From Rhodothermus marinus (lineage in GTDB: Bacteria; Bacteroidota; Rhodothermia; Rhodothermales; Rhodothermaceae): DNA of 64,000 bases. How positions within the stretch are numbered: position 1 is the stretch's first letter; each line of letters starts with the position of its first letter. Location of the stretch: the NCBI RefSeq assembly GCF_009936275.1, contig NZ_AP019797.1, positions 1,169,501 through 1,233,500 on the forward strand, read 5' to 3'. The notes under the pieces were generated by a model. The model had not been told where the DNA came from. It saw nothing but the letters and a program-made list of their open reading frames with translations, and ran no database searches. Below are positions 1 to 64,000 of the stretch, piece after piece. The position numbers were made by a program, and so were the translations under genes.

Positions 1-695
1 GCGGGTTCGAACCGGTAGTCGCGATAGAAAAGCTCCTGCGTGATCAGCAGCGTGTAGCGACGCATGCGCCGGCGCACGGGATGCAGCCAGGTGAGCTGGC
101 GGTGCACGGGCAGATCGCGGCCTTCGATGCGCGCGAAGCGGGTCTGGAGCCGGGCCGGGACGGACATCCGGGGGCCACGCAGCAGCAGCCGACTCTGCAC
201 CAGGCGGCCGTCGTCGCGGGCAAACCAGAGCGTGATGCGCTCGACGGGCGGGCGGCCGGGCGGTTGCAGGTCGAGGCGCCAGCAGGCCACCCGATCGACC
301 GAGTCGGCAACGGCCGGCCCCCACGGACGCAGCCCGGCCAGCAGACGAAACGGTGGCCAGCGGTCCAGCAACGGCTCCAGCCAGCGCGGCTTTGGGCGCA
401 CCATCCGCGGGAAAGCTTCGGTCGGCATGGCCCGACCGTCCACCTCCAGCAACCGGACCCGGCGCTCCATGCGTTCCGGTGTAATGTGCGCTTCGACGAT
501 GAAACGCACGCGGCGCACGCCATACGGAGCGTCGATGACGTGATGCCCTTCCACCTCGACGGAAAGTTGCTCCCAGTCCCGCCAGGCCGCACGCTGCCCG
601 CGCAACCAGGCCGCCCACAGCGTGTCGGCGGCCTGCGCCGCGACGCACGTCGTGGTCAGCAGGAAAAACGTAACGAGATGGAGCACGTAACGCAT
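1..695 (-). CDS. Exported protein of unknown function, 3' end outside the window
   Basis: The reading frame starts at the ATG at 695 and runs off the left edge with no stop, giving about 231 visible residues. It begins with a signal peptide (residues 1-23, MRYVLHLVTFFLLTTTCVAAQ), so the product is exported. The rest is rich in Arg, Leu and Val and reads as beta-strand, with tracts such as GVRRVRFIVEAHI and RRYTLLITQELFYRDYRF. This weakly recalls LolA-like or outer-membrane-associated periplasmic proteins, but no diagnostic motif is visible and I assign no function. Overlapping open frames on both strands (44-592 minus, 64-543 and 81-734 plus) lack a signal sequence or domain logic and are shadows. 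Confidence 0.6.
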   Translation of the reverse strand, partial: MRYVLHLVTFFLLTTTCVAAQAADTLWAAWLRGQRAAWRDWEQLSVEVEGHHVIDAPYGVRRVRFIVEAHITPERMERRVRLLEVDGRAMPTEAFPRMVRPKPRWLEPLLDRWPPFRLLAGLRPWGPAVADSVDRVACWRLDLQPPGRPPVERITLWFARDDGRLVQSRLLLRGPRMSVPARLQTRFARIEGRDLPVHRQLTWLHPVRRRMRRYTLLITQELFYRDYRFEP

Positions 696-846
696 CGCGG
701 TCCGGTCGCTTCCCACGGTATTCAATGCCGGTGAGCGCTTCGAGATATGGCAGAACTGTGACAAAAGTTCGGCTTCTTTGCAGCGGTGGGACCTTTTGCC
801 GGGGCGATTGCGGTTTTTTAGGCAGGAAAGCAGCCGGTAAAGCAAA

Positions 847-1548
847 ATGAGCGCGCGCATTCTGATCGTCGAAGACGATGCGCCGCTGCGGGCGCTGCTG
901 CAGGAGCGACTGGCGGCCGAGGGCTATACGGTCGAGGCCGTTGCCACGGGTGAGGAGGCGCTGCAGGCGCTGGAAGCACGGCCGCCGGACCTGGTGGTAC
1001 TGGACCTGATGCTGCCGGGTATGGACGGGCTGGAGGTGTGTCGCCGGTTGCGGGCGCGCCATCCGGCCGTGTACGTGCTGATGCTCACGGCGCGCTCGAG
1101 CGAGCTGGATCGCGTGGTCGGGCTGGAAGTCGGGGCCGACGATTACGTGACCAAGCCGTTCAGCCTGAACGAACTGGTGGCGCGCGTGCGGGCCGGATTG
1201 CGTCGGCTGCAACTGGATCGGGAGACGGCCGAAGAAGCGCCGCTGGAGTTCGACGGACTGCGCATCGATCCGGTGCGACGGCAGGTCTGGCGCGACGGAC
1301 AGCCCGTACACCTGACCGTCCGGGAGTTCGAGCTGCTGCTGTTTCTGGCCCGGCATCCGGATCGGCCGTTCACCCGGCTGCAACTGCTCCGCGAGGTCTG
1401 GGGCATCGACTATCCCGGCTATGCGCGGACGGTCGATTCGCACATCCAGCGACTTCGGGCCAAGATCGAGCCCACCCCGGGCGCGCCGCGTTACATCCGA
1501 ACGGTCTGGGGCGTCGGCTACAAGTTTCAATCGAGCGAAGAGCCATGA
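847..1548 (+). CDS. OmpR/PhoB-family response regulator
   Basis: A 233-residue two-component regulator. Residues 1-118 are a receiver domain with an acidic pocket (VEDD at 8-11), the phospho-acceptor D53 in LVVLDLMLPGMDG, and the conserved K103 in TKPF. Residues 130-230 are a winged-helix DNA-binding domain with the typical RTVDSHIQRLRAKIE recognition region and the VWGVGYKF wing. It overlaps the next gene, a histidine kinase, by 4 bp (ATGA), so the pair is translationally coupled and almost certainly cognate. The signal sensed is not evident from the context. Confidence 0.93.
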   Translation: MSARILIVEDDAPLRALLQERLAAEGYTVEAVATGEEALQALEARPPDLVVLDLMLPGMDGLEVCRRLRARHPAVYVLMLTARSSELDRVVGLEVGADDYVTKPFSLNELVARVRAGLRRLQLDRETAEEAPLEFDGLRIDPVRRQVWRDGQPVHLTVREFELLLFLARHPDRPFTRLQLLREVWGIDYPGYARTVDSHIQRLRAKIEPTPGAPRYIRTVWGVGYKFQSSEEP

Positions 1549-3005
1549 GCAGCTGGCGCGGCTCGGTGTTCGGCCGCGTGGCCGCACTCCTGATCGGTGC
1601 GCAGGTGCTGGTGGCGCTGCTGGCCGTCGGGCTGAGCGCCTACTTTGCGCAGACGCGCAGCCGGGAGCTGGCCGCTTCGGGTATTCGGCTCCGGCTCGAC
1701 GCTCTGGCCGAAGAGATCGAGCGCCGGGCCGATCTGAGTGCAGGCGATCTGGCCACGCTACCCCTTCCGCTGCAACTGGACCTGAGGGCCCGCTTTCCGG
1801 ACCCCGTATGGCTGGTCGATACGCTGGGGAAGCCCGTCTTTGTCGCCCGGCCCGACTCGGAACTGTTCGGGCCGTATCCGGAAATGCCCCGCGCGCTGCC
1901 GACCGCGCTGACCTTCTGGCTTCGTCGGGATACGCTTGTGGTGCATCTGGAAGGCGACGGCTGGGGGATGGCCCCGCTGTACGATCTGGGAGGGCAGCAG
2001 GTGGGCGCCGTGGTGGTGTATCCGCTCCGGCGGTCGCTGGCCCGCGAGCTGGCCGGCACGCAGCAGGCCTACTACCGGGCGCTGGCCGTCACGCTGGGCG
2101 CGGCCGTATTACTGGCGCTGCTGCTGGGGGCGTTTTTCACCCGCCAGCTGGTGCGGCCGCTTCGCCGGGTGGTCGCCCAGGTACAGCGCATCCAGGCGGG
2201 CGACTGGGAGGCGCGGCTCCCGGTGGCGCGCGACGATGAGTTCGGGCGTCTGGCCCGCGCAGTGAACGAAATGGCGCAGGCCGTGGCCCGGAGCATCCGG
2301 TCGCTGGAGGAGACCGACCGCATGCGGCGGGAGCTGATGGCCGGAATCGGGCACGACCTGCGCACGCCGCTGGCCGCCCTGCTGGGTTATGCCGAAGAGG
2401 CCCGGCGCCTGCTGCAACAGGGCAACACTTCGGCCGTCGCCGAAGCGCTGGCCGTGGTGGAGGAGCGCGGACGCCATCTGCAGCGACTGGTCGAAGCGCT
2501 CTTCGAACTCAGCCTGCTGGAGCGCCCCGAACCACCTCTTCAGCTGGAGCCCGTACCGCTGGGGGAGCTCCTGGACGAAACCTTCCGGGCGCACCGACGC
2601 CTGTTTCAGCAGGCGGGCCTGACGCTGCAGGCCGACTGGCCCTCGGCGCTGCCCGTGGTGGAAGCCGACGGCGCCCGATTGCGCCGCGTGCTCGACAACC
2701 TGCTCGACAACGCCCGGCGCCACACGCCCGCCGGCGGCGAAGTCCGACTGGGAGCACAGGCGACCGACACCGAAATCCGCATTCGGGTGCAGGACACCGG
2801 CCCCGGCCTCTCGCCCGAGCAGCAGGCCCGATTGTTTGAACCTTACGGGCGTCGGGAAGACGGCACCTCCCGCGGGCTGGGGCTGCTCATCAGTCAGGCC
2901 ATCGCCCGCGCGCACGGTGGGCGTCTGGAAGTAACCAGCGCGCCCGGACAGGGCAGCACCTTCACGCTGATTCTGCCCCGGCGCGAGGTGCAGTTCGACG
3001 ACTGA
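1545..3005 (+). CDS. Membrane sensor histidine kinase, partner of the upstream regulator
   Basis: A 486-residue kinase starting at the ATG that overlaps the regulator stop; the frame is open further upstream, but the coupled start gives a sensible N-terminus. Segments: transmembrane helix about 11-35, periplasmic sensor about 36-178, second transmembrane helix about 180-200, HAMP about 200-255, HisKA with phospho-acceptor H270 in GIGHDLRTPL, then HATPase_c with N-box NLLDNARRH, G1 DTGPGL and G2 GLGLLISQAIARAHGG. All catalytic boxes are present, so it should be active. The short periplasmic domain shows no recognisable ligand fold. Confidence 0.93.
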   Translation: MSSWRGSVFGRVAALLIGAQVLVALLAVGLSAYFAQTRSRELAASGIRLRLDALAEEIERRADLSAGDLATLPLPLQLDLRARFPDPVWLVDTLGKPVFVARPDSELFGPYPEMPRALPTALTFWLRRDTLVVHLEGDGWGMAPLYDLGGQQVGAVVVYPLRRSLARELAGTQQAYYRALAVTLGAAVLLALLLGAFFTRQLVRPLRRVVAQVQRIQAGDWEARLPVARDDEFGRLARAVNEMAQAVARSIRSLEETDRMRRELMAGIGHDLRTPLAALLGYAEEARRLLQQGNTSAVAEALAVVEERGRHLQRLVEALFELSLLERPEPPLQLEPVPLGELLDETFRAHRRLFQQAGLTLQADWPSALPVVEADGARLRRVLDNLLDNARRHTPAGGEVRLGAQATDTEIRIRVQDTGPGLSPEQQARLFEPYGRREDGTSRGLGLLISQAIARAHGGRLEVTSAPGQGSTFTLILPRREVQFDD

Positions 3006-3041
3006 ACAAAAAACGGGGCTACCGGACATCCGGTAGCCCCG
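3006..3041 (-). terminator. Rho-independent terminator of the hsp20 gene
   Basis: An 11-bp perfect stem (3014-3024 with 3031-3041) around a 6-nt loop. On the minus strand it is followed by a run of Ts (complement of the A run at 3008-3013). It sits between the convergent kinase and small heat shock genes and fits termination of the minus-strand gene; it may also slow plus-strand transcription. Confidence 0.8.
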
Positions 3042-3062
3042 CCCTGCCGAAACCTCCACGCC

Positions 3063-3509
3063 TTAGCTGATCTCGATCCGACGCGCCTTGCTGCCTTCGG
3101 CCTTGGGCACGCGGATCGTCAGCACGCCATTCTCGTACTTGGCTTCGATGTTCTTTTCATCGACCGCCTTCGGGAGCGTGAAGCTCCGATAGAAGCGGCC
3201 GTAGCTCCGCTCGACCCGGATGTAGTTCGGCTTCTCTTCCTTGGTCTCCGACTTCCGCTCACCGCTGACCGTGAGCGTGCCGTCGTGGTAGGTCACCGAC
3301 AGCTCGTCCTTGTTCATGCCGGGCACGTCGAGCTGGATCAGGTAGGCATCGTCCGTTTCGGCCAGGTCGGCCCGCGGCACCCAGGTCACCGGCGCCGCCT
3401 CTTCGGCCGCTTCCACTTCACGCCCGAAGAACGTATCGAACAGGCGGTCCATCTCACGCTGCAGCCGACGCAGCTCCGTCATCGGCGAAAAGCGAACCAG
3501 GCTCGTCAT
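3063..3509 (-). CDS. Small heat shock protein, Hsp20/alpha-crystallin family
   Basis: A 148-residue ATP-independent holdase chaperone. The start at 3509 (MTSLVRFSPM) follows a strong GGAGG-type ribosome binding site; the open frame extends 32 residues further upstream but that stretch has no family resemblance. The N-terminal arm carries the common RRLQREMDRLFDTFF motif. The alpha-crystallin domain spans about 45-140, with AYLIQLDVPGMNKDELSV and the signature A-x-x-x-n-GVL as KYENGVLTIRVP. It ends shortly after the domain, as in many bacterial class A proteins. No CIRCE element was seen upstream. It forms oligomers in the cytoplasm in family members. Confidence 0.95.
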   Translation of the reverse strand: MTSLVRFSPMTELRRLQREMDRLFDTFFGREVEAAEEAAPVTWVPRADLAETDDAYLIQLDVPGMNKDELSVTYHDGTLTVSGERKSETKEEKPNYIRVERSYGRFYRSFTLPKAVDEKNIEAKYENGVLTIRVPKAEGSKARRIEIS

Positions 3510-3796
3510 GGCTCCCTCCTCCGTTTGGTTGTCGTTTTCTTTCGAAGGCACCCTGCTATTTATCAACGGCCATGCCATGGCGGAAAATGCGTCAGATTGA
3601 CACACGCGGACGTAAAAAAGACAAATTCTCGGGGCATCCGCGTCGGTCTTTCTGTCGAAAGAACCGCTTTCTCAAAAATGGGAGAATACCGACGAGCGGT
3701 TGTGCCGGAGCCATTCTGTCGTTAATTTCCTCTTTTAGATGAAAAGCCATTAAGGCGCCGAGGTGATCTTCTGTCAACTGTAAAGCCGAGGGCAAC
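3510..3796. promoter_or_regulatory. Divergent intergenic region between hsp20 and the TPR lipoprotein gene
   Basis: These 287 bp must contain promoters for both divergent genes. It is markedly more A/T-rich than its flanks. A 7-bp inverted repeat (CGTCGGT at 3641-3647, ACCGACG at 3688-3694) encloses 40 nt. I could not identify a convincing -35/-10 pair or a heat shock operator (no CIRCE, no HAIR-like repeat), so the exact sites remain open. Confidence 0.35.
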
Positions 3797-5029
3797 ATGA
3801 ACACGATGCAACCTGCCTGGAAGCGTTCGCTCGGGGGGCTGCTGGCGATCGGACTGTTTCTGGTGCTGGCCGGTCCCGGTGGTTGCTCCAGCGATCCGAA
3901 CATCGAAGGGGCCAAGCTGGACCTCCGCAACAAAGACTACGCGCGGGCGCTGGAGAACGTCGAAAAGGCACTGCAGCGCAATCCACAGAATGCCGAAGCC
4001 TACGAACTGAAGGGCCGCATCATCCTGGACATTCTGGCCAACCAGCAGAACCTCGATCCTGAGACGCGTCAGGATACGGTGCGGGCCATGGTAGCGGCCT
4101 TTCAGAAAGCCGTGGAACTGGACCCCAAGCTCCAGGAGAGCGTGCTCAATCAGTTGCGCTTTGCCTACGTGCGGGAGTTCCAGAACGGCGTGAATGCCTT
4201 CAACCGGGGGCGGGAAGACTCGACCTACTACCTGCACGCCGCCTCCTACTTCGAGAACGCCACGATTATCCAGCCCGACTCGGCCGGTGCCTACGTGAAC
4301 CAGGCGTTCTCGTTATTGAATGCCGGCCGTCAGGCCGAGGCGATTCCGCCGCTGGAGACGGCCATCGCCAAAGGCGAAAACTCGAAGGATACCTATCTGA
4401 TTCTGGCCGACCTGTACCGGCTCCAGCAGCAGCCGGAAAAGGCACTGGAGGTGCTGGAAAAGGCCCGTGAGCTGTACCCGGACGATCCCGAGGTGCAGTC
4501 CCAGCTCCTCAACGCCTATGTGCAGGCCGGCAAGGTAGAGGAGGCGATGAACGTCTATAAAGAGGCCGTGGAGAAGGAGCCGGACAACAAGCTTTATCGC
4601 TACAATTACGGCTCGCTGCTGCTGGAGGCCGGCCGTTACGATGAGGCTATCGAGCACCTGAAGAAGGCTACCGAGCTGGATCCAGAGTATGCCAACGCCT
4701 TCTACAACCTGGGGGCGGCCTATATCAACAAGGCAGTGGACGTGAACGACCGGGCCATCGCGCTGGACGATAGTCTGCGCGCAAATCGGAGCAAGCTTTC
4801 CAGAGAGCAGCAGCAACAACTGGAGGGGGAAATTGCCCGGCTCGTTGAAGAGCGTCGGCAACTCTTTACACAGGCGATTCCGCCGCTGGAGCGGGCGCGC
4901 GCGCTGATGGAAGTGCGTGGCGAGAACGTGCAGCCGATCTGCCGGGCACTCTTCCAGGCCTACGTGCAGACCGACCAGACCGAAAAGGCCAAGGAAGTCG
5001 AAGCCTGCGCCGGGCTGAACGACAACTGA
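3797..5029 (+). CDS. TPR-repeat probable lipoprotein
   Basis: A 410-residue protein that begins with a signal sequence followed by a cysteine (LAGPGGCSSDP), a loose lipobox, so it is probably anchored to a membrane on the periplasmic side. From about residue 40 it consists of tetratricopeptide repeats; clear examples include DYARALENVEKALQRNPQNAE, QPEKALEVLEKARELYPDDPE and GRYDEAIEHLKKATELDPEYANAFYNLG (each quoted in part). A charged, possibly coiled-coil insertion rich in Gln/Glu/Arg (about 325-365) interrupts the last repeats. TPR arrays bind other proteins; the partner is unknown. It is transcribed alone, from 3797 to the terminator at 5056. Confidence 0.85.
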   Translation: MNTMQPAWKRSLGGLLAIGLFLVLAGPGGCSSDPNIEGAKLDLRNKDYARALENVEKALQRNPQNAEAYELKGRIILDILANQQNLDPETRQDTVRAMVAAFQKAVELDPKLQESVLNQLRFAYVREFQNGVNAFNRGREDSTYYLHAASYFENATIIQPDSAGAYVNQAFSLLNAGRQAEAIPPLETAIAKGENSKDTYLILADLYRLQQQPEKALEVLEKARELYPDDPEVQSQLLNAYVQAGKVEEAMNVYKEAVEKEPDNKLYRYNYGSLLLEAGRYDEAIEHLKKATELDPEYANAFYNLGAAYINKAVDVNDRAIALDDSLRANRSKLSREQQQQLEGEIARLVEERRQLFTQAIPPLERARALMEVRGENVQPICRALFQAYVQTDQTEKAKEVEACAGLNDN

Positions 5030-5055
5030 CCGGTTAGATTCCGCGCAAAACAGAA

Positions 5056-5086
5056 AGCCCGAACCGACACGGTTCGGGCTTTTTTA
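5056..5086 (+). terminator. Rho-independent terminator after the TPR gene
   Basis: A perfect 10-bp stem (AGCCCGAACC at 5056-5065, complement at 5071-5080) with a 5-nt loop, followed by a T6 run. It ends the TPR transcript just before the convergent E1 gene. Confidence 0.9.
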
Positions 5087-5105
5087 TTGACAGGCGGGCC
5101 GGTTG

Positions 5106-7238
5106 TCAGTAGGCCAGCAGCGCCCGCGCCGCCCGCAGGATGTCTTCGTCCTGTGGCAGGACCGCTCGCTCCAGCGGATCGGCAAAGGGGATGGGCGTAA
5201 AGGCGCCGGCCACGCGCTGCACCGGCGCATCCAGGTACTCGAAGGCTTTGGCCGCAATCTGCGCGGCGATCTCGGCCCCGAAGCCGGCAAACTCGTGGTC
5301 TTCGTAGACCACCAGCACGCGGTTGGTCTTGCGGACCGAATCCAGGATCGTGTCGATGTCCAGCGGGATGATCGTGCGGATGTCGATGATTTCGATCGAG
5401 ACGCCGTCTTCTTTAGCCAGCCGGCGGGCGACGCTGACCGACTTGTGCACCATCATCCCGTAGGTGACGATCGTCAGGTCGGTGCCTTCCTGAACGATTC
5501 GGGCCTTGCCGAAGGGCAGCAGGTAGTCGGCGTCCGGCTCCGGCGTGCGGGCGGCGGCGGCCCGGTAGAGCGCCTTGTGCTCCAGGAAGAGCACCGGGTC
5601 CCGCATGCGAATGGCCGTCTTCAGCAGCCCCTTGGCGTCGGCCGCATTCGAGGGCATGGCGATCTTGTAGCCCGGCATGTGCCCGAAGATGCCCTCGATG
5701 TTCTGCGAGTGGCACAGGCCCCCGTGGATGTAACCGCCGCAGGGCACGCGGATGACGATAGGGCACTCCCAGGCGTTGTTCGAGCGATACCGGAAGGGGG
5801 CCACCTGGTTGCGGAGCTGCTGCATGGCCGGCCAGATGTAGTCGGCAAACTGAATCTCCACGACCGGCTTGAAGCCGCAGGCGGCCAGCCCGACGGCCGT
5901 GCCGATGATAGAGGCTTCGGCCAGCGGCGAGTTAAAGCAGCGGTCGTAGCCGAAGCGCTTGGAAAGCCCCCGCGTGGCCGTAAACACACCGCCTTTCGGG
6001 TCGGCCACGTCCTCGCCGTAGACGATCACGCGCTCGTCGCGCTCCATCTCTTCGTGCAGCGCGTGGTTGATGGCGTCGACCATCACCACAGGCGGTCCAG
6101 AGGGCGTGCTCTTTTCGTATTCCAGATCGAGCGTGCCCTCGAAGTACACGTAGCGGGTGGCCGTGCTCGGATCCGGGTCCGGTTGTTTTTCGGCCCAGCG
6201 GGCGGCCTCATCAACCTGACGGCGCACCGCGCGTCGGATTTCCTCGATCTGCTCGGCATCGAGCAGGCCGGCCTCCTGCAGTGCCTGCTCCATGCGCAGA
6301 ATGGGATCGAGCTGGCGATCTTTTTCCAGCTCTTCGGGCAGGCGATATTTGGCGTGGTTGTCGGAGGAAGAGTGGGGAAGCAGGCGCACGACGTCGGCCA
6401 CCAGCAGCACCGGTCCTTTGCCAGCGCGGATGTGCTCGATCGCCGCCCGGGTGGCTGCGTAGGCTTTGAAGAAGTCCGTCCCGTCCACATGGATGCGGGC
6501 CAGCCCTTCGTAACCGGCGCCCAGTTTGTAGGGATTGCCGCCGGCCGTCTGCTCTTCGATCGGGACGGAGATCGCGTAACGGTTGTTCTGGATGAAGTAC
6601 AGCACGGGCGCTTTGATACGGGCGGCCCAGTTAAGCGCTTCGTGGAAGGCGCCCTGCGAAGTGGCCCCCTCGCCGGCCGAGCAGTAGACGTAGGCCTTTT
6701 CACCCCGGCGCTGAATGCCCATGGCGAGGCCCAGGGCCGGCAGAAATTGCGAACCCACCGACGAGGAGGGCGTCACAATATTCTTGGCGCGGTCGCTGTA
6801 ATGGGCGGGCATCTGCCGGCCGCCCGAGTTGGGGTCGTCCGCTTTGGCCAGGTGGGCCAGCAGGACGTCTTCGGGGCGGCCGCCCAGCATCAGGTACGTG
6901 CACAGGTCGCGGTAATACATCCAGAACCAGTCGAAGCCCGGCTTCGAAAGCAGGCCGGCGGCCGCCTGGGCGGCTTCGTGACCGGCCCCGCCGATGTGGA
7001 AGAAGCCTTTGCCCTGTTTGAGCAGCGTCAGCATTTTTTCATCGAGCCGCCGCGCCAGCAGCATCGTGCGATAGACGCGCAGCAGCGTGTCGGCGTCGAA
7101 GTCGGCCGGGCCGACCGGCCGGATGTCCAGATCGCCATCATAGGCCAGTACGGGAAGCTCGGCCACGTGCTGGCCGTTGGCACCTGTGACTGGAAGCGCT
7201 TTTTCAAGCGTATGTGCAGCTTTCTTTTTTCGCGGCAT
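5106..7238 (-). CDS. Fused alpha-beta E1 component of a 2-oxo acid dehydrogenase (pyruvate or branched-chain)
   Basis: A 710-residue thiamine diphosphate enzyme that decarboxylates a 2-oxo acid and reductively acylates the E2 lipoyl domain. The alpha-type half (about 45-370) has the ThDP/Mg motif from GEG (189-191) to NN (218-219). The beta-type half (about 385-710) has VYGEDVADPKGGVF, FADYIWPAMQQLRNQ and the transketolase C-domain segment VLVVYEDHEFAGFGAEIAAQI. The two are normally separate subunits. I chose the ATG at 7238 (MPRKKK); another in-frame ATG at 7265 is possible, and the longer open frame overlaps the kinase gene. No E2 or E3 gene lies nearby, so the substrate (pyruvate, 2-oxoisovalerate or acetoin) cannot be fixed from context. 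Confidence 0.92.
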   Translation of the reverse strand: MPRKKKAAHTLEKALPVTGANGQHVAELPVLAYDGDLDIRPVGPADFDADTLLRVYRTMLLARRLDEKMLTLLKQGKGFFHIGGAGHEAAQAAAGLLSKPGFDWFWMYYRDLCTYLMLGGRPEDVLLAHLAKADDPNSGGRQMPAHYSDRAKNIVTPSSSVGSQFLPALGLAMGIQRRGEKAYVYCSAGEGATSQGAFHEALNWAARIKAPVLYFIQNNRYAISVPIEEQTAGGNPYKLGAGYEGLARIHVDGTDFFKAYAATRAAIEHIRAGKGPVLLVADVVRLLPHSSSDNHAKYRLPEELEKDRQLDPILRMEQALQEAGLLDAEQIEEIRRAVRRQVDEAARWAEKQPDPDPSTATRYVYFEGTLDLEYEKSTPSGPPVVMVDAINHALHEEMERDERVIVYGEDVADPKGGVFTATRGLSKRFGYDRCFNSPLAEASIIGTAVGLAACGFKPVVEIQFADYIWPAMQQLRNQVAPFRYRSNNAWECPIVIRVPCGGYIHGGLCHSQNIEGIFGHMPGYKIAMPSNAADAKGLLKTAIRMRDPVLFLEHKALYRAAAARTPEPDADYLLPFGKARIVQEGTDLTIVTYGMMVHKSVSVARRLAKEDGVSIEIIDIRTIIPLDIDTILDSVRKTNRVLVVYEDHEFAGFGAEIAAQIAAKAFEYLDAPVQRVAGAFTPIPFADPLERAVLPQDEDILRAARALLAY

Positions 7239-7389
7239 AGGTCTCAAGGGTTGGTGCACCACCATGGGCTGCGAGGAGCAGCCAGTCCCGAAAGCAAACG
7301 TGTGGGGCGTAACGCACGTTCCAGCAGTCAATACCCGAGCCAGTACCCACACTTCTAATTTACAAAGCAGGGGACAGTGGTGCAAAAGC

Positions 7390-8886
7390 TCAGGCGCTGA
7401 CGGCTTCGTCCGCCTCGGCGTAGGGCAGTTCGAACCAGAAGCGGCTGCCGCGGCCCACCGTGCTTTCGACGTGAATGGCCTCGCCATGGGCCTGCAGGAT
7501 CTGTTTGACGATACTCAGGCCCAGTCCGGTGCCTCCGCTGCGCCGCGAGCGGTCCGGATCGACCCGGTAGAAGCGCTCGAAAATGCGATCCAGGTGCTCC
7601 TCGGGAATGCCCCGGCCGGTATCGACGACCTCCACATGCACCTTGTCGCGACGCCGCCGGATGCGGCACCGGATGTAGCCCTCGTCCGTGTAGGAAATTG
7701 CGTTGTCGATCAGGTTGGTCAGCACCTGCCGGATGCGCTCCCGGTCGGCCCGCACGTAGACCGGGTCGTTTTCGGCCTGAATGATCAGGCCCTTCTCCTC
7801 GGCCTTGGGCCGGAGCATGTCGACCACTTCCTCGACCAGCTCCTGCAAATTGAACACGGACGGATGAATCAGATCGGCCCGGTATTCCAGGCGGGCAATT
7901 TCGATCAGGTCGTTGAACAGATTGTTGAGACGGTTCAGGTTCTGAAGGGCCTTTTCGACGTACCGCTTGCGTGTCTCCGGATCCATCGTGGGCGAGGCCA
8001 GGGCCTCCAGATACCCCCCGATGGAAAAGATCGGATTGCGGACTTCGTGAGAGACGTTCCCGATGAATTCGGTCTGCAGGCGCGTCAGGCGTTGCAACTC
8101 GGCGATCTTTTCCCGGAAGCTGTCGGACATCTTGTTGAGATGGTGGGCCAGATCCTGGAACTCGGCCGCCCGCGTATGCACCTGAATTTTCTCGTCGAAG
8201 TGGCCTTCGATGATGTTACGGGCGCTGTTGCGGATGGCACGGAGCGGGCCGGTCACCTTTTCCGTGGCGATCCAGCTTCCCAGCAGGGCCAGCACCAGCG
8301 CCGCCAGCATGCCTACCACCAGTGTGAGTTCCATCTGTCGAGCCAGCCGATACCAGAGGGGGGTCGGCTGACCCACGCGTACGATCCAGCCCGTCTCAGG
8401 GTCGTGCAGCACCACGTAAAAGACCTGACCTTCGGTGGTGAAGCGCTCGTAGAAGCGGACCGTCGCCTCGGCGCTGACCAGCGTGTCGAGCCGGGGAGGC
8501 GTGGTCTCGAGGATCGGCCGTCCGGCCTGGCCGTTCCAGATCACCGAATCGCCCCGGGCCAGCGTCAGGTGCAGTCCGGTCACGCGGCTGAGCAGCGCCA
8601 GCGTGGCGGGAAGTTCGTGAGAGGACGTTTCCGGAACGACCTGATAGAGCAGGCGCTCCGCCTGCGTGCGCAGCGTCTGTTCCATCGTGTTGCGGAGCCG
8701 GCCGTGCAGCACCAGGCCCGTGTACAGCCCGGTGCCCAGCACGGCCAGCCCCACAAACAGCGCAAAGGTCAGAAACATCCACGTGCGCACCGAAGCACGT
8801 GGCGGGAAAATCCAGCGCCAGATCCGGTACGCCAGACGTAGTGGACCCCGAGGCCGCCTGCGCAACTTAGCTTTCGGCGGGTTCAT
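7390..8886 (-). CDS. Membrane sensor histidine kinase
   Basis: A 498-residue kinase. Transmembrane helix about 36-60, periplasmic sensor of about 125 residues, second helix about 187-207, HAMP about 208-262, HisKA with H280 in FIGNVSHEVRNPI, and HATPase_c with N-box LIDNAISYTD, G1 DTGRGIPEEH and G2 GGTGLGLSIVKQI. It overlaps the upstream response regulator gene by 20 bp, so the two are co-translated. The H-box with Asn-Pro following Arg and the RR-HK order resemble PhoB/PhoR-type pairs, but the signal is not determinable here; a phosphate-porin-like gene lies 2 kb upstream. Confidence 0.93.
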   Translation of the reverse strand: MNPPKAKLRRRPRGPLRLAYRIWRWIFPPRASVRTWMFLTFALFVGLAVLGTGLYTGLVLHGRLRNTMEQTLRTQAERLLYQVVPETSSHELPATLALLSRVTGLHLTLARGDSVIWNGQAGRPILETTPPRLDTLVSAEATVRFYERFTTEGQVFYVVLHDPETGWIVRVGQPTPLWYRLARQMELTLVVGMLAALVLALLGSWIATEKVTGPLRAIRNSARNIIEGHFDEKIQVHTRAAEFQDLAHHLNKMSDSFREKIAELQRLTRLQTEFIGNVSHEVRNPIFSIGGYLEALASPTMDPETRKRYVEKALQNLNRLNNLFNDLIEIARLEYRADLIHPSVFNLQELVEEVVDMLRPKAEEKGLIIQAENDPVYVRADRERIRQVLTNLIDNAISYTDEGYIRCRIRRRRDKVHVEVVDTGRGIPEEHLDRIFERFYRVDPDRSRRSGGTGLGLSIVKQILQAHGEAIHVESTVGRGSRFWFELPYAEADEAVSA

Positions 8887-9580
8887 CCTCTTCCACGAAC
8901 CGGTAGCCTACGCCACGCACCGTCTGGATATGCTTGGCGAAGTCGCCCAGCTTCTCACGCAGGTTTTTGATGTGGGCGTCGACGGTGCGCTCGGTGACCA
9001 TCATTGCATCTTTCCAGATGCGCTCGAGCAGCTCCTGGCGCGTGAACGCCTTGCGCGGATGCCGGACCAGGTAACGCAGCAGCTCGAACTCCGTCAGGGT
9101 CAGACCCAGGTCGCGGCCGCGCAGCGAGGCCCGGTACTCGTCTTCGTAAATGGTCAGGTCCTTGACCTTCAGCGTGCGGCTTTCCTCGACGCCCACGCGG
9201 CGCAGCACGGCCTTGATACGCGCCAGCAGCACCTGCGGCGAGACCGGCTTGGTCAGGTAGTCGTCGCCACCCATCATGAGGCCTTTCACCTGATCCTCCT
9301 CCTCACTCTTGGCCGTGAGGAAGATGATCGGGATGTGCTCGGTCTCGGCCCGCGAGCGCAGGCGCTTGCAGACTTCGTAGCCGTCCAGGCCCGGCAGCAT
9401 GATGTCGAGCACGATCAGGTCGATTTCGGGCGTGGCCTTCTTGAGCGCCTCTTCGCCGTCGTAGGCCTTTTCGACCTGATAGCCTTCCTCGCTCAGGAAG
9501 TGGCCGATAACTTCGACCACATCTTCCTCGTCGTCGACGACCAGAATTTTGATCTCCGAGGGTTCGACAGTACGCGGCAT
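8867..9580 (-). CDS. OmpR/PhoB-family response regulator
   Basis: A 237-residue regulator. Receiver domain 9-125 with DDEED at 16-20, phospho-acceptor D59 in LIVLDIMLPGLDG and K in LTKPVSPQ. The winged-helix domain (about 135-230) contains LTLTEFELLRYLVRHP, ERTVDAHIKNLREKLG and the TVRGVGYRF wing. It is the first gene of a regulator-kinase pair, overlapping the kinase by 20 bp. The start at 9580 has no clear Shine-Dalgarno, which is common in this phylum. Its targets are not visible in the window. Confidence 0.93.
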   Translation of the reverse strand: MPRTVEPSEIKILVVDDEEDVVEVIGHFLSEEGYQVEKAYDGEEALKKATPEIDLIVLDIMLPGLDGYEVCKRLRSRAETEHIPIIFLTAKSEEEDQVKGLMMGGDDYLTKPVSPQVLLARIKAVLRRVGVEESRTLKVKDLTIYEDEYRASLRGRDLGLTLTEFELLRYLVRHPRKAFTRQELLERIWKDAMMVTERTVDAHIKNLREKLGDFAKHIQTVRGVGYRFVEEDEPAES

Positions 9581-9653
9581 GGTTATTCACAAACTGTTGG
9601 TGGGAAATAAAAAGCCGGTCGCTTCAACGCCGGATTATAAATATAAGTTTTCT

Positions 9654-10802
9654 TCAGAAGTTCTCCACAGAAGAGGAAACGGACTGGCGCTGTTCCTGAT
9701 AACGACGGGGGACGCGTCGCGCGGCCGCACAGCTCAGTTCGTAGGGGATGGTTTCAGCCCAGCGTGCCACTTCGGCGATGGAAGGGCCTCCTTCGCCGAA
9801 AAACACAACCGGCTCGCCTTCCTGCACGTCCGGGGCGGTTTCCGGATCGCCCAGATCGATCATGGTCATGTCCATGCAGACGGTGCCCACGATGGGAAAT
9901 CGGCGCCCGTGCAGCCCCACCTGACCGCGATTGGACAGCCGACGCGGAATGCCGTCGCCGTAGCCGGCGCCGACGACGGCGATACGGCGCCAGCCGGGGG
10001 CCGTCCAGGTGCGGCCGTAGGAGATCGTGGTACCCGGCGGCACGGTGCGAACCTGCACGATGCGGGCTACGAAGCGCATGACCGGACGCAGTTTGTCTGC
10101 GCCGGGCAGCTCGGGACGGGGCAGGTAGCCGTACAGCGCGGCACCGATGCGAGCCTGCTGGCGGCTGTCGCTCCAGTAGGAAGACGGCAGCGTGAACAGC
10201 GCGCCGCTGTTGGCCACGTGCCGCACCGCGAAGGCGTCGCCGACCTGGCGCCAGAGCTGCTCGAAGCGCTCCAGCTGCTCCTGCACAAAAGGATCGCCGG
10301 GCTGCTCGGCCGTGGCCAGATGCGTGCACAGTCCGACCAGCGTGACGCCCGGCGTTCGCTCCAGCCGGCGGATGATTTCGGGAGCCTCCTCCGGCCAGAT
10401 CCCCAGCCGCCCCATGCCAGTATCGACCTTGACGTGTACCCGGAGGGGACCATAACGCGGTGCGGCCGCGCAGACTGCTTCGGCCAACAGGGGCGACGAG
10501 ACGGTTACTTCGACCTCGTGCGCCACGCAGGCCGGTAAATCCTCAGGAAAAGCGGGGCCCAGGAGCAATATGGTGCCCGTAACGCCGGCCTCTCGCAGTT
10601 CTACGGCTTCGGACAGTCGGGCGACCGCAAAGTGGCGCATGCCCGCCTCCTGCAACGTACGGGCCACCGGCACCAGACCATGTCCGTAGGCGTCGGCCTT
10701 GACCACGGCAATCAATTCGGCCGGACCCAGTCGCCGGCGCACCTGCTCCAGGTTGTGCCGGAGATGCCCCAGGTGAATTTCCACAAAGGCCGGGTGCAAC
10801 AC
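9654..10802 (-). CDS. alr: Alanine racemase
   Basis: A 382-residue pyridoxal phosphate enzyme that makes D-alanine for peptidoglycan. The PLP lysine is K35 in AVVKADAYGHG, and the catalytic tyrosine region appears as GAGYGDGIPRRL. The C-terminal beta domain carries VGTVCMDMTMIDLG. The predicted start is GTG at 10802 (followed by a TTG codon), with a GGAG ribosome binding site about 8 nt upstream; no in-frame ATG fits the family N-terminus. Its product feeds the D-Ala-D-Ala ligase encoded at 15789, although the two genes are not in one operon. Confidence 0.95.
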   Translation of the reverse strand: MLHPAFVEIHLGHLRHNLEQVRRRLGPAELIAVVKADAYGHGLVPVARTLQEAGMRHFAVARLSEAVELREAGVTGTILLLGPAFPEDLPACVAHEVEVTVSSPLLAEAVCAAAPRYGPLRVHVKVDTGMGRLGIWPEEAPEIIRRLERTPGVTLVGLCTHLATAEQPGDPFVQEQLERFEQLWRQVGDAFAVRHVANSGALFTLPSSYWSDSRQQARIGAALYGYLPRPELPGADKLRPVMRFVARIVQVRTVPPGTTISYGRTWTAPGWRRIAVVGAGYGDGIPRRLSNRGQVGLHGRRFPIVGTVCMDMTMIDLGDPETAPDVQEGEPVVFFGEGGPSIAEVARWAETIPYELSCAAARRVPRRYQEQRQSVSSSVENF

Positions 10803-10862
10803 GGTCGGATCTCCAACTGCGGAATGCCGCGCCGCTGACGCTGCAGCCCGAAAAAAAGATCC

Positions 10863-11921
10863 TTAAAAAATGAGCTGCCACTGAACGACCAGCAGCCGCT
10901 GGACGATGCCGCGTTCGGTCGTGTAGGCGACGGTCAGGCGCTGGCGCTCGTAGCCCTCGCCCCGATAGGCGCTCGGGCTGATGCTGAAGCCGACGGTCAG
11001 GATGGTTCGATCCGGCTCGGTGCGGCCTTCGTCGAGCCGTTCGACTCGGGCGAAGGCTTCGGCGGCCCGATGCAGGCGCACGGCGCCCAGTACGGCACCA
11101 CCCAGCAGACGGTCGGCCGGAACGGGCTCGTCGCCTTCCTTCCGGAAGTACTGGACGACCAGCCCGTCCAGCTTCAGGCGAAGCGGCCGACTGCCCGGGT
11201 TGGCGCCCCGGTACAGGTGCAGGCCATAGGATACGTAGCGCCGTCCCTCGGTGTTGGGGTTGCCAGCGCCGTTGTAGCTGATGAACCCACCGACTTCCAG
11301 TCCGTCCACGGCCTTCGGCGTCAGGGCACCGCCCAGGCTGACGGCCATGCCGGTATGCCGCACGCCCCCGGTGACATCGGTGCTGCTCGGGCTCTCGCGA
11401 TAGTTGCCACGCAGCCGCTCCCAGCTCCCGTCGCCGTTATGCAGAAAAAGAAGTAGCCGGCCCTGCTCCCGGCGATAGGCTACCTCCAGGCCGAAGTCGC
11501 GGCCGTCGCTCCCGATGGTCCGGGCGCCCCAGCGCTCGGCGATGGCCGCACGTTCGACCGCGTCAATTTGCCGGTGTGAGGTCAGCGTCAACGCCCGGGG
11601 CTGTGCCGACGACAGGCGCCCCAACCGCAGCGACCAGTGCGGCGTGAGCCGATAGCCGATATACGCGTCGAGGATACGCGCCGAAGTACTGGTGCCGTCG
11701 AGCTGCAGACGAAACTGCCAGCTATCTGCCATTCGAGCATCGACGATCAGTCGCGCCCGCCGAATGCCGAAGCCCAGGCGCGTTCGGCCGGAAGGCTCGT
11801 GATGTCCATAGCTGAAGCGCGGCTGGAGCGTCCCGCCCAGCGTAATCGAAGGCGCCGAAGACGGCTGGGCCTGCACCGCGCAGGCGAAAAGACCAAGGAC
11901 AAGACCAAGGTGAAAGCGCAC
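10863..11921 (-). CDS. Outer membrane beta-barrel, phosphate-selective porin O/P-like
   Basis: A 352-residue protein with a signal peptide (1-18, ending AVQAQ) and no other hydrophobic helix. It is built of alternating beta strands and ends in ...VVQWQLIF, a terminal Phe typical of outer membrane barrels. Features of the OprO/OprP group are GGTLQPRFSYG near the N-terminus, RRARLIVDARMADSWQFRLQLD, and the strand pair around AYIGYRLTPHWSLRLGRL. It probably forms an anion or small-solute pore. It lies 60 bp upstream of alr on the same strand and may share its transcript. Substrate preference cannot be judged by eye. Confidence 0.8.
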   Translation of the reverse strand: MRFHLGLVLGLFACAVQAQPSSAPSITLGGTLQPRFSYGHHEPSGRTRLGFGIRRARLIVDARMADSWQFRLQLDGTSTSARILDAYIGYRLTPHWSLRLGRLSSAQPRALTLTSHRQIDAVERAAIAERWGARTIGSDGRDFGLEVAYRREQGRLLLFLHNGDGSWERLRGNYRESPSSTDVTGGVRHTGMAVSLGGALTPKAVDGLEVGGFISYNGAGNPNTEGRRYVSYGLHLYRGANPGSRPLRLKLDGLVVQYFRKEGDEPVPADRLLGGAVLGAVRLHRAAEAFARVERLDEGRTEPDRTILTVGFSISPSAYRGEGYERQRLTVAYTTERGIVQRLLVVQWQLIF

Positions 11922-12036
11922 GGCTACTCAAAAAGCAGGTCGCCGTAGAACGGGCAAAATGTACGGGCGCGCTCCCTTCTTTTCCAGCGCTGTCCTATCT
12001 TATCGCAGGATTCGCAAACAATCTGTTGTGAAGAAA

Positions 12037-14352
12037 ATGAAGCGCCTGAAGCAAACCGGATGGATCCTGCTCGCACTTGTCCTGCTGGTGCCTGTTGCCG
12101 TGGCCCAGCAGACCGTACAGACGCGTCCGCACCTCACGCTGGAAGACATTCACGCTTCGCGCAAGTTCATCCCGGAATTCTTTCAGGGTGGACGCTGGGC
12201 CGAGGAAGGGCCGGTCATTCTGTACATCGAGTCGGATCCACAGACCGGCGCCACGCACCTGATTCGCTACAACCTGGAAACCGGCCGGCGGGAGCGTCTC
12301 ATCGACGGCAACCGTCTGTATGCGCGCGACGTGGGCCGACTCATCCGTATCGAAGACTACCAGTACAGTCGGGACGGCCGCCGCGTGCTGCTCTACACCG
12401 ACTCGGAGCGGGTCTGGCGCTACAACACGAAGGGTTTTTACTATGTCTACGACCTGGAGGCCGATTCGCTGCGGCCCGTTAGCGACCGCAGCAAGGGCTA
12501 CCAGATGTTCGCCAAGCTCAGTCCGGACGGTCGCCAGGTGGCCTTCGTGCGCGACCGTAACCTGTATCTGGTCGATCTTGAAAGCGGTCAGGAGGTCCCG
12601 CTGACCACCGACGGCGCGCCGGACAGCATCATCAACGGCACGTTCGACTGGGTCTATGAGGAGGAATTCGGCCTGCGCGACGGCTGGGCCTGGAGCCCCG
12701 ACGGCCGCTACATCGCTTTCTTCAAGCTCGACGAGTCGAAGGTGCCGCTGTTCACCATGGTGGACCTTCGGGAGCATTACCCGAAGCCCATCTCGTTCCG
12801 CTATCCCAAGGCCGGCGAGCCCAACAGCGAGATCCAGATCGGCGTGATCGACCTGCAGACCGGCCAGGTGCGTTTCTTCGATACCGATACCTGGTACGAA
12901 GGCGGCGATCGCTACGAGTACCTGGCCCGCATGGGCTGGACACCGCCCATCGACGGCCGCCATTACGTCTGGATGTTCCGGATGAACCGGGATCAGAACC
13001 ACCTGGAGCTGCTCTACGGCGATCCGGCCACCATGTCGCTCCGCACTGTGCTCGAAGAGCACGCTTCGGCCTGGCTCGAAGTGGAGACAGGTTTCACGGA
13101 CCTGGAGGCCGGCCAGATTACCTACCTGCAGGACAACCGGCATTTCGTCTGGATCAGCGAGCGCGACGGCTATCGCCACCTGTACCTGTACCGCAACGAC
13201 GGCACACTGGTGCGCCAGCTCACGCAGGGGCCCTGGGACGTGACCGACTTTCATGGCGTGGACGAGCAGGGCGGCTGGGTGTACTTCACGGCCACGATCG
13301 ACGGGCCGCGGGAGCGCCATCTCTACCGCGTGCCCCTGCATCCGGAAGCGTCCAACGGACAGGCCCCCGCGCCGCAGCGCATCACGCAGGAGCCCGGCAC
13401 GCACGACGTCAGCATCTCCGGCGATTTTCGCTACTACATCGACACGCACACGCGCTTTCTCCAGCCGCCCGTCGTGACGCTGCACCGCATCATGGGCGAG
13501 CAGATCGCCGTGCTCGAAGGCAACGAGGCGCTCCGGGAACGGCTGGCCGCCTACGGGCTCCGTCCGCCGGAGTTTTTCACGGTGCCCGGTGCCGACGGCA
13601 CGCCGCTGCAGGCCTACCTGATCAAGCCGTCCGACTTCGACTCCACGAAGCAGTACCCGCTGCTGCTGTACGTCTACGGCGGTCCCGGTTCGCAGACCGT
13701 GACCGACGACTGGGGCGGCTCCCGCATGCTCTGGCACTACTACCTGGCCGAGGAGCTGGGCATCCTGGTGGCCAGCGTGGACAATCGGGGGACCGGTGCC
13801 CGCGGCTACGCCTTCAAAACGGCCACCTACCGGCGGCTGGGGCAGCTCGAGGCGCAGGACCAGATCGCGGCCGCGAAGGCACTGGCGCAGCGTCCCTACG
13901 TCGATCCGGATCGCATCGGCATCTGGGGCTGGAGCTACGGCGGCTACATGACGCTCATGTCCATGCTCTACGGCGACGGGCCGCAGGTCTTCCGCGTGGG
14001 CGTCTCGGTGGCGCCGGTCACCGACTGGCGGCTCTACGACACGATCTACACCGAGCGCTACATGTCCACGCCGCAGAAAAATCCGGACGGCTATCGGCGT
14101 GGTTCGCCCATTGCGTACGCCGACCGGCTCTCGGACCGGCAGCGGCTGCTGATCATCCACGGCGATCTGGATGACAACGTTCACTTCCAGAACGCCGCGC
14201 AGATGATCGACGCGTTGCAACGGGCGGGTAAGCAGTTCGCCTTCATGATGTATCCGGGGCGCAACCACGGCATCTACGGCGGCAACACCCGCCTGCACCT
14301 GTTTACACTGATTACGAATTTTCTGAAGGAAAACCTGGTGGAGGCGCACTGA
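12037..14352 (+). CDS. Dipeptidyl peptidase IV, S9 family
   Basis: A 771-residue exported serine peptidase that removes X-Pro dipeptides from peptide N-termini. Start chosen at 12037 so that the signal peptide (1-24, MKRLKQTGWILLALVLLVPV) is N-terminal. An eight-bladed propeller spans about 40-500 and contains the double Glu that binds the substrate amino end (VYEEEF, E208-E210). The alpha/beta hydrolase domain follows, with nucleophile S633 in GWSYGGYM, D712 in HGDLDDNVHF and H744 in GRNHGIYGG, a complete triad. Length and order match DPP IV rather than prolyl oligopeptidase. It is followed by its own terminator, so it is monocistronic. Confidence 0.95.
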   Translation: MKRLKQTGWILLALVLLVPVAVAQQTVQTRPHLTLEDIHASRKFIPEFFQGGRWAEEGPVILYIESDPQTGATHLIRYNLETGRRERLIDGNRLYARDVGRLIRIEDYQYSRDGRRVLLYTDSERVWRYNTKGFYYVYDLEADSLRPVSDRSKGYQMFAKLSPDGRQVAFVRDRNLYLVDLESGQEVPLTTDGAPDSIINGTFDWVYEEEFGLRDGWAWSPDGRYIAFFKLDESKVPLFTMVDLREHYPKPISFRYPKAGEPNSEIQIGVIDLQTGQVRFFDTDTWYEGGDRYEYLARMGWTPPIDGRHYVWMFRMNRDQNHLELLYGDPATMSLRTVLEEHASAWLEVETGFTDLEAGQITYLQDNRHFVWISERDGYRHLYLYRNDGTLVRQLTQGPWDVTDFHGVDEQGGWVYFTATIDGPRERHLYRVPLHPEASNGQAPAPQRITQEPGTHDVSISGDFRYYIDTHTRFLQPPVVTLHRIMGEQIAVLEGNEALRERLAAYGLRPPEFFTVPGADGTPLQAYLIKPSDFDSTKQYPLLLYVYGGPGSQTVTDDWGGSRMLWHYYLAEELGILVASVDNRGTGARGYAFKTATYRRLGQLEAQDQIAAAKALAQRPYVDPDRIGIWGWSYGGYMTLMSMLYGDGPQVFRVGVSVAPVTDWRLYDTIYTERYMSTPQKNPDGYRRGSPIAYADRLSDRQRLLIIHGDLDDNVHFQNAAQMIDALQRAGKQFAFMMYPGRNHGIYGGNTRLHLFTLITNFLKENLVEAH

Positions 14353-14360
14353 GCGGCCGG

Positions 14361-14389
14361 GCCCGTGCTATCTTTGGCACGGGCTTTTT
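14361..14389 (+). terminator. Rho-independent terminator after the DPP IV gene
   Basis: An 8-bp GC-rich stem (GCCCGTGC at 14361-14368 with GCACGGGC at 14377-14384), 8-nt loop and T5 run. It lies between the peptidase stop and the dihydroorotase start at 14415. Confidence 0.85.
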
Positions 14390-14414
14390 GTTGCAATCAG
14401 GAAAAATCAGCGAT

Positions 14415-15719
14415 ATGGAATCGGGTGCGCGCAAAACGCCGGATCTGCTCATTCGGGGAGGAATCCTGCTCGATCCGGAAACCGGACGGCAGCGCCGGGC
14501 CGATCTGCTGATCCGTGGCGGCCGGATTGCCGGTATCGCCGAGTCGATCGAAGCCGACGACGTGCCGGTCTACGATGCCACGGGCAAGTTCATCTCGCCC
14601 GGCTGGATGGACATGCACGTACATCTGCGCGAGCCGGGCCAGGAGCACAAGGAAACGATCGAGACCGGCTGTCGGGCGGCCGCTTTTGGAGGCTTCACGG
14701 CCGTGGCCTGCATGCCCAATACCGACCCGCCCATTCATACGCGCGACGTGGTGGAATTCGTGATCGAACGCGGTCGGCGTACGCCGGTCGATGTCCACCC
14801 GATCGCCTGCGTGTCGAAGAACCGGGAGGGGAAGGAGTTGACCGAGATGGCCGATCTGGTCGAGGGCGGGGCGGTGGCCTTCAGCGACGACGGCGCACCG
14901 GTGCAGCACGGCGGCCTGATGCGGCGGGCGCTCGAATACGCTTCGATGCTCGACCGGGCCATCATCAACCACATGGAGGACCTTACGCTCAACCCGCACG
15001 GCCACATGCACGAGGGCGTGGTGTCGACGCGGCTGGGCGTGCCGGGCATCCCGCCGGTGGCCGAAGAGGTCATGGTGGCGCGTGATCTGATTCTGGCCGA
15101 ATACACGGGCGGGCATGTGCATGTGGCGCATATCTCGACGGCCCGATCGGTCGAGCTGGTGCGCCAGGCCAAGGCGCGGGGCGTGCGCGTGACGGCCGAG
15201 GTCTGTCCGCATCATTTCACGCTGACCGACGAAGCAGTCGAGCGCACGGGCTTTTCGACGAACACGAAAATGCATCCGCCGCTGCGCACGGCCGCCGACA
15301 TCGCGGCCATCAAGGAAGGGTTGCGTGATGGCACGATCGACGCCATCTGCACGGACCACGCACCCCACGCCAGCTTTGAAAAGGAGGTCGAGTTTATCGA
15401 GGCGCCTTTCGGGATCATCGGCCTGGAGACGGCCTGGGGACTGATCGGCCGCGAGCTGATCGCGCCGGGCGTGCTGACCGTGGCCGAGGCGGTCTACAAG
15501 CTGACGGTGGCCCCGCGTCGCATCCTGCGGCTACCCGTGCCCCGGCTGGCCGAAGGCGAACCGGCCAACCTGACAATTTTCGACACGACCACGCGCTGGG
15601 TCTTCGAGGAGCGGCACATTCGCTCAAAGAGCCGGAACACACCGTTCCTCGGCGAGGAACTGGTCGGACGCGCCTGGGCCATCTACAACCGGGGCTGGTT
15701 CGTGCCTCAGGAGCCCTGA
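14415..15719 (+). CDS. pyrC: Dihydroorotase, class I
   Basis: A 434-residue cytoplasmic zinc enzyme that closes carbamoyl aspartate to dihydroorotate in pyrimidine synthesis. The metal-binding HxH is in DMHVHLREPGQEHKE, further ligands are in INHMEDL and VAHIST, and the catalytic Asp is in ICTDHAPH. The length of about 430 matches the Bacillus-type (class I) enzymes. The start at 14415 is preferred because an upstream ATG at 14388 lies inside the terminator of the preceding gene; an AGGA-type site lies about 10 nt upstream of 14415. Confidence 0.93.
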   Translation: MESGARKTPDLLIRGGILLDPETGRQRRADLLIRGGRIAGIAESIEADDVPVYDATGKFISPGWMDMHVHLREPGQEHKETIETGCRAAAFGGFTAVACMPNTDPPIHTRDVVEFVIERGRRTPVDVHPIACVSKNREGKELTEMADLVEGGAVAFSDDGAPVQHGGLMRRALEYASMLDRAIINHMEDLTLNPHGHMHEGVVSTRLGVPGIPPVAEEVMVARDLILAEYTGGHVHVAHISTARSVELVRQAKARGVRVTAEVCPHHFTLTDEAVERTGFSTNTKMHPPLRTAADIAAIKEGLRDGTIDAICTDHAPHASFEKEVEFIEAPFGIIGLETAWGLIGRELIAPGVLTVAEAVYKLTVAPRRILRLPVPRLAEGEPANLTIFDTTTRWVFEERHIRSKSRNTPFLGEELVGRAWAIYNRGWFVPQEP

Positions 15720-15732
15720 ACCTGTTTGTAGT

Positions 15733-15773
15733 AAGGCACGAAGCGATAGCGAAGTGCCCTTCCACCGAAGGGC
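15733..15773. repeat. Structured intergenic segment with overlapping hairpins
   Basis: Between dihydroorotase and ddl lie GGCAC (15735-15739) with GTGCC (15754-15758), and overlapping it GCCCTTC (15756-15762) with GAAGGGC (15767-15773). The two stems are mutually exclusive. No T run follows, so it is not a standard terminator. It could be a dispersed REP-like repeat, but no second copy was seen in the window. Confidence 0.35.
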
Positions 15774-15788
15774 TACAGCGGAAAGGAC

Positions 15789-17033
15789 ATGAAAGACCCT
15801 GCACAGCGTCTGCGTGTCGGCGTGGTCTTCGGCGGCGTGTCGCCGGAGCATGAGGTGTCGGTCATCACCGGGTTGCAGGCGGCCGCCGCACTCGACCGCA
15901 CCCGCTACGAGATCGTCCCGCTCTACATCGCCAAGGACGGGAGCTGGTACACCGGGCCGGTGCTGCTGGAGCTGGAAGCCTATCAGGATCTGGACGCACT
16001 CCGGCGGGCGGCCATCCCGGTCCGGTTCGACCCGGCCGTCCACGGTCGGATGCTGCTCGTCGAGGCGACGCCGCGCCGCTGGCCCTGGCAGCGCCCCCGG
16101 CGCTACCTGGTGGACGTGGTGCTGCTGGCACTGCACGGCGGCGACGGCGAAAACGGCGGCGTGCAGGGCCTGTGCGAGACGCTCAACGTGCCCTACACGG
16201 GCAGCGGCGTGCTTGGCTCGGCGCTGGGCATGGACAAGGTGCTCTCGAAGCTGCTGTGCCGGGAGCAGGGCATCCCGGTGGTGGACTTTCGGTGGTTTCG
16301 CGAAGCCGACTGGGCCGGGCGCGAGGAGGAATGGCTCGACCGGCTGGAGGCCGAGCTGGGCTACCCGATGGTGGTCAAACCGGCCCGCCTGGGCTCGTCG
16401 ATCGGCATTCAGCGCGTCGAAGACCGACAGGCGCTCGACGCGGCCATCGAGGAGGCCTTCCGCTACGACGAAAAAGTGGTGGTCGAGCGGGCCGTCCGCA
16501 ACCTGCGCGAGATCAACTGCGCCGTGCTGGGCGATCCGTCGGAAGCCCGCCCCAGCGTGCTCGAAGAACCCGTGCGCAGCGATCCGTCGAAGCTGCTGAC
16601 CTTTCAGGACAAATACATGCGAGGCAGTGGCAAGACCGGTCGCCGCGGAAGCAAGCAGCAGGCGCCGCAGGGCATGGCCTCGCTGGATCGCATCATCCCG
16701 GCGCCGCTCGACGAAGCGCAGACCCGCGCCGTTCAGGAGATGGCCGTGCGTGTCTTTCAGCTTTTCGAGTGCGCTGGCGTGGCCCGCATCGACTTTCTGC
16801 TCGACGACGACACGGGTCAGGTCTATTTCAACGAAATCAACACGATTCCCGGCTCGTTTTCCTTCTACCTGTGGGAGCCGGTGGGCGTGTCGTTCGATGC
16901 GTTGATGGACGAACTGATCCGGCTGGCGCAGAAGCGCCACCGCGAAAAGAACGGACGCGTGCGCTCCTACGACGTGAACCTGCTGTCGGTGCGCAGCCTG
17001 CAGGGTCTCAAGGGGGCGAAACAGCGCTCTTAG
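15789..17033 (+). CDS. ddl: D-alanine--D-alanine ligase
   Basis: A 414-residue ATP-grasp ligase that joins two D-alanines for the peptidoglycan stem peptide. Key segments are FGGVSPEHEVSVITG (N-terminal D-Ala site), ALHGGDGENGGVQG, YTGSGVLGSALGMDK, VVKPARLGSSIGI (ATP grasp), and the metal ligands in FNEINTIPGSFSFYLW. The omega loop that usually reads KYxxG..ExxxPA is expanded here by a Gly/Lys/Gln-rich insert (about 278-297, SGKTGRRGSKQQAPQG), making it longer than the usual 310-370 residues. The 3' end overlaps the convergent psuG gene by 26 bp. Confidence 0.94.
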   Translation: MKDPAQRLRVGVVFGGVSPEHEVSVITGLQAAAALDRTRYEIVPLYIAKDGSWYTGPVLLELEAYQDLDALRRAAIPVRFDPAVHGRMLLVEATPRRWPWQRPRRYLVDVVLLALHGGDGENGGVQGLCETLNVPYTGSGVLGSALGMDKVLSKLLCREQGIPVVDFRWFREADWAGREEEWLDRLEAELGYPMVVKPARLGSSIGIQRVEDRQALDAAIEEAFRYDEKVVVERAVRNLREINCAVLGDPSEARPSVLEEPVRSDPSKLLTFQDKYMRGSGKTGRRGSKQQAPQGMASLDRIIPAPLDEAQTRAVQEMAVRVFQLFECAGVARIDFLLDDDTGQVYFNEINTIPGSFSFYLWEPVGVSFDALMDELIRLAQKRHREKNGRVRSYDVNLLSVRSLQGLKGAKQRS

Positions 17034-17913
17034 CCAGCGCCCGGGCGATCCGGGCGGCCACGATGGCATTCTGCTCCAGCAGGGCGATGTTGGCCTGCAG
17101 TGCCCGCGAGCCCAGCCGATCGCGCAGGCGGGCCAGCAGGAACGGCGTGAGCGCTTCGGCCCGCAGTTGTTGGGATTCGGCGTCCCGGAGCGCCTGTTCC
17201 AGCGCGGGCAGTACCGTCTCCGGAGGCAATGCCACCCGGTCGGGCGGCGGGACGGTCACGAGCACGGCGCCGGGTAGCCCCAGCCGCATCCGGGCCCGGT
17301 ACAGGGCCACGACTTCTTCCGGCGTGTCGCAGCGGACGTCGACAGGCAGGCCGCTCGTGGCGCAGTAGAAGGCCGGCATCGTGTCGGTCCGGTAGCCTAC
17401 GACCGTGACCCCGCGGGTTTCGAGCTGTTCGCGCGTGGCCTCCAGATCCAGGATGATCTTCGGGCCCGAACAGACGACGATGGCCGGAATGCGGGCCAGC
17501 GCCTCCAGATCGGCGCTGATGTCCGCGGCGGGCCGGCCATCCACGCGGCGATGGACGCCGCCGATGCCGCCGGTAGCCATCACCGGGATGCCGGCGCGCC
17601 AGGCCAGGTGCAGCGTGGCGGCCACGGTCGTGGCGCCGTCCAGTCCGCGGGCCACGACCACGGGCAGGTCGCGCAGGCTGACTTTCCGGACGTCTGAAGC
17701 CGCGGCCAGACGGCGCAGCTCGTCGGGCCGGAGTCCCACCCGAACCTGGCCCTTCAGGATGGCGATCGTGCAGGGGCGCGCGCCTTCAGCGCGGATGGCC
17801 GCCTCGCACCGCCGGGCGGCGTCCAGGTTATGCGGGGCCGGCAGCCCGTGCGCAATGACCGTCGATTCCAGCGCAACCGCAGCGTCCATGAACGACTTCT
17901 GTGGTGAAAACAT
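17008..17913 (-). CDS. psuG: Pseudouridine-5'-phosphate glycosidase (PsuG/IndA family)
   Basis: A 301-residue enzyme that cleaves pseudouridine 5'-phosphate to uracil and ribose 5-phosphate. Family hallmarks are VALESTVIAHGLPAPHN near the N-terminus, PCTIAILKGQVRVGL, VMATGGIGGVHR, VVCSGPKIILDLEATREQLE and GYRTDTMPAFY. The kinase PsuK that normally supplies the substrate is not adjacent. Start choice is uncertain: 17913 gives 301 residues, but its ATG overlaps the ATG of the divergent lipoprotein gene; the in-frame ATG at 17889 (MDAAVALEST) keeps the whole conserved core and frees a little room for a promoter. Confidence 0.92.
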   Translation of the reverse strand: MFSPQKSFMDAAVALESTVIAHGLPAPHNLDAARRCEAAIRAEGARPCTIAILKGQVRVGLRPDELRRLAAASDVRKVSLRDLPVVVARGLDGATTVAATLHLAWRAGIPVMATGGIGGVHRRVDGRPAADISADLEALARIPAIVVCSGPKIILDLEATREQLETRGVTVVGYRTDTMPAFYCATSGLPVDVRCDTPEEVVALYRARMRLGLPGAVLVTVPPPDRVALPPETVLPALEQALRDAESQQLRAEALTPFLLARLRDRLGSRALQANIALLEQNAIVAARIARALAKSAVSPP

Positions 17914-18454
17914 GCCACGTACTGCTTACACAAGTTACATCCGGGGTGTCCTTCTGTTCAAATGGAGCCTGCTTTTGCTCTGGCTGGCCGGATGCCGGAG
18001 CGGTGCGCCGGAACCCTCGCCGCACGATGCCCGCACCCTCCGGCCCGGAAGCTTTCTCGTCGTACTGCAGGGCACGGTAGCCGACACACTGGAGGGCCTG
18101 GCCCGCTTCCGACGCGATACCTCCGGTACCGTCGTGGTCGATCTGATCGGCCGGCCGGATACCACCCGCGGACTTTCGCTGGAGCTTCCTCCCGTGGAGG
18201 CCGATACGCTGGAGGCCGTGCGCCGATGGGTACCGGGACCGGAGCGCGGAGCGTTCGTCGTGGGCTATCTGGCCTGGCCGCCCTATACGTTCGTCACCGA
18301 GGCCGGCGAGCTGGTGCTCGCCGAGCGTGAACGGGTCGATCGGGTAGCAGGCACGTTCCGGCTGGCGCTGGGCGCGATGGACTTGCGCACCGGAGAGCTA
18401 CTGGAGATCGAAGCGCTCGGAGCGTTCGTGGCGATCCCCGCTTCGGAAAAGTAA
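17912..18454 (+). CDS. Small lipoprotein of unknown function
   Basis: About 180 residues. A hydrophobic stretch ends in a clear lipobox (LLLLWLAGC at 20-28), so the mature protein is a lipid-anchored periplasmic or outer-membrane protein. The mature part is beta-rich with no recognisable domain; it includes SFLVVLQGTVADTLEGLARF and ends FVAIPASEK. The start is the ATG at 17912 with GGTG just upstream; its ATG shares the palindrome CATG with the divergent psuG start. It is followed 99 bp later by the zinc-ribbon gene. Confidence 0.7.
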   Translation: MPRTAYTSYIRGVLLFKWSLLLLWLAGCRSGAPEPSPHDARTLRPGSFLVVLQGTVADTLEGLARFRRDTSGTVVVDLIGRPDTTRGLSLELPPVEADTLEAVRRWVPGPERGAFVVGYLAWPPYTFVTEAGELVLAERERVDRVAGTFRLALGAMDLRTGELLEIEALGAFVAIPASEK

Positions 18455-18463
18455 CCCGCCGAC

Positions 18464-18491
18464 TTGACTTCGGATGCGCTTCTTTTAATCT
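18464..18491 (+). promoter_or_regulatory. Candidate promoter of the zinc-ribbon gene
   Basis: TTGACT (18464-18469), 16 bp, then TAATCT (18486-18491), about 60 nt before the start codon at 18554. The resemblance to the sigma-70 consensus is fair; it is a pattern match only. Confidence 0.35.
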
Positions 18492-18553
18492 TAACATATG
18501 AGGTGGCCGCAGGTCACCATGCGCTACCTGTTCATTTCAATCCAGAGGGGCCT

Positions 18554-19039
18554 ATGTTTCGAAGCAGCCATGGCCGAAAGGATCGGATCCTGAAGCAGCG
18601 TCGGCGGGATGCCTACTGGGAGCATCAGAAGTGGCCGGAGCCCACGCGTTGCCCGGATTGCGGCGCCGTGTTCATGGGCGGGCGATGGACGTGGGAGGAG
18701 GTGGCCGAAGCGGTGCACGAGGCGCGGTGCCCGGCCTGCCGACGCGCGGCCGATCGCTACCCGGCTGGCTATGTGGAGCTGGCGGGTGCGTTTCTGAGGG
18801 CGCACCAGGAGGAGATTCTGAACCTGATTCACAATCTGGAGGAACAGGAAAAACAGGCCCGTCCGCTGGAGCGCATCCTGACGATGGAAGTGCAGGACGG
18901 CCGCTGTCACGTCACCACGACGGGCGTACACCTGGCCCGACGTATCGGCGAGGCGCTGGCGCGGGCCTATCAGGGCGAGCTGGACTTTGCCTACGCCGAC
19001 GGCGACCGGGTCATCCGCGTGCACTGGCACCGCGACTGA
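18554..19039 (+). CDS. Zinc-ribbon protein, BCAM0308/NMD3-like family
   Basis: A 161-residue cytoplasmic protein. It opens with a basic segment, GRKDRILKQRRRDAYWEH, followed by PTRCPDCGAVFMGGRW and EARCPACRRAADRYPAG, two CxxC pairs about 30 residues apart that should bind one zinc. The C-terminal half (about 80-160) is predicted alpha/beta, with HLARRIGEALARAYQGELDFAYADGD. This layout matches the small family named after BCAM0308, related to the N-terminus of ribosome-export factor NMD3; its role is not established. The start at 18554 follows AGAGGGG; an upstream in-frame ATG at 18464 coincides with the presumed promoter. The stop is 3 bp from the convergent malQ stop. Confidence 0.75.
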   Translation: MFRSSHGRKDRILKQRRRDAYWEHQKWPEPTRCPDCGAVFMGGRWTWEEVAEAVHEARCPACRRAADRYPAGYVELAGAFLRAHQEEILNLIHNLEEQEKQARPLERILTMEVQDGRCHVTTTGVHLARRIGEALARAYQGELDFAYADGDRVIRVHWHRD

Positions 19040-19042
19040 CCC

Positions 19043-20587
19043 TTACGAGGCCGGTAGCAGCCGGCCATAGATCTCCGTAAGTGAGCGCAGCCGCTCGGCC
19101 ACGTCCGGGCGGAGCTGGTCGGCGCGCAGGCGCCAGGACCAGTTGTGCGGGCCGCTTGTGCCGGGCGTGTTCATGCGGGCCTCACTGCCCAGGCCGAGCA
19201 CGTCCTGCATGGGAAACACCACGAGCTCGGCCACCGAGGCCATGAGCGCACGAATGCAGGTCCAGTGGATTTCGCGTTCGCGCTTGCGGTCCAGGTCCAG
19301 ATAGGCGCGAGCGTATGCTTTGGCGCGGGCGACGACCTCCGGCGGCAGCGTGGTTTTGTTTGCGCCCCGCCACCAGCCCACGATCGTGTCGTTGTCGTGC
19401 GTGCCGGTGTAGGCCACCAGGTTGCGCGTGTAGTTGTGGGGCAGGAAGGTGGACGTGGCGTCGTCGTCGAAGGCGAACTGGAGCACAGCCATGCCCGGAA
19501 AGCCGAAGCGCTCCATGAGCTCGGTCACGTCGGGCGTGATGACGCCCAGGTTTTCGGCCACGATGGGGAGCGGCCCCAGCTTCTGCTGGATCGTCTCGAA
19601 AAACTCGGCACCGGGGCCGGGCACCCAGCGGCCGTTGACAGCCGTCGGTTCGCTGGCCGGAATCTCCCAGTAGGCGGCAAAGCCCCGGAAGTGGTCCAGC
19701 CGGATCAGGTCCACTTTTTCCAGCAGGGCGGCAAAGCGTTGCGTCCACCAGTGATGGCCGGTCTCGCGCGAGACGTCCCAGCGGTAGAGCGGATTGCCCC
19801 AGCGCTGACCCGTCTCGCTGAAGTAATCGGGCGGCACGCCGGCCACTACCGTGGGATGGCCGCGCTCGTCCAGATGGAACAGGTGCGGATGGGCCCAGAC
19901 GTCGGCGCTGTCGTGCGCGACGTAGATCGGGATGTCGCCCATGAGCCGGATGCCCCGCTCGTGGCAGTAAGCCCGCAGGTCCATCCACTGTTTGTGAAAG
20001 AGGTACTGCCAGAACTGGTGCTTGCGGAACGAACGGGCCAGCTCCTGGCGGGCGCGATGCAGCGCGGCGGGGTCGCGTCGGACCAGCTCGATCGGCCACT
20101 CGGTCCAGAGCGCGCCGCCGTGCGCCTCCTTGAGCGCCATGAACAGCGCGTAATCGTCGAGCCAGTAGGCCTGCTTTTCGCAGAAAAGCCAGAAGTCGGT
20201 TTCGTCCACACGTTCCGGATGCGCTTCGAACGTGGCGTAAGCTTTCTCCAGCAGGTGCTGCTTGTAGGCGATCACCCAGTCGTAGTCCACACGGTCTTCC
20301 GGAAACGCGGGCGGTCGGGCGATGTCGTCGGGCTGTAGCAGGCCCTGTTCGACCAGCCGCTCCGGACTGATCAGTAGCGGATTGCCGGCAAACGTCGAAG
20401 GGCTGGCGTAGGGTGAAAAACCGAGTCCCACGGGCACGAGCGGCAGCATCTGCCAGAGCCGCTGGCCGGCCTCGACCAGAAAGTCGACAAACCGATAGGC
20501 CGCCGGACCCAGATCGCCGATGCCGAAGGGCCCCGGCAGCGAGGTCGGGTGCAGCAGAATCCCGCTGGAACGAGGAAGACCGTGCAT
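19043..20587 (-). CDS. malQ: 4-alpha-glucanotransferase (amylomaltase), GH77
   Basis: A 514-residue cytoplasmic enzyme that transfers 1,4-glucan segments between maltodextrins. GH77 landmarks: SSGILLHPTSLPGPFGIGD at the N-terminus, the nucleophile Asp in IRLDHFRGFAAYWEIP, the acid/base Glu in VAENLGVITPDV, and the third acid in TGTHDNDTIVGWW. The length of about 500 matches the compact amylomaltases of Thermus and Aquifex, not the longer E. coli MalQ. The start at 20587 (MHGLPRSSG) was chosen over the ATG 27 nt upstream because the family begins close to the RSSGILLH motif. It stands alone here, without other maltose genes. Confidence 0.95.
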   Translation of the reverse strand: MHGLPRSSGILLHPTSLPGPFGIGDLGPAAYRFVDFLVEAGQRLWQMLPLVPVGLGFSPYASPSTFAGNPLLISPERLVEQGLLQPDDIARPPAFPEDRVDYDWVIAYKQHLLEKAYATFEAHPERVDETDFWLFCEKQAYWLDDYALFMALKEAHGGALWTEWPIELVRRDPAALHRARQELARSFRKHQFWQYLFHKQWMDLRAYCHERGIRLMGDIPIYVAHDSADVWAHPHLFHLDERGHPTVVAGVPPDYFSETGQRWGNPLYRWDVSRETGHHWWTQRFAALLEKVDLIRLDHFRGFAAYWEIPASEPTAVNGRWVPGPGAEFFETIQQKLGPLPIVAENLGVITPDVTELMERFGFPGMAVLQFAFDDDATSTFLPHNYTRNLVAYTGTHDNDTIVGWWRGANKTTLPPEVVARAKAYARAYLDLDRKREREIHWTCIRALMASVAELVVFPMQDVLGLGSEARMNTPGTSGPHNWSWRLRADQLRPDVAERLRSLTEIYGRLLPAS

Positions 20588-20706
20588 GAACGTCTGCAGC
20601 TTCTGGTGGCACAAAGACGCTTACGGCGGCGCCAAAAATACGGGATTCGACGGCCGACCGCAGGGAAAAGCCTGTAAAGAAAAAGAAAGCAGCGACTTGC
20701 TTACAT

Positions 20707-20744
20707 GAAAAAGGCCAGGTAGCAGACGAACCGCCACCTGGCCT
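20707..20744 (-). terminator. Rho-independent terminator after the large T9SS gene
   Basis: AGGCCAGGT (20712-20720) pairs with ACCTGGCCT (20736-20744). On the minus strand the stem is followed by TTTTC. It lies just downstream of the T9SS gene stop at 20767. Confidence 0.75.
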
Positions 20745-20766
20745 CTGGGCCGTTTGCTTCGGACGC

Positions 20767-23700
20767 TCAGTGCACCTTCAGGAAAGAGCGCACCTGATGC
20801 GTTCTGTCTGCTTCGAAGCGGACGAAGTATATGCCACTTGCCAGGGCCGACGCTTCCCACCGCAGTTCATGCCAGCCGGCCGGCAACTCGCCATCGACGA
20901 TGCGGGCTAACTCGCGTCCCAGCACGTCGTAGACGATCAGACGGACCCGACGTTGTCCGGGCAGGCCAATGCGGAAGGTTGTCCGTGTTGTAAAGGGATT
21001 GGGGTAGGGTCCCTCAAGGGTTGGATTTTCCGGTAGTCTATCCGGAGACGAAACGGCCACCGGGGAAGGACGAATCAAGTAGCGGATGCTGCTTTCGTTG
21101 TTTTCCAGACCGCGCACTTCGCCCGCTCGCATCCGAACCCAGGCTGTGACAACTCCGGTATCGGGTACGGTGGCTTCGATATCCAACCGGACGTGGGCTG
21201 AATCGCCAGGGCCCAAATTCGACCCGTCACAGGCCCATCGATCGGTCAATTGCACACAGGACCACCCTTCCGGAGGTGCAAGCTGGCGCACCGACAGGGA
21301 CGATGGGATCAACAGGTAGACGCGCAGCGCGTTGGCCGTGTCCGGTCCTTCATTGTAGACGATGAAGGACCACTCGCGGGATAGACCAACGGTGAGGGTA
21401 TCACTGAGAATGCCGGCCAGCAGTCCGACCTCTACCGAACGCGTAAACTCATGCACTACTTCCGGTGTGAGAATGGGCGGATTGTAATCGAAAACAATGC
21501 TGGCCCGGTTGCGAATGACGGTGCCTTCCTGTACCCCACGAGGACGTATCGAAAACGTAACAAAGCCCTCGCCTTCCGGAGGATTGACGTTAGGGGGCAG
21601 ATTGATTCCTTCGTAGGTGAAGGTCAGGACGTTTCCGTCAATCGAGACGGTCAGCAGCGAGTCATGGGAAGCACTCAGTAGCTGGAAAGAAGCAGGGTCC
21701 AGAAAAGCACTCAGCGTATCCCGGATAACCACACGCTCGGCAGGAGCGGTAGCTTCGGGACGGTTCTCAAATTGGATGGTGTAGACGATGGAGTCGGCCG
21801 CATTGGCGAGCGGTACGAAGTAACGTACGCAGCGTTGCTCTGTTTTGCCGTCGATTTCGACCGTGCCTACCTCGCAGGCATAGTTGGCAGAAGCCGTCGT
21901 CTTATCGTTGGGATCCCATGGGCCTCGAATATTGGGCTTGCTATCGCAGCGGTACGGCGGGCCATCGGGCAACGGCGTACAGGGAGGCTGATTGAGCACA
22001 TCCTTCTGACGCATGGCACATTCGGCCCACAGGGCTCCGAAACCATTGGTTGCTTTCAGACCCTGTGTTGTAAGTATTTCCAACTCATCATTGGGACTAA
22101 TATCGCCATCTTGATTGGCAGCGCGATAGCTGTCTACAACACTCTTGGCCTGATTTTTAAAATGTCTTTCAAATTCCTGACCGAAGGCATCGGCACAATC
22201 CGAAGCAGTCTGGACGACATTGATGGCGGGCAAGACACTACCTAAAGCACGCTCTTTAGCCTCGTCAATGATTTCACCGATGATCTGTTCAAGGTACCAC
22301 CAAGCGGTTGTTTTGGCCTGACCAAATAGCGATTGCTCTGCAGGTGGCAGTTGTTCCAGTACCTCGTCAACCGCTGCGTCGATGATCTCATTCCAGGAAG
22401 GTGGTGTCTCAGGCGGAAAGATAACCTGCCCCAGGGCTCCGCAGATATTTGCCGCGTTGAAAATTGCATCGACGGTTATTGCTTTCAGTTTTTTCCTGGA
22501 TATTTCCGCCAGCGCAGACTTGCTGAGGGTTACCTGTTTACCAAAGGGTAGCCGGAGTTTGATTTGATCCTTATCCTCATTGAGCGGGCGTTTCCCGGCT
22601 TGGGGTAGCTCCCAGATAATATACTGGGGATCAATCCCGACTACTACCGGAATTCTTATGATCTGCCAGGGACGCATTTTGAGTAGAATCATGGATTCGG
22701 TAGGATCATCCGGGTTGAGATGCACAAGCGGCCCGGCCTGGATGCGCACGGCCGGTGCGTCGATGGCGAATTTTAACAGATAGTAGGTTGGCCCCTGTGT
22801 GTAGTTGGTCGCATTGATCAGATCCAGATAGAAGGTGCGCGAGTAGGGAGGCGGCAAGATCGGAATGCCGACGATTCCGCTTTCACGCCAGACGGCTACC
22901 GACAGCGTAGGCCGTACAAAGACATTTAGCGTGTCCTTTCGGAAGCCAACCCGGTCCACAACGAGCCGTGCCGGACCGATGAAAGGCACATCGCTCAGAT
23001 CCAGGGAAATGGAGGCCACTTCGGCATCCAGCGGTGTAAATTGGCCCGTGATCAACGTATCGACATCAGGATCCTGAAGCAAGACGCGCACTGAATCACT
23101 CCACACACCACTGGCCAGTAACAGCTGATTTTCGGCAAAGGCGAACAGGCTGTCGGAAGAAATAAGGGTGATCGCTTCATAAGCCGTTCGATTGACCACC
23201 GTCAGGAGAAGGGCGGTCGGTGTAACAGTGGGCGTGAAGGTATAACGAGGACTCGAGCTGGTCAGATAGCCTATCTGTCCGGATAAACTACCGGTCAGAC
23301 TGGTGGCGAGGGTATACTGCTGACCTACCGTAAGTTGAAGCGTGTCCGGCAGCAGTATTTCGACTATGGGGCGGTCGAGTTGAAGGGCTCGTGTGGCGAC
23401 CAGCATCGGAAGCTGGCCGGTCGCGTCGAAACGTCCCCGCAAACGGCTACCGGTTTCAAAAACTACCAGAGGAGCATCCAGCGTCAGCCCGCTTTCGATC
23501 ACACCACCATTGAACACGCGGATTTCCTGAGCAGCTGTAAGCGAAGACAGACCGACGATCGTTCCGTTTTCCTGAATGTGAATGCGCTGTACCCGCAGTA
23601 AATTACCACCCAGGCTGACGTTGCCTGCGATGATCAATGTCTGCAGGTTTAGCGATCCAAAAGCCTGAATGTGCCCACCCTTCCATGTCAGATCACTGTA

Positions 23701-25038
23701 GACGTGGACTTGGCTTTGACCGCTGACGGAGAGCGTGTCGCCGAGCAGTTCAAAGCGCAGCAGTTGGCGATTGTAGTAGCCGACGAGCCAGGAGCGGCCG
23801 TTGGAGAGGTTGACATGCCAGCGGCCGTAGTTCTGGATGGTGGAAGTGGGTTGATTGTCATTGGAGACGAGCCACCAGATATCGTTGTTGCCCTGGAGCG
23901 TGGTGGAGCCGTAGTTGGTGTAGCTGCCGCCGCTGGCGAAATACCAGGTGCTGGGGAAGAGCTCGACGCTGCCGTAGTTGATCAGTTGGCCGGCGATGGT
24001 GACGTCGCCGGAGGGAGTGTAGAGTCGGCCGCGGTTGAGGAGGCGTCCGGCCAGGCGGGCGCCGTTGCCGAGGCCGAAGCCGTTGCCCTGGAAGTTGAGG
24101 ACGGCGCCCCGGGTGGAGTCGGCCGAGGTGAGCGTGCCGCCCCACTGGCCGAAGAAGCCGCTGCCCTGGACGAAGGCTTCGACCGAGTCGGCGACGATGG
24201 TGGTGCCGCGCAGGTAGAACGCGTTGAGCGAGTCGATGCGGAAGACGGGCTGGTTTTGCAGCAGGGCCAGGCTGAAGACGTGGACTTGGCTTCGGCCGCT
24301 GACGGAGAGCGTGTCGCCGAGCAGTTCAAAGCGCAGCAGGTGGGGGCGGTAGTAGCCGACGAGCCAGGAGCGGCCGTTGGAGAGGTTGACATGCCAGCGG
24401 CCGTAGTTCTGGATGGTGGAAGTGGGTTGATTGTCATTGGAGACGAGCCACCAGATATCGTTGTTGCCCTGGAGCGTGGTGGAGCCGTAGTTGGTGTAGC
24501 TGCCGCCGCTGGCGAAATACCAGGTGCTGGGGAAGAGTTCGACGCTGCCGTAGTTGATCAGTTGGCCGGCGATGGTGACGTCGCCGGAGGGAGTGTAGAG
24601 TCGGCCGCGGTTGACAAAATATCCACTTCCTGCAATACGCCCCCCGTTGCCAAAAAGCACTTCGCCCCGTACGACGAACGAATCTGCCAGCACTGCTACC
24701 ACGCTCCCCGACCCGAAAAGCAGTCGGGAGCCTTCGGCCATTGATCCACCTTGCTGAAGCGTAAGGGTGTAGTTGCGCAGGTCAAACGTATTATCACGCC
24801 CCACGATCAGCTTGCCGACCGTGACACTTGAGGTCAACCAGACATCAAAAATGCGATCTGGCGGACGGTCTGGAATGAAAGCAATATCATCAGGCCCTGG
24901 AACTCCTTCGGGATCCCAGTTGGAAGCGAGGTTCCAGTTACCCGAGCCGCCTTCTCCGGTGAAGGTGTAGAAGGTCTGGGCCTGCAGCGTCTGCGCTGTA
25001 GCCACGAATACCAGAAACCCGAACAGCAGCCGTTTCAT
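20767..25038 (-). CDS. Giant T9SS-secreted repeat protein
   Basis: About 1423 residues. Signal peptide 1-21 (MKRLLFGFLVFVATAQ), start at 25038 chosen for it; an ATG at 25050 is also in frame. The N-terminal third, from NWNLASNWDPEGVPGPDD onward, reads as a right-handed beta-helix of autotransporter/adhesin type and contains two near-identical units of about 113 residues. A central part (about 790-1010) has no recognised fold. About 1060-1220 contains a WDPNDK motif and the PPNVNPPEGEGFVTFSI segment shared with the 1544-residue protein at 43491. A DUF11-like Ig repeat follows, and the end is a type A T9SS sorting domain (PYPNPFTTRTTFRI ... LASGIYFVRF). It is likely a cell-surface adhesin or released protein. 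Its promoter carries the shared dyad operator. Confidence 0.88.
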   Translation of the reverse strand: MKRLLFGFLVFVATAQTLQAQTFYTFTGEGGSGNWNLASNWDPEGVPGPDDIAFIPDRPPDRIFDVWLTSSVTVGKLIVGRDNTFDLRNYTLTLQQGGSMAEGSRLLFGSGSVVAVLADSFVVRGEVLFGNGGRIAGSGYFVNRGRLYTPSGDVTIAGQLINYGSVELFPSTWYFASGGSYTNYGSTTLQGNNDIWWLVSNDNQPTSTIQNYGRWHVNLSNGRSWLVGYYRPHLLRFELLGDTLSVSGRSQVHVFSLALLQNQPVFRIDSLNAFYLRGTTIVADSVEAFVQGSGFFGQWGGTLTSADSTRGAVLNFQGNGFGLGNGARLAGRLLNRGRLYTPSGDVTIAGQLINYGSVELFPSTWYFASGGSYTNYGSTTLQGNNDIWWLVSNDNQPTSTIQNYGRWHVNLSNGRSWLVGYYNRQLLRFELLGDTLSVSGQSQVHVYSDLTWKGGHIQAFGSLNLQTLIIAGNVSLGGNLLRVQRIHIQENGTIVGLSSLTAAQEIRVFNGGVIESGLTLDAPLVVFETGSRLRGRFDATGQLPMLVATRALQLDRPIVEILLPDTLQLTVGQQYTLATSLTGSLSGQIGYLTSSSPRYTFTPTVTPTALLLTVVNRTAYEAITLISSDSLFAFAENQLLLASGVWSDSVRVLLQDPDVDTLITGQFTPLDAEVASISLDLSDVPFIGPARLVVDRVGFRKDTLNVFVRPTLSVAVWRESGIVGIPILPPPYSRTFYLDLINATNYTQGPTYYLLKFAIDAPAVRIQAGPLVHLNPDDPTESMILLKMRPWQIIRIPVVVGIDPQYIIWELPQAGKRPLNEDKDQIKLRLPFGKQVTLSKSALAEISRKKLKAITVDAIFNAANICGALGQVIFPPETPPSWNEIIDAAVDEVLEQLPPAEQSLFGQAKTTAWWYLEQIIGEIIDEAKERALGSVLPAINVVQTASDCADAFGQEFERHFKNQAKSVVDSYRAANQDGDISPNDELEILTTQGLKATNGFGALWAECAMRQKDVLNQPPCTPLPDGPPYRCDSKPNIRGPWDPNDKTTASANYACEVGTVEIDGKTEQRCVRYFVPLANAADSIVYTIQFENRPEATAPAERVVIRDTLSAFLDPASFQLLSASHDSLLTVSIDGNVLTFTYEGINLPPNVNPPEGEGFVTFSIRPRGVQEGTVIRNRASIVFDYNPPILTPEVVHEFTRSVEVGLLAGILSDTLTVGLSREWSFIVYNEGPDTANALRVYLLIPSSLSVRQLAPPEGWSCVQLTDRWACDGSNLGPGDSAHVRLDIEATVPDTGVVTAWVRMRAGEVRGLENNESSIRYLIRPSPVAVSSPDRLPENPTLEGPYPNPFTTRTTFRIGLPGQRRVRLIVYDVLGRELARIVDGELPAGWHELRWEASALASGIYFVRFEADRTHQVRSFLKVH
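23701..24038. repeat. 338-bp direct repeat, copy 1
   Basis: Nearly identical to 24277-24614; I see only a handful of differences (for example CTTTGACC versus CTTCGGCC near the start). The offset of 576 bp is exactly 192 codons, so the repeats stay in frame in the beta-helix region of the large T9SS gene. Confidence 0.92.
24277..24614. repeat. 338-bp direct repeat, copy 2
   Basis: Second copy of the in-frame repeat in the large T9SS gene, encoding about 113 residues starting with the GRLYTPSGDVTIAGQ tract. The low divergence implies recent duplication or ongoing gene conversion. Confidence 0.92.
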
Positions 25039-25073
25039 GGTCGGAAACATGATGGTCCGGAAACTGGCTGATT

Positions 25074-25119
25074 TAGATAAATCGCGGCCGCTTCCTCGTC
25101 AATCACCCGTTCGGGTGAT
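25074..25119 (-). promoter_or_regulatory. Dyad operator and promoter (site A) of the large T9SS gene
   Basis: Read on the minus strand: ATCACCC-GAAC-GGGTGAT (25119-25102), -35 TTGACG (25102-25097, sharing the last T of the dyad), 17 bp, -10 TATCTA (25079-25074). The start codon at 25038 is 35 nt further on. The two half-sites are a perfect inverted repeat. This is one of five equally arranged sites in the window. Confidence 0.8.
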
Positions 25120-25146
25120 TTATCGCCTCGTGCGAGCCGGGCGATG

Positions 25147-26148
25147 TCATTCCCAGAGCACGGTCCGGGTCAGCTGCCGGGAGCCCAGTTTCAGGCGGAG
25201 CAGGTAGAGGCCGGCGGGCCAGACGCCCCGCGGAATGGCGAGTTGATGCGTGCCCGGCGGGTAGGGCCGCGGAGGCGCCTCATAAACCGGGCGTCCCAGC
25301 AGATCGTAGAGCGTCAGGGAGACGGTAGCCGGTGTCTGCAATGGAAAGGCTATATGGAGCACTTCCTTTGCCGGATGGGGGTAAAGCGCAAGGGGCGGTG
25401 TTTCTTCGGCGAGGGGCTCGACGGATACCGGATTGAGCGAAGAACCCTCTGCATGGACCTGAAACAGCAACACGTCGAGCCAGCGCATGTATTCGGTGTG
25501 GGTAACGATCGCGGCGTATTTCAGATCGGGTTTGTCGTGATGATAGACCACCAGGTAGAGGGAAAGCGTCGAAGAACTGCTTGTGTAGGGATAGCCGGGT
25601 TCGTTGGCAATGCCGTCCCGGTCGGGATCGAAGTCCACCAGCGCGCGCTGTAGCTGTTGGGGACCGAGATTGATGGGATAGATCGGATCGGCCAGCCAGA
25701 CGATCCAGGGCGTCTGCTGCCCTGGATCATAGGGGCAGTAAAATAGATACAGCGGCCAGGCATAGAGGAATGGATCGTAAAAACTACACCCTCCGAAGGG
25801 GGCGGCACCTTGACAGTAACTTTGATGCATAGCATCCCACGACTCTCGGATGAAGCGACACTCCGTGTCGACATACAGCCCCGTAGGGATGGTGGTGTAG
25901 GCATTGTTGACAATGCGGGGGACGTAGAGTTCATAAGCCTGTTTCTGACTGTTCCACTGGAGTTGCATCCAGGTAAAGGGTACCGAACCATACTGCTTAC
26001 AGTTGTAGGGTTGTCCATCCTCTGTCAGCTGGCAATTGTAACTCCCTTCTTTCACTTGGACCCGATAGAGGGTTCGATTAAGCGGAAGGGATTGCGCCTG
26101 AAGCAGCAGCGGCCATAGCCCTGCCAGTAATAGCCAGCCCCGGTTCAT
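25147..26148 (-). CDS. Cysteine-containing T9SS-secreted protein of unknown function
   Basis: 333 residues with signal peptide 1-19 (MNRGWLLLAGLWPLLLQAQ); the ATG at 26148 was chosen over one 30 nt upstream for this reason. The mature part (20-240) has six or more Cys (YNCQL, YNCKQY, DTECRF, SYCQG, GGCSF, FYCPYD), unusual among its neighbours and compatible with disulfides outside the cell. It is rich in Tyr, Trp and Pro and contains DFDPDRDGIANEPG, a possible calcium loop. The C-terminus is a T9SS type A sorting domain (LYPHPAKEVLHIAF, LYDLLGRPVYE, LPAGLYLLRL-like). No known family was recognised in the main body. It lies directly downstream of the NarL regulator gene and has its own dyad promoter. 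Confidence 0.8.
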   Translation of the reverse strand: MNRGWLLLAGLWPLLLQAQSLPLNRTLYRVQVKEGSYNCQLTEDGQPYNCKQYGSVPFTWMQLQWNSQKQAYELYVPRIVNNAYTTIPTGLYVDTECRFIRESWDAMHQSYCQGAAPFGGCSFYDPFLYAWPLYLFYCPYDPGQQTPWIVWLADPIYPINLGPQQLQRALVDFDPDRDGIANEPGYPYTSSSSTLSLYLVVYHHDKPDLKYAAIVTHTEYMRWLDVLLFQVHAEGSSLNPVSVEPLAEETPPLALYPHPAKEVLHIAFPLQTPATVSLTLYDLLGRPVYEAPPRPYPPGTHQLAIPRGVWPAGLYLLRLKLGSRQLTRTVLWE

Positions 26149-26178
26149 GGCAGGAAGTGACTGGTTCGCGTCTGACAC

Positions 26179-26224
26179 AAGTTATTCAGAGTAGCATCGG
26201 GAGAAAATCACCCGTTTGGAGTAT
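26179..26224 (-). promoter_or_regulatory. Dyad operator and promoter (site C) of the 333-residue T9SS gene
   Basis: Minus strand: ATACTCC-AAAC-GGGTGAT (26224-26207), a degenerate distal half but a perfect proximal half; -35 position reads TTTTCT (26207-26202, weak); 17 bp; -10 TAACTT (26184-26179). The start codon at 26148 is 30 nt downstream. The proximal half-site overlaps the stop codon of the regulator gene. The weak -35 would make it strongly activator dependent. Confidence 0.65.
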
Positions 26225-26852
26225 GTCGGCCGTATCGGAGAAAGCGGGCGGCCGCCTCGGTGCGGTTGTGGACCTGCAGCTTACGGTAGATGTGGCGGAT
26301 GTGCGTGCGGACGGTCTCGGCGCTGATCTTCAGGCGTTCGGCGATTTCGGCATTGGAAAATCCTTCGGAAAGCAGCTGCAAAATTTCCTGCTCGCGTGAG
26401 GTCAGGGTACGCAGCGCATTGGCCGGAGCCAGCTCTTCCCGAAACAGCTCCAGCACCCGACGGGCTATCCCGGCCGACATCCACGAAGCCCCCTGACGGA
26501 CGGTTCGGATGGCCTTGAGCAGTAGTTCGGGCAGATCGCGCTTGACTAAATAACCGGAAGCCCCGGCCAGGATGGCTTCCAGGATGTGCCGGTCGTCGTC
26601 GAAGACGGTCAGCACCAGAAACTCGGTACGGGGGAGCACTTCGCGTAGACTTCGGATCAGCTCCAGTCCTGAACCGTCAGGCAGGCCGATGTCGACAAGC
26701 ACGACGTCCGGGCGCAGTTGAGGGAGGGATTTCAGCGCGGCCTGCACTTCATTGAAGCGCCCCACCAGGACGAGGTCGTCGCTTGTCTCCAGCAGGAAAG
26801 TAACCGTGTCCTGCACGATCGTTTCGTCCTCGACCAGTGCCACCCGGATCAT
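26208..26852 (-). CDS. NarL/LuxR-type response regulator
   Basis: A 214-residue two-component regulator. Receiver domain 1-120 with EDE at 8-10, phospho-acceptor D54 in VVLVDIGLPDGSGLEL and K104. LuxR-type helix-turn-helix 149-205 (LTSREQEILQLLSEG, NAEIAERL, recognition helix SAETVRTHIRHIYRKL at 177-192). Members of this family bind inverted repeats of about 7 bp as dimers, which matches the dyads described in this window. It lies 48 bp downstream of the propeller kinase gene and has its own dyad promoter overlapping the kinase stop codon, pointing to autoregulation. Likely target genes are the T9SS genes here; this is inference. Confidence 0.94.
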   Translation of the reverse strand: MIRVALVEDETIVQDTVTFLLETSDDLVLVGRFNEVQAALKSLPQLRPDVVLVDIGLPDGSGLELIRSLREVLPRTEFLVLTVFDDDRHILEAILAGASGYLVKRDLPELLLKAIRTVRQGASWMSAGIARRVLELFREELAPANALRTLTSREQEILQLLSEGFSNAEIAERLKISAETVRTHIRHIYRKLQVHNRTEAAARFLRYGRHTPNG

Positions 26853-26875
26853 GAGCGCTCCATTATTTTTGCGGC

Positions 26876-26921
26876 ATGGTACAGGCTGGACCCGGGTCTG
26901 TCAATCCCCCGTTCGGGGGAT
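26876..26921 (-). promoter_or_regulatory. Dyad operator and promoter (site B) of the NarL-type regulator
   Basis: Minus strand: ATCCCCC-GAAC-GGGGGAT (26921-26904), perfect inverted repeat; -35 TTGACA (26904-26899), exact consensus; 17 bp; -10 TACCAT (26881-26876). The start codon at 26852 is 23 nt further on. The -35 contains the TGA stop of the kinase gene, so the operator lies in the last codons of that gene. It allows the regulator to be made independently of the kinase. Confidence 0.78.
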
Positions 26922-29768
26922 GGGAAGGTCGAGGCACAGGCAGGTACCGCGTCCGGGCCGGGTGTCGATTGCCAGCGTGCCCTGCAGGCGGGCGGTTCGT
27001 TCCTGCATGTAGCGCAGCCCGCGGTGAGAGACGGTAGCCGGGTCGAATCCCCGACCGTCGTCGCAGAGGCGGAGCCTCAGGTGGTGGTCGGTCAGCTGAA
27101 CCGCCAGGGTAACGGTGTGGGCCTGTGCATGCTGAAGTACGTTACGCATGCCTTCGCGTACGATGCAGACGATGTGGTGTCGCCGTTCGGCATCGATGGG
27201 CAGGTCGGGTAGGTGATCAGGCAGTGTGAAGCGTGTCTGCAGGCCGCCCGCTTCGGCCATCTGGTGAACCGTTTCGCGCAAGTAGCCGATCAATACGGGC
27301 AGGCGGTCGTTTTCCGGGTTGGTCGTCCAGAGCAGCAGCCGGAGCTGGTCGATGGCCGTGCGAGCCAGCTCGGCAGCCTGGCGCAGACGCCCCGACAGGG
27401 CTTCGCCACGCTGCTGACGCGCCGGTAGCGTGTGCAGCAGAAAATACAGGCTTGTGAGCGTGGCGCCGACCTCGTCGTGGAGATCCCGGCTGAGCCGGCG
27501 ACGCTCCTGCTCGAGCACCTGACGCGCCAGCAGCAGGCGTCGGTAGCGCTCCGAAAGGATGAAAAAGGTCAGGCCTCCGGTAAGACCCAGGGCCAGCAGC
27601 AACAGGCTTACTCGAAAACCTGTGGTCTCCCATAGATGAGGCCGGGCTATGAGGTGGATCGGCTCGGCCAGACGCCCGACCTGTCCATCGGGACCGATAG
27701 CCTCTACCGTGATTCGGTAGGTGCCCGGCGTCAGGTTACTGAGCACAAGCTGAGTGCTTGTTCCGAGATCGAGCGTTTGCCGACGCTCACCATCCATCAG
27801 GATGCGATAGCGCACGCCCTCCGGAAACGACAGGAACAATCCGCGGAAAACCAGGCCGATCGCACGCTCCCCGGGAGGCAGCACAATCGGGCGACCGTCG
27901 AACGGGGTTGCCACCAGCCGGGCCTCCCGGGCGCGAAGTACCGAAAGCATCACGGGGGCAGGAGCAAATGGATAGGGGCGAATCGTTCGGGGATCGAACC
28001 AGACCACGCCATGCGTGCCCCCGAAATACAACCGACCGGCACGATCTTTATAATAAGCACCCCGGTTGAATTCGGTGGCCCCCAGCCCTTCGGCGGTTGT
28101 ATACGTGCGAAAACGCAGCCGGGGCAGACTATCGGTAAAAACTCGTACAAGTCCCCGGTTGGTGCTCAGCCAGAGGCTGCGGTCGTCGGCCAGCAGGCCG
28201 TAGATGGTGCGCGAGGGCAAACCATCCGCTTCGTCCCAGTGCAGCCAGCGCGTACCCTGCCGTAGCCAGAGTCCCCGGCTGGTGCCGAGCCAGTGTCCCC
28301 TGGCGTTACGATACTGGCTCCAGGCCACTGTGGGCGCGGGCAGCGATTCGCGTCGTGCTTCGACCGACCTGCCTTCGTCATTCAGGACGAGGCGTAACAG
28401 GCCGTCTTGCAGCCCGACCCAGAGCGTGTCGCCATCGCGAAGGAGGCTCCGGACAGGGGCATCGGCTTCATAGAGAAGTTGCGGGGCGTCATTCTGGATG
28501 CGGTAGATCTGGCCGGTATAGCTTCCTGCCCAGAGCGCAGCTCCATCGGTCAGCAGAGCGGTGAAGGTATTCGGGCCGGGCGTGCGTACTTCAGGGGACG
28601 CCGGTAAAAGCTGTCGCGGGCATTCCAGACAGAATAGCCCCTGATCTGTGCCGATCCAGTGGTGTCCATGCGCATCTTCGGCAAGGACCCAGACGAAAGG
28701 ATTGGGGAGAAACACCTGACGTTCGAGACGCCAGTCCTGCTCCTGAAGACGAAAAACAAACAAACCGCCCCCGATCGTTCCCACCCACAGGTGACCGGCG
28801 CGATCCTGCAGAATGGCCGACACGTAGCCACTTTCGAGGCCCTGCGCACGACCGATCAGGCGAAAAGACGGACGCCAGGGATCCCAGACGTAGACGCCCC
28901 CGACGGTTCCTACCCAGATACGTCCCTGTCGATCGCCCGCCAACGAGAGCACATAGCGCGTAAGCTGGGTACGATAGGGGAACGGAATCAGAAGTTGCTG
29001 CAGCTTGCCCGGTTGTATCCGGACAAACACACCGGACCGGGTAGCCAGCCACAGACGCCCATAAAGATCCAGAGCCACATCGTTTATCGGGGCTGAAAAA
29101 GGGATTCGTTCCAGCGGGGTGAGCCGGCAGGTGCCCTGCACCTGATAGGCACTCAGCGTATCGCGTTGCTGCAGCCAGAGCCGTCCCCTTCTGTCGGCAA
29201 GCAGTAGATTGGTGGCAACGACGGCGGGACGCACTGCCTTCGAATCGGCAAGGCACCACAGCGTATCGTTTCGGATCCACCAGATTTGTTGCTGTGCATC
29301 GACCTTCCAGACAGGAGGCGGTTCTGAAGCCGGCTCGTTGCACGCCGGCTGCATGTTTGGCACGTACGGACGCGGTCCACAGGCCGTCCAGATCCAGGGG
29401 GAACCGTCGGGAGCTATTGCGAGAGATGAGTAAGGCGTAATGATGAACGAATCACGTTGTGCCGTACGCAGAAGTAGATTTGAACCTGCCTGGACCCACA
29501 CGTTCTGAAACCGATCAACCGTCAGCTTTAAAGCCGTGATGGGATATTCGGTCCCTTCAGGCAGGTAGTAGCTTTTCCAGGAGCGGACCGACACACCATC
29601 CCAGCGGGCAATGCCTTCCAGCGTACTCATCCAGATAAAGCCCACGCTGTCGGCTGCCAGGCTGTAGACGGAAAGCTGGGGCAACTTCCCTTCAAGGGGT
29701 ACTTCCTGGAGTTGCAACGTATCCGGCGCAAACCCCATCCACAGCAATAGCAGTACGCCAGGGCCCAT
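26901..29768 (-). CDS. Sensor histidine kinase with periplasmic beta-propeller (Reg_prop/Y_Y_Y type)
   Basis: About 955 residues. Signal-like N-terminus MGPGVLLLLWMGF, start 29768 chosen for it. About 25-600 is a large periplasmic region of propeller repeats with the typical two-component regulator propeller pattern (LAGDRQGRIWVGTVGGVYVW, ILQDRAGHLWVGTIGGGLFV, LAEDAHGHHWIGTDQGLF), forming two seven-bladed propellers in relatives. A Y_Y_Y Ig-like domain lies at about 640-715, then one transmembrane helix near 725-745. The HisKA_3 domain has H764 in RRRLSRDLHDEVGATL, and HATPase_c has GMRNVLQHAQAH and CDDGRGFDP. Unlike the Bacteroides hybrid regulators, it has no receiver or AraC domain, so the NarL regulator downstream is the expected partner. 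It may sense a polysaccharide or other surface ligand; the ligand is unknown. Confidence 0.92.
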   Translation of the reverse strand: MGPGVLLLLWMGFAPDTLQLQEVPLEGKLPQLSVYSLAADSVGFIWMSTLEGIARWDGVSVRSWKSYYLPEGTEYPITALKLTVDRFQNVWVQAGSNLLLRTAQRDSFIITPYSSLAIAPDGSPWIWTACGPRPYVPNMQPACNEPASEPPPVWKVDAQQQIWWIRNDTLWCLADSKAVRPAVVATNLLLADRRGRLWLQQRDTLSAYQVQGTCRLTPLERIPFSAPINDVALDLYGRLWLATRSGVFVRIQPGKLQQLLIPFPYRTQLTRYVLSLAGDRQGRIWVGTVGGVYVWDPWRPSFRLIGRAQGLESGYVSAILQDRAGHLWVGTIGGGLFVFRLQEQDWRLERQVFLPNPFVWVLAEDAHGHHWIGTDQGLFCLECPRQLLPASPEVRTPGPNTFTALLTDGAALWAGSYTGQIYRIQNDAPQLLYEADAPVRSLLRDGDTLWVGLQDGLLRLVLNDEGRSVEARRESLPAPTVAWSQYRNARGHWLGTSRGLWLRQGTRWLHWDEADGLPSRTIYGLLADDRSLWLSTNRGLVRVFTDSLPRLRFRTYTTAEGLGATEFNRGAYYKDRAGRLYFGGTHGVVWFDPRTIRPYPFAPAPVMLSVLRAREARLVATPFDGRPIVLPPGERAIGLVFRGLFLSFPEGVRYRILMDGERRQTLDLGTSTQLVLSNLTPGTYRITVEAIGPDGQVGRLAEPIHLIARPHLWETTGFRVSLLLLALGLTGGLTFFILSERYRRLLLARQVLEQERRRLSRDLHDEVGATLTSLYFLLHTLPARQQRGEALSGRLRQAAELARTAIDQLRLLLWTTNPENDRLPVLIGYLRETVHQMAEAGGLQTRFTLPDHLPDLPIDAERRHHIVCIVREGMRNVLQHAQAHTVTLAVQLTDHHLRLRLCDDGRGFDPATVSHRGLRYMQERTARLQGTLAIDTRPGRGTCLCLDLPIPRTGD

Positions 29769-29905
29769 AAAGACTGGTCTGTAGGGTTTTGCCTGACAGG
29801 AGCTTACGGGTTTTACCTGATACAAAAATATAACCTTCCCGACGGGACGCCGATGCGCTTCTGGCGTAATTATCAGTAGAAACACCAACAACCGCGGAGG
29901 GCGCC
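29769..29905. promoter_or_regulatory. Divergent promoter region between the propeller kinase and the first Usp gene
   Basis: These 137 bp are A/T-rich. On the minus strand, TATATTTTTG lies around 29827-29836, resembling the Bacteroidota -7 element TAnnTTTG, about 60 nt before the kinase start. No copy of the 7-4-7 dyad is present here, so the kinase gene itself is not an obvious member of the regulon. A GGAGGG ribosome binding site precedes the Usp start at 29906. Confidence 0.4.
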
Positions 29906-30868
29906 ATGCTGGAGATTCGACGCATCCTGTTTGCGGATGACTATTCAGAATGCGCGGAAAAAGCGCTTCCCATTGCGCTGGCACTGGCGCAGGAGCACGA
30001 GGCCGAGCTGCACCTGCTGCACGTGGTGGTGCCCTACGAAGATGCGCGGGGCCTTTCGGCGCTGACCGAGGAGCAGGAAGCCCGGCTCAAAGAGCGGCTG
30101 CGGGATCGCCTGAACGCCGCCCGCAAAGGACAGCGCAAAGAGGCAGCCGGAGCCCTGAAGCTGGTGGTGGCCGTCGAGCGCGACATCGCACCGGCGCCCG
30201 GCATCCTGGGCTATGCCGAAGACCACGACATCGACGTGATCGTGATGGGCACGCACGGCCGCCGGGGCTTCCGGCACTTCCTGATGGGTAGCGTGGCCGA
30301 AGAGGTGGTGCGCATGGCCCGTTGCCCGGTGATCACCACGCGGCAGCAGGTGGATCCCTGGCACGTGCATCCGCCGCGCCGCATCCTGGTGCCGGTGGAC
30401 TTCTCCGAGCACAGCCGGACCGCCCTGCGCTACGGCCGGGAGCTGGCCGCCGCCTTTGGCGGACAGCTCACCGTGCTCTACGTCATCGAGGAGATCCTGC
30501 ATCCGGCCTTCTACAACACGGGCGTCTTCTCGATCTACGACGTGATGCCGGACATCGAGGAGCGCTCGAAGAAGGCGCTGGAAGAGTTCGTGGTGCGCAC
30601 CGACGGTCCGGAGGTGCCGATCAACTATCGGGTGGTGCATGGCCGCGCCGTGCGGGAGATCGTGCATGAAGCCGAGCGGGAGCCGGCCGACCTGATCGTG
30701 ATGTCCACGCACGGCCTGACCGGCCTGCAGCATCTGCTGCTGGGCAGCGTGACCGAACGGGTCATCCGGCAGGCACCCTGCCCGGTGTTCGTCGTGAAGG
30801 CCTTCGGCAAGTCGCTGCTGCGACCGACCAGGGCCGAAGCTTCCGAAAAGGTAAAGACCACAACCTGA
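29906..30868 (+). CDS. Tandem universal stress protein (two UspA domains)
   Basis: A 320-residue cytoplasmic protein of two UspA-like domains (about 1-145 and 150-310). Both keep the ATP-binding signature G-2x-G-9x-G-S/T: GTHGRRGFRHFLMGS in the first and STHGLTGLQHLLLGS in the second. Domain openings are RRILFADDYSECAEKAL and RRILVPVDFSEHSRTAL. Such tandem proteins typically act in stationary-phase, redox or energy stress as ATP-dependent switches. A GGAGGG site precedes the ATG. It is the first of a run of same-strand stress genes that includes a second tandem Usp at 31702. Confidence 0.94.
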   Translation: MLEIRRILFADDYSECAEKALPIALALAQEHEAELHLLHVVVPYEDARGLSALTEEQEARLKERLRDRLNAARKGQRKEAAGALKLVVAVERDIAPAPGILGYAEDHDIDVIVMGTHGRRGFRHFLMGSVAEEVVRMARCPVITTRQQVDPWHVHPPRRILVPVDFSEHSRTALRYGRELAAAFGGQLTVLYVIEEILHPAFYNTGVFSIYDVMPDIEERSKKALEEFVVRTDGPEVPINYRVVHGRAVREIVHEAEREPADLIVMSTHGLTGLQHLLLGSVTERVIRQAPCPVFVVKAFGKSLLRPTRAEASEKVKTTT

Positions 30869-30902
30869 CACGCAGGCTTCCGAAGAAGCCAGGAGGTGTG
30901 TC

Positions 30903-31682
30903 ATGACGGCGCGTGTCAAAAATGAATGGCGGGTGCCCCGTGCAGACTCCGGCGAAACGCCGGTAGCCGTCGAGGTGCCGGAGCGTCTGCGGCGTCGGGC
31001 GCCGTACAAGCTGCCCGGGGCCGACCTGCGGCAGTACTACCGGCTGTTCATCATGCTGGGGCTGGCGCTGGCGCTGGCGCTGCTGATCGTGCTGTTTCGC
31101 ATTCCGTGGCGGCCGAAGACCGAGGTGGTGCTGGCCGCGCCTGAGCAGGAGGTGGTGCAGCTCGAGGAAATCGTGCAGACGCGCCAGGAGCTGCCGCCTC
31201 CGCCACCGCCGCGTCCGACAGTTCCGATCGCGGTACCTGACGAAACGATCCTGGAAGAAGAGCCGGTGAGCTTCGACGTCTCGCTCGACATTAACGAAGC
31301 GATCACCGAGCTGCCGCCGCCTCCACCCCCACCGGAGCCGCAAAAAGAAGCGCAGCAACCGGAGGAAGAGCAGGAAATCTTCGTGGTGGTGGAGGAAATG
31401 CCCGAAATCATCGGCGGCATCGAACGGCTCTACGAGCTGCTGGAGTATCCGGAGCTGGCCCGGAAAGCTGGACTCGAGGGCCTGGTGGTGGTGCAGTTCG
31501 TCGTGGAACCCGACGGGAGCATCAGCAACATCCAGGTGATTCGTTCGGCCGGCAAGCTGCTGGACGAGGCCGCCGTCAAGGCCGTCCAACAACTGCGCTT
31601 CAAGCCCGGACGGCAGCGTGGACGTCCCGTGCGCGTCCGCTTCTCGCTGCCCATCCGGTTCAAGCTGCAACCGGCCCAATAA
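30903..31682 (+). CDS. TonB-family energy transducer (orphan)
   Basis: 259 residues. Cytoplasmic basic N-terminus, one transmembrane helix about 50-67 (LFIMLGLALALALLIVLF), then a periplasmic linker with two polyproline runs and acidic patches (ELPPPPPPRP, ELPPPPPPPEPQ), and a TonB C-terminal domain about 165-255 (YPELARKAGLEGLVVVQFVVEPDGSI ... VKAVQQLRFKPGRQRGRPV, quoted in parts). TonB couples proton motive force to outer membrane receptors. No exbB, exbD or receptor gene is near. It is sandwiched between two Usp genes with gaps of 34 and 19 bp, so co-transcribed. A very strong AGGAGG site lies before the ATG, flanked by a short stem-loop (30875-30890). Confidence 0.9.
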   Translation: MTARVKNEWRVPRADSGETPVAVEVPERLRRRAPYKLPGADLRQYYRLFIMLGLALALALLIVLFRIPWRPKTEVVLAAPEQEVVQLEEIVQTRQELPPPPPPRPTVPIAVPDETILEEEPVSFDVSLDINEAITELPPPPPPPEPQKEAQQPEEEQEIFVVVEEMPEIIGGIERLYELLEYPELARKAGLEGLVVVQFVVEPDGSISNIQVIRSAGKLLDEAAVKAVQQLRFKPGRQRGRPVRVRFSLPIRFKLQPAQ

Positions 31683-31701
31683 AACAGCAAAACGAGGCGC
31701 T

Positions 31702-32616
31702 ATGTGGCGCAATATACTGGTTCCCACGGATTTTTCCGGAGCCGCCCGCCAGGCACTGCAACTGGCCGTGCGGCTGGCGCCACCGGGCTGTACGGTGCAC
31801 GTGATGCACGTGATCACGCCGACCGAAAGCGATCCGTACAGCCCGGTGCGGCTCCGGCCCGAAGGGCAGGCCCGCCAGCGACTGCCCGAAGAGGTGACCG
31901 ACGAATTGCTGCAGCAACTTGTGCAGGACGTGGCCACCGACCATGTGGCCGTTGCGCGCGCCTGGCGGCGCGCTTCGGACGTGGTCGGAGCTATTCTGGA
32001 TTATGCCGACACCGTGGAGGCCGAATTGATCGTGCTGGGCACGCATGGCCGCCGCGGACTGCAACGCTTTCTGCTGGGGAGCGTAGCCGAAGCCATCGTG
32101 CGCCGCGCTTCAGTACCCGTACTGACCGTGCGCGAGCACGCCCGCGTGCCGGAAGCCATCCAGCATATCCTGGTGCCCACGGACTTTTCCGAGGACGCCC
32201 GCATGGCACTCCGTGAGGCCGCCCGCTGGGCCGCCCACTTCCGGGCCCGGCTGACCCTCCTGCATGTACTGGCCCCGGCCGTCATTCCCGTCTCGGTGAC
32301 CGAGATGGCCGCCGTCTATGAGGTCATGCCGGGGCTGCAGGAGCGCATTCAGGAAGAACTCACGCGCTGGATCGAAGCCGAAGTGCCCGAGACCGTGTCC
32401 TCTGACGTTCGCATCGAAGAAGGGCCGGTCGATCTGACCATCCTGGAGCAGGCCCGACAGGAACAGGCCGATCTGATCGTGATGGCCACCCACGGTCGCT
32501 CCGGCGTGGCCCGCTGGCTGCTGGGCAGCGTGACCGAACGCGTGCTGCGCCAGGCCCCCTGTCCGGTACTTACCCTCCGCCATCGCGAACTGCCTTCGGA
32601 GCCTTCTCTTCATTGA
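31702..32616 (+). CDS. Tandem universal stress protein (second copy)
   Basis: 304 residues, two UspA domains (about 1-145 and 152-300). Start at 31702 (MWRNILVPTDFSGAARQAL) chosen on homology and a GAGG site; the frame is open upstream into the tonB gene. ATP motifs: GTHGRRGLQRFLLGSVAEA and ATHGRSGVARWLLGSVTER. It is clearly paralogous to the Usp at 29906 and to itself internally, but the two proteins differ enough to be old duplicates. It forms a transcription unit with tonB (19-bp gap). Confidence 0.93.
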   Translation: MWRNILVPTDFSGAARQALQLAVRLAPPGCTVHVMHVITPTESDPYSPVRLRPEGQARQRLPEEVTDELLQQLVQDVATDHVAVARAWRRASDVVGAILDYADTVEAELIVLGTHGRRGLQRFLLGSVAEAIVRRASVPVLTVREHARVPEAIQHILVPTDFSEDARMALREAARWAAHFRARLTLLHVLAPAVIPVSVTEMAAVYEVMPGLQERIQEELTRWIEAEVPETVSSDVRIEEGPVDLTILEQARQEQADLIVMATHGRSGVARWLLGSVTERVLRQAPCPVLTLRHRELPSEPSLH

Positions 32617-32634
32617 GTGAAAGCTGTGTAAGCA

Positions 32635-32698
32635 AATCCCCTACGACACCACCGGGGATTCCCCTACAAGGGCGTGCGTTTTCTTCCGGTATCTTTAG
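32635..32698 (+). promoter_or_regulatory. Palindrome plus candidate promoter upstream of the Acg-type gene
   Basis: AATCCCC (32635-32641) and GGGGATT (32654-32660) form an inverted repeat with a 12-nt gap, and the second half is also part of the palindrome GGGGATTCCCC (32654-32664). About 25 nt on lies TATCTTTAG (near 32690), similar to the Bacteroidota -7 element TAnnTTTG. The arrangement looks like an operator next to a promoter in the 157-bp gap after the second Usp gene. Confidence 0.4.
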
Positions 32699-32773
32699 CC
32701 CTCTGTAAATCGATAACTTCCTTTCAGCCTGTGCAGCACAACGCCCGCCGGCATAATTCCGGCACCGTGACGC

Positions 32774-33859
32774 ATGGAGGTGACGATTCGCAGCGATCCC
32801 AAAAGCAGCGAGGGCATGACGACGGCCTGGAAGGAAGATCCGTGGCAGGTGGCCGAGCACGACTTTCCCCGCTACGCCACGCCTGAAGCGCAATTGCGTT
32901 TTCTGCTGAACTATGCCGTGCTGGCCCCTTCGGTCCACAACACGCAACCCTGGCGCTTTCGGGTGGTGGGCAGCGAGGTGGAACTCTACGCCGACCGCAC
33001 GCGCGCGCTGGCCGTGGCCGATCCCGAAGACCGTCAGCTCATCATGAGTTGCGGCGCGGCGCTGTTTCACCTGCAGGTGGCCATGCGTCATTTCGGCTAC
33101 CAGCCTCAGGTGCGGCTGCTGCCGGACCCGGACGACCCCGACCTGCTGGCCTTCGTCCGACTGGGACCACCCGAGCCCGGCACCCTGCTGGACCATCGGC
33201 TGTTTCAGGCTATCAAAAAGCGCCATACGAACCGCCTGCCCTTCGAAAATCGCCCCGTCCCCGAGGCCGAACTGAGGGCGCTGGATCGGGCCGTCGAGCA
33301 GGAAGGAGCCCATCTGGTCGTGATTCGGCAAAAAGAAAAACGCTACGAGCTGGCCGAACTGATCACCGAAGCCGACCGCATCCAGACCGCCGACCCGCGC
33401 TTCCGGCGTGAACTGGCAGCCTGGACGCACCCCGCCCGCAACGAAAGCAAAGACGGATTGCCGCTGACCGCCCGGGGCCTGCAGGAGTGGCTGGGACCGG
33501 CCGGACCGCTCGTGCTGCGCACCTTCCTCTGGGCCCGGGGACAGGTGGCCCGCGATCGGCAGCTGGCCGAAGGCTCGCCCGTGCTGCTGGTGCTCCTGAC
33601 CGAACGCGACGAGCCGCTGGTCTGGCTGCAGGCCGGACAGGCCCTGGACCGGCTGCTGCTCCAGGCGGCCGACTACGGCCTGTCGGCGTCTTTTCTGAAT
33701 CAGCCCATCGAAGTACCGGAAATGCGCAAAAAACTTCGCGACTGGCTTGGCACCGAGGCCTGGCCACAGACCATCCTGCGCCTGGGCTATGGGCCGGCCG
33801 TGCCACCCACACCGCGCCGACCCGTGCACGAAGTGCTGCTCCAGAGCCGTTATCTCTGA
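32774..33859 (+). CDS. Acg-type nitroreductase-family protein
   Basis: Up to 361 residues (347 if the in-frame ATG at 32816 is used). Two nitroreductase-like half domains, with LRFLLNYAVLAPSVHNTQPWRF at about 40-60 and LQAGQALDRLLLQAADYGLSASFLNQPIE near 290. These match the Acg/Rv2032 group, FMN-binding pseudo-dimers that often lost classical nitroreductase activity. In mycobacteria this family belongs to the dormancy regulon together with Usp and Hsp20 proteins, and here it again sits beside Usp genes. The enzymatic role is unknown; sequestration of flavin has been suggested for the family. Confidence 0.85.
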   Translation: MEVTIRSDPKSSEGMTTAWKEDPWQVAEHDFPRYATPEAQLRFLLNYAVLAPSVHNTQPWRFRVVGSEVELYADRTRALAVADPEDRQLIMSCGAALFHLQVAMRHFGYQPQVRLLPDPDDPDLLAFVRLGPPEPGTLLDHRLFQAIKKRHTNRLPFENRPVPEAELRALDRAVEQEGAHLVVIRQKEKRYELAELITEADRIQTADPRFRRELAAWTHPARNESKDGLPLTARGLQEWLGPAGPLVLRTFLWARGQVARDRQLAEGSPVLLVLLTERDEPLVWLQAGQALDRLLLQAADYGLSASFLNQPIEVPEMRKKLRDWLGTEAWPQTILRLGYGPAVPPTPRRPVHEVLLQSRYL

Positions 33860-33875
33860 AAAATCGGCAACAAAG

Positions 33876-33937
33876 CCCCGATCTCCGGGTACATGCCCCG
33901 GTAACCCTTCGATCAAACGCTACCCGGAAGATCGGGG
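33876..33937 (+). promoter_or_regulatory. Long hairpin ending at the ppk start codon
   Basis: CCCCGATCTCCGGGTA (33876-33891) is complementary to TACCCGGAAGATCGGGG (33921-33937) with one bulged base, enclosing a 29-nt loop. The 3' arm covers the only purine-rich ribosome binding region and stops at the base before the ATG at 33938. There is no T run, so it is not a typical terminator. It could control translation of polyphosphate kinase by hiding its initiation region. Confidence 0.6.
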
Positions 33938-36127
33938 ATGGCCCGCACGGCAACAGGCACTGCTTCCGAGACGATCCGCACCGACGGCCGGCCGTCGGAC
34001 CGCCTTGCGTTTGCCGTGCCGCAGGCGACCCGTCCCCGGCCTGTGCCGCCGGGCCGTCCACTGGACGATCCGCGCCTGTACTTCAACCGGGAGCTGAGCT
34101 GGATCGACTTCAACTGGCGCGTGCTCTTTCAGGCGCTCGATCCGCGCGTCCCCCTGCTGGAGCGCGTTCGCTTTCTGGCCATCACCTCGACCAACCTCGA
34201 CGAGTTTTTCCGCAAGCGCTACGGTGGCCTCAAGCGCCAGGAAGCCGCCGGCGTGCGCCAGCTCTCGCCCGACGGCCGCACGCCCACCGAGCAGCTCCGC
34301 CTGATCCGGGAGGCGCTCCGGCCCATGTACGACTGCATGTACCGCCTCTGGCGCGAGGAGCTGCGGCCGGCCCTGGCCCGTGAAGCCGGCGTGCATGTGC
34401 TCGACTACGAGCAGCTCGACGAAGCGCAGCGGCGCTACCTGACCCGTTACTTCGAAGAACAGATCTTTCCGGTGCTGACGCCGCTGGCCGTCGATCCCGG
34501 CCATCCGTTTCCGCTCATTTCGAACCTGAGCCTGTCGCTGGCCGTGCTGCTGCGCCATCCGAAGCAGGGCACCGAGCATTTTGCCCGGGTCAAAGTGCCC
34601 ACCGACCGCGGACGCTGGGTGCCGCTCGAAAAGCCGCTGCACTTCGTACCGCTCGAAGAAGTGGTGCGACACCACCTGCCCGAGGTATTCCGGGGTATGG
34701 AAGTGCAGGGCGCCTGGGCCTTCCGCATCACGCGCAACGCGGACGTCCGACGCGCTGAAGAGGAGGCCGAGGACCTGATCGCGATGATCGCCGAGGAGCT
34801 GCGCGAGCGGCGCTTTGCGCCCGTGGTGCGCATGGAAGCCGAGCACACCATGCCGGATCGGGTGCGGCAGCTCCTGATGGAGGAACTGGAGCTGGATCCG
34901 GAAGACCTGTTCGAGGTGGACGGTCCGATCGACCTGGGCGATTGCCAGGCGCTGGCCGAACTGGACCTTCCGGCCTTTCGCTACGAACCCTGGGAGCCCA
35001 TCATTCCCCCGGCGCTCGTGCACGAAGGCGAAGCGCAGGATCGGGTGACCATTTTCGACATCCTGCGGCAGCGCGACGTGCTCGTGCATCATCCCTACGA
35101 GTCGTTTGCGGCCAGCGTGCAGCGCTTTCTCGAAGAAGCCGCCGACGATCCGCACGTGCTGGCCATCAAACAGACGCTCTATCGCACTTCCAGCGATTCG
35201 CCCATCATGAAGGCGCTCATGCGGGCGGCCGAGCACGGCAAGCAGGTGGCCGTGCTCGTCGAGGTCAAGGCCCGCTTCGACGAAGCGAACAACATCGAAT
35301 GGGGTCAGCAGCTTGAGCGGGCCGGCGTGCACGTCACCTACGGGCTCGTCGGGTTGAAGACGCACGCCAAGGTGACGCTGGTGGTGCGCGAGGAAAACGG
35401 CCGGCTGCGCACCTACGGCCACATCGGCACGGGCAACTACAATCCGGAAACGGCCCGCCAGTACGCCGATCTGGGGCTGCTGACCGGCCGCGAAGACATC
35501 GGTCGCGATCTGGTCAACCTGTTCCACTTCCTGACGGGCTTTGCGCCCGAGCAGCAGTACCAGAAGTTGCTGGTGGCGCCGCGCGATCTGCGTCCGGCGC
35601 TGGTGCGGCTCATCCGCCAGGAGGTGGCGCATCACCAGCAGCACGGCAACGGCCGCATCATCGCCAAGATGAACGGCCTCGACGACGTCGGCATCATTCA
35701 GGAGCTGTACCGCGCCTCGCAGGCCGGCGTGCCCATCGATCTGATCGTGCGCGGGCCGTGTCGGCTCCGCCCCGGTCTGAAGGGCTACAGCGAAACGATT
35801 CGGGTCATCAGTATCGTCGGGCGTTTTCTGGAGCACAGCCGCGTTTATTACTTCCACAACAACGGCGATCCACTCATCTACATCGGCAGCGCCGACTGGA
35901 TGCGGCGCAACCTGGACGACCGCGTCGAGGTGCTGGCGCCTGTCGAAGACCCGCAACTCCGGCGGCGGCTGACGCGTCTGCTGGAGCTGGCCCTGGAAGA
36001 TCACCGCACGGCCTGGGAGTTGCAGCCCGACGGCCGGTACGTCCTGCGCAGGCCCCGCGAAGGCGAGGAAGCATTGGGCTTTCAGGAGCAGTTGATAGTG
36101 CGTGGACGGGTACACAAACCTGTTTGA
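33938..36127 (+). CDS. ppk1: Polyphosphate kinase 1
   Basis: 729 residues. It polymerises the gamma-phosphate of ATP into polyphosphate, reversibly, at the inner membrane face. Landmarks: YFNRELSWIDFNWRVL (N-domain), RVRFLAITSTNLDEFF, FPLISNLSLSLAVLL, the autophosphorylated His H476 in GLKTHAKVTLVV, IGTGNYNPETARQYADLGLLT, and H633 in FLEHSRVYYFHNNGDP. All match the E. coli active-site histidines. The N-terminal about 45 residues are a low-complexity Pro/Arg-rich leader, so a later GTG start is possible. It follows Usp and Acg-type genes, fitting a stress/energy context, and precedes a large sensor kinase. Confidence 0.95.
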   Translation: MARTATGTASETIRTDGRPSDRLAFAVPQATRPRPVPPGRPLDDPRLYFNRELSWIDFNWRVLFQALDPRVPLLERVRFLAITSTNLDEFFRKRYGGLKRQEAAGVRQLSPDGRTPTEQLRLIREALRPMYDCMYRLWREELRPALAREAGVHVLDYEQLDEAQRRYLTRYFEEQIFPVLTPLAVDPGHPFPLISNLSLSLAVLLRHPKQGTEHFARVKVPTDRGRWVPLEKPLHFVPLEEVVRHHLPEVFRGMEVQGAWAFRITRNADVRRAEEEAEDLIAMIAEELRERRFAPVVRMEAEHTMPDRVRQLLMEELELDPEDLFEVDGPIDLGDCQALAELDLPAFRYEPWEPIIPPALVHEGEAQDRVTIFDILRQRDVLVHHPYESFAASVQRFLEEAADDPHVLAIKQTLYRTSSDSPIMKALMRAAEHGKQVAVLVEVKARFDEANNIEWGQQLERAGVHVTYGLVGLKTHAKVTLVVREENGRLRTYGHIGTGNYNPETARQYADLGLLTGREDIGRDLVNLFHFLTGFAPEQQYQKLLVAPRDLRPALVRLIRQEVAHHQQHGNGRIIAKMNGLDDVGIIQELYRASQAGVPIDLIVRGPCRLRPGLKGYSETIRVISIVGRFLEHSRVYYFHNNGDPLIYIGSADWMRRNLDDRVEVLAPVEDPQLRRRLTRLLELALEDHRTAWELQPDGRYVLRRPREGEEALGFQEQLIVRGRVHKPV

Positions 36128-36182
36128 CCTGGGAATAACATTTGCTTAAATGTCAAGAAATGGAGCGTAACAGGATGTCTGT

Positions 36183-39260
<3,078 letters not shown>

Positions 39261-39266
<6 letters not shown>

Positions 39267-39298
39267 TTCGAAGCCGGCAAACCGGCTTCGAATCAGCC
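39261..39298. terminator. Perfect 17-bp hairpin between convergent genes
   Basis: 39261-39277 pairs perfectly with 39282-39298 around a 4-nt CAAA loop. The left arm includes the kinase stop codon. Neither side has a T run, so intrinsic termination is doubtful, but the position between convergent genes suggests an end-of-transcript structure. Confidence 0.55.
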
Positions 39299-39309
39299 CC
39301 GCCCTGATG

Positions 39310-42300
39310 TTAATTCCGATCGATCACCAGCGCACGCCGTATCACGTGCGACTGTTGCTGCAATTCCAGTTGATAGAGTCCGGAGGCAAGTGTCGGCAAT
39401 TGCAGGTGTAGCCGCTGCCAGCCTCGCGTGACCTCGTGTGTTTCCTGCCAGACGAGACGCCCTGTCAGGTCGTACAGGCGCAGGCGGATCGGTCCGGCCT
39501 CAGGGCTGCCCACATGCAAGGAAAGGAAACGTCGGGCCGGCTGAGGATACAGCGCGCGCAGCGTAAAGGTAGCGGGCACAACTTCGGCCCGTTCGGCCTC
39601 TGTAAAAGCCTGGCGCACTTCGATGGCCACCGAGTCGTAGGCGACGGCACCCCAGGCATCGACCACCGTCAGCCGTACCATGTACTGCCCCGGCGTCTGA
39701 AACGTATGGGTAAGGCGTGGGCCGCTACCGGTGGCCCCATCGCCGAAATCCCAGCGGAAATTCAGGGCATCACCGTCGGGATCAGAAGATCCCGACGCAT
39801 CGAAGGTCACGGTTAACGGAGCCAGCCCAACGGTGGTGTCTGTCTGAAGCGAGGCGACCGGAGGGCGATTCTGGCGCGATGGGCCAAGCTGTCCGAGCCA
39901 GACCGCGTTGAACGGGATCGCTGAGAACGTTTCGGATACGCTGAGGTAGCCAAGCTGTTGGCCATCGTCCAACAGGATCCAGCCGTTCCGGGGACTGGTG
40001 ACCATCAGGAAATTCCCATCTGGAGAAAAGCAGGGACGTAGTGGATCGATAACCACACCCTTGGTACGCTCAGGAAAGCCGGCAACCAGAAGTTTCCCCT
40101 GCTCGTAGTCGGCCAGCACCACGTCAATGGTATCATTCACGACAAGGTTAAAAGCCAGTAGATCCGGATTCAACGGATAGTAGATCGGGTTGCCGATGCT
40201 GATAGTCGGTTCCTGGGCCGGCAGCAGCGTGTAGATCTGGTCGCTGGAAAAATCGACTTCGTAGGCCGACCAGTAGCTGAAAGGACGACCGCCCAGTTGG
40301 ATGCGATTGAGTGCGTCGAACACAATGCGGGGGACGGCAGGGTTGGGCGACCAGTTGACCACGTCGGGATAGGCAATCGTTTTCACCTTCACGTACATCG
40401 TGCTGGTAGGCTCCAGCGGGAGCTGATAGACAGTTTCACCATCCCAGAAATACAGCGTGGCGTCATTCTCGTGGGCAGAAACAATGGCGGCGATTCCTCC
40501 ATCCGGACTGATCGAGGCGTTCCAGAGATCGCCGGGTTGATCCAGATAGAAGTCGAATTCGTAGATCTCTCCGCTGTTCAGGTCGATCGCCGTCAGATAG
40601 CCTTCGGGGTTGACAAACCACAGGGAGCTACCGTCCCGGGTGCCCGAGAGCTGGGCGACATCGAGGCTTCCATCATCGTACTGGGTAAAGCGCGCCTGTA
40701 CGACGTCGATCACGCCGAGCTGCACATTATTCGGATCGGTCATATCGATCAGACCGATTTCTCCTTCGTACTGATAGAACCAGGGATCCCAGAGCACGAA
40801 GAAAATCAGCGAGCTCTGTACCTGCGGCGCGGGTATATCGTTACCCTGATCGCCGCCCTGGCCCACCTCCGGCGTGATCCCGACCATATCAAAAGCCTGG
40901 CGCACGACCTGTAGTTCGGTACCTTCGCCGTACAGGTCCTTTGTGGCCTGCTCGACGGCTTTCCGCAGGTCGCCGAACTGACTGTTGCGCGTCAGGTACT
41001 GGCTCAGCGCCCGGTAGTAGATCCGGGCGCCTTTTTCAGATCCGATCTGTTCGATGATATGCGCTGCAGCCCGGTTCGGAATGCCGCTATTAATGTGTAC
41101 GCCGCCGTTATCCTGATTGATATCCAGATTGCGATACTCGGACATATGGGCGGGCTGGCGGCTCAGGACGTGATCGCCGCCGGGATTTTTCAGGTCGCGC
41201 AGGGCCTGCTTCCCGGTCTCCGGGCGCACGATGCCCTCACCCATCAGAAAATCGCCGGTAGCCAGCGCGGCAAAGACGTCGGCAAAGGATTCATTGAGGG
41301 CACCGGACTGAAACTGATAGACCAGATTCGCCGTGTGTTCGATAACGCCATGAGCCATCTCGTGCACGCCGACGTCGGGGTTACCGGCCAGCGGAAGAAA
41401 TTCACGGTCTCCGTCTCCATAAGCCATGACGCGCCCGTTCCAGAAGGCATTGTCCATGGGACGGCCGCCGTCGGTCACGTGAATGACCGACAGGATGGTG
41501 CCCCCCTGACCATCGATGGCATTCCGCCCGAACTGAGTGTGGAAAAACGTAAAGGCCTGATAGTGATTCCAGTGAGCCGAGACGGCGACCGGGTCGCTCC
41601 AGGTATTGTTCGAGGACGAGACCGGGATCAGGTTGGTGTTTTGATTCAGGTCGCGGTTTCCGGCATTCAGTACAATGGCACCGCCTTTAGGCGAATCGGG
41701 CAGGCGTGAGCCGCTCAGGTCTAAGGACGGCAGATCCCAGATCATAAAGTAGCCGGAGGCAGGATCGTAATAAACCCGCAGTGTGCGGGTATTGCCAAGC
41801 ACATCCTGCGCCTGCGCATCGACGAATTGGCCCTGCAGGCTGGGTAATGGGGTATAGGCAATCTCCGGTGCGTCCGGGATGGCGCCGGGTTCGGTCGGCC
41901 TGAGGGTACAGTAGTTGGCAAAAGTGTGCAGAATCTGGCCTGTTTGGGCGTCGATCAGGTAGGTGTAACGTTCCACCCAGTTGGGACGGATGTCCACCTC
42001 GTAAGCCAGCCGCCATCCGCTTTCCTGATGACGGTACCAGACGAGTTGAGGCGGCTGTTCGTCGAGCCCCAGCGCGTCGCGAAGTGCCGGACCGGGAGGC
42101 TGCCAGCGTCCTTTTCGCCGCAGATCGGCCGCGGCCTGCTCATAGGCCTCGGCGGCGGTCAGCCAGGGCGTTGGTGCAGATGGCCCGCTGGGTGTGGGTT
42201 CATAGGTGCCGTTCACCGCATAGATCTGACCTCCGGCATCCACATGCACCCGTAGCTCTGCCGCCCAGACCGGGTAGCCCCGGTAGCGTTGTTCAAAGCG

Positions 42301-42777
42301 CAAGTGGGTATAACCCAGCGCGTCCCGACTGACATCCTGCAGGCGTAATTCTTCGCGCGGGTTCTCCAGCCCGAACAGTCGGCGATGACGCTGGAGAAAG
42401 TCCATGACCTGTCGAGATACATCCTGTGCGCGCTTACCGGCCACTTGGTCCAGGCGACCGCTCATCCAGCGAACGGTGCCATTGGGAGCGCGGTGAATTG
42501 TTGGCCCCTCCAGTTGTTGCAAACGGACTGGCTTTTTGCCCGGCAGCGTACGAAACGTCAGCCGACCAACCGGGCGGCCGTAGCGGAGTAGCGAACCACG
42601 CGGCTGCGCGAGTAGCTGCTGGAGTTGTTGCGAGGTTTCGATAAGCGGAAAGTCCAGCCGTTCGGGCAGCGGCGGCAACGGACGTCCATCGCGTAGCGAT
42701 TTCTGGGCCGTAGCCTGCAGGGGAAGTACCAGAAGCAGCAGGGCCCCTGCCAGAAAAGAGCATCGTGTGCGCTTCAT
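39310..42777 (-). CDS. T9SS-secreted thermolysin-family (M4) metalloprotease with PKD domain
   Basis: 1155 residues. Signal peptide 1-24; FTP and PepSY-type propeptide about 50-230 (inhibits and folds the enzyme); M4 catalytic domain about 290-640 with zinc ligands H472 and H476 and general base E473 in VHEMAHGV, third ligand E496 in GALNESFADVF, and DNGGVHINSGIPNRA for the transition-state His. A beta-propeller-like region follows (about 655-1000), then PKD about 1010-1085 (FDASGSSDPDGDALNFRWDFGDG) and a T9SS sorting domain (LYPQPARRFLSLHV, LASGLYQLEL). The protease should be exported, matured and left on the surface or released. Its ATG overlaps the stop of the upstream lipoprotein gene by 4 bp. 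Confidence 0.94.
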   Translation of the reverse strand: MKRTRCSFLAGALLLLVLPLQATAQKSLRDGRPLPPLPERLDFPLIETSQQLQQLLAQPRGSLLRYGRPVGRLTFRTLPGKKPVRLQQLEGPTIHRAPNGTVRWMSGRLDQVAGKRAQDVSRQVMDFLQRHRRLFGLENPREELRLQDVSRDALGYTHLRFEQRYRGYPVWAAELRVHVDAGGQIYAVNGTYEPTPSGPSAPTPWLTAAEAYEQAAADLRRKGRWQPPGPALRDALGLDEQPPQLVWYRHQESGWRLAYEVDIRPNWVERYTYLIDAQTGQILHTFANYCTLRPTEPGAIPDAPEIAYTPLPSLQGQFVDAQAQDVLGNTRTLRVYYDPASGYFMIWDLPSLDLSGSRLPDSPKGGAIVLNAGNRDLNQNTNLIPVSSSNNTWSDPVAVSAHWNHYQAFTFFHTQFGRNAIDGQGGTILSVIHVTDGGRPMDNAFWNGRVMAYGDGDREFLPLAGNPDVGVHEMAHGVIEHTANLVYQFQSGALNESFADVFAALATGDFLMGEGIVRPETGKQALRDLKNPGGDHVLSRQPAHMSEYRNLDINQDNGGVHINSGIPNRAAAHIIEQIGSEKGARIYYRALSQYLTRNSQFGDLRKAVEQATKDLYGEGTELQVVRQAFDMVGITPEVGQGGDQGNDIPAPQVQSSLIFFVLWDPWFYQYEGEIGLIDMTDPNNVQLGVIDVVQARFTQYDDGSLDVAQLSGTRDGSSLWFVNPEGYLTAIDLNSGEIYEFDFYLDQPGDLWNASISPDGGIAAIVSAHENDATLYFWDGETVYQLPLEPTSTMYVKVKTIAYPDVVNWSPNPAVPRIVFDALNRIQLGGRPFSYWSAYEVDFSSDQIYTLLPAQEPTISIGNPIYYPLNPDLLAFNLVVNDTIDVVLADYEQGKLLVAGFPERTKGVVIDPLRPCFSPDGNFLMVTSPRNGWILLDDGQQLGYLSVSETFSAIPFNAVWLGQLGPSRQNRPPVASLQTDTTVGLAPLTVTFDASGSSDPDGDALNFRWDFGDGATGSGPRLTHTFQTPGQYMVRLTVVDAWGAVAYDSVAIEVRQAFTEAERAEVVPATFTLRALYPQPARRFLSLHVGSPEAGPIRLRLYDLTGRLVWQETHEVTRGWQRLHLQLPTLASGLYQLELQQQSHVIRRALVIDRN

Positions 42778-43181
42778 GGCTGCCGGACATTCTGGTTTAG
42801 CATTTCATAGAGCATCTGAAGCGTGCGCGTGACCGCATGGGTATCGGATGGACTCCAGACCCATTGCGCTGTGTCGCGGGACGTATATCGGCGGATAAAG
42901 CGACTGTAATTGCCGGGGGAGTTGTAAGCCGGGAGTGTCTGTAATTGTCTGTAGACTGCTTCGATCTGTTGTCGTTGTGTTCGACGCAGTTTGCCCCGGG
43001 TTCGGGTTTGAGGAGGATCCCCCGGGCTCTGGCGCCACATTTCGATGGTGCCGTCACGCCAGACGGTGTAGCCCTGTTGCAGCCCGGTAAAGCCGCCGCC
43101 CTCTCCCCAGGAAAGCCAGGGCTTCGTGCTGCGACAGGAACTGGTGCTCAGCAGAAGCACGAGCAAAAGTAATCTGCACAT
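42774..43181 (-). CDS. Small lipoprotein resembling emfourin-type M4 protease inhibitors
   Basis: 135 residues. Lipobox LLLSTSSC with the Cys at 16, so the mature protein is lipid-anchored. The mature part has GEGGGFTGLQQGYTVWRDG followed by a strand and a helix-rich half with QRQQIEAVYRQLQTLP, then QWVWSP and a C-terminal helix TRTLQMLYEMLN. The opening GGFxG with short beta strands and the central helix match what I recall of emfourin (protealysin inhibitor), a family found beside M4 protease genes. Here the stop overlaps the M4 protease start (ATGA), so both are made together. Inhibition of the neighbouring protease is inference from resemblance and coupling. The ATG at 43181 was chosen over an upstream open frame because of the lipobox. 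Confidence 0.72.
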   Translation of the reverse strand: MCRLLLLVLLLSTSSCRSTKPWLSWGEGGGFTGLQQGYTVWRDGTIEMWRQSPGDPPQTRTRGKLRRTQRQQIEAVYRQLQTLPAYNSPGNYSRFIRRYTSRDTAQWVWSPSDTHAVTRTLQMLYEMLNQNVRQP

Positions 43182-43229
43182 CGGTTCGTGGAATCTGAAG
43201 ACAATTTCATCGCCCGGCAACCGCAACGA

Positions 43230-43275
43230 AAGGTAACCACGGTGTTCTGGCATCACAATCACCCGTTCGGGGGAG
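43230..43275 (-). promoter_or_regulatory. Dyad operator and promoter (site D) of the lipoprotein-M4 protease operon
   Basis: Minus strand: CTCCCCC-GAAC-GGGTGAT (43275-43258), one mismatch in the distal half; -35 TTGTGA (43258-43253); 17 bp; -10 TACCTT (43235-43230). The start codon at 43181 is 48 nt downstream. Confidence 0.73.
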
Positions 43276-43409
43276 GGATGGGTTTCCGATTTTCAGCATT
43301 GAGCGGAAGCAGAGCCAGCCGGCGCGACGAGTGGAGCAGTTTACGACCAGAATTCAGGCCGTTTCGGTTCGGTAATGATTGGCCAAAGTGCTGCGCTTTC
43401 CTTCAGGCC

Positions 43410-43455
43410 ATCCCCCGTTCGGGTGATTGACGGCGCAAGTGCAGGTTGCTAAAGT
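43410..43455 (+). promoter_or_regulatory. Dyad operator and promoter (site E) of the 1544-residue T9SS gene
   Basis: Plus strand: ATCCCCC-GTTC-GGGTGAT (43410-43427); -35 TTGACG (43427-43432); 17 bp; -10 TAAAGT (43450-43455). The start codon at 43491 lies 35 nt downstream, the same distance as in site A. Sites D and E face away from each other within the 309-bp gap (43182-43490), which otherwise holds no gene. Confidence 0.8.
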
Positions 43456-43490
43456 TGGCATTGGGCTGTTTCTGAAAATTTCTGTGTGCA

Positions 43491-46400
43491 ATGAAGATGG
43501 ATCAAGCGGGCACAGTAGTGCACAAAATTTGCGCAAAAAGGATCATTGGGCTGGCACTGATAGCGATCGCCGCCGCCGGCGCCCTTAACACAGGGGTTGG
43601 TTATACGCCAGCATCTTTTCTGGAAGAAAAAGCGTCAGGCATAGCGGTTGCAGGTGCCCATCAGGATCGTGTGATTGGAGGACAGCTGTTTTCCGCAGGC
43701 GGCGAAGTGCAGGTAGAGGTTGCTCCAGCAGGCATCGCCTTCTACACCAGTGAGTTGTGGCTTTTTGAACCTGGGCCGCCTCAGTTTATTGCCACCAATC
43801 GTGATGCAGGCCTTGTCGTTAATCTGGGGCCATTCGACCCTGGTGTGGAATTGGTGTTTGGAATTGTCGTTCGAGAGACGGGGTGGACTTTCAAAATGGG
43901 TCCTGGAGAACGCAATCCTGACGGGATTCCGCATGCAGCTGTAGAATTCATAGCCGAAGGCGAAGCGATCGTAGGTTTTGAGGATCTATACGGAGGTGGA
44001 GATCGAGATTATGACGATGTGGTTTTCATCTTTCGGGGAAGTATTGTTCCAGAACAATGTGGAAATGGAGTAGACGATGACCGTGATGGTTTGATAGATT
44101 GCGAGGATGCTGATTGTGCTGGCGTTGGAGAATGTGGAGAGAACTGTGAAAATAATCGCGACGATGATGGGGATGGCCTCGTGGACTGTCTGGATGCAGA
44201 CTGTTTCAGAGGTTGTGCCGGAATTGGACGTTGTCGAAATTGGCCCCGAATCACAAGTTTGTTCCCGATACAGGGTGCTAATATAGGTTCAGTCACTGTA
44301 ACGCTCGGTTGTTGTAACGTCCAGGAGGGAGCTTCTATCTATCTGGATGGTCCGGGTGGAGAAATACCTGGTCAGAATCTTGGAATCTTTTCTACTGAAG
44401 GTTCCAGTACCGTACAGATCTCTTTTGATTTAAGGGGAAAACTACCTGGTGTATATGATATCCACGTTAACAATCCAGATACAACGTACACGTTTTTGCG
44501 AGGGGCCTTCACCATTACCCAAGGAAGTGGTCGCACAGCAACTCCCTGGTTAGATGTCGCTAGCCGAGAAGTATTCCGTATGGGGAGGGCGCAGCGTATT
44601 AACATCTTCTACGGGAACAGCGGGACGGTCGATACAAGCGCCAAGTTGATTTTTCTGAGCGTTTCGGGGGATGAACAGGCCTGGTTACAAACAGACGTGT
44701 TCGACATCCCACGATCGGAGCTTGTTCTGCTTGCAGGGTCTCTGATGGGTGAGGCGCTTTCTCTGGGAGCAGGTCAGTCATGGACCTTACCCGTTATTGT
44801 GGAAGCGCCCAATATGCCTGGTGAACTGGAACTACAGGCCCGTATGTTTGAAGTTTCAGGGAGCAATTTTCCCTGGGAAGCACTCCCCCCACCACGAGCG
44901 GTTTCGCCAGAAACGTGGCAGAAGGCTCGATACTTATTACAGCAAATGGCTGGTAGTTCATGGGATAGTGTATTGCAGTTTCTATTGCGATCTCGCGGGC
45001 AAGGTAAACCACTGGAGGTCGATAAAGCACTGGCCTTTGCTTCTGTTGCCGCTGTATGGTCTGTCCTGTTGGATGACACTCTGAGCGCCCCCAAAACATT
45101 GTCTTTTCATAGTGCCATTTCTGATATCGAGATCGAGTATCTCTCTACCAGAGAAAGCGGTTTGGGTATTTATGCGGTAGGATCCATTACGGAAAATCCA
45201 AGCCGAGCTGTTATTATAACACATGGCCTCGGTGGCATGGATATTAATAATCCAGAAGACCGATTCGTGAAATTAGGTGTTGCAGTGAAACAGCAGTGTC
45301 CTGATTGTAATGTGTTTATTCTCAACTGGACACCTTTAGCTACAATCAGTTCAATTAATGGATGGAAAACGGATCCATGGTGGGTAGGAGCAAACGGCAT
45401 TCCGCCAGCTGCTAGTTTACTTCGAAATGACCTGCGGAATAGTGGATTTGGTGGGTTGGGTGGTAATGTTCTGGGAGTGGACTTTAAAGAGGCCGGATAT
45501 ATCCCGCCTGATCGGACTATAATGATTGGTGAAAGCTTTGGAAATAAAATAAATGAGATTTTAATTGATGAATATTTGGGATCCGTATCACGTGTGCTTG
45601 CCTGTAACCCGGCTAGCGAAGGCAGTTTGGTTGACCCTCCAAACTTCTTAGGAAAGGCTGATCTGTCTGTTGGTTTTCATACTTTCAGCCTCTTTGATAC
45701 GCAGCAACCAGTTGCTCAATTCGATTTGCTATTGCAGACAAGAGAAGGTATGGATGATGTTGGCGAGCACACTTTCGGAGTTGTTCAACTGGGCAATTGG
45801 GTGGCTTCTGGGGATGTGCGCTGGTTGTTTGGCTCTCCAGAAGAACTGGGACTCTCGGGGCTTACCCGAAACGTTTATAAAGGGTATGAAGGGTTTGTTC
45901 GGCTTGATGGGCTCGTAGAAGAATTACCTTCACCTCTGCCCTCTGAGACCTTATTTATTGCACCCTATGCTTATGCTGCTCTTAAACAAGCATATGAGGA
46001 TGAAATCAAAAGAAAAGTGCGAAGGGTGCGTGTTGTAGGCAGCATGGATCCCAACGATAAAGCCGGTCCACTCGTAGCGTCTCCAGGCGAACCCCTGGCT
46101 TATACGATATTTTTCGAAAACCTTGAGACGGCAACAGCCCCAGCTCAGGAAGTGGTTATTGAGGATCAACTTGATCCGGAGCACATGGATCTGCGCACTT
46201 TTGCGCTGGGTCCTATCATGTTCGGGCGCTGGTCTGCGACACCGCCACCTGGAGCGAAAAGCTATAGTACCACGCTGGATCTTCGTCCAGACCAGCCTCT
46301 ACTTGTGCAAATAGAGGCTGGTCTGGATACCGTTACGGCGCGGGTAACGTGGCGGCTAACGTCCATAGATCCAGAAACGGGGGAGCTGCCTAAGGATCCT

Positions 46401-48125
46401 TTTGCGGGATTTTTGCCGCCCAATGTTCGTCCTCCTGAAGGTGATGGGAGCGTATCGTTTACAATAGCGCCACGCACTTTGCTTCTGACGGATTGGCATA
46501 CCTGTAATAACGCTCGGATCGTATTCGATCAGAATCCAGCGATAGAAACGCCTGTAATATGCACCCAACCGCCTGAATTTGGCTTTACGCTTTCGCCTCC
46601 GAATCCGACCCATCTGCACATTATGCAGGGCGGTATGCAGAACTTCCAGATTACGCTTACCCCGAAGAATGGTTTTTCAGGAATCGTGAGCCTGATGCTA
46701 GTAGATCAAAGTGGCAGGAGAGTGCCGGGTATTACGATCATCAGTACCAATCCCGCGCCTGTACAGGTGCTTACTGATTCGATAGTGGTTTCTGCAACGG
46801 TGATGGCGGCATCCGATATAACTCCGGGCACCTACAATCTACAAATACAGGCTATTTCAGGCAGTATCGCTCGCTGGCAACCCCTTACAGTTATGGTAAC
46901 TGAGCGAGCTCGAAGATTCCAGGTTACCCGCAACGATGATGCTACGGACGCCACCCTTGGGGACGGCATCTGCGCGGACGGTAACGGTGCTTGTTCGCTG
47001 CGTGCGGCGGTAATGGAAGCGAATGCCCTGGGCGGGGGACCTCACACTATTGTGCTACAGGCGGGGCAGGCCTATAACCTGTCGCTGGATGCAGCAGTGG
47101 GAGAGGAAAACGGAGCAGCTGAGGATGATCTGGACATCATTGCAGATATCATCATTCAGGGCAACGGGGCGACGGTGCAGCGCGACCTGTCGCTGACCTG
47201 TAACGCCAACAGCCAAACCGAAACGGGCGAATTCCGCATCTTCGATGTCCAGAGCGGAGGCCGTCTTACGTTGCAAAATGTGACAGTACGAAATGGCTGT
47301 GCAGATGGCGTCTCCTCAGGGGGCGGCATCCGCAATGCGGGCCGAGTGATCATAACCAATAGTACCTTTGCGGATAATGTGGGCGGCGGAGCTCTCTACA
47401 ATGAGGGAGGGACCATATACGCCAGTTTCGTTACCATTGTGAACAACAGCGGAGGTGTAATCCAAAATGGGCCGGAATCAACCGTCCAAGTCAAAAACTC
47501 AATCATAGCTAACAACATAGCAAGCAACTGCTCGGGCTCGGGTACGCTGAACGCTTTCGGTGTTAACTTCGCCACCGACAGTTCATGCGGTTCAGACTTT
47601 ACGGTGGTCAGCGCCGATGAACTTAACCTGCAGCCGCTTGCTAACGACGACGGCTTCGCTTCGATCTTCCTCCTTGGCCCAAGCAGCGCGGCCGTTGACG
47701 CAGTAACAGACTGTACGGACCTTGACAACAACCTGGTGACTATGGACCAGCGGGGGATGACTCGTCCCCAGGGGAATGCCTGCGATGCTGGCGCAGTAGA
47801 GCGTGAAGTGCCTGTAGCTATCGAAGAGCTAAAGCTGCCGACCACGCTGGCTTTCTATGGGCATTATCCGAATCCAGTGCGTTCTGATTACGTGGTGTTG
47901 GTGCTGGATTTGCCCGTGAGTGCGCAAGCGCAGGTGGTGCTGTATGATGTTTTAGGTCGACAGGTTCGTCGCTGGTCTTTGGCTGCGTTGTCGGCTGGCG
48001 CACGGCGTCAGGTACCGCTGTATTTAGGGTCCCTGGCGGTCGGTTTATACATCTATCAGGTGCAGCTTCGGCTCGACTCTGGAAAAACGCAAAGCTTTCA
48101 GGGAAGACTGGTAAAACTGGAATAA
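43491..48125 (+). CDS. Mosaic T9SS-secreted protein with lipase-like alpha/beta-hydrolase domain
   Basis: 1544 residues. N-terminal membrane segment about 18-38 acts as signal. DUF4114-like domain about 55-185 (GGGDRDYDDVVFIF), two calcium-loop/MopE-like repeats (CGNGVDDDRDGLIDC), an IPT/TIG-like domain about 250-345, then an alpha/beta-hydrolase-like part about 540-760 with ITHGLGG (oxyanion) and a G-x-S-x-G nucleophile elbow MIGESFGNK (S682). About 845-1025 carries a SMDPNDK motif and PPNVRPPEGDGSVSFTI segment shared with the protein at 20767. Then an Ig-like region, a parallel beta-helix opened by CSLRAAVMEANALGG, and a T9SS sorting domain (YPNPVRSDYVVLVL, VGLYIYQVQL). Codons from about 43640 to 46900 are notably A/T-rich, suggesting transfer of the middle part. 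Confidence 0.88.
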   Translation: MKMDQAGTVVHKICAKRIIGLALIAIAAAGALNTGVGYTPASFLEEKASGIAVAGAHQDRVIGGQLFSAGGEVQVEVAPAGIAFYTSELWLFEPGPPQFIATNRDAGLVVNLGPFDPGVELVFGIVVRETGWTFKMGPGERNPDGIPHAAVEFIAEGEAIVGFEDLYGGGDRDYDDVVFIFRGSIVPEQCGNGVDDDRDGLIDCEDADCAGVGECGENCENNRDDDGDGLVDCLDADCFRGCAGIGRCRNWPRITSLFPIQGANIGSVTVTLGCCNVQEGASIYLDGPGGEIPGQNLGIFSTEGSSTVQISFDLRGKLPGVYDIHVNNPDTTYTFLRGAFTITQGSGRTATPWLDVASREVFRMGRAQRINIFYGNSGTVDTSAKLIFLSVSGDEQAWLQTDVFDIPRSELVLLAGSLMGEALSLGAGQSWTLPVIVEAPNMPGELELQARMFEVSGSNFPWEALPPPRAVSPETWQKARYLLQQMAGSSWDSVLQFLLRSRGQGKPLEVDKALAFASVAAVWSVLLDDTLSAPKTLSFHSAISDIEIEYLSTRESGLGIYAVGSITENPSRAVIITHGLGGMDINNPEDRFVKLGVAVKQQCPDCNVFILNWTPLATISSINGWKTDPWWVGANGIPPAASLLRNDLRNSGFGGLGGNVLGVDFKEAGYIPPDRTIMIGESFGNKINEILIDEYLGSVSRVLACNPASEGSLVDPPNFLGKADLSVGFHTFSLFDTQQPVAQFDLLLQTREGMDDVGEHTFGVVQLGNWVASGDVRWLFGSPEELGLSGLTRNVYKGYEGFVRLDGLVEELPSPLPSETLFIAPYAYAALKQAYEDEIKRKVRRVRVVGSMDPNDKAGPLVASPGEPLAYTIFFENLETATAPAQEVVIEDQLDPEHMDLRTFALGPIMFGRWSATPPPGAKSYSTTLDLRPDQPLLVQIEAGLDTVTARVTWRLTSIDPETGELPKDPFAGFLPPNVRPPEGDGSVSFTIAPRTLLLTDWHTCNNARIVFDQNPAIETPVICTQPPEFGFTLSPPNPTHLHIMQGGMQNFQITLTPKNGFSGIVSLMLVDQSGRRVPGITIISTNPAPVQVLTDSIVVSATVMAASDITPGTYNLQIQAISGSIARWQPLTVMVTERARRFQVTRNDDATDATLGDGICADGNGACSLRAAVMEANALGGGPHTIVLQAGQAYNLSLDAAVGEENGAAEDDLDIIADIIIQGNGATVQRDLSLTCNANSQTETGEFRIFDVQSGGRLTLQNVTVRNGCADGVSSGGGIRNAGRVIITNSTFADNVGGGALYNEGGTIYASFVTIVNNSGGVIQNGPESTVQVKNSIIANNIASNCSGSGTLNAFGVNFATDSSCGSDFTVVSADELNLQPLANDDGFASIFLLGPSSAAVDAVTDCTDLDNNLVTMDQRGMTRPQGNACDAGAVEREVPVAIEELKLPTTLAFYGHYPNPVRSDYVVLVLDLPVSAQAQVVLYDVLGRQVRRWSLAALSAGARRQVPLYLGSLAVGLYIYQVQLRLDSGKTQSFQGRLVKLE

Positions 48126-48169
48126 AAAGCATACAACCCTGGCCTGAAGGCCAGGGTTGTATGCTTTTT
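48124..48169. terminator. Bidirectional Rho-independent terminator
   Basis: A 21-bp perfect stem (48124-48144 with 48149-48169) and a 4-nt loop. The A run on the left arm and T run on the right arm give a T tract in both directions. It serves the T9SS gene on the plus strand and the tRNA-Asp gene on the minus strand. Confidence 0.92.
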
Positions 48170-48171
48170 AG

Positions 48172-48245
<74 letters not shown>

Positions 48246-48382
48246 ACTTGCAGGACTGTAAACTACAACCTCGAAGAACGTCCGGGCAAGCCGTGCTCGT
48301 TGAAGCTTCCGTGGATTGCAGCGGCTGCCCGAAGCAGCACGATACACGCCACAGCACGTTCGAAAGTTTCAGGCCAATCGGC

Positions 48383-49111
48383 TCACTCCGGCAAAATGGT
48401 AATGCGTGGCTCGTCGTCCTTCGATTTTTCAAGCGGGTCCGGCTCGGGCATGATCCAGGCCAGGATCAAGTACACGATGATGAAGGGGAAGCCACTGGAA
48501 AAGATGGCGCCCAGCACGAAAAGCGCCCGGATCAGGGTGGGATCCCATTCGAGGTATTCGGCAATGCCGCCGCAGACGCCCGCCAGCATCCGGTCGCGCG
48601 ACTTGACCAGGCGTTTGGACTTCGTTTCCGCTGGCGAAGTGGTGGTGGCTTCGGCGGTCGTCTGAGCTGTAGTGGACTTACCGGAAGAAAACGTGGTGCG
48701 CAGCTCTTCGAAGACCTTCCGGGGCTGATCGAACAACTCGTCCAGCGATTTTTGCTGCCTGGGCCTGGCTTTTTTGCGCGGGCGTGGACGCCGGCGCGGC
48801 CGCCAGGAAAGCACGCCCAGTCCCAGCAGGATGATCAGCAATGCGGCCACCCAGGGCAGAAAGCCCACCAGCGTGCTCACGTCCACGCCGCTCCAGAGTC
48901 CCATCTGCTGCAGCACGTACACCACACCCACCAGCAGCATGGCCAGTCCGGCCACCGTGGGCAGATTCCACACCGAATCCCGACGCGTGGCGCCGCTTTC
49001 GTCTCCGAACAGCAGTTGCTCCAGTTCGGCATCGGAGAGCTGCTCGAGTTCCAGCGCCTCCGCCTCTTCGGCTTCTAAATGCATCGGGTGGGAGCGCGTG
49101 CGCGTGGCCAT
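48383..49111 (-). CDS. PspC-domain membrane protein
   Basis: About 242 residues from the ATG at 49111 (a start at 49165 would add 18). An acidic N-terminus rich in Glu and Leu (EAEEAEALELEQLSDAELEQ) is followed by two hydrophobic helices (about 58-78 and 84-106), a very basic linker RPRRRPRPRKKARPRQQK, and a C-terminal PspC domain about 180-235 (SRDRMLAGVCGGIAEYLEWDPTLIRALF with a following membrane helix, quoted in part). PspC proteins respond to envelope stress by sensing membrane state; pspA or pspB homologues are not nearby. The basic linker could contact nucleic acid or membrane phosphate; that is speculation. Confidence 0.85.
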   Translation of the reverse strand: MATRTRSHPMHLEAEEAEALELEQLSDAELEQLLFGDESGATRRDSVWNLPTVAGLAMLLVGVVYVLQQMGLWSGVDVSTLVGFLPWVAALLIILLGLGVLSWRPRRRPRPRKKARPRQQKSLDELFDQPRKVFEELRTTFSSGKSTTAQTTAEATTTSPAETKSKRLVKSRDRMLAGVCGGIAEYLEWDPTLIRALFVLGAIFSSGFPFIIVYLILAWIMPEPDPLEKSKDDEPRITILPE

Positions 49112-49221
49112 TGCGGTTGCTTCAGGTGCTGATGGACTGTCTTCTCTGCGCCTTACGCATGGCATGACGATAAGTTACAATTTAGTGGTGAGGTAGGGAG
49201 CGATGAAAGCCCACGGCTTGG

Positions 49222-49269
49222 GGTCGTGGGATGAAGTCGCCACACGGTCGTGGGATGAAATCGCCATAC
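49222..49269. repeat. Two tandem 24-bp repeats in the left end of the IS element
   Basis: 49222-49245 and 49246-49269 differ at only two positions; each begins GGTCGTGGGATGAA. The first overlaps the right arm of the left-end hairpin, so the second offers an alternative pairing partner for CCCACG. Only two units exist, so this is not a CRISPR array. Confidence 0.85.
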
Positions 49270-49370
49270 CAAGGGGGGTGTGTCAGACAGTTGCGTGTTC
49301 CAGGTCGCTTGCACATACTGAAGGGCTGTGACATACGGTTGTCACCAACACAAAATATCCTGTGGTTGGT

Positions 49371-50504
49371 ATGCGCAGAACGTTCAAATATTGCCTCTAT
49401 CGATCCAGGCGGGATAAGCACCTGATCGAGCAGATCGAGGTGGCCGCCTCCATCTGGAACCACTCCGTGGCGCTGACGCGACGCTACTACCGGATCTACG
49501 GGAAATACCCCGGTGCAAACCGGCTGATGAAGCACATCGCCAGACTCCGCCGACGCAACCCCTACTGGCAGAAGCTCGGGTCACAGGCCGTGCAGGACGT
49601 AATCGAGCGGCTCGACAGGGCCTACCAGCGGTTCTTCTCTGAGCCGAAGGCCGGAAGGCCTCGCTTCAAGAAGCGCGAGCGGTATTCCTCGTTTACTCTG
49701 AAACAGGCCGGCTGGAAGTACCCCGGAGGTAACCGGATTCGCATTGGCAAGCACACCTACAAGTTCGTGCGCTCTCGCCCTATTGAAGGCGAGATCAAGA
49801 CTGTCACGATCAAGCGGGACCGCGTAGGGCGACTCTGGATCTGTTTCAGTGTGGTCACAGCAGAGGAACAGCCGAAGACGCCAGCCCCACACGAGGCGGT
49901 AATGCGTCCGGTGGGGCTGGACTTCGGTCTGAAGTGCTTCCTCACGCTGAGCGACGGTAGAGAGATTCGCGCGCCCGAGTTTTTCCGTCGCGGTCTGCAG
50001 GAGGTGAGAAAGGCCCACCGCGCGCTCAGCCGCAAGCAGCGGGGGTCGAACAACTACCGCAAAGCCCGCGTCCGCCTTGCGAAGGTCTACGATCGCATCT
50101 CGAACCGGCGTCGGGACTGGTTCTTCAAGACGGCCCATGCGCTCTGCGAGCGCTACGACTTCATTGCTCTTGAGGATCTGAACATCGAGGGCATGAAGCG
50201 CCGCTGGGGACGTAAGGTCAGTGACCTCGGCTTTGCGGAATTCGTTGCTATTCTTGAGCATGTTGCTCGGAAGCGTGGCGTTCGCGTTGCGAAGGTGGAC
50301 CGTTTTTTCCCGAGCAGCAGGAGGTGTTCCTGTTGTGGTTGGGTTAAGAAGGACCTCAGTCTTGCAGACCGCAAGTGGACGTGCGAGCGGTGCGGCATCG
50401 TGCACGACCGTGATAAGAACGCGGCGGTGAACATTTGCAGGGAAGGGGCATCTTCCCTCGGGGTAGGCGACGTAAGACCGCCCGGGGCGGCTGTCGCCGC
50501 TTGA
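49371..50504 (+). CDS. tnpB: TnpB RNA-guided nuclease of IS605-type element
   Basis: 377 residues from the ATG at 49371 (a GTG three codons upstream is possible). N-terminal helix-turn-helix-like region with FKYCLYRSRRDKHLIEQ, WED-like middle part, then a RuvC fold with all catalytic acids: D184 in VGLDFGLKCFLTL, E268 in IALEDLNIEGMKR, and the last Asp in HDRDKNAAVNI (346-348). The zinc ribbon (CSCCG and CERCG) is intact. TnpB proteins cut DNA using an omega RNA made from the element's 3' end. The intact catalytic set suggests activity. The usual partner TnpA is absent. Confidence 0.94.
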   Translation: MRRTFKYCLYRSRRDKHLIEQIEVAASIWNHSVALTRRYYRIYGKYPGANRLMKHIARLRRRNPYWQKLGSQAVQDVIERLDRAYQRFFSEPKAGRPRFKKRERYSSFTLKQAGWKYPGGNRIRIGKHTYKFVRSRPIEGEIKTVTIKRDRVGRLWICFSVVTAEEQPKTPAPHEAVMRPVGLDFGLKCFLTLSDGREIRAPEFFRRGLQEVRKAHRALSRKQRGSNNYRKARVRLAKVYDRISNRRRDWFFKTAHALCERYDFIALEDLNIEGMKRRWGRKVSDLGFAEFVAILEHVARKRGVRVAKVDRFFPSSRRCSCCGWVKKDLSLADRKWTCERCGIVHDRDKNAAVNICREGASSLGVGDVRPPGAAVAA

Positions 50505-50544
50505 TCCCGAAATCCCACGTGCTTTAGCCGTGGGAGTATGTCAA
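50400..50544 (+). ncRNA. Putative omega RNA region of the TnpB element
   Basis: In characterised IS605-type elements the guide RNA comes from the tnpB 3' end and right end, and its guide is the sequence just past the element. Here the segment includes GC-rich complementary tracts and the 50514-50534 hairpin. If TCAA at 50541-50544 is the right boundary, the guide would begin at 50545 and read into the fau gene. Boundaries are inferred from the family only. Confidence 0.4.
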
Positions 50545-51131
50545 GACCGACGAATCACCTCCTGTTCCGTCACCACGACCTGCACGGGTACGTCGTGGGG
50601 CTCCGGGGGCACGACATCGACCAGGCACTCCATATAGACGGGACAGATCGTGCAGGCCGAGAGCTCTCGTAGAAATGTATCGTAATAACCCTTGCCGTAG
50701 CCGACCCGGTAGCCGTTGCGTCCGACGCCCAGCGCCGGTACGAGCACCACGTCAAGCGTTTCGGGCGGAACGAGCGGGGCGGTGCGGGGTTCTTGCAGGC
50801 CCCAGGGGCCGCGCTCCAGTCGCGAGGGGTCGTCGAAGCGGCGGGCTTCGAGCTTCGGCGGATCCGTACAGGCAACGACCGGCAGCGCCACCAGCTTACC
50901 TCGACTTCGAAGCCACGAGGCCAGAGGGCGCAGGTCGATCTCGCGCCGCTCCAGCAGCGGCCAGTAGAGCAGCACGGAGCAGGCCTCGCGCAGCTCGGGC
51001 AGCTCCTGAAGGCGGCGCACGATCGCCCGGCTGCGCCTGCGGTGTGCCTCCTCGCTCAGGCTCGCCCGAAACGCCCGAAACTGTCTGCGGAGCGTTTCTT
51101 TGATCTGTACCGGCAGGGTGTCGAGCGACAT
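50541..51131 (-). CDS. fau: 5-formyltetrahydrofolate cyclo-ligase
   Basis: 196 residues; ATP-dependent conversion of 5-formyl-THF to 5,10-methenyl-THF in folate recycling. The signature is GVGRNGYRVGYGKGYYDTFL near residue 145 and the N-terminal basic helix LRRQFRAFRASLSEEAHRRRSRAI. The start at 51131 gives the usual family length; the open frame upstream lies across the divergent gene. The stop codon (complement of TCA at 50541-50543) is formed by the right end of the IS element, so the original C-terminus may have been slightly longer or different. Confidence 0.92.
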   Translation of the reverse strand: MSLDTLPVQIKETLRRQFRAFRASLSEEAHRRRSRAIVRRLQELPELREACSVLLYWPLLERREIDLRPLASWLRSRGKLVALPVVACTDPPKLEARRFDDPSRLERGPWGLQEPRTAPLVPPETLDVVLVPALGVGRNGYRVGYGKGYYDTFLRELSACTICPVYMECLVDVVPPEPHDVPVQVVVTEQEVIRRS

Positions 51132-51170
51132 GAGCGGTGCTACCAGGGTGATCAAAGACAAGATAAACTT

Positions 51171-51554
51171 ATGGAAAGAGAAAAGCACGGGGTTCCCGAA
51201 GATCGACTGACCGCGTTCGAGGCCTACCGGGCCCGCATGAACCGGCGCATCCTGGAGGCCGATCACCTGGGCATCAAGCGGTTTTTCCATCTGGACGAAA
51301 CCGCCTATCATGACGGCGCGCTGGATCGCAAAACAAAAGAACTGCTCGGGCTGGTCGCTTCCATGGTGCTGCGCTGCAACGACTGCATCGACTACCATCT
51401 GATCAACTGCGTGCGGCTGGGCTTTTCGGACGAAGAGCTGCTGGACGCCATGAACGTGGCCCTGATCGTGGGTGGATCCATCGTGATTCCGCACCTGCGC
51501 CATGCCGTCGAAACGCTCGACCTGCTGCGGGCCCGTGAAAATCCAGCGGAATAA
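51171..51554 (+). CDS. Carboxymuconolactone decarboxylase/AhpD-like family protein
   Basis: 127 residues, all-helical. The CxxC pair in MVLRCNDCIDYHLINCVRLG has the spacing of the AhpD-type active site (C-x-x-C-x-x-x-H), so a peroxide-related or redox activity is more likely than a lactone decarboxylase. It is divergent from fau with only 39 bp between the start codons, so the promoters must overlap. No obvious partner (AhpC) is nearby. Confidence 0.88.
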   Translation: MEREKHGVPEDRLTAFEAYRARMNRRILEADHLGIKRFFHLDETAYHDGALDRKTKELLGLVASMVLRCNDCIDYHLINCVRLGFSDEELLDAMNVALIVGGSIVIPHLRHAVETLDLLRARENPAE

Positions 51555-51667
51555 CCGGCCGATTCCGCTTTTTGAAGGAATCGCGTGATCCTGCCCGGCG
51601 CTTGTGCGTTGTATTTCGATCGTGAAAACCCTATTTTCTCGCTTCTGTAAGCAGGCGAGATCTGACT

Positions 51668-53020
51668 ATGTTCGAAAGCCTTACCGAAAAATTAGAAGCA
51701 GCCCTGAAGTCCGTCTCGGGGCAGGGGCGCATCACCGAGCTGAACATTGCCGGGACGATGCGGGAGATCCGGCGCGCCCTGCTCGAGGCGGACGTCAACT
51801 ATCAGGTGGCGCGGGAGTTCACCGAGCGCGTCAAGGAAAAGGCGCTCGGGACAAAGGTGCTGACGTCGGTTTCGCCGGGCCAGCAGCTCGTCAAGATCGT
51901 CTATGACGAACTGGTGCGGCTGCTGGGCTCGGAGCAGGTGGACATCAACCTGAGCCCGACGCCGCCGACAGTGATCCTGGTGGCCGGGCTGCAGGGATCG
52001 GGGAAGACCACGTTCTGCGCCAAGCTGGCGCTTTACTTTAAAAAGAAGGGCCGGGCGCCGCTGCTGGCGGCCGCCGACGTGTACCGTCCGGCCGCCGTCG
52101 AGCAGCTCAAAACGCTGGCCGCTTCGATCAACGTGCCCGTCTACTCCATCGAGGAGAACGGGCAGGTGGTGCAGGATGCCGTGCGCGTTGCCCGCGAGGC
52201 GGTGCAGGAGGCGCGTCGCACGGCCCGCGACATTGTGATCATCGACACGGCCGGCCGCCTGCACATCGACGAAGCGATGATGCAGGAGGTCGAGCAGATC
52301 AAAGAGGCCGTGCGGCCCCACGAGATCCTGTTTGTGGTCGACAGCATGACCGGCCAGGACGCCGTCAACACGGCCAAAGCCTTCAACGAGCGGCTGGACT
52401 TCGACGGCGTCGTGCTCACGAAGCTCGACGGCGACACGCGCGGCGGTGCGGCGCTTTCGATCCGTTCGGTCGTCAACAAACCGATCAAGTTCGCCTCGAC
52501 GGGCGAAAAGCTCGATGCGCTCACGCCGTTCTACCCGGATCGCATGGCCCAGCGCATTCTGGGCATGGGCGATGTGATCTCGCTGGTCGAGCGCGCGCAG
52601 GAACAGTACGATGCCCGCCAGGCCGAAAAGCTGCACCGCAAGCTGCGCTCGGCCGACTTCGATCTGGAAGATTTCTACGAGCAGCTGCAGCGCATCAAAA
52701 AGATGGGCTCGCTGCGCGAGCTCATCGGCATGATCCCCGGCCTGGGGCGCTACGTCAAGGATCTGGACGTGGACGACGACGCCTTCAAGCACATCGAGGC
52801 GATGATTCTGTCGATGACGCCCGAAGAGCGGCGCAATCCGGACATCATCGATGCAAGTCGGCGTCGTCGGATTGCGCGGGGCAGCGGCATGGAGGTCAGT
52901 GACGTAAACCAGCTGCTCCGGCAGTTCAAGGAGATGCGCAAGATGATGAAGTCGATGTCCAAGCTGATGGGCAAGGGCCGGGCAGTCGATCTGCGGCAGT
53001 TGCTGGGTGGTAGACTGTAA
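51668..53020 (+). CDS. ffh: Signal recognition particle GTPase Ffh
   Basis: 450 residues. N-domain helices 1-85, G-domain with P-loop GLQGSGKTT (107-115), [23 protein letters not shown], then the Met-rich M-domain about 300-445 (MKKMGSL-like region, [32 protein letters not shown]). It binds 4.5S RNA and signal sequences and delivers ribosomes to the membrane with FtsY. The SRP RNA gene is not in the window. It leads a cluster with rpsP-rimM-trmD-rplS, an order conserved in many bacteria. Confidence 0.97.
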
Positions 53021-53070
53021 CCGAAGTTAAAGATAACCTCACGGAATAAACCAGGGAGCGATTACGGCCT

Positions 53071-53640
53071 ATGGCGGTCAGACTACGTTTGCGTCGACTG
53101 GGTCGGAGGAATCTTCCGATTTTCGCCATTGTGGCGGCCGATGCGCGGTCGCCGCGGGATGGGCGTTTCATTGAAGATCTCGGGCGCTACTATCCGCTGC
53201 AAGAGCCGGCCACGGTCGAGTTGAAAGCCGACCGGGTGATCTACTGGCTGGAGCGGGGGGCGCAGCCGACCGAGACGGTGCAGAGCATTCTGCGGCGGGA
53301 GGGCATTCTGCTGGCCATGCACCTGCGCCGCAAAGGCAAGTCGGAGGAAGAGATCCAGCAGGCGGTGGCCGAGCACCGCGCCCTCCAGTACGAGAAGCTG
53401 ATGAAGAAGGCGAAGCCGACCGTGGCGCAGCTGAAGCAGGCGGCGCTGGAAGAGGAGCGGCGGGCCGCCGAGCTGGAGGCGGAACTGGCCCGGCAGCAGG
53501 CCGAGGCGGAGGCGAAAGCCCGTGCCGAAACTGAGCAGCAGGCTGCGGCCGAGGCCACCGAAGCCGAAGCGGAAACGCCTGCCGAACCGGAAGCGGCAAC
53601 CGAGGAGTCGGCGAGCGACGAAGAAGAAAAGGCGTCCTGA
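53071..53640 (+). CDS. rpsP: Ribosomal protein S16 with long acidic C-terminal extension
   Basis: 189 residues. The first about 80 are ordinary S16 (MAVRLRLRRLGRRNLPIF, SPRDGRFIEDLGRYYP, DRVIYWLERGAQPTETV). After about residue 115 it continues with an Ala/Glu-rich, probably coiled tail (EEERRAAELEAELARQQAEAE onward, ending EESASDEEEKAS) of about 75 residues that has no counterpart in E. coli S16. Extended tails of this kind occur in other Bacteroidota. The gene sits 50 bp after ffh and 38 bp before rimM. Confidence 0.96.
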   Translation: MAVRLRLRRLGRRNLPIFAIVAADARSPRDGRFIEDLGRYYPLQEPATVELKADRVIYWLERGAQPTETVQSILRREGILLAMHLRRKGKSEEEIQQAVAEHRALQYEKLMKKAKPTVAQLKQAALEEERRAAELEAELARQQAEAEAKARAETEQQAAAEATEAEAETPAEPEAATEESASDEEEKAS

Positions 53641-53678
53641 GTACGCCGTACAGTCGATCGTAGGGGTAGGGGAACACC

Positions 53679-54218
53679 ATGGAGCGGGTAGATCCGGACG
53701 AGTTGCTGCTAATGGGCTATGTGGCCCGGGCGCATGGCGTCCGGGGTGCCTTCAAGGTGGTTCCCGAAACGGACGATCCCACGCGCTTTGAAACGCTGGA
53801 GACGATCTACGTCGGGCGTTCGCCGGAGACGGCCCGCCCGGTGCGTCTGGAGCGTGTGCAGTACCAGCCCACGCGACGCGGGCTGATCGTGCTGCTGCAG
53901 GTGGCCGAGGTCACCGATCGCGATGCGGCCCAGGCGCTCCGGGGGCTGCGGGTTTACGCCCGGCAGGCCGACCTGCCCCCGCTGGCCGAAGGGGAGTTCT
54001 TCCTGCACGATTTGATCGGGTTGCGGGTGGAGACTGAAGCGGGCGAGACCGTCGGTACCGTCATCGAAGTGCTGGAGATGCCCGCCCACCTGATCTATGT
54101 GGTGGGCCGTCCGGGCCGCCCCAATGCGATGGTGCCGGACGTCGAAGTCTTCGTGCGGGAGCTGGACCTTGAAGGCCGGCGGCTCGTTATACGCCCGATC
54201 GAAGGGTTGCTGGACTGA
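53679..54218 (+). CDS. rimM: Ribosome maturation factor RimM
   Basis: 179 residues. N-terminal beta-barrel domain ([24 protein letters not shown], about 7-95) and C-terminal PRC-barrel ([20 protein letters not shown], about 105-175, ending [11 protein letters not shown]). It binds S19 and assists 30S head maturation. The position between rpsP and trmD is the classical operon arrangement. A GGGGAA site precedes the ATG. Confidence 0.96.
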
Positions 54219-54244
54219 GGGGAGGCAAAACGGAGCAGCAAGCC

Positions 54245-54964
54245 GTGCGCATTGACATTGTGACGGCATTCCCCGATCTGGTCCGGGGGCCGCTGGAATA
54301 CAGCATCATCCGGCGGGCGCGTGAGCGCGGGCTCGTGGACATCCGCGTGCACGACCTGCGCGACTACACCACGGACCGGCATCGGCAGATAGATGACTAC
54401 CCCTACGGGGGCAGCGGAGGCATGGTGCTCAAGCCGGAGCCCATCTTTCGCTGCATCGAAGCCATCCAGGAAGAGGCGGCCCGCGAGGGACACAAGATCG
54501 ATGAGGTCATCTATCTGACGCCCGACGGCCAGGTGTTCAACCAGGAGCTGGCCAATCGGCTGTCGCTCTGCCAGCACCTGGTATTGCTGGCCGGACACTA
54601 CAAGGGCGTGGACCAGCGGGTGCGGGATGCTCTGGTCACGATGGAGCTGTCCATCGGTGACTACGTGCTCAGCGGTGGCGAGCTGCCGGCGCTGGTGGTG
54701 GTGGACGCCATCGTGCGCCTGATCCCAGGTGTGCTGGGCGATGCTGAGTCGGCGCTGACCGACTCGTTCCAGGACGGGCTGCTGGATGCGCCCGTCTATA
54801 CGCGGCCGGCCGTCTTCCGCAGCATGGCCGTCCCCGAGGTGCTGCGTTCGGGCGATCACAAACGCATCGCCGCCTGGCGGGAGGAGCAGCGCCTGCTGAA
54901 GACGCGCCAGCGCCGTCCGGATCTGCTCGAAAAACTTGAATCGTCAACGACCCACGACGAATAA
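54245..54964 (+). CDS. trmD: tRNA (guanine-N1-)-methyltransferase
   Basis: 239 residues starting with GTG at 54245 ([20 protein letters not shown]). SPOUT-class enzyme that methylates G37 of tRNAs using S-adenosylmethionine. The trefoil knot is visible as [15 protein letters not shown] and [36 protein letters not shown] is also diagnostic. A GGAG lies about 13 nt upstream of the GTG, a rather long spacing. It lies in the ffh-rplS cluster. Confidence 0.96.
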
Positions 54965-54979
54965 AACGGAGGATTCATC

Positions 54980-55354
54980 ATGTCGGACGAACTGATTCGC
55001 CTGGTCGAGGCCACGCAGTTGCGGGACGACATCCCGGAGTTCGGTCCGGGCGATACGGTCAACGTGCACGTGCGCGTGGTGGAGGGCGACAAAGAGCGCA
55101 TTCAGCAGTTCAAAGGCGTGGTCATCTCGATCCGTGGCAGTGGTGCCCGCAAGACCTTCACCGTGCGGAAGGTCTCCAACGGCGTAGGGGTGGAGCGCAT
55201 CTTCCCGCTCTACTCGCCCAAGATCGCCAGGATCGAGGTGCTTCGCCGGGGACACGTGCGCCGGGCCAAGCTCTACTACCTGCGCCAGCGCTCCGGCAAA
55301 TCGGCCCGCATCAAGGAGAAGCGCTACGTTGCGCCGGAAGAAGGACGGGAGTAA
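54980..55354 (+). CDS. rplS: Ribosomal protein L19
   Basis: 124 residues, full length. [45 protein letters not shown] and [15 protein letters not shown] are the family core. It lies at the 30S-50S interface. A GGAGGATT site is 6 nt before the ATG. It ends the ribosomal cluster before the terminator at 55413. Confidence 0.97.
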
Positions 55355-55412
55355 GGCTCCATGGAGCCCGTCCTCCGGGCCGGCGTTTAACACAACGACG
55401 AACGAGTTCCCG

Positions 55413-55446
55413 AACCGCCGACCGGAACGCCGGGCCGGCGGTTTTT
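55413..55446 (+). terminator. Rho-independent terminator after rplS
   Basis: AACCGCC (55413-55419) pairs with GGCGGTT (55437-55443), with an inner CCGG/CCGG stem; a T5 run ends at 55446. It separates the translation cluster from the MqnA-like gene. Confidence 0.8.
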
Positions 55447-55486
55447 ATTGGCATCAACGCAAACTTTCCGGTGAAGCAGGGACGTT

Positions 55487-56323
55487 ATGGTGCGACTGGC
55501 CATCTGGGATACATTACCGGCCGAGTTTTTCGTATCGGGGCTGACAGCAGGTAACGTGCAGCTGCCGGTAGCGCTCGAAGTGGAACGCTGCCCGGCTCCG
55601 GAGGCGCTAACGCGTCTCCTGAACGGCGACGTCGATGTGGCCCTGGTGCCTACGCTCGACGTGCTGCTGCACAACGATGAAGTCGATGCGCTACCAGCCG
55701 TGGCGCTTTCCTCCTGGAAGTACCCCTACGCACGGATCGTGCTGCGCCAGGGGTTTCTGCAGGTGAATTCGCTGGCGCTGGATCCGCGCTACGCGCAGGA
55801 GGCGTTCATCGCGCAGGTAGTGCTTCAGGAACACTACGGCCAGACACCCCAGCCGATCGCCTACGAGGGCGCCACGCGCGACGAGCTGCTGGGCGGCGAG
55901 GAGGATGCCTGTCTGCTGATCGGCAACGACGTGCCCGCCCTGCAGACCGGCGCGCTGACGCTCGATTTGGGCCAGGAGTGGTACGAACTGGCCAACTATC
56001 CGATGGTCTGGGGCCTGTTTGCCGTACGCAAGGGCGAGGGCAACCCGCTTCTGGTCAAAACGCTCCGCCGACTGGCGAAGGCGGCCGAAGCCCGACGGGA
56101 AGTCTGGGCGCAGACCCGCGAGATGACGCCCGAGCTGCACGAATATTTTCTCGAAAATCTGCGTCTTCGCTTTGACGATCTGGTCATGGCCAGCCTGACG
56201 GAATTCCGGGAATATCTGTTCTATTTCCAGATTACCGACGAAGTCCCGGACCTGCCCCTGTACACGATCCCGGAGGACGAGGAAGACGAAGAGGAGGACG
56301 AAGACGAGGTGCCCCTGCTCTGA
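55487..56323 (+). CDS. MqnA/periplasmic-binding-like fold protein (possible chorismate dehydratase) with acidic tail
   Basis: 278 residues. The pattern LTRLLNGDVDVALVPTLDVLLHN, ALSSWKYPYARIVLRQGF and GNDVPALQTGALTLDLGQEWYELANYPMVWGLFAV (quoted in parts) matches the MqnA/MqnD group of menaquinone synthesis by the futalosine route, where MqnA dehydrates chorismate. The typical MqnA N-terminus is divergent here (LAIWDTLPAEFFVSGL), so activity is uncertain. The last about 20 residues are nearly all Asp/Glu (PEDEEDEEEDEDEVPLL), which I have not seen as usual for the family. It lies 17 bp before smpB, so the two may be co-transcribed. Confidence 0.72.
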   Translation: MVRLAIWDTLPAEFFVSGLTAGNVQLPVALEVERCPAPEALTRLLNGDVDVALVPTLDVLLHNDEVDALPAVALSSWKYPYARIVLRQGFLQVNSLALDPRYAQEAFIAQVVLQEHYGQTPQPIAYEGATRDELLGGEEDACLLIGNDVPALQTGALTLDLGQEWYELANYPMVWGLFAVRKGEGNPLLVKTLRRLAKAAEARREVWAQTREMTPELHEYFLENLRLRFDDLVMASLTEFREYLFYFQITDEVPDLPLYTIPEDEEDEEEDEDEVPLL

Positions 56324-56340
56324 ACCCGACCCTGCCCGGT

Positions 56341-56805
56341 ATGCCGGACAACATCAAGATCGTCGCCACCAACCGCAAGGCCCGCCACGAATACCACATC
56401 GAAGACACGCTCGAGGCGGGGCTGGTGCTGAAAGGCACCGAGGTCAAATCCCTCCGGGAGGGGCGGGTCAATCTGCAGGACGCCTACTGCACCGTCGAAA
56501 ACGGCGAGATGTACCTGCTGAACTGTCACATCTCGCCCTATCGGAACACCGGGACGCACGACAACCACGATCCGCTCCGGCCCCGCAAACTCCTCATGCA
56601 CAAACGCGAGATCGAACGCTGGGGGCAGGCCGCCCAACAGAAAGGCTACACGATCATCCCGCTGAAGATCTACTTCAAAAACGGCCGGGCCAAGGTGGAG
56701 ATCGGACTGGCGCGGGGTAAGAAGCTCTACGACCGCCGCGCCGACATCGCCGAGCGGGAAGCCCGGCGTCGCCTGGAACGGGTACTCAAAAGTCGTCGAG
56801 GATAA
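56341..56805 (+). CDS. smpB: SsrA-binding protein SmpB
   Basis: 154 residues. Binds tmRNA and brings it to stalled ribosomes. Diagnostic segments are IVATNRKARHEYHIEDT, GLVLKGTEVKSLREGRVNL, NCHISPYRNTGTHDNHDP, RKLLMHKREI and KAKVEIGLARGKKLYDRR-like C-terminus, with a basic tail. Length is normal. The tmRNA gene itself was not found in the window. It is 15 bp upstream of tyrS. Confidence 0.97.
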   Translation: MPDNIKIVATNRKARHEYHIEDTLEAGLVLKGTEVKSLREGRVNLQDAYCTVENGEMYLLNCHISPYRNTGTHDNHDPLRPRKLLMHKREIERWGQAAQQKGYTIIPLKIYFKNGRAKVEIGLARGKKLYDRRADIAEREARRRLERVLKSRRG

Positions 56806-56820
56806 ACCTTCGGAAGTCCC

Positions 56821-58062
56821 ATGCCGTCGTTCCCACCCGTCGAAGAACAGCTCCGGCAGATTCGCCGCGGCGTCGTCGAGATCATTCCGGAAGAGGAGCT
56901 GGTCCAGAAGCTGGAGCGCTCCTACCGCACCGGCAAGCCGCTGATCGTCAAGCTGGGCTGCGATCCCAGTAGGCCCGACCTGCACCTGGGCCATGCCGTC
57001 GTACTGCGCAAGCTCCGGCAGTTTCAGGACCTGGGCCATCAGGCCGTGCTGATCATCGGCGACTTCACGGCGATGATCGGCGACCCGACCGGCCGCTCCA
57101 AGACACGGCCGGCGCTGACGCTCGAAGAAACGCGGGCCAACGGCCGCACCTACTTCGAGCAGGCCGCCAAGATTCTCGATCCCGAGCGAACGATCATCCG
57201 CTACAACTCGGAGTGGCTCGGCCGGATGACCTTCCGGGACGTGATCGAACTGGCGGCCAAGTACACAGTGGCCCGCATGCTGGAGCGCGACGACTTCGAG
57301 AAGCGCTACAGGGCCGGCGAGCCGATCGGCATTCACGAATTCCTGTACCCGCTGGCCCAGGCCATGGACTCGGTGGAGATTCAGGCCGACGTGGAGCTGG
57401 GCGGCACCGACCAGCGCTTCAACCTGCTCGTGGGGCGCGACATCCAGCAGGCCTACGGCCAGGAGCCGCAGGTATGCCTGCTCATGCCGATCCTGGAGGG
57501 GACCGACGGCGTCGAGAAGATGTCGAAGTCGCTGGACAACTACATCGGGATCACCGAGCCGCCCGAGGAAATGTACGGCAAGGTGCTCTCGATCCCGGAT
57601 CACCTCATCTATCGCTACTTCGAGCTGGCCACGGACATCCCCACCGAGGAGCTTCCGGCCAAAAAAGAATTCGCCGAGCGCGATCCGCGCAACGCCAAGC
57701 ACGAGCTGGCCTGGACGATCGTGCGCATGTACCACGGCGAGGAGGCAGCCAACCGGGCGCGGGAGCATTTCGAGCGCACGATCATCCGGGGCGAGGCGCC
57801 CGAAGATCTGGAGCCGTTCCGTCCCACGCCGGACGAAGGCACGCGCATTGCGCTGGTCAACCTGATCGTGCAGGCTGAACTGGCGCCGTCCAAAAGCGAG
57901 GCCCGGCGGCTGATCCGGCAGGGGGCCGTCTCGATCGACGGCGAGCGCGTTACCGACGAGCACCTGGAGATTGACCTGGCGCAGCGGGCCCCCTTCGTGC
58001 TCAAGGTGGGCAAGCGCCGCTTTGCCCGGGTGGTGTGGGACGAGGCGCAGCAGCCGGCCTGA
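56821..58062 (+). CDS. tyrS: Tyrosyl-tRNA synthetase, TyrRZ-type
   Basis: 413 residues. Class I synthetase with HLGHAVV (HIGH motif) near residue 60, [28 protein letters not shown], and [11 protein letters not shown]. An S4 RNA-binding domain closes the protein ([21 protein letters not shown], about 355-410). The GDPTGR and KMSKS forms indicate the TyrRZ (TyrS2) subgroup rather than the B. stearothermophilus TyrRS type. It ends 6 bp before the convergent purE stop. Confidence 0.96.
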
Positions 58063-58068
58063 CGAGGC

Positions 58069-58584
58069 TCAGGACTCCGGCGCGAAGCGGGCCTGCACGC
58101 GGGCGTCCATCTGTTCGACCTTTTCGATGAGGGCCTGCTTGTAGGCCACGACCCGCTGCAGCAATTCGGGGTCGCCCGTGGCGAGGATCTGTACGGCCAG
58201 CAGGCCGGCGTTGCGGGCCTGTCCGATGGCCACGGTGGCGACGGGCACGCCGCCAGGCATCTGCACGATCGACAGCAGCGAATCGAGTCCCTGCAGGTGA
58301 CGGGTGGGGACGGGCACGCCGATCACGGGCAGCGGCGTGGCCGAAGCGATCATGCCGGGGAGATGGGCAGCACCGCCGGCCCCGGCGATGATCACCTTGA
58401 GGCCCCGGGTGTGGGCCGTGCGGGCGTATTCCAGCATGCGGTGCGGCGTGCGGTGGGCCGAGAGCACGCGAATTTCGTAGGGTACGCCGAATTCCTCGAG
58501 CACATGGGCGGCTTCTTCCATGACGGGCAGGTCCGATTCGCTACCCATCGCGATGCCGACCAGCGGTGTGGTGGAAGCAGGCAT
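58069..58584 (-). CDS. purE: N5-carboxyaminoimidazole ribonucleotide mutase
   Basis: 171 residues. Class I PurE converts N5-CAIR to CAIR in purine synthesis. Motifs: [64 protein letters not shown]. It follows purK on the same strand with a 17-bp gap, so the two successive steps are co-expressed. Confidence 0.96.
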
Positions 58585-58601
58585 GGTGTCGGCAGGCTGG
58601 T

Positions 58602-59744
58602 TCAGAGATAACGGGCGATCAGGTCGGCGGCCGTTTCGGCGCGCCGGCGCACCTCTTCCGGGTCGCTACCGGTGGCCGTCACATGGCCCATCTTGCGGCC
58701 GGGACGCACCTGCATCTTGCCGTACAGGTGCACGGCCACACCGGGGATCCGGAGCGCTTCGGGCAGGCCGCGCAGGTCGATCCGATCGCTGCTGCGCCGG
58801 CCGAGGATGTTCACCATGACGGCTACGGGCTCCCGCAGTTCGGGCGAGCCCAGCGGCCAGTCGAGCACGGCGCGCACGTGGTTTTCGAACTGAGAGGTGT
58901 AGCACCCTTCGATCGTGTAGTGGCCGGTGTTGTGCGGGCGCGGCGCCAGCTCGTTGATCAGGATGCGTCCGTCGGCCAGCTCGAACAGCTCCACGGCCGT
59001 GATGCCGATGCCGCCGACGGCCTCGACGGCGGCGCGGGCCACACGCCGGGCCTCTTCGGCCACGGCCGGATCGATCTCGGCGGGCGCCTGAACCAGATAG
59101 CAGCGGTGATCCTCCTGTTTCGTGTAGACGACCGGGTAGATCACTTCTTCGCCGCTCGGGCTCCGGGCCACCAGCACGGCCAGCTCGCGCACGAACGGCG
59201 CCCAGGCCTCGACGAGCAGGCCGTCTTCCTGGGCCAGCTGCGCCCAGCCGGTCTTCAGCGCTTCGGGCGAGCGGGCCGTGAAGTTGCCGTAGCCGTCGTA
59301 GGAGCCCCGGTATCGCTTGAGCATTACCGGATAGCCGAACCGTTCGGCCGCCGCCAGCGCTTCTTCCAGCGTGGCGCAGCAGGCAAACGCGGGCAGTGGC
59401 AGGCCGGCCTCGGCCAGCACACGCTTCTGACGTCCCTTGTCGCGGATGATCCGGACAGTTTCGGCCTTCGGCCAGAGTGCGGTGCCTTCGGGCAGCACCG
59501 GCTCCAGCACATCGGCCGGGGCCCACTCGCTTTCGACGGTCACCACCGTGCAGCCCTCGGCAAAGCGACGCAGCACGTCCGGGTCTTTCCAGTCGCCCAC
59601 GATCACCTCGCCCAGCCCTTCGGCCGGACCGGCCGGCTTCGGCACCAGAAACCGCACGCGCAATCCCATACGGATCGCCGCCAGGGCCGTCATGCGGCCG
59701 AGCTGACCGCCGCCCAGAATTCCGATGACCGGAGTATGCACCAC
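58602..59744 (-). CDS. purK: N5-carboxyaminoimidazole ribonucleotide synthetase
   Basis: 380 residues from a GTG at 59744 (a second GTG follows at 59741). ATP-grasp enzyme making N5-CAIR from AIR, bicarbonate and [21 protein letters not shown] opens the protein as in all Pur[54 protein letters not shown] and [20 protein letters not shown] follow. The longer frame from an ATG at 59891 adds 49 residues without family resemblance and crosses the divergent M20 promoter region, so it was rejected. It forms an operon with purE. Confidence 0.94.
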
Positions 59745-59929
59745 CTTCAGACGTTCTACGCTTCCGAGAATTTCCCCAAACGGCCCTGGCAAAATACAAG
59801 GCCCGGCGCCCCGGGTGCAATGGCGAACTCTGCAAAAGGATGCGAAAAAGCGCAGCTTCAGCGCTGGTAGCGGTTCGAGAAATGGTTGCAAGGCGGCTCG
59901 GAGGCGGCTATTTTGGGGAAAACCTGTCT
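59745..59929. promoter_or_regulatory. Divergent region between purK and the M20 peptidase gene
   Basis: 185 bp without a supported gene. It must contain promoters for purK (minus) and the peptidase (plus). TTTTGGGGAAAA lies 8-19 nt before the plus-strand start and contains a GGGGA ribosome binding site. No clear operator or riboswitch was recognised; in particular I see no purine riboswitch core. Confidence 0.35.
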
Positions 59930-61423
59930 ATGCGGATGATGCGCAAGCCGCTGCTGAAAGTCCTGATCGGAGCACTCGGGCTGTTGCTCGTGCTGATCGT
60001 CGTGCTGCTGGTGCGGGCCTGGCGGGTTGGTCAGCAGGTTGAATCGACTGAAAATCTGGAGCCGCTGGCGGTCTCGCTCGATGCGGAGGCGCTGGCGCAG
60101 CGGCTGGCCGGTGCACTCCGGTTTCCCACCGTATCCAATCAGGATCCGGCGCGCATCGACAGCAGTGCGTTTCGGGCACTGCACACCTATCTGAAAGAAA
60201 ATTTTCCCCGGGTGCACGCCCATCTCCGTCGGGAGATCATCGGTGGGCTGAGCCTGCTCTACACCTGGCCCGGACAGGACACGACGCTGCCGGCTGTGGT
60301 CTTTATGGGCCATCAGGACGTCGTGCCGATTGCCACGCCGGAGGCCTGGACACACCCGCCGTTCGGCGGCGTGGTGGCCGACGGGTTCGTCTGGGGGCGC
60401 GGGGCGCTGGACGACAAGATCAGCGTGCTGGGCGTGCTGGAGGCGGTCGAGCACCTGCTGGCCGACGGGTTTCGGCCTGTGCGAACGATCTACCTGGCTT
60501 TCGGGCACGACGAGGAAGTGGGCGGATGGCACGGCGCCCGGCAGATCGCCGAGCTGCTGGCGGCACGGGGCGTCCGGCTGATCGCCGTCGTGGACGAAGG
60601 CGGCTTCGTGGTGGACGGCGTCATTCCGGGTATGAACCGACCGGTGGCGCTGGTGGGCGTGGCCGAGAAGGGCTACGTGAGCCTGGAGCTGACGGCTACA
60701 GCGCCGGGTGGACATTCCTCGACGCCGCCCGCGCAGACGGCCATCGGGACGCTCAGCCGGGCCATCGTGACGCTGGAGGACAACCCCTTTCCGGCACGAC
60801 TCGACGGACCCACCCGGGGACTGCTGGAGCGGCTGGCGCCTTACGCCACCTTCGGAGCGCGCGTGGTGCTGGCCAACCTGTGGCTTTTCGGACCGGTGGT
60901 GAAATGGATGCTGGCCCGCTCGCCGGCCGGCAACGCCAGCCTGCGCACGACAACCGCGCCGACCATCTTTGCGGCGGGCGTCAAAGAAAACGTGCTGCCG
61001 ACGCAGGCCCGGGCCGTGGTAAACTTCCGGATCTACCCGGGCGAGACGGTCGAAAGCGTGGAGCAGCGCGTGCGGACACTGCTCGAAGACCTGCCGGTGC
61101 AGGTGCGCCGGCTCGAAGAGACGGCCACCGACCCGTCGCCGGTCTCCGATTTCGAGGGCGAGGCGTTCCGGCGGGTGGTGGCCGCCATCCGACAGGCACG
61201 GGCCGACGCGCCGCCTATCGTGGCGCCCTATCTGGTGCCGGGCGCCACAGACGCCCGCTACTTCACGGCACTGAGCCCGAACGTGTATCGGTTCATCGGC
61301 GCGCAGATCACGCCCGAACTGCTCGCCACCATCCACGGGGTGGACGAACGCGTTGCGGTGGACGAATACGTGCAGGCCGTCCGCACCTACTACGCGTTGA
61401 TCCGCGCGCTGAGCGGTCCCTGA
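59930..61423 (+). CDS. Membrane-anchored M20 family metallopeptidase (PM20D1-like)
   Basis: 497 residues from the ATG at 59930. N-terminal transmembrane helix about 13-28 (LIGALGLLLVLIVVLLV), then an M20 catalytic domain with metal ligands in VVFMGHQDVVPI (H, D), GRGALDDKIS, FGHDEEVGGWHGA (EE) and a late His near the C-terminus. The dimerisation lid is about 250-370 (GYVSLELTATAPGGHSSTPP). The size and membrane anchor match the PM20D1/carboxypeptidase S branch, which hydrolyses N-acyl amino acids or dipeptides. The active site should lie outside the cytoplasm. Substrate unknown. Confidence 0.9.
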   Translation: MRMMRKPLLKVLIGALGLLLVLIVVLLVRAWRVGQQVESTENLEPLAVSLDAEALAQRLAGALRFPTVSNQDPARIDSSAFRALHTYLKENFPRVHAHLRREIIGGLSLLYTWPGQDTTLPAVVFMGHQDVVPIATPEAWTHPPFGGVVADGFVWGRGALDDKISVLGVLEAVEHLLADGFRPVRTIYLAFGHDEEVGGWHGARQIAELLAARGVRLIAVVDEGGFVVDGVIPGMNRPVALVGVAEKGYVSLELTATAPGGHSSTPPAQTAIGTLSRAIVTLEDNPFPARLDGPTRGLLERLAPYATFGARVVLANLWLFGPVVKWMLARSPAGNASLRTTTAPTIFAAGVKENVLPTQARAVVNFRIYPGETVESVEQRVRTLLEDLPVQVRRLEETATDPSPVSDFEGEAFRRVVAAIRQARADAPPIVAPYLVPGATDARYFTALSPNVYRFIGAQITPELLATIHGVDERVAVDEYVQAVRTYYALIRALSGP

Positions 61424-61426
61424 GGC

Positions 61427-62260
61427 TCAGTAGAGCCACATGTCGAACGTCCGGCGCCAGCGCTGCGTGACCGGATGGCGCGCGCCCAGCAGCGTGAAGA
61501 TCGCCACACCGGCCTTGCGGGCCCCGTCGTCGTCATAGTAGCGGTCTTTGCGGAGCACGTCGATCAGCCGCTCGACGGCCGTGTCGAAGTCCTTGCGGGC
61601 CAGCGCTTCGATGGCCTGGCGGTAGAAGTCGCGTCCCGGGCCTTCCGGCAACGATTCGGGTTGATCCTTCAGGCGAAGCAGCCGGGCGATGGTACGGATG
61701 CCTTCGATCTGCTGCAGGTAGGCGGCTTCGGCGATGTCCAGGTTCTCCAGCAGCCGCTCCGCTTCGTCCGGATCGTCAAAGACCCGGATGCGGGCCAGCA
61801 GCACGCGTGCTTTGTCGTTGCCGGGATCGGCCGCCAGCAGCTTCCGAAGCAGCGGTTCGGCTTCGGCGAGTTTTCCTTCGTCCAGGAGCTGTTCGATCTG
61901 CTCCAGTTGCGCCCGGTTTTCGTCCGGCAACACCTCGGCCAGCCACTGTTCGATGGCATACTCCGGCAGGGCACCTACGAACTCGCCCACGACCTCGCCG
62001 TTCACGAACAGCTTCACGGCCGGGATGCCCCGGACGCCGTATTGCATGGCCAGCTCCGGATGTTCGTCCGTGTTGACCTTCACCAGCTTCCACTTGCCGG
62101 CGTATTTCTGCGCCAGGCGTTCGAGCACGGGGCCCAGAATCTGGCAGGGGCCGCACCAGGGCGCCCAGAAATCCACCAGGACGGGCATCCGATAGCTGGC
62201 TTCCAGAACGTCTCGCTGAAAATCCGTTACTTCATAAACCGTCGCGTTCGTACCTTGCAT
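61427..62260 (-). CDS. Thioredoxin-TPR fusion protein, CnoX (YbbN)-like
   Basis: 277 residues from the ATG at 62260. Thioredoxin domain 1-110 with the canonical site WCGPC (35-39), followed by tetratricopeptide-like helices (LLDEGKLAEAEPLLRKLLAADPGNDKARVLLARI, quoted in part) to the end. E. coli CnoX/YbbN has the same layout and acts as a chaperone protecting proteins from hypochlorite, but it lacks the CGPC pair; here the pair is intact, so a reductase function may remain. It is cytoplasmic (no signal peptide). It ends 4 bp from the convergent M20 gene. Confidence 0.93.
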   Translation of the reverse strand: MQGTNATVYEVTDFQRDVLEASYRMPVLVDFWAPWCGPCQILGPVLERLAQKYAGKWKLVKVNTDEHPELAMQYGVRGIPAVKLFVNGEVVGEFVGALPEYAIEQWLAEVLPDENRAQLEQIEQLLDEGKLAEAEPLLRKLLAADPGNDKARVLLARIRVFDDPDEAERLLENLDIAEAAYLQQIEGIRTIARLLRLKDQPESLPEGPGRDFYRQAIEALARKDFDTAVERLIDVLRKDRYYDDDGARKAGVAIFTLLGARHPVTQRWRRTFDMWLY

Positions 62261-62340
62261 CGTTCCACCGGGTTGGTTTTTTCCGGAAAACAACCGGCGC
62301 CGAGCGCCGACAAGATTCAGACCATCCACGGAAGTATGCC

Positions 62341-63480
62341 ATGCTGACAGTACGTAGCGTTTTTCTGATCAGTCTGCTGATCGTTCCGGCCTGCACACCG
62401 AATTCATCCCCGCCTGCAGAGGCTTATGATCCGGCATCCGACTCGCTCCGCTTTCCGGGCGAGGTACACCTGCGCAACATCCGACAGCTGACCTTCGGTG
62501 GCAACAACGCCGAGGCCTACTGGAGCTACGACGACCGCTACCTGGTCTTTCAGAGCGACTGGGCGGCCATCAATCCACAGGGCTGTGACCAGATCTTTCT
62601 GATGCGGGCCGATGGCAGGCCGCTCGCCAACGGCGAGCGCTATCGGCTGCTTTCGACCGGGAAAGGCCGCACCACGTGCGCCTACTTTCTGCCGGACGGG
62701 CGTGTGCTCTACGCTTCGACGCACGCGGCCGGCCCTGAATGCCCACCCGTGCAGCGCACGGCCGAAGGGCGCTACGTCTGGCCCGTCTACGACACCTACG
62801 ACATTTACATAACCGACACGACGGGCGCGGAGCCCGAGCTGCTCATCGGCGGGCCCGGCTACGACGCCGAGGCGACCGTCTCGCCGGACGGCCGCTACGT
62901 GGTCTTCACCTCCAGCCGGACGGGCGACCTGGAACTCTGGCGCTACGACCTGCAGACGGGCGAGCTGCTACAGCTCACGCACGAGCTGGGCTACGACGGT
63001 GGGGCCTTCTTCTCACCGGACGGAAGCAGGATCGTCTGGCGGGCCAGCCGCCCCACCGGCGAGGCGGCCGAGCGCTACCGGCGGCTGCTGGCACAGGGGC
63101 TCGTCGAACCGACCGACATGGATCTGTTCGTGGCCGATGCCGACGGAAGCAACCCGCGTCGGGTAATCCAGCTACCCGGTTCGCAATGGGCGCCGTACTT
63201 TCACCCCGACGGCGAGCGGATCATCTTCGCCTCGAACCACCACACCGAGGGCGGGCGGCTGTTCGATCTGTTTCTGATTCGGCTGGACGGCACCGGCCTG
63301 GAGCAGATCACCCATTCGGGTACGTTCGACGCGTTTCCGATGTTTTCGCGCGACGGCAAGCGGCTCGTTTTCGCTTCGAACCGCAATGCCCGGGGGGAGC
63401 CCTCGCGTGAGACGAACATTTTCGTGGCGGACTGGGTCGAACATCCGGAGCCTGTGGACCTGAACTTCGGCCGCGAATGA
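62341..63480 (+). CDS. TolB-like beta-propeller lipoprotein
   Basis: 379 residues. Signal sequence with lipobox LLIVPAC (Cys at 19). The remainder is a six-bladed propeller of PD40-type repeats: AYWSYDDRYLVFQSD, ATVSPDGRYVVFTSS, AFFSPDGSRIVWRAS, PYFHPDGERIIFASN, PMFSRDGKRLVFASN. Similar proteins are often described as TolB-like or as non-peptidase relatives of S9 enzymes; no hydrolase domain is present. It is likely a periplasmic binding scaffold. The stop overlaps the next start by 4 bp. Confidence 0.88.
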   Translation: MLTVRSVFLISLLIVPACTPNSSPPAEAYDPASDSLRFPGEVHLRNIRQLTFGGNNAEAYWSYDDRYLVFQSDWAAINPQGCDQIFLMRADGRPLANGERYRLLSTGKGRTTCAYFLPDGRVLYASTHAAGPECPPVQRTAEGRYVWPVYDTYDIYITDTTGAEPELLIGGPGYDAEATVSPDGRYVVFTSSRTGDLELWRYDLQTGELLQLTHELGYDGGAFFSPDGSRIVWRASRPTGEAAERYRRLLAQGLVEPTDMDLFVADADGSNPRRVIQLPGSQWAPYFHPDGERIIFASNHHTEGGRLFDLFLIRLDGTGLEQITHSGTFDAFPMFSRDGKRLVFASNRNARGEPSRETNIFVADWVEHPEPVDLNFGRE

Positions 63481-63923
63481 TGCTGCGCTGGTTGCGACGC
63501 CATGCTGAGCCGGTTTCCTGGGCGTCTGCCTGCCGACGGGCCGTCCGGGGCGCCGCCTATCTGGACCGGGTCGATCCCGGCTGGTACCGGCACGTCGATC
63601 TGGATCGGCTGGAGCTGGCCGACGGCGCGCGGTGCGTGCTGGGCCAGCGCTACGGGGCGTTCTTTCCGGGATTGACGCGGGCCGGCCTGTTGAACCTGAG
63701 CAGCGCGCCGCTGGGAAGCCTTTCGCCTGTCGATTATGGCTTTCTGTGCGTGCAGGGCGTGGACGAAGCGACGCAGGCGCGCGACTATGCATTGCTCAAC
63801 CGCGCCTGGCGCCGGGAAATCCGGCGGCGACGCCGGCGCGATGCGTCAGCGGCGGCGCAGGATCTGCCGGAGTTCGCGGGCGCGGCGCACGAGCGCGAGC
63901 CCGATGCCGCCGCTCATCAGTAG
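63477..63923 (+). CDS. Small protein of unknown function
   Basis: 148 residues, coupled to the preceding lipoprotein gene by an overlapping ATGA. The core YLDRVDPGWYRHVDLDRLELADGARCVLGQRYG (quoted in part) recalls short uncharacterised proteins seen in phages and Actinobacteria with a WxxxxDLDxLxLxSxxxCVLGQLYG-like pattern. A very basic stretch REIRRRRRRD follows. The last 78 bp overlap the convergent CcmF-like gene, and the C-terminus there (Ala/Asp/Glu-rich) is probably not conserved. Function not known. Confidence 0.6.
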   Translation: MMLRWLRRHAEPVSWASACRRAVRGAAYLDRVDPGWYRHVDLDRLELADGARCVLGQRYGAFFPGLTRAGLLNLSSAPLGSLSPVDYGFLCVQGVDEATQARDYALLNRAWRREIRRRRRRDASAAAQDLPEFAGAAHEREPDAAAHQ

Positions 63924-64000
63924 AAAGCCGAGCCAGACCAGGTTGATCAGCGGCTTTTCGTAGGCCTGCACGACGATCCAGTCGTCGGGCATCACCTCGA
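63846..64000 (-). CDS. C-terminus of a CcmF/CcsA-type cytochrome c biogenesis protein, cut by the window edge
   Basis: The minus-strand frame enters at the right edge and stops at 63846-63848 (TGA), giving about 50 residues: ...VMPDDWIVVQAYEKPLINL, then VWLGFLLMSGGIGLAL and a basic tail ending LRQILRRR. The segment KPLINLVWLG followed by a last membrane helix is typical of the C-terminus of CcmF heme lyase subunits. Too short for certainty. Confidence 0.6.
   Translation of the reverse strand, partial: EVMPDDWIVVQAYEKPLINLVWLGFLLMSGGIGLALVRRARELRQILRRR

Follow-up and report, generated by a model that had tools for sequence, protein, structure and literature searches.

A predicted operator and promoter inside the 3' end of a sensor kinase gene of Rhodothermus marinus suggest autoregulation of the adjacent response regulator and a small regulon of exported proteins

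The window analyzed here, which is the whole stretch of 64 kb corresponding to positions 1169501-1233500 of the single-contig 3.43-Mb genome of R. marinus (hereafter G000), carries on its minus strand, in this order, genes for a sensor kinase, a NarL/LuxR-type response regulator, a 343-aa protein, and a 1427-aa protein. The features discussed below are, in window coordinates:

26901-29768, minus: sensor kinase with signal peptide, regulator-propeller repeats, Y_Y_Y, HisKA_3, and HATPase_c (Pfam; start inferred)
26904-26921, minus: predicted operator dyad (sequence, pattern search, conservation in six genomes)
26899-26904, minus: -35 element TTGACA (sequence and promoter scan)
26876-26881, minus: -10 element TACCAT, 17-bp spacer (promoter scan)
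26858-26861, minus: GGAG, a likely ribosome-binding site some 5 nt upstream of the regulator ATG (sequence and inference)
26208-26852, minus: response regulator of 214 aa, receiver (D54, K104) and LuxR/NarL-type helix-turn-helix (Pfam)
26207-26224, minus: second site, half degenerate (TACTCCAAACGGGTGA-TT), over the regulator gene end; promoter of the 343-aa gene (profile E = 3e-5)
25147-26178, minus: predicted target, exported protein of 343 aa; sorting domain at the C terminus (Por_Secre_tail, below gathering cut-off)
25102-25119, minus: perfect dyad and TTGACG-17-TATCTA preceding the 1427-aa gene (pattern and profile search)
20767-25050, minus: predicted target, 1427-aa exported protein with DUF7619/DUF11 and sorting tail (Pfam)
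43258-43275, minus: site before a lipoprotein-like gene of about 160 aa (pattern and profile search)
42774-43256, minus: predicted target, this lipoprotein-like gene (162 aa), downstream of the 43258 site
43410-43427, plus: site before the 1544-aa gene, TTGACG-17-TAAAGT (pattern and profile search)
43491-48125, plus: predicted target, 1544-aa exported protein with DUF4114, DUF7619, and sorting tail (Pfam)

The domain set of the kinase is that of a propeller-type sensor histidine kinase: Reg_prop, HisKA_3, and HATPase_c pass their Pfam cut-offs, with Y_Y_Y (23 bits) falling under its cut-off of 26.6. We place its start at the ATG near 29768 rather than at GTG 29984, because the signal peptide supports the former; the frame listed from GTG 29984 overlaps a divergent universal-stress-type gene. 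The regulator has the features of the NarL/LuxR type (Response_reg, 2.9e-20; GerE, 2e-22), and its phospho-acceptor Asp (D54) and switch Lys (K104) are unchanged across 11 orthologs.

At the kinase-regulator junction, the minus strand from 26921 to 26904 reads ATCCCCCGAACGGGGGAT. This sequence (Site B) is an 18-bp inverted repeat, ATCCCCCG-AA-CGGGGGAT, with 8-bp arms around a 2-nt centre, only the central AA being non-self-complementary, and its last base (26904) is the first T of TTGACA. The initial annotation had described a perfect dyad and a consensus TTGACA here, and its sequence and coordinates are exact, base for base. The junction reads ATCCCCCGAACGGGGGATTGACA, followed by TACCAT at 17-bp spacing and then by 23 nt up to the regulator ATG, which predicts a transcript leader of about 17 nt. 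In a promoter scan, TTGACA-17-TACCAT (26904-26876) matched sigma-70-type hexamers at 10 of 12 positions, with a spacing inside the 16-18 bp range; it was the sole promoter-like match in 26000-27200, for which shuffled sequence gave 0.3 ± 0.6, and no intrinsic terminator (stem-loop followed by a T-run) was found. The description of Site B as having the best-matching promoter has to be shared, however: counted by eye, TTGACG-17-TAAAAT at genome position 1686288 likewise reaches 10 of 12. Relative to the predicted promoter, the 16-bp dyad core (26905-26920) lies at about -51 to -36. It abuts the -35 element, and its centre, near -43.5, is close to the class II position (near -41.5).

Site B belongs to a small family. 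Four matches to the dyad pattern lie in the window, as compared with 0.013 expected per 64 kb from a 10-Mb first-order simulation, and the dyad followed by TTG was absent from the 10 Mb of simulated sequence. Six sites scored E < 1e-4 in a profile search of the genome, and the next matches came only at about 0.01-0.02; those used to build the profile match by construction, and what carries information is the lack of any other match in the genome. The match at E = 0.011 is the 25102 site again, read on its reverse strand. A seventh candidate (E = 0.02; genome position 1323852), lying in front of a nusG-like gene, was dropped for its mismatched far arm, and a pattern made of a half-site and the promoter was uninformative by itself (333 matches, against 368 for the reversed control). 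All six sites share the dyad (C/G-rich consensus TCMCCCG-NN-CGGGKGA) and the promoter spacing, and each lies just upstream of a gene start: the regulator (26904), the 343-aa (26207), 1427-aa (25102), ~160-aa (43258), and 1544-aa (43410) proteins, and a gene of at least 1570 codons (genome position 1686288). The last base of the dyad core directly precedes TTG in every case; this TTG side always faces the gene, and the far arm has no mirrored TTG.

The five sites other than that of the regulator, four of them inside the window, precede genes for exported proteins, whose products begin by eye with a signal-peptide-like or lipoprotein-like stretch. The Por_Secre tails of several suggest type IX secretion cargo. 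In G001, another genome of the genus, six exact sites precede the regulator, the orthologs of the 343-aa (66% identical), 1427-aa (61% over the part compared), 162-aa (51%), and 1686-kb (59%) targets, and a 1312-aa exported protein. The 162-aa gene occupies a different genome place in G001, and the 162-aa and 1686-kb ortholog pairs, both far from the regulator, keep the site all the same. In G002-G005 the gene that follows the regulator encodes instead a giant exported protein (with VWD and fn3 domains in G003); a 343-aa-like gene with its own site is found elsewhere in G003, and probably in G004 too. The divergent sites at 43258 and 43410 are about 150 bp apart, and the G+C content of the adjoining region goes down to 47%.

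Orthologs of the regulator (62-73% identical) were identified in five of the six other genomes of the genus (G001-G005). In all five, the end of the kinase gene contains the dyad and ATTGAC, 69-78 nt upstream of the regulator ATG; at this place ATTGAC is unchanged in each of the six genomes with the regulator (these five and G000). When the regulator sites of these genomes are aligned, 17 of 21 columns are invariant (by eye), versus about 1 of 60 in the leader that follows the site. TA stands at the 17-bp -10 spacing in five of the six promoters, the exception being G004. In the remaining genome, G006, there is neither an exact site nor a regulator ortholog (best match 38%, the level of paralogs), so that the co-occurrence of site and regulator inside the genus rests on one absence. 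A search of 113 genomes of the order with the strict pattern gave 19 exact matches in the six genomes that have an ortholog and none in G006. The 106 others yielded two, G025:C1:1986536 and G068:C5:227871, the second of which is a perfect palindrome. The six genomes with an ortholog lack such a dyad upstream of the kinase within the stretches examined.

The initial annotation had further proposed that Site B covers the last kinase codons and that the TGA stop is part of the -35 element. This is what we find in R. marinus, where the kinase frame ends in PIPRTGD and its stop (26903-26901) lies within TTGACA. As a device, the arrangement fares less well, being absent from the five congeners: their kinases read the dyad in another frame, as SPDRGID in G002-G005, with the end of the kinase 14-29 nt beyond the dyad, and as SPNRVID in G001, with the end 11 nt beyond it. 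The DNA of the dyad is therefore kept while the reading frame across it differs between species, indicating that selection acts on the DNA. Within the genus, the stop inside the -35 would thus be mostly incidental rather than a conserved device. At the other end of the regulator gene, the TGA stop falls within the next dyad (26207-26224), as it does within a second dyad preceding the next gene in all five congeners. In R. marinus this second site has lost its far arm (TACTCCA), and a better dyad is kept at the orthologous place in the congeners.

Beyond the genus, five genomes of two other families encode regulators 46-48% identical to that of R. marinus and preceded by diverged dyads (e.g., ATCACCCTTCCATGTGATTGAC), three of which keep the same length and the same junction to TTGAC (GATTGAC). 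At the locus L103, kinase and regulator genes are separated by a cargo-like gene, and the kinase gene does not extend over the site. Dyad-like sites are also seen just 3' of the distant regulators of L103 (9320-9337) and L105 (9601-9618), reading ATCACCCTTTCATGTGATT and TCACCCGTAGATGTGATT on the opposite strand; judging from these sequences, the two sites may face the other way. More distant homologs of the regulator across phyla were mostly NarL-type relatives without the dyad. The stop codon overlap recurs in one Acidobacteria MAG (L129; WGCW01000158.1, 4912-5636), in which the junction reads ATCCCCCCTTTGGGGGATTGA, the kinase ends in IPPLGD with its stop in TTGA, and a second dyad spans the stop of the regulator, a double overlap like that of the R. 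marinus locus. Transfer, a binning error, and deep ancestry are all possible sources of this similarity in a distant lineage. One may speculate, although we would bet against it, that kinase, regulator, and exported-protein genes form a widespread chained module, in which the last codons of each gene would be the operator-promoter of the next and would thereby dictate the protein tails (IPxxGD-stop, NPPNG-stop).

We consider it probable that a dimer of the regulator binds the dyad and activates the exported-protein genes together with the regulator's own promoter inside the kinase 3' end. The kinase would phosphorylate the adjacent NarL-type regulator, whose dimer would sit on a dyad of 16-18 bp at about -43.5, upstream of the -35 hexamer and touching it; phosphorylation control and the transcription start site are both putative. 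Activation of the internal promoter would yield more regulator and no extra kinase, the latter staying under its own promoter, and the common operator-promoter unit would drive at least five exported-protein genes. It had been suggested from Site B that the regulator is produced from its own activated promoter with the kinase at basal level, giving positive feedback. Autoregulation is well supported by the comparisons above: the regulator promoter carries the same operator as the likely targets, as in autoregulated two-component systems, and this operator lies over the kinase end, is kept in six of six genomes, and persists in diverged form beyond them. The lack of a dyad before the kinase fits a kinase at basal level. 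Two elements of the proposal are more conjectural. That the regulator itself is the protein binding the dyad is suggested by conservation and co-occurrence. As to the positive sign, the only argument is the position of the site: the dyad centre is near the class II position, as is the lux box of a LuxR-type activator, centred at -42.5 (PMC3376562), and we therefore infer positive autoregulation. A promoter strongly dependent on an activator would not need a consensus TTGACA, and because this hexamer is the consensus, basal activity may be substantial; transcription from the kinase promoter may also read through into the regulator.

The sign is where the main rival lies. By covering the -35 element, the regulator might repress both its own gene and the genes for the exported proteins, with the signal lifting or imposing repression. 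The dyad does touch a near-consensus -35, so the promoter could fire unaided, and the geometry is identical at all sites, so one sign would apply throughout. Yet the core is centred upstream of the hexamer and leaves the interval from -35 to -10 and the start uncovered, and LuxR/NarL-type regulators at the class II position are mostly activators, all of which makes repression rather unlikely. We regard as still less plausible that a different transcription factor binds the dyad and has the local two-component regulator among its targets. Other response regulators are indeed encoded in G000 (27 matches to this regulator), but the sites cluster around this regulator and follow its presence across the order, and the diverged dyad accompanies its orthologs into other families.

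The remaining explanations dispense with a DNA-binding protein. An RNA hairpin, terminating or attenuating transcription of one bicistronic unit at the kinase-regulator junction, would draw on the transcript of Site B, which would fold as a 7-bp hairpin (-12.9 kcal/mol). We rejected it as very improbable: there is no T-run or terminator-like site, the sites at 26207, L103, and L105 fold at only -2, -3.8, and -1.2 kcal/mol yet retain their position, and the dyad is always upstream of a promoter-like TTG, including before unlinked genes. Hardly any weight can be given to conservation of the C-terminal peptide of the kinase, or to chance. In G001-G005 the site is indeed translated within the kinase frame as S-P-D/N-R-G/V-I-D, but in G000 the same DNA is read in a different frame, which rules out conservation at the protein level, and the same dyad lies outside the kinase, upstream of the genes at 25102, 43258, and 43410; chance is countered by the simulated expectation for the window.

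Neither autoregulation of a two-component system nor the placement of a promoter inside the upstream gene is new in kind. The response-regulator promoter is autoregulated in two-component systems such as PhoP/PhoQ; the R. marinus regulator would likewise control its own gene through the operator of its targets, with the difference that its promoter, inside the kinase 3' end, would be for the regulator only, and feedback would raise the regulator and not the kinase. The resemblance to LuxR and the lux box includes a LuxR-type helix-turn-helix and an inverted repeat of about 20 bp beside the -35 at nearly the same distance, whereas here the protein is of the NarL type with a phospho-receiver and the dyad is C/G-rich. 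The regulator-propeller/Y_Y_Y sensor systems of Bacteroidota, which include the hybrid HTCS, similarly join a periplasmic propeller and Y_Y_Y sensor to a kinase and a DNA-binding output; in HTCS these are parts of one hybrid protein with an AraC-type output, whereas here a HisKA_3 kinase and a NarL-type regulator are separate. In the open papers searched, we found no description of the operator, its regulon, or its conservation, nor a map of transcription start sites for Rhodothermus.

These data provide a concrete candidate operator, a predicted regulon of exported proteins that is small and conserved, and a putative feedback circuit in a thermophile lineage in which little regulation has been described. 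Moreover, they illustrate that the frame in which the end of a gene is read can change while a regulatory site within it persists.
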